Position numbers and translations under genes: made by a program. Of a DNA stretch of 14,640 bases, positions 1-14,640 are shown piece by piece. Each line of letters starts with the position of its first letter. The stretch's first letter is position 1. The stretch is taken from assembly GCA_012516295.1 (NCBI GenBank), contig JAAYWU010000128.1:1-14640 (forward strand), in the 5' to 3' direction. The notes under the pieces were generated by a model, which was not told where the DNA came from, ran no database searches, and saw nothing but the letters and a program-made list of their open reading frames with translations. Source of the stretch: Clostridiales bacterium. GTDB taxonomy: Bacteria; Bacillota; Clostridia; Oscillospirales; Acutalibacteraceae.

Positions 1-52
1 GGTTGGCTGGGGCTATCTCAACTGTGTCGTAACGCCGTCCCGCGTCGCCCAT
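1..52 (-). CDS. 5' end of an unidentified gene downstream of truA (partial)
   Basis: An ATG at 50-52 lies 2 bases beyond the truA stop codon and opens a frame that stays open for 17 codons to the window edge, reading MGDAGRRYDTVEIAPAN. A strong ribosome binding site (AGGAGGTG, about 8 bases before the ATG) sits inside the end of truA, which argues for a real, translationally linked last or next gene of the ecf-truA operon. The visible peptide is too short to recognise a family. The binding site, spacing and open frame are seen; that it is a functional gene is inference. Confidence 0.6.
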   Translation of the reverse strand, partial: MGDAGRRYDTVEIAPAN

Positions 53-54
53 AC

Positions 55-804
55 TCACTTCACCTCCTCATAATAAACATGATTCAAATACAGGCCGCAG
101 GGCGGCGCGGTCGGCCCGGCTGCTTTGCGGTCCTTGGCTTCGATAATCCGGGGGATATCCTCCGGCTGAAGCTTGCCCTGCGCCACACGCAGAAGGGTTC
201 CCACCATAATGCGAACCATATTGTAAAGAAAGCCGTCGGCTGCCACCGTAAAGGTAACCAGGTCGCCTTCCCGCGCACACTCCGCTTTTGTGACCGTTCG
301 GACCAAATTTCCACGTTCACGCGCGTCCATTGTGCAGAACGAGCTGAAATCGTGCGCCCCCAAAAAGTGGGCGGCGGCTTTGTTAAGCCTGTCCAAATCA
401 AGCGCATACCAGTAATGCAGCGCGCGGTGATTCAAAAAGGGGTTGCGCACGGGATTGTTCCAGATTTGGTAAACATATTCCTTGCCAATACAGGAGTAGC
501 GCGCGTGAAAGTCGGGTGAAACCTCCCGGCAGTCCAGCACCGCGATATCCTCGGGAAGGAAATGATTCAGCGCGCCCAAAAGCCGCGCGCAGGGAATGGT
601 ATGCTCTGTTTTAAGGCTGATGCAGTATTCCCGGGCATGCACGAACGAATCCGTACGGCTGCAGCCCTTAATATCCGGTTTTTCATGGAGCACCCGCACA
701 AGGGCTTCCTGAAATACCTGCTGAACGGAAACGGCGTTTTGCTGGATCTGCCAGCCGTGATAGCCCGAGCCGTCGTAACAAATGGTCAGCAGAAGGTTCC
801 GCAT
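55..804 (-). CDS. truA: tRNA pseudouridine synthase A (TruA)
   Basis: TruA isomerises uridine to pseudouridine at positions 38-40 of the tRNA anticodon stem-loop in the cytoplasm. The 249-residue protein has the family length. It begins with the usual TruA N-terminal strand and G(Y/W)HGWQ-type motif (residues 13-19). The catalytic aspartate lies in SRTDSFVHA at D52. The region around FHARYSCIGKEYVY and the C-terminal FLYNMVRIMVGTLL block are also typical. The usual motif is GRTDAGVHA, so the Ala-Gly after the aspartate is Ser-Phe here. The ATG is preceded by GAGGAG with 7-base spacing. It follows ecfT after a 90-base AT-rich gap with no clear terminator, so it is probably co-transcribed with the ecf genes, an arrangement common in Firmicutes. 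Confidence 0.96.
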   Translation of the reverse strand: MRNLLLTICYDGSGYHGWQIQQNAVSVQQVFQEALVRVLHEKPDIKGCSRTDSFVHAREYCISLKTEHTIPCARLLGALNHFLPEDIAVLDCREVSPDFHARYSCIGKEYVYQIWNNPVRNPFLNHRALHYWYALDLDRLNKAAAHFLGAHDFSSFCTMDARERGNLVRTVTKAECAREGDLVTFTVAADGFLYNMVRIMVGTLLRVAQGKLQPEDIPRIIEAKDRKAAGPTAPPCGLYLNHVYYEEVK

Positions 805-894
805 AACACCGCTCCTCTCTGAAATTTTGTCCAGGACGCCATTCTATCGAAAAAACTGTTCTAGTATTTGAACGGATCTTAAATAAATCATGAA

Positions 895-1710
895 TTAATG
901 CAGAACCGCCGGAAAATACAGGTTGCAGGCAACAACCGCCGCACAGACAACCAGCGAAACAACAACCGCCACCGCGTCCAGCGACGTTGCATGCAGCACC
1001 TTCATTTTGGTTCGGCCCTCGCCGCCGTGGTAGCACCGGCATTCCATGGCCATGGCAAGGTCATATGCCCGCCGGAACGACGAAACGAAAAGCGGAATCA
1101 AAATCGGAATGAGCGCCCGGATGCGCTGCATAAGCCCGCCGCTTTCCATGTCGGCGCCCCTTGCCTTCTGCGCGCTCATGATTTTATCGGTTTCTTCCAG
1201 AAGGGTGGGTACAAAGCGCAGCGCAATCGTCATCATCATGGCGATTTCATGCACCTTGACATGCAGCAGCTTCAGCGGCTTCATAATCCGCTCCAGCGCG
1301 TCGGTCAGCTCGGTCGGGGACGTGGTAAACGTCAGGACGGAGCTGAACAGAATCAGGCTGATGATGCGGATGGTAACAAAGACCGCGTTGGCCACGCCGC
1401 CTGAGGTAATCTGGATAAACCCCCAGCTCCACAGCACGTTTCCGCCCCCGTAAAACAGGTTCAGCACGGAAGTAAAAATCACAACGAATAAAATCGCTTT
1501 CAAGCTCTTGAAATACTGGCTGAGCGGTACGCCGGACAAGAGAAGAATACCGAGAATCAGCACCGACATCGTCAGCAGCCCCTCGAAGTTGGAAGCGACA
1601 AAGATAAATACAATATAAACAAAGGTAAGAATAATTTTCACACGCGGGGCAAGGCGGTGAATAAAGGATTTTCCCGGAATATATTGACCGAGCGTAATAT
1701 CCCTAATCAT
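895..1710 (-). CDS. ecfT: ECF transporter transmembrane protein EcfT
   Basis: EcfT is the integral-membrane scaffold of energy-coupling factor transporters. It joins the two ATPases to interchangeable substrate-binding S components for vitamins and metal ions. The 271-residue protein has hydrophobic segments near residues 25-40, 45-60, 70-87 and 108-128, and one at the C terminus (243-266). Between them lie the cytoplasmic coupling helices. The first ATPase-coupling motif is ARG at 183-185. The second lies in AMECRCYHGGEGRT (221-234), reading CRC where many homologues have ARG or ARC. The start overlaps the end of ecfA2 by 8 bases, which indicates translational coupling. No S component is encoded in the window, so the substrate cannot be named; this fits a shared (group II) module serving S components encoded elsewhere. 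Confidence 0.96.
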   Translation of the reverse strand: MIRDITLGQYIPGKSFIHRLAPRVKIILTFVYIVFIFVASNFEGLLTMSVLILGILLLSGVPLSQYFKSLKAILFVVIFTSVLNLFYGGGNVLWSWGFIQITSGGVANAVFVTIRIISLILFSSVLTFTTSPTELTDALERIMKPLKLLHVKVHEIAMMMTIALRFVPTLLEETDKIMSAQKARGADMESGGLMQRIRALIPILIPLFVSSFRRAYDLAMAMECRCYHGGEGRTKMKVLHATSLDAVAVVVSLVVCAAVVACNLYFPAVLH

Positions 1711-2569
1711 GTTTCCGGTTCCCCTTTCCTAAAAGCGGTATCAATTCTTTTAAAGCCTGCTCGACCGTCAGGGCGGTTTCCACCGGGTAACCCTTCGCCT
1801 TCAATACGGCCATGATTTTGGTAATCTGCGGCACGCGAAGCCCCATTTTTTCCAGCTCCCGGTCGCGCGCGAACACGTTTTCGGTTGTATCAAACATCGC
1901 CGCATGGCCGGAATTCATCACAAGCACGCGGTCCGCTGTGCGGGCGATGTCCTCCATGCTGTGGGATACCAGCAGAATCGTATTGTGCCGTGTTTTATGA
2001 TAGGTGACAATCTGGCTTAACAGCACGTCGCGGCCGCGCGGGTCAAGGCCCGCCGTGGGCTCGTCCAGAATCAGGACATCCGGGTCCATGGCAATCACGC
2101 CGGCGATCGCCACGCGGCGTTTCTCCCCGCCTGAAAGCTCAAACGGGCTTTTTTCAAGCAGTTCCTCTTTTAAACCGACAAATTCGGCAGCCGCGCGCGC
2201 CCGTTTCAGAATTTCGTCCTTGTCCAGCCCCATGTTTCCCGGGCCGAACGCAATATCCTTCAGCACGGTTTCTTCAAAGAGCTGATGCTCCGGGTACTGG
2301 AACACCATGCCCACCTGAAAGCGTACGCTGCGGATTTTCTTCGGGTCCTCCCAGATGTCTTTCCCGTTCAGGAGCACCGCGCCGCTCGTCGGGCGCAGAA
2401 GGCCGTTCAGCTGCTGAATCAAGGTGGATTTTCCCGAACCGGTATGCCCGATAACGCCGATAAACTCGCCCTGCTCAATTGCAATATTTACATTTTCAAC
2501 CGCTGTCTTCTGGAACGGCGTTCCCTGCCCGTAGGTATAGGTTAAATTCTTTGTTTCAATGATCGCCAT
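1703..2569 (-). CDS. ecfA2: ECF transporter ATP-binding protein EcfA2
   Basis: This is the second of the two ATPases that power the ECF transporter at the inner face of the membrane. The 288-residue ABC protein shows Walker [10 protein letters not shown] (41-49), the Q-loop glutamine at about 91 in [10 protein letters not shown], signature LSGGEKRR (145-152), Walker B VLILDEP with the catalytic glutamate at about 170, and the H-loop histidine at about 203 (VSHSMED). The Q-loop context and C-terminal region fit EcfA2 rather than a generic ABC importer. Its ATG lies 14 bases inside the end of ecfA1, and its own end overlaps ecfT by 8 bases. The three genes are therefore tightly coupled. Confidence 0.96.
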
Positions 2570-3431
2570 AAGCTTCTCCTACTGTAGCTTTCTTTAAAAG
2601 CGGTTCCAGCGCCGCAACACATTCCTCAATTGTCAGCGGACAACCCGGTAAATCAAATCCGCTCGCCTTCAAACGGTAAGCCAGTTCCGTTGCCTGCGGT
2701 ACATCCAAGTGATGCTTTTTCAGCAGTTCCACTTGTGAAAACACCTCTTCGGGGGTTCCTTCTGTGAGGATGCGGCCGCTGTCCATCACGATAACCCGGC
2801 CGGCCTGTACGGCCTCATCCATATAATGCGTTATTAAAACAATGGTGATTCCCTTTTCCTTGTTCAGCTTGTGGAGCGTGTCCAGAACCTCCGTACGCCC
2901 GCGCGGGTCAAGCATTGCGGTAGGCTCGTCCAGCACGATGCAGTCCGGCTGCATGGCGATGATGCCCGCGATGGCAATACGCTGTTTCTGGCCGCCGGAC
3001 AGCTTGTACGGCGCGTTCAGCCGAAAATCGTACATTTCCACCGCTTTCAGGGCCTCGTCCACCCTGCGGCGGATTTCCTCCGGAGGAACGCCCAGGTTTT
3101 CAGGGCCGAAGGCCACGTCCTCCTCCACCACGCTCGCAACAAGCTGATTGTCCGGATTCTGCAGCACAAGGCCGACGCGGCGGCGGATTTCATAAAGTAC
3201 GCTTTCGTCCTGCGTATCCATTTTATCAACATATACCTTGCCGCCGCTCGGCAGCAGCATGGCGTTAAAGGTCTTCGCGATTGTGGATTTTCCCGAACCG
3301 TTATGCCCCAAAAGCGCTACAAATTCGCCCTTGCGGATTCCCAGCGAAACGCCGCGGAGCACCTCGTGGCGCTCGGCGGCTTCCGGTTCGTCATAGCTGA
3401 AAGTGATATTTTCCGCATTGATATAATCCAT
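2556..3431 (-). CDS. ecfA1: ECF transporter ATP-binding protein EcfA1
   Basis: First ATPase of the ECF module and partner of EcfA2 in an asymmetric ATPase dimer docked on EcfT. With the start at MDYINAEN the protein has 291 residues. Walker A is GHNGSGKST (42-50), the Q-loop is Q91 in [10 protein letters not shown], the signature is LSGGQKQR (144-151), Walker B is CIVLDEP with E169, and the H-loop is H202. The frame is open upstream to 3704, but that extension runs through the methyltransferase gene and matches no ABC sequence. The ATG at 3429-3431 is preceded by an AGGTAGGA-like ribosome binding site and follows the methyltransferase stop by 23 bases. I therefore chose this start. Confidence 0.96.
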
Positions 3432-3454
3432 TCCAAATCCTACCTGTTTCTCGT

Positions 3455-4318
3455 TTATCGGCTCTCCCAGATTGCGGTGCTTCCACAAGGAAGGACCAGC
3501 CCGCTCCGGGTAACCGGCAGTCCGATTTCGTCCGACGAAATCCGTCCTCCGAATTTTTTCTGAATCAGCACGCCCAGAAGGTATTCCATAACCGCCGGGG
3601 ACAGTCCCGTCGTATAGGAGTTTAAAAGGAAGAACAGCGGATGTTTCGAAAGAATCGGAACGCACAGCTCCACCAGCGCGTAAAGCTGTTCCTCCAGCTT
3701 CCACACTTCGCCGTTCGGGCCGCGCCCATAGGAGGGCGGGTCCATAATAATCCCGTCGTACGTATTTCCCCGCCGGTGCTCCCTCTGCACAAATTTAACG
3801 CAGTCATCGACCAGCCAGCGCACAGGCCGGTCGGAAAGGCCGGACGCGGCGGCGTTCTCCTTCGCCCAGGCAACCATTCCTTTGGACGCGTCCACATGGC
3901 AGACCGCTGCCCCCGCCTTTAAACAGGCAAGGGTTGCCGCGCCGGTGTAGCCGAACAGGTTCAGCACTTTCACCGGACGTTTGGCGCTTTGGATTTTCTT
4001 CATTACAAAATCCCAGTTTACGGCCTGCTCCGGGAAGATACCCGTATGCTTAAAGCCCATGGTTTTGAGCTGGAACGTCAGCTCGCCGTAGCGGATTTTC
4101 CACATCGGCGGTACTTTTTTCATTTCCTGCCAGCTTCCGCCGCCGGTGGACGAACGGTTGTACCGGGCGTTTGCCCCGCGCCACAGCGGATCGTCCTTCG
4201 GCGTATTCCAGATAATCTGCGGGTCGGGCCGGATGAGGATGACATTGCCCCACCGTTCCAGCCTTTCGCCCGCGGACGTATCGATCAGTTCATAATCCTT
4301 CCAGTTTGCAGTTCTCAA
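3455..4318 (-). CDS. class I SAM-dependent methyltransferase (RlmI-like catalytic domain)
   Basis: The 287-residue protein has the Rossmann-type methyltransferase fold of the RlmI/RlmK-like group (PF10672 type). The SAM-binding motif I is [20 protein letters not shown] (118-137). It is followed by an acidic ribose-binding position in HVDASKG (141-147), then DDC at 171-173 and the catalytic-type motif DPPSYGRG (193-200). It lacks the PUA RNA-binding domain of true RlmI, so rRNA as substrate is only a guess. The start is a TTG: the frame has no ATG or GTG between its upstream stop (4373-4375) and this codon. A GTAGGT element lies about 6 bases before the TTG, and the N terminus matches the family pattern ([16 protein letters not shown]). 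It begins 34 bases after the natural end of glmM and leads into ecfA1. Confidence 0.85.
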
Positions 4319-4352
4319 TTTGATACCTACTTTTTCTTCGATTCCGCCTGTT

Positions 4353-5702
4353 TTACGCCAGTCTTTCCCGAATCACGTCGGCTACGGAATTCGCCAGCGC
4401 ACTAATATAATCCGGGTCCTCGCCCTCGACCATCACGCGGAGCAGCGGTTCCGTACCGGAGGGGCGCACGACGATGCGGCCGTTTTCACCCAGTTTCTTC
4501 TTGGCTTGCTCGATGGATTCCTTTACCTTATCATCGGTTTAGAAGCGAAGCTTGCCCTCCGCGCTGACGCCGACGTTGACCATTACCTGCGGGTAGCGCG
4601 TCATCAGGGTGGCAAGGCTCGAAAGCTTCGCCCCCCTGCGGTGTACGATGCTCAAAAGCTGCGCGGCGGTCAGTTCGCCGTCGCCCGTTGTCGCAAAATC
4701 AAGGAAGATGATATGCCCGCTCTGCTCGCCGCCGAAGTTGTAGCCTTCGAGAAGCATTTCCTCCAGCACGTAACGGTCGCCGACCTTTGTGGCGGAAAAT
4801 TTCAGGCCGTTGTCGTCGCAGAAGCGGTTAAAGCCCATATTCGTCATGATTGTGCCGACCACGGTGTTTTTATTCAGCTTGCCGCGGCTTTTCAGATCCG
4901 CGGCACAAATCGCCATCAGGTAATCGCCGTCCACCAACTGACCCTTTTCATCGACCGCAAGGCAGCGGTCCGCGTCGCCGTCAAACGCAACGCCCGCATC
5001 CAGATGGTTTTCCTTTACAAAGGTCATCAGGCTTTCGATATGAGTGGAGCCGCAGTTTTCATTCACATTTACGCCGTTCGGCTGATTCGCCAGCATATGG
5101 CATTCCGCGCCCAGCTCGGTAAACAGCAGTTCCGCCGTACGGCTTGCTGCGCCGTTCGCGCAGTCGATGCCGATTTTCATGCCGTCCAGCGCAAAGGGGA
5201 CGGTACTCTTAATATGATCTACATACTCGCGCACGGTATTCTTCGCCACCGATACGCAGCCGATATCGCCGCCGATCGGGCAGTCCGGCTTCTGCGCATG
5301 GTCGAGCACGATCGCCTCGATCTGCTCCTCCAGCGCGTCCGGAAGCTTGTAGCCGTCGCCGCTGAAAATTTTAATTCCGTTGAATTCACAGGGGTTATGG
5401 CTGGCGGTTAACATTACGCCCGCGTCCGCCTTGTATTTTCCAACCAGGTAAGCGCCCGCCGGGGTCGGGATAACGCCAAGCTGTACAACATTCGCGCCCA
5501 TGGAGCAGAGCCCCGCGGTCATGGCGCTTTCCAGCATATCGGAAGAAAGGCGCGTATCCTTTCCGATCAGGATTTTCGGGTGGCGGCGGTTGTTATCGGT
5601 CAGCACCATAGCGGCTGCGCGGCCGATGTTCATCGCCATTTCGCAGGTCAGCTCGCTGTTTGCAATTCCTCTGACGCCGTCTGTACCAAAAAGTCTTCCC
5701 AT
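4353..5702 (-). pseudogene. glmM: phosphoglucosamine mutase glmM, interrupted by an in-frame TAA
   Basis: GlmM converts glucosamine-6-phosphate to glucosamine-1-phosphate, the step before UDP-GlcNAc for peptidoglycan. The start at MGRLFGTDGVRG (5700-5702) has a GGGAG site; an ATG 18 bases upstream has none. Visible motifs are the phosphoserine loop TASHNP (S101), the metal-binding DGDADR (241-246) and the sugar-binding GGEQSGH. Codon 388 is TAA (4539-4541). The same frame then continues for 61 codons through [18 protein letters not shown] to the phosphate-binding RPSGTEP (413-419) and [10 protein letters not shown], ending at TAA 4353-4355. The whole frame of 449 positions equals the normal family length, and nothing else is damaged. 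As written, translation gives 387 residues lacking domain 4, which should be inactive. The change is probably one base (for example Tyr TAC or TAT to TAA), either a sequencing error or a recent mutation. Confidence 0.93.
4539..4541 (-). other. premature TAA codon within glmM
   Basis: The codon directly follows KLRF and directly precedes TDDKVKES in one continuous frame, so no frameshift is involved. No in-frame ATG, GTG or TTG lies between it and RPSGTEP, so re-initiation could not restore a complete domain 4. The flanking bases show no obvious SECIS-like or readthrough hairpin. Confidence 0.9.
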
Positions 5703-5744
5703 ACTATGAACAACTCCCATTATTGATTAATATAAATTTTGAAA

Positions 5745-5765
5745 GCGGCAACTTTTTTCCGCCGC
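5745..5765 (-). terminator. weak hairpin after ruvB, possible terminator
   Basis: Read on the minus strand, GCGGC and GCCGC are separated by an A-rich 11-base loop and followed by TTTCAAAATTT. It lies about 25 bases beyond the ruvB stop and before glmM. Five base pairs and an interrupted T-tract make it a weak candidate; partial read-through into glmM is plausible. Confidence 0.3.
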
Positions 5766-5788
5766 CGGGAACCGGTATTTTCTATGGA

Positions 5789-6847
5789 TTAAAACAGCTT
5801 CTGCTGACCATCCTCACAGGAAGCCGGAGTTAACCCCAAATGCAGATACGCCGCTTGCGTGGCACAGCGGCCGCGCGGGGTCCGGTTTAAAAATCCGATT
5901 TGCATCAGATAGGGTTCGTAGATATCCTCAAGGGTAACGGCTTCTTCGCCGATCGCAGCCGCAAGGGTTTCCAGCCCGACCGGGCCGCCGTTGTAAAATT
6001 TAATCAGCGCGTTCAGCATGCGCCGGTCGTTCGCATCCAGGCCGATTTCATCAATCTCCAGCCGGTTCAAGCCCTCTTTCGCGGACTCATACGTAATCAC
6101 GCCGCTGCTGATCACCTGCGCAAAATCGCGCACGCGCTTCAAAAGCCGGTTGGCAATACGCGGCGTGCCGCGTGAACGCGAAGCGATTTCCAGAGCACCG
6201 TCCGGTTCAATGGGGATATCCAGAATATTTGCGCTCCGGGTAACAATCTGCGCCAGCTCCTGCGGGGAATACATCTCCAGCCGGAGCACAACGCCGAAGC
6301 GGTCACGCAAAGGCGCGGAAAGCTGACCGGCGCGGGTGGTCGCGCCGACCAGCGTAAACTTTGGAAGCGGCAGATGATAAGAAGCCGCCATCTGCCCCTT
6401 TCCGGTAATAATGTCCAATGCGTAGTCCTCCATCGCGGGGTAAAGGATTTCTTCCACGCTCCGCGACAGGCGGTGCACTTCGTCGATAAACAGAACATCG
6501 CCCGGGTTCAGGTTCGTTAACAAGGCGGCCAGATCCCCCGGCTTTTCAATCGCCGGCCCGGACGTAATGCGAAGGTTTACATTCAGCTCGTTTGCGATAA
6601 TCCCCGCAAGCGTGGTCTTTCCAAGCCCCGGCGGACCGTAAAGCAGCACATGATCCAGCGATTCTTTCCGCTGCTTCGCCGCTTCAATAAAGATCGCAAG
6701 GTTTTCCTTCACCTTTTCCTGCCCGATATATTCTGAAAGCACCTTCGGGCGCAGCGGGTTTTCCACCTCGGCGTCCTCGGGAACGTACTCCGGCGCAACC
6801 ATCCGGTTTTCAAAGTCGTATTCGCTTGTGTTTTCTTCGTAATTCAA
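5789..6847 (-). CDS. ruvB: Holliday junction branch migration ATPase RuvB
   Basis: RuvB forms the hexameric AAA+ motors that pull DNA through the RuvA-bound Holliday junction during recombination and fork repair. The 352-residue protein has Walker A GPPGLGKT (71-78), Walker B LFIDEVH (119-125), sensor 1 in [10 protein letters not shown], the arginine-finger region PLRDRFG, and the C-terminal winged-helix block ending in [16 protein letters not shown]. The start codon is TTG at 6845-6847: in this frame the preceding stop is at 6890-6892 and no ATG or GTG lies between. An AGGAGGGAG site stands 9-12 bases before it. The next in-frame ATG (codon 16) would cut into a variable N-terminal tail and cannot be excluded. 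It is the third gene of the ruvC-ruvA-ruvB operon. Confidence 0.95.
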
Positions 6848-6867
6848 TTTCCGGTTCTCCCTCCTTG

Positions 6868-6887
6868 AAAAAGGGAATTCCCTCTTT
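6868..6887 (-). other. stem-loop between ruvA and ruvB
   Basis: The palindrome GGGAATTCCC (6873-6882) is flanked on the minus strand by AAAGA before and TTTTT after, giving an 8-pair AU-rich stem with an AATT loop. It lies in the 49-base gap between ruvA and ruvB, just before the ruvB ribosome binding site. It could be a weak terminator, attenuator or processing site that lowers ruvB relative to ruvA. The structure is seen; its role is inference. Confidence 0.4.
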
Positions 6888-6896
6888 GATCATTCT

Positions 6897-7499
6897 TTAT
6901 TTCATGCCGCCGCCCATTGCTTTCATCGACAGGCGGATCAGTTCCTCCACAGGAAGAGCCGAATCAAAGCCCGCCACCACCGCGGCGGCCTCTGAGGGCG
7001 AATAGCCAAGCACCGTCAGCGCATTCACCGCCGCATCCGCGTTTGCCGCGGCGGAAGCCGGGCCCGCGGGTGCAAAACCGGCCGGCCCGGTCTGCAAGCC
7101 TTTCACTTTATCCTTCAGTTCAAGAGCAATGCGCTGCGCCAGCTTTGGCCCCACGCCGTTTGCGCGGGTAAGCGCCTTGCTGTCGCCGGTCGCCACCGCC
7201 GCGGCGACCTGTTCCGGAGCCAGTTCGGAAAGGATTGCCAAACCGACCTTCGGCCCTACGCCGCTCACTCCCGTAAGCATTTTAAAGCAGTTAAGCTCCC
7301 TCAGCGTTGCAAAGCCAAACAAATCCAGCGCATCCTCGCGCACATTCAAGTGCGTGTACAGCAGAACCTGCTCCCCGATTTGGGGCAGCGCGCGCTGGGT
7401 GCTGAGCGATGTCAGGCACTTAAACCCGATTCCGCCGCACTCTACCACGGCAATGCCGGGTTCCATATGCGTTAAAATTCCTTTTATACTGTAAAACAT
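6897..7499 (-). CDS. ruvA: Holliday junction DNA-binding protein RuvA
   Basis: RuvA tetramers bind the four-way junction and load RuvB. The 200-residue length is normal. The N-terminal OB-fold starts MFYSIKGIL. Two helix-hairpin-helix motifs follow, at GVSGVGPKVGLAIL and ANGVGPKLAQRIALELKDK. An Ala/Pro/Gly-rich linker (about 138-152) leads to the C-terminal RuvB-binding domain with VNALTVLGYSPSEAAAVV. The ATG has GGGAG about 6 bases upstream. It starts 34 bases after the ruvC stop. Confidence 0.96.
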   Translation of the reverse strand: MFYSIKGILTHMEPGIAVVECGGIGFKCLTSLSTQRALPQIGEQVLLYTHLNVREDALDLFGFATLRELNCFKMLTGVSGVGPKVGLAILSELAPEQVAAAVATGDSKALTRANGVGPKLAQRIALELKDKVKGLQTGPAGFAPAGPASAAANADAAVNALTVLGYSPSEAAAVVAGFDSALPVEELIRLSMKAMGGGMK

Positions 7500-7533
7500 C
7501 TTTTCTCCCGTAACCGACCCATCCGGTCTTTCC

Positions 7534-8049
7534 TTATTTAAAACAATCCGTACGTTTCAGAAGGTTTCGCCTTAAAGCCGAACCGGCCGCCTGTCCGTGG
7601 CAGATCGCCATGGCAAGCGCGTCCGCGGTATCGTCCGGTTTCGGCATTTCCTTCAGGCACAGAAGCCTGCGCGTCATTTCCATTACCTGCGGTTTCAGAG
7701 CCTGCCCGTAGCCGGTAACGGCCATTTTCACCTGTAAGGGCGTATATTCAAAAACTTCAATTCCGGCTTTCTGCGCCGCTAAAAGGATAACGCCCCTTGC
7801 TTCCGCAACCCCGATCGCCGTTTTCTGGTTGTTTTGGAAGTACAGCTTTTCAATCGCCGCGGCATCCGGTTTCCATTGGTTCATCACCTTCGTGAGCGAA
7901 TCATAAATCACCTCAAGCCGGCGGTTAAAATCCTCGCCCGCCTTTGTAACAACCGCGCCATGCTCCAGCGGCTGATAGCGCCCGCGCTGTGCGCGGATAA
8001 CGCCGTAGCCCACAATTGCATAGCCGGGATCAATTCCGAGTATGACCAT
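7534..8049 (-). CDS. ruvC: crossover junction endonuclease RuvC
   Basis: RuvC is the dimeric, metal-dependent nuclease that cuts the Holliday junction after RuvAB branch migration. The 171-residue protein has the RNase H-like fold with the four acidic residues in place: D7 in GIDPGY, E67 in AIEKLYF, and D140 and D143 in DDTADALA. The ATG is preceded by AGGAG with 8-base spacing. It is the first gene of ruvC-ruvA-ruvB and has a candidate extended -10 promoter about 80 bases upstream. I saw no Gram-positive LexA-type box (GAAC-N4-GTTC) in the leader, so SOS control is not supported. Confidence 0.96.
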   Translation of the reverse strand: MVILGIDPGYAIVGYGVIRAQRGRYQPLEHGAVVTKAGEDFNRRLEVIYDSLTKVMNQWKPDAAAIEKLYFQNNQKTAIGVAEARGVILLAAQKAGIEVFEYTPLQVKMAVTGYGQALKPQVMEMTRRLLCLKEMPKPDDTADALAMAICHGQAAGSALRRNLLKRTDCFK

Positions 8050-8129
8050 TGAAAACGCTCCTATATCCCGCTTTTTTCCGCCGCCGAAGCTCTGTCCTTC
8101 CTGCGGCTTGCTTTCATAATATCCGTTTC

Positions 8130-8158
8130 ATTATAGCACATACCCGGGCATTAGGGAA
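8130..8158 (-). promoter_or_regulatory. candidate promoter of ruvC-ruvA-ruvB
   Basis: On the minus strand a perfect TATAAT (8130-8135) is preceded by TGC, forming an extended -10 element. With a 17-base spacer the -35 position holds TTCCCT (8153-8158), a poor match, but extended -10 promoters tolerate this. It would give a leader of roughly 75 bases before ruvC. The rest of the 186-base gap (8050-8235) holds only the ribosome binding site and no recognisable gene. Confidence 0.6.
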
Positions 8159-8235
8159 TAGCGGCCTCCCATTTTACACCTGTGAAGACATCGGTAAAAC
8201 CATCAAAGTTTACTAAGAAAACACAAGATTTTTTA

Positions 8236-8676
8236 TTATATTTTCTTTTCCTGTGTAACGATATGCCAGAGCCGTACAAGGGACGAAACCATAAGCGTTC
8301 CCACGGCGAGCGCCCCGGCAATGCCCAGCGTATGAATTCCCGTTTCGATAAACATTTCATTGTTCCCGATTACGCAGTATTCCATCGTGTAATAGATGCC
8401 GCCGCCGGGAACCATGGGCAGCATCGCCGTGAGCAGAAAGCCGGTAACCGGCATTTTAAATACCCGCGCCATAATCTCCGAATAAACGGATATGGCAATC
8501 GTCGCGACAAAATACTGCATAATATCATTCTGAAGCGGATTGCTGAAAAGGTAGAAAAACCAGCCGATCCCGCCGCCGAGCGAGGCGAAAAGCAGTGTTT
8601 TCCCACGCAGGTTCATGACCGCCCCAAAGGGGATACAGGCGAGAAAAGCCCAAAGGCAGGGTGTAAAATCCGTCAT
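8236..8676 (-). CDS. threonine/serine exporter, small subunit (ThrE_2/YjjB-like)
   Basis: The 146-residue protein is almost entirely hydrophobic helices and resembles the ThrE_2 (PF12821, YjjB-like) half of the split threonine/serine exporter. It has about four to five membrane segments, including AFLACIPFGAVMNL, LLFASLGGGIGWFFYLF, VATIAISVYSEIMARVF and a GFLLTAMLPMVPGGGIYYTM block. The last, with its MVPGGG core, is typical of this domain. It starts 3 bases after the end of the larger subunit, so the two are coupled and probably act as one membrane complex. Amino-acid export is family knowledge; substrate specificity is not visible here. Confidence 0.88.
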   Translation of the reverse strand: MTDFTPCLWAFLACIPFGAVMNLRGKTLLFASLGGGIGWFFYLFSNPLQNDIMQYFVATIAISVYSEIMARVFKMPVTGFLLTAMLPMVPGGGIYYTMEYCVIGNNEMFIETGIHTLGIAGALAVGTLMVSSLVRLWHIVTQEKKI

Positions 8677-8679
8677 TTC

Positions 8680-9444
8680 TTACACCCCCCATATCATGCG
8701 CGACAAAGTCAGCGCGATACCCGCCCCAATGGCGATTGCCGTAGCCACCAGCATGCTCTCGGTAAAGCGGATCAGCCCCGCCATCAGGTCCCCGGCGATA
8801 ATGTCGCGCATGAAGCTGGTGATTGCAATGCCGGGAACCAGGTTCATCAAAGCGCCGATAATCACCTTATCAATATTCAGCGCCATGTCATACTGCGCGG
8901 CATACATAACCAGCGCGGCGGCGGCAAAGCTGGAAACCATGTTCACAAAAAAAGGATTGGCATCAAACTTATTCATATAATGGCAGACGATTTTGATTAC
9001 CGCGCCACAGAACATAGAGCAGAATGCGTCTGAAAAATTACCGCCGAAAAAAAGCGTAAAGAAAAACGCGACCAGCGCGAACATGACAATTTGGAGCCCC
9101 AGCCCGTAAACAGGCCGGTGCTCAATCTGGGCCAATTCACGGCGAACCGTCTTTAAATCGGGCCGCTCGCTGCAAATGCGGCGGCAAAGGGCGTTGCCCC
9201 TTTCCACACGGTCAAGGTTGGTGCTGCGGACGGGAATCCGGCGGATCAGGGTAACCGGCCTGCCCTCGGGTGTAACAATGGTAACGTTAATACAGGTTGG
9301 AATTGCGAAAATCTCACCGGTATTCACCCCATAGGCGCGAAAAATACGCTGCATGGACTCCTCTACGCGATAGATTTCCGCTCCGTTCGAAAGCAGGAGG
9401 CTGCCCACGTCGGTGGTCAGCGTAATCAGCTCGTCGTAATTCAT
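8680..9444 (-). CDS. threonine/serine exporter, large subunit (ThrE/YjjP-like)
   Basis: The 254-residue protein matches the ThrE (PF06738, YjjP-like) family. A soluble N-terminal part of about 105 residues includes LLSNGAEIYRVEESMQRI and VTIVTPEGRPVTLIRRIP. About five membrane segments follow, from about residue 110 to the end, including an NLVPGIAITSFMRDIIAGDLMAG block. The frame opens slightly further upstream at a GTG (9451-9453). I chose the ATG at 9442-9444, which has AAAGGG about 8 bases before it. It is the first gene of a two-gene unit with its own promoter. Confidence 0.88.
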   Translation of the reverse strand: MNYDELITLTTDVGSLLLSNGAEIYRVEESMQRIFRAYGVNTGEIFAIPTCINVTIVTPEGRPVTLIRRIPVRSTNLDRVERGNALCRRICSERPDLKTVRRELAQIEHRPVYGLGLQIVMFALVAFFFTLFFGGNFSDAFCSMFCGAVIKIVCHYMNKFDANPFFVNMVSSFAAAALVMYAAQYDMALNIDKVIIGALMNLVPGIAITSFMRDIIAGDLMAGLIRFTESMLVATAIAIGAGIALTLSRMIWGV

Positions 9445-9479
9445 TCGCAACACCCTTTTATCCTTCTGAACTTTGCCTT

Positions 9480-9508
9480 ATTCTATCATATTTTTAAATC
9501 GCAAACAA
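9480..9508 (-). promoter_or_regulatory. promoter of the threonine/serine exporter genes
   Basis: Minus-strand TTGTTT (9503-9508), an exact 17-base spacer and TAGAAT (9480-9485), with TG at the extended -10 position (TGATAGAAT). It sits directly below the transketolase terminator and about 35 bases before the ThrE start, so it is well placed. Confidence 0.65.
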
Positions 9509-9512
9509 TATG

Positions 9513-9541
9513 AAGGGCGGCCGGAAATTCCGGCCGCCCTT
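9513..9541 (-). terminator. strong hairpin terminator after the transketolase genes
   Basis: Twelve perfectly complementary pairs (AAGGGCGGCCGG and its complement) enclose a 5-base AAATT-type loop. It lies 13 bases after the stop of the transketolase C-terminal subunit. On the minus strand the stem is followed by TTCATATTG, a poor T-tract. The plus strand has TTTT, but no plus-strand gene precedes it. The very stable stem still makes termination likely. Confidence 0.7.
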
Positions 9542-9554
9542 TTAACTGAAATGT

Positions 9555-10499
9555 TTATTTATTGAGAAATTTCTTTACTGCCTCCGCAATATGGCGGGCG
9601 CTGAGTCCAAACTCGTCGAGGAGGTCCACCGCCGGGCCGGAATGGCCGTACACGTCGTTCACGCCGAGCTTCATGACCGGGGTCGGGTATTCCTCGGCCA
9701 GCACGCTGCAAACCGCTTCGCCAAGCCCGCCGATCACGCTGTGCTCTTCCACCGTGATGATCTTTCCGGTTTCCTGCGCCGCCTTCACGATAATCTCGCG
9801 GTCAATCGGCTTGATTGTGTGAATGTTAATCAGCCGGGCGTCAATCCCCTGTTCCGCCAGCGCCTTTACCGCTTCCAGCGCGCGCGACACCATCAGGCCG
9901 GTCGCTATGATTGTAATGTCCTTGCCGTCCTTCAGGGTGATGCCCTTGCCAAGCTCGAATTTGTAATCGTCCCCGTTGTTGAAGCTTTCCACCGCGAGCC
10001 TGCCCAAACGGATATAGACCGGGCCGTAGTGCTCAACCGCCGCTTTGACGGCCGCTTTCATTTCATAGTGGTCCGACGGGTTCAGCACCACCATGCCGGG
10101 GATGGTACGCATCAGGGCGATATCCTCGTTGCATTGGTGGGTCGCGCCGTCCTCGCCGACCGAAATGCCCGCGTGGGAACCCGCAATCTTCACGTTCAGC
10201 TTCGGATAGCCCACCGAGTTGCGCACCTGCTCAAAGGCGCGCCCCGCCGAAAACATTGCGAACGAGGTCGCAAACGGGATTTTCCCGCAGGTCGCCAGCC
10301 CAGCCGCCACGCCGACCATGTCGCATTCTGCGATGCCGCAGTCGATGAAGCGGTCCGGATATGCTTTCTTAAACAGGATGGTTTTCGTTGCTTCCGCTAG
10401 GTCCGCGTCCAGCACAACCATCTGCGGGTATTGATCGGCAAGCTCCTTCAATGCTTCGCCGTAGCTTTCTCTTGTTGCTTTTTTTACCATTTCTGCCAT
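9555..10499 (-). CDS. transketolase, C-terminal subunit
   Basis: This 314-residue protein is the second half of a split transketolase, comprising the pyrimidine-binding and C-terminal domains. The catalytic glutamate is expected at E58 in CGIAECDMVGVAAGLA. The following FATSFAMFSAGRAFEQVRNSVGYPKLNVKIAGSHAGISVGEDGATHQ block is characteristic. With the N-terminal subunit it transfers two-carbon units between sugar phosphates in the non-oxidative pentose phosphate pathway, using thiamine diphosphate. Its ATG follows the partner's TAA with no intervening base, and a GGAGG site lies inside the partner's last codons, which should give equal expression. Related split enzymes with other substrates (DXS-like or transaldolase-linked) exist; transketolase is the best fit. 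Confidence 0.92.
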   Translation of the reverse strand: MAEMVKKATRESYGEALKELADQYPQMVVLDADLAEATKTILFKKAYPDRFIDCGIAECDMVGVAAGLATCGKIPFATSFAMFSAGRAFEQVRNSVGYPKLNVKIAGSHAGISVGEDGATHQCNEDIALMRTIPGMVVLNPSDHYEMKAAVKAAVEHYGPVYIRLGRLAVESFNNGDDYKFELGKGITLKDGKDITIIATGLMVSRALEAVKALAEQGIDARLINIHTIKPIDREIIVKAAQETGKIITVEEHSVIGGLGEAVCSVLAEEYPTPVMKLGVNDVYGHSGPAVDLLDEFGLSARHIAEAVKKFLNK

Positions 10500-11345
10500 T
10501 TATTCCGCCTCCAGTCCGGACAGTGCCGTATTCAATTCCTGCATGGCTGCCGCATACTGTTCGTCGTTCGGCGCCTTTCCGTGCCAGCCAACCTGATTTT
10601 CCATATAGGACACGCCCTTGCCCTTGATTGTCTTTGCGATAATCACGCCGGGCTTGCCCTTTACGGTATTCGCGTGCGCGAACGCCGCTTCGATTGCGTC
10701 GAAATCATGGCCGTCAATCACCTGTACGTCAAAACCGAAGGAACGGAATTTCTCGTCGATCGGCTCGGGCCCGCCGACTTCCGCGACCGGGCCGTCAATC
10801 TGCAGGCCGTTGCTGTCAACAATCACGCAGAGGTTATCCAGCTTGTGGTGCGCGGCAAACATCGCCGCCTCCCAAACCTGGCCTTCCTCGAGTTCCCCGT
10901 CGCCCAAAAGCGCATAAACGCGGTAGTCCTTTTTGTCCATTTTACCGGCAATCGCCATTCCGCAGGCAGCGGAGATGCCCTGCCCCAGCGAACCGGAGCT
11001 CATATCCACGCCCGGGGTGCCCTTCATATCCGGATGCCCCTGCAGCATCGCGCCGATATGGCGGAGCTTTTTCAGCTCTTCCTCCGGGAAATAGCCCTTT
11101 AAGGCAAGCGCCGCGTAAAGACCGGGCGCGCAATGCCCCTTCGAAAGCACGAAACGGTCCCGGTTTTCATCCTTCGGATTCTTCGGATCCACACGCATCT
11201 CTTTAAAATACAGGTACGTGAAAATGTCGGCTGCCGACAGGCTTCCGCCCGGGTGCCCTGACTTTGCGTGGTACACACCTTCAACCACGCCGCGCCTTAC
11301 TTTACAGGCCAGTATCCGCAGTTCCTTCTTTTCCGTGTTGTTCAT
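10500..11345 (-). CDS. transketolase, N-terminal subunit
   Basis: This 281-residue protein is the thiamine-diphosphate pyrophosphate-binding half of a split transketolase. Visible motifs are SGHPGGSLS (29-37), the FVLSKGHCAPGLYA block (65-78), SSGSLGQGISAACGMA (116-131) and the cofactor/metal motif from GDGELEEGQVWE (148-159) to the asparagine at 179 in VDSNG. It has no C-terminal domains, because these are supplied by the next gene. The ATG has AGGAGG with 7-base spacing and lies 18 bases after the alcohol dehydrogenase stop. One promoter therefore probably drives all three genes. Confidence 0.93.
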   Translation of the reverse strand: MNNTEKKELRILACKVRRGVVEGVYHAKSGHPGGSLSAADIFTYLYFKEMRVDPKNPKDENRDRFVLSKGHCAPGLYAALALKGYFPEEELKKLRHIGAMLQGHPDMKGTPGVDMSSGSLGQGISAACGMAIAGKMDKKDYRVYALLGDGELEEGQVWEAAMFAAHHKLDNLCVIVDSNGLQIDGPVAEVGGPEPIDEKFRSFGFDVQVIDGHDFDAIEAAFAHANTVKGKPGVIIAKTIKGKGVSYMENQVGWHGKAPNDEQYAAAMQELNTALSGLEAE

Positions 11346-11363
11346 GAATTTTCCTCCTGTTTA

Positions 11364-12545
11364 TTAATAGTTGGCCTTTTTATAAATATTATAGACATCC
11401 TCGCCATCAAGCTTTTTAAAGCTTCCGATTGTACGCTTCCCGTGGAAAACGCAGCTATCCGCCAACTGACGGAGAACATCGTCGCTCTGCACCCCGATGC
11501 CCAGTTCCGTAAAACAGGTCGGCATTTGGAGCGAAGCAAAATAAGAGACCGTTTGGGCAATCGCCGCCTTTACGGTTTCCTCGGTACCGCTCTTTCGGAT
11601 TCCCCAAACCCTGTCCGCGAAACGCACGAAGCGTTCGGGTTTATCGCGCCAGCAATAGGCGGCCCAAGAGCCCCATACGGTCGAGAGGCTCGCGCCGTGC
11701 GCCACGTCAAAACGGGCGCTCAGCTCGTGGCCGAGCTGATGGGGCGCGAAATCCTTTACGGCGCCGAGCCCGGTCAGCCCGTTGTGCGAAAGGCTTCCGC
11801 ACCACATCAGTTCGCTCATCGCGTCGTAATCGTGCGGATTTTCATGTGCGATTCTTCCATTTTTTATGACTACCCGCAGAAGGGATTCGGCGATTTCATC
11901 CGTAATCTCATTTCCCTCTGTCGGTGTAAAATAGCGATCGAGCGTATGCATCATAATGTCGACGATACCGCAGGAAACTTGAAAAGGAGGAAGCGAATAG
12001 GTCAGTTCCGGATTCATAATGGCAAACCGGGGGCGGTTGAACGGGGTGTTCAGCCCTCTTTTTACGCCCAGTTCCATATTCGTCAGCACAGCCGAATCGC
12101 TGGTTTCGCTTCCGGCCGCGGAAATGGTCAGTACCGCGCCGACGGGCATGGATTTCGTAAGCTCCTTTTCATGCGTCCAGAAAAGCCATAAATCCGTATC
12201 CGGGTTGGCCACGCCGTGCGCGACCGCCTTCGCCGTATCAATCACGCTCCCGCCGCCGACGCCAAGAAAAAAGTCCGCGCCGAACGCAATTGCTTTGGCA
12301 ACCGCGTCGCGCGCAAAGGCCACGCGGGGGTTCGGGCTGACTCCTCCAAACGTCAGAAAGGGCAGGCCCGCCTTTTTGAGAGCCTGTTCCACTTTTGCGA
12401 TTAAGCCGCTCTTTACCGCGCTTCCGCCGCCGTAAAGGACCATAACGCGTGTGCCGCCGTGCTTTTTAATTTCATCCGCTACCTGAAGCTCAGAATCTTT
12501 GCCGAAGATGACTTCCGTAGGGGAATAAAAGGTAAAATTCTTCAT
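11364..12545 (-). CDS. iron-containing alcohol dehydrogenase (butanol dehydrogenase-like)
   Basis: A 393-residue group III (iron-dependent) alcohol dehydrogenase that probably reduces aldehydes with NAD(P)H during fermentation. The N terminus MKNFTFYSPTEVIFGK is typical of the BdhA/YqhD-like branch. The nucleotide-binding GVGGGSVIDTAK lies at 95-106. The metal ligands are expected at D196 and H200 (DIMMH), H269 (PHQLGH) and H283 (VAHG), with the spacing of the known family. The frame is open to an ATG at 12578, but that codon overlaps the -10 element and lacks a ribosome binding site. The chosen ATG at 12543-12545 has AAAGGG 8 bases upstream. Cofactor preference and substrate cannot be told from the sequence. 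It leads an operon with split transketolase. Confidence 0.92.
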   Translation of the reverse strand: MKNFTFYSPTEVIFGKDSELQVADEIKKHGGTRVMVLYGGGSAVKSGLIAKVEQALKKAGLPFLTFGGVSPNPRVAFARDAVAKAIAFGADFFLGVGGGSVIDTAKAVAHGVANPDTDLWLFWTHEKELTKSMPVGAVLTISAAGSETSDSAVLTNMELGVKRGLNTPFNRPRFAIMNPELTYSLPPFQVSCGIVDIMMHTLDRYFTPTEGNEITDEIAESLLRVVIKNGRIAHENPHDYDAMSELMWCGSLSHNGLTGLGAVKDFAPHQLGHELSARFDVAHGASLSTVWGSWAAYCWRDKPERFVRFADRVWGIRKSGTEETVKAAIAQTVSYFASLQMPTCFTELGIGVQSDDVLRQLADSCVFHGKRTIGSFKKLDGEDVYNIYKKANY

Positions 12546-12575
12546 CTGCAAGACCCTTTCGTTAATCGCTGCTAT

Positions 12576-12607
12576 CATTTTACACCATTTTTGAAATGTG
12601 TCAAATG
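12576..12607 (-). promoter_or_regulatory. promoter of the alcohol dehydrogenase-transketolase operon, with overlapping dyad
   Basis: On the minus strand a consensus TTGACA (12599-12604) is followed after 16 bases by TAAAAT (12577-12582), about 30 bases before the chosen dehydrogenase start. The promoter lies within a 32-base imperfect dyad whose outer arms are CATTTgACAC and GTGTaAAATG, 12 bases apart. This suggests an operator covering -35 to -10. The binding protein is unknown; the dyad matches no consensus I can name. The rest of the 223-base gap to the next gene holds only that gene's terminator. Confidence 0.65.
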
Positions 12608-12718
12608 TAAAAATCCCTGCACCGGTTCATTTATAAAAATATTATGTGCAATACAGCAGTTCCGGATTCGTATGAAGAAAAATGCGGGAATGATAGCCCC
12701 GAAAAGAGAAATTTTCAT

Positions 12719-12757
12719 AAAAACAGCCGTCCCATAAACTTGCGTTTAAAGGACGGC
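12719..12757 (-). terminator. intrinsic terminator of the divergent-PAP2 gene
   Basis: Minus-strand GCCGTCC pairs with GGACGGC. After a 2x2 internal loop the stem continues as TAAAC/GTTTA closed by a GCAA (GNRA) tetraloop, and the 3' side runs into TGTTTTTA. It starts 11 bases after the stop codon. Confidence 0.85.
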
Positions 12758-12768
12758 CGCACGACTCT

Positions 12769-13251
12769 TTAATGGAGCCAGATAATGGACAAAACCGCAA
12801 TCAGGATGCCGAGAGCCATACCGGCGATCACTTCCGTGGGCGTATGCCCCAGCGATTCATTCAGTCCCGTAAGCATATTATCAAAGTATTTGTCGCCTTC
12901 CGGCAGCTCGCACCGATGCTCTTTCAGATAAGCCTGTATGGAATTAATCGCTTTCGCCTGCTCCCCGGCCGCGTGCCGGACGCCCATGGCGTCGTACATA
13001 ACGATCACAGCCAGCGTAAAAGCAAAGGAAAAGTAAGGGGATGAAAGGCCGTATTCGTGGGCGGTTCCGACCGCTACGGAACAAACGAGTGCGGAGTGCG
13101 CGCTTGGCATACCTCCCGCGCCTGAAAGTGTTTTGAAATCAATCCGCTTGTTGCGGAGAATAAAAATCAAGGATTTAATTGCCTGTGCGGCAATCCATGA
13201 AACAACGCCAATCGTAATCAAGTAATTAAAAGTAAGAATTTTATAGATCAT
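12769..13251 (-). CDS. divergent PAP2 family membrane protein (YuiD/DUF212)
   Basis: A 160-residue integral membrane protein of the divergent PAP2 family (PF02681), related to acid phosphatases and vanadium haloperoxidases. The characteristic sequence GGMPSAHSALV (47-57) carries a PSAHS version of the PAP2 PSGH motif. It is followed by VIVMYDAMGVRHAAGEQA and the C-terminal GHTPTEVIAGMALG with a conserved histidine. Hydrophobic segments lie near 8-30, 52-65, 72-88 and 140-158. Lipid phosphatase activity is suggested by the motifs but not established for this subfamily. It is a single-gene unit with a good promoter and terminator. The start has GGGG about 5 bases upstream. Confidence 0.9.
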   Translation of the reverse strand: MIYKILTFNYLITIGVVSWIAAQAIKSLIFILRNKRIDFKTLSGAGGMPSAHSALVCSVAVGTAHEYGLSSPYFSFAFTLAVIVMYDAMGVRHAAGEQAKAINSIQAYLKEHRCELPEGDKYFDNMLTGLNESLGHTPTEVIAGMALGILIAVLSIIWLH

Positions 13252-13285
13252 CGAACCCCATCTTTCCCTTTATATGCCGGGCGGC

Positions 13286-13309
13286 GAATTGACATTTAAA
13301 GTGTAATTC
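13286..13309. promoter_or_regulatory. dyad overlapping the transcription start of the divergent-PAP2 gene
   Basis: GAATTgACA and TGTAATTC arms flank a central TTTAAA, giving an imperfect inverted repeat with one bulged base. It begins one base downstream of the -10 element, so it would cover the +1 site. It may be an operator or merely an AT-rich leader hairpin. Confidence 0.35.
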
Positions 13310-13338
13310 ATTATACCATTTTCCATGTTATAAAGCAA
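13310..13338 (-). promoter_or_regulatory. promoter of the divergent-PAP2 gene
   Basis: Minus-strand TTGCTT (13333-13338), a 17-base spacer and a perfect TATAAT (13310-13315), with TGG making an extended -10. It lies about 60 bases before the start codon and just after the terminator of the Lrp-type gene. Confidence 0.75.
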
Positions 13339-13369
13339 AATGATTTTCCGATTTTTTAATATTTAACGA

Positions 13370-13402
13370 CAAAAAAGAGCATATCCGAAAATGATATGCT
13401 CT
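13370..13402 (-). terminator. intrinsic terminator after the Lrp-type regulator
   Basis: A perfect 10-pair stem (AGAGCATATC with GATATGCTCT) and a 7-base loop are followed on the minus strand by six T residues. It begins 5 bases after the stop codon of the regulator and closes the cutC-regulator unit. Confidence 0.9.
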
Positions 13403-13407
13403 TCGGC

Positions 13408-13863
13408 TTATTGCTCTTCACTGTACTCCGCCGGTTTAATGCCCCTGTGCGGAACAGGCGTGGAAAAAACAATCTGTGTCTGCGTATGCCCAAATTGCTG
13501 CAGCTGCCCAACAAAGGTGTCCAATTCCACCGTGCTGGGGAAGGCAACCTTAATCAGCATGGAATAATTCCCCGTAATGCAGTTGCATTCAATCACATTG
13601 GGGCATTTCTGAATGAACGGGTTAAATACTACTTTTTCGCTTGGGGCAACCTCAAGGTTAATAAAGGCCATGATATGGTACCCCAACTTAACATAATCGA
13701 CGGAAGCGGTGTAACCCGTAATAATTTTCAGCTTTTCCAGCCGTTCCAGCCGTGCCGAAACCGCCGGGGCGGACAAAAACACCTCCTGCGCCAGCCTTTT
13801 AATGGATATTCTTGCATTGGACTGCAGCAGTTCTATCAATTTCCTGTCGATTTTATCTAGCAT
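13408..13863 (-). CDS. Lrp/AsnC family transcriptional regulator
   Basis: A 151-residue DNA-binding protein of the feast/famine (Lrp/AsnC) family. The N-terminal helix-turn-helix begins MLDKIDRKLIELLQSNARISIKRLAQEV and continues through SAPAVSARLERLEK (recognition helix). The linker IITGYTASVD leads to a RAM (ligand-binding/oligomerisation) domain, with ECNCITGNYSMLIKV matching its conserved core. The frame opens 27 bases earlier at an ATG, but that extension contains the GGGGGA ribosome binding site, so I chose the ATG at 13861-13863. Targets and effector (often an amino acid) are not visible. It is not adjacent to an amino-acid gene, although a ThrE exporter lies 4 kb away. Confidence 0.9.
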   Translation of the reverse strand: MLDKIDRKLIELLQSNARISIKRLAQEVFLSAPAVSARLERLEKLKIITGYTASVDYVKLGYHIMAFINLEVAPSEKVVFNPFIQKCPNVIECNCITGNYSMLIKVAFPSTVELDTFVGQLQQFGHTQTQIVFSTPVPHRGIKPAEYSEEQ

Positions 13864-13890
13864 TCTCAATATCCCCCGCAACGGGAACAA

Positions 13891-13911
13891 CCGGCTCTCC
13901 TTTTCAGCCGG
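13891..13911 (-). other. short hairpin between cutC and the Lrp-type gene
   Basis: CCGGCT (13891-13896) and AGCCGG (13906-13911) form a 6-pair stem whose 5' side includes the cutC stop codon. On the minus strand it is followed by TTGTTCCCG, too few T residues for confident termination. It could partly separate the two genes. Confidence 0.35.
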
Positions 13912-14640
13912 CTGAACCTAGCTTATTTAAAATGTTCCGAACGGCTGCCACTTTTCTTTCGTCCGTACGGAATATGGCGTACTCGCTCATAACCGGAAGC
14001 CCCATGCTCACGCCCTGTTTCCGGTACGTCATGGCGCTGTCGAGCGTCGCCTTTCCCGACATATGGAAGGACCGCGCGCCGGTTTCTTTAGCGAGCGCTT
14101 CGACATTTTCCGCGCCGACGCCGCCGCCGACTAAAATATCGATTTTCCCGTCCGCTTCCTTTACAAGGCTTGCAAGCAGTTCCCGTCCTTCGTAACTCGA
14201 ATTCTTCTGTCCGGAGGTCAGTATGGTCCGCACGCCGAGCTTTTCGGCAGCACGAAGCGTCTGGAACGGGTCGCGGCAAACGTCAAATGCGCGGTGAAGG
14301 GTAACCGGCCTGTCCCCGGCCGCGTCCATCAAAATGCCCATACGCTCCAAATCCAGATTGCCGTCGGGCTGAAGGACGCCGATCACGATGCCGTCCGCTT
14401 CGTTTTCTCGGAACATTTCAACATCTTTTTGAATAATGTTAAATTCCTCATCCGTGTAACAAAAGTCGCCGAAGCGCGGCCGTATCAAAACATTGACCGG
14501 AATGGAAACCTTTTTCTTTACCGCCAAAAACAAATGAATATCCGGCGTGGTTCCCCCGATGATCAAATTCCCGCACAATTCCAGCCGGTCGGCCCCGCCC
14601 GCCTGCGCGGCGACCGCGGATTCCACCGAATCCACACAAC
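13904..14640 (-). CDS. cutC: copper homeostasis protein CutC (partial, start beyond the window)
   Basis: A TIM-barrel protein of the CutC family, named for copper tolerance in E. coli; its biochemical role is still uncertain. The visible 244 residues begin CVDSVESAVAAQAGGADRLELCGNLIIGGTTP, matching the CutC pattern just after its first few residues. They continue with VNVLIRPRFGDFCYTDEE, ADGIVIGVLQPDGNLD, RPVTLHRAFDV, ILTSGQ and ILVGGGVGAENV, all family hallmarks. The GTG at 14633-14635 is the valine of this conserved motif, not the start, because the frame continues to the window edge. The start codon and promoter lie outside the window. The Lrp-type gene follows after 40 bases. Confidence 0.93.
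   Translation of the reverse strand, partial: CVDSVESAVAAQAGGADRLELCGNLIIGGTTPDIHLFLAVKKKVSIPVNVLIRPRFGDFCYTDEEFNIIQKDVEMFRENEADGIVIGVLQPDGNLDLERMGILMDAAGDRPVTLHRAFDVCRDPFQTLRAAEKLGVRTILTSGQKNSSYEGRELLASLVKEADGKIDILVGGGVGAENVEALAKETGARSFHMSGKATLDSAMTYRKQGVSMGLPVMSEYAIFRTDERKVAAVRNILNKLGSAG

Follow-up and report, generated by a model that had tools for sequence, protein, structure and literature searches.

Does glmM of this draft genome end early in the living cell, or does an assembled sequence only make it seem so? The window, by which we mean the whole stretch of 14,640 nucleotides analysed here, lies on contig 30 of the draft assembly G000 (1,705,181 bases in 387 contigs, 87.32% complete, 4.91% contamination), which is most likely a metagenome bin. 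Read on the minus strand from position 5702, the glmM frame gives 387 residues, meets a TAA at 4539-4541, continues in the same frame for 61 residues and closes at a natural stop (TAA 4355-4353), which adds up to 387+1+61 = 449 positions. The locus is composed as follows.

4353..5702, minus strand: glmM frame with one interruption, 449 positions and a natural stop (frame reading, TIGR01455, match to an intact GlmM)
4542..5702, minus strand: 387-residue product with phosphohexomutase domains I, II and III (PF02878, PF02879, PF02880; TIGR01455 497.2 bits)
4539..4541, minus strand: in-frame TAA, codon 388 of 449, where close relatives have a tyrosine codon (comparison with relatives)
4356..4538, minus strand: domain IV, 61 codons behind the stop (PF00408, E 1.4e-17)
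4446..4466, minus strand: RPSGTEP motif of domain IV, behind the stop (sequence; numbering from alignment)

The earlier note had described a glmM with one abnormal codon, an intact domain 4 after it and a truncated product that lacks this domain, and the description is borne out throughout. Among the matches listed, 119 of 120 homologues are 449 residues long, the very total reached when the same-frame stretch with RPSGTEP (4466-4446) is followed to its natural stop, and matching the frame to the GlmM of an intact relative returns a single internal stop ('1 TAA'). The 387-residue piece holds Pfam domains I-III only and passes the curated cut-off of TIGR01455, the NCBIfam model of GlmM (497.2 bits against 447.55), and the 61-residue piece scores as domain IV. 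As written, the four phosphohexomutase domains are thus not united in one product; since domain IV is intact and in the same frame behind the stop, it is not a chance match. An alternative upstream ATG at 5720 would give 393 residues, and homologues begin at Met 5702. Three near-invariant GlmM residues deviate within the window's 387 residues (68, 83 and 159), and at least three such deviations are present in 7 of the 120 GlmM sequences compared.

A product of 387 residues could fold, but we infer that its enzymatic activity would be poor or absent. Position 419 of chain 7ojr, which we take to be the B. subtilis protein, aligns with residue 422 of P0001, the GlmM of a close relative, and so falls behind the window's stop. 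The part of PMC8573169 that deals with GlmM describes phosphate bound at Arg419 in domain 4.

Around the gene, the window has one extra base at 4350 compared with the two closest relatives, in an A run directly behind the natural stop of glmM. Antisense to glmM lies a 363-residue open reading frame (window 4320-5411, plus strand), and a longer one opposite glmM (473 residues) is open in one of these relatives (G002) as well; such a frame is most likely a by-product of codon usage. A scan of window 3400-5900 for promoters and terminators returned signals about equal to those of shuffled sequence.

Comparison of the codon with close relatives had been proposed in the earlier note, and it yields a sense codon, mostly tyrosine, with TAA absent from every relative examined. 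By GlmM residues the nearest are Caproiciproducens galactitolivorans BS-1 (G002, L044; 98% identity) and C. galactitolivorans YR-4 (G003, L045; 94%), to which the window matches over 9.8 kb at 95.4% and over 10.1 kb at 88.9%, respectively, and both have a tyrosine codon at position 388. The BS-1 protein (P0001) is 98% identical over the 387 residues and has the same frame and the same 449 positions, but tyrosine where the window has a stop. Placed matches were obtained for 116 of 123 loci, several of which are repeats of one genome, and codon 388 is tyrosine in 89 of the 116. TAA is found in two rows, both of them the window's own, and the other 25 comprise one blank at a contig end and 24 with other sense codons, mostly from more distant genomes; a few of these 24 are out of register because their matches break off early, as in L093 (which contains N), L097, L101 and L103. 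At the protein level residue 388 is tyrosine in all 119 proteins of 449 residues among the matches listed. An intact GlmM was matched in 185 of 200 family genomes, and among the 150 matches listed of these 185 the only internal stop in glmM is that of the window. As far as examined, the stop thus appears private to this assembly.

Two sequences in this comparison are unusual in their own right. The 120th listed protein, P0085, is a GlmM homologue of 392 residues without domain IV; it has tyrosine at 388, ends five residues beyond the position of the window's stop and represents four member sequences and one contig of 7,970 bases. In Clostridia bacterium UC5.1-1E11 (L097 3001-4162, BCAA01000008.1) the glmM match spans 1,162 bases, one above the norm of 1,161, with the best piece ending at residue 294, an apparent frameshift in another draft genome.

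A sense codon in the relatives, a conserved frame behind the stop and other isolated stops in a fragmented draft together make it quite probable that the TAA is a consensus error. A base-call or assembly error had also been ranked first in the earlier note, and the lack of any relative with the stop, the fragmented state of the draft and isolated stops in other conserved genes speak for that ranking. According to PMC11017572, assembly error accounts for many of the pseudogenes with internal stops that are seen in bacterial assemblies, and the number of internal stops follows assembly quality. The spurious pseudogenes described there resemble the window's glmM in consisting of an isolated internal stop in an otherwise conserved draft gene; they differ in that those genomes were reassembled from raw reads, whereas the window's glmM is known from its consensus.

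The frequency of such stops elsewhere in the draft was surveyed in 39 readable contigs of G000 including the window (249,958 bases) against 1.18 Mb of BS-1. The forward comparison covered 115 BS-1 open reading frames, 81 of them of at least 250 residues, with 36,730 residues aligned, and the reverse comparison 109 frames of G000 with 33,652 residues; an earlier automatic count (24 versus 23 internal stops) was discarded because it included wrong-frame open reading frames. Raw internal stops number nine in each genome. After case-by-case judgement by hand seven remain in G000 and two in BS-1, or five and two when only genes with a Pfam assignment are considered, so that the contrast of seven to two, resting on hand judging, is suggestive and not proof. 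The seven counted in G000 are listed below.

glmM: codon 388 of 449
RimO: codon 243 of 443
Prephenate dehydrogenase: codon 31 of 278
O-antigen-ligase-like gene: codon 373 of 408, past its domain
421-residue protein without a family
E1-E2 ATPase: at most 15 bases from a contig end
990-residue open reading frame: at most 15 bases from a contig end

The stops in RimO, prephenate dehydrogenase, the O-antigen-ligase-like gene and the 421-residue protein lie in L130 (G000:C7), L124 (G000:C1), L239 (G000:C36) and L131 (G000:C8), respectively, and the O-antigen-ligase-like gene carries a frameshift as well, with several amino acids changed next to its stop. Left uncounted in G000 were L215_12968 (codon 23 of 1027) and L208_11177 (codon 33, ahead of a permease domain). 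The two counted in BS-1 are in DUF6530 (codon 40) and in an MBOAT fragment whose gene is broken in G000 as well. Its seven uncounted stops are three in one frame ahead of a FeoA domain, one ahead of 3-dehydroquinate synthase, one ahead of arginase and two in frames without a Pfam domain.

The kind of base change separates the two genomes further. All seven counted stops of G000 (TAA three times, TGA three times and TAG once, the last at a contig end) differ from BS-1 by one transversion, and both counted stops of BS-1 are C to T transitions. Under natural spectra, derived from substitutions private to the window or to BS-1 and from codon usage (in 614 open reading frames of at least 250 residues, some of them in a wrong frame), transversions are expected to make up 35-42% of nonsense changes; under a flat spectrum, in which every base change has the same probability, the share is 85%. 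With the natural spectra, seven out of seven has a chance of 0.0006 to 0.002, with the flat spectrum one of 0.31; restricting the set to the five stops away from contig ends gives 0.005 to 0.0125 and 0.43, respectively. An all-transversion set of stops, being unlike the natural spectrum, favours error over mutation, with the reservation that the test was selected post hoc.

Against the error reading stand the clean appearance of the window and the equal raw counts of nine and nine. In a three-way alignment of window positions 1-9830, in which gene names and borders follow our own reading, private substitutions fall on codon positions 1, 2 and 3 in numbers of 22, 8 and 105 in the window and 35, 10 and 166 in BS-1, and alignment gaps lie between genes or at the very end of a gene. 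A window ridden with errors is not supported by this natural-looking pattern, which resembles that of BS-1, and errors there must be few.

This low error rate is also the first argument for the foremost alternative, a genuine and private nonsense mutation of recent date, carried by the sampled cells or a fraction of their population. It would leave a GlmM of 387 residues without domain IV, in carriers that would be dying or kept alive by another phosphohexomutase. We regard such a mutation as unlikely. The earlier note had offered a second mutase as a way out, and this holds in so far as G000 encodes three further phosphohexomutases (L002, L003, L004), but none of them is a GlmM by curated score: they reach 144.7, 164.6 and 114.1 bits on TIGR01455 against the cut-off of 447.55, and they also fall below the cut-off of the archaeal GlmM model. 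A search of PDB sequences with L004 gave no match at E 1e-30. In B. subtilis, PgcA has a secondary phosphoglucosamine mutase activity, which lends the bypass some credit; GlmM is essential, however, and even an improved PgcA is no substitute for this essential role, according to the part of PMC6797236 concerned with PgcA. Moreover, among the family matches listed no relative shows a stop that removes domain IV, and stops made by transversions only misfit the natural spectrum of a mutational origin.

A special form of this alternative, suggested by analogy, is that a real stop leaves an enzymatically dead GlmM cut after domain III which may still restrain the c-di-AMP cyclase, with glucosamine-1-phosphate supplied by one of the three other phosphohexomutases. 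The model is GlmM-F369 of B. subtilis, which in the account of it given in PMC8573169 ends after domain III, as the window's 387-residue product would, and, although devoid of domain 4, remains able to bind and inhibit the cyclase CdaA. GlmM-F369 is a deliberate laboratory construct and not a natural allele (PMC8573169), and we consider the corresponding state in this organism very improbable.

More improbable still is translation of the TAA into an amino acid, through a suppressor tRNA or a programmed event, both of which had been named as options in the earlier note. Read-through would account for the intact and conserved domain IV behind the stop. The absence of a stop at codon 388 from every relative examined, with tyrosine or other sense codons in its place, argues against recoding, and read-through is left unsupported. 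The six other counted stops of G000 are TGA three times, TAA twice and TAG once (at a contig end), and since stops of different kinds occur no single codon has been reassigned; on these two grounds recoding was rejected. A whole-genome search of G000 gave 21 tRNA matches, 20 of them typed by ARAGORN, and a UUA anticodon is found in none of the 20, a list without glycine, phenylalanine, lysine and other tRNAs; both tRNA-Tyr have the anticodon GTA. All 22 contigs under 3,000 bases among the G000 contigs fetched read as N. With several amino acids missing from the tRNA list and one match untyped, this negative for the suppressor option is weak, and nothing points to a suppressor.

The untyped match (L184 1501-1563, minus strand; G000:C105:6360-6422) has 63 bases and scores 37.5 bits, over the gathering score; it lacks a normal anticodon loop, is absent from the ARAGORN output and can be assigned no type, and it is either a degraded tRNA gene or a further artefact of assembly. 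The tRNA-Thr and tRNA-Tyr genes form a pair that occurs twice in G000, at L252 5018-5306 (G000:C49) and L264 379-667 (G000:C280), with 94% identity over 292 bases, which reflects either genuine duplication or a bin that mixes two strains.

Least credible of all is a split gene, in which translation would restart behind the stop and yield domain IV as a small protein of its own. Both pieces are conserved, but the earliest candidate start codon (ATG, GTG or TTG) in frame behind the TAA is the GTG at 4469-4467, immediately before RPSGTEP, and a protein started there would lack the beginning of domain IV. No relative split in this way is found among the 150 family matches listed.

The TAA would accordingly be best understood as a single wrong base in a low-quality draft consensus, with an ordinary and intact glmM beneath it. 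In the living cell, codon 388 would then most likely be tyrosine, giving a normal GlmM of 449 residues that would convert glucosamine-6-phosphate to glucosamine-1-phosphate for UDP-GlcNAc. If the stop is such an error, it serves as a warning that a single erroneous base in a draft genome can be enough for an essential gene to seem inactivated. Were it real and fixed, the enzymatic and regulatory roles of GlmM would be separated in a bacterium, and an essential step towards wall precursors would be bypassed.
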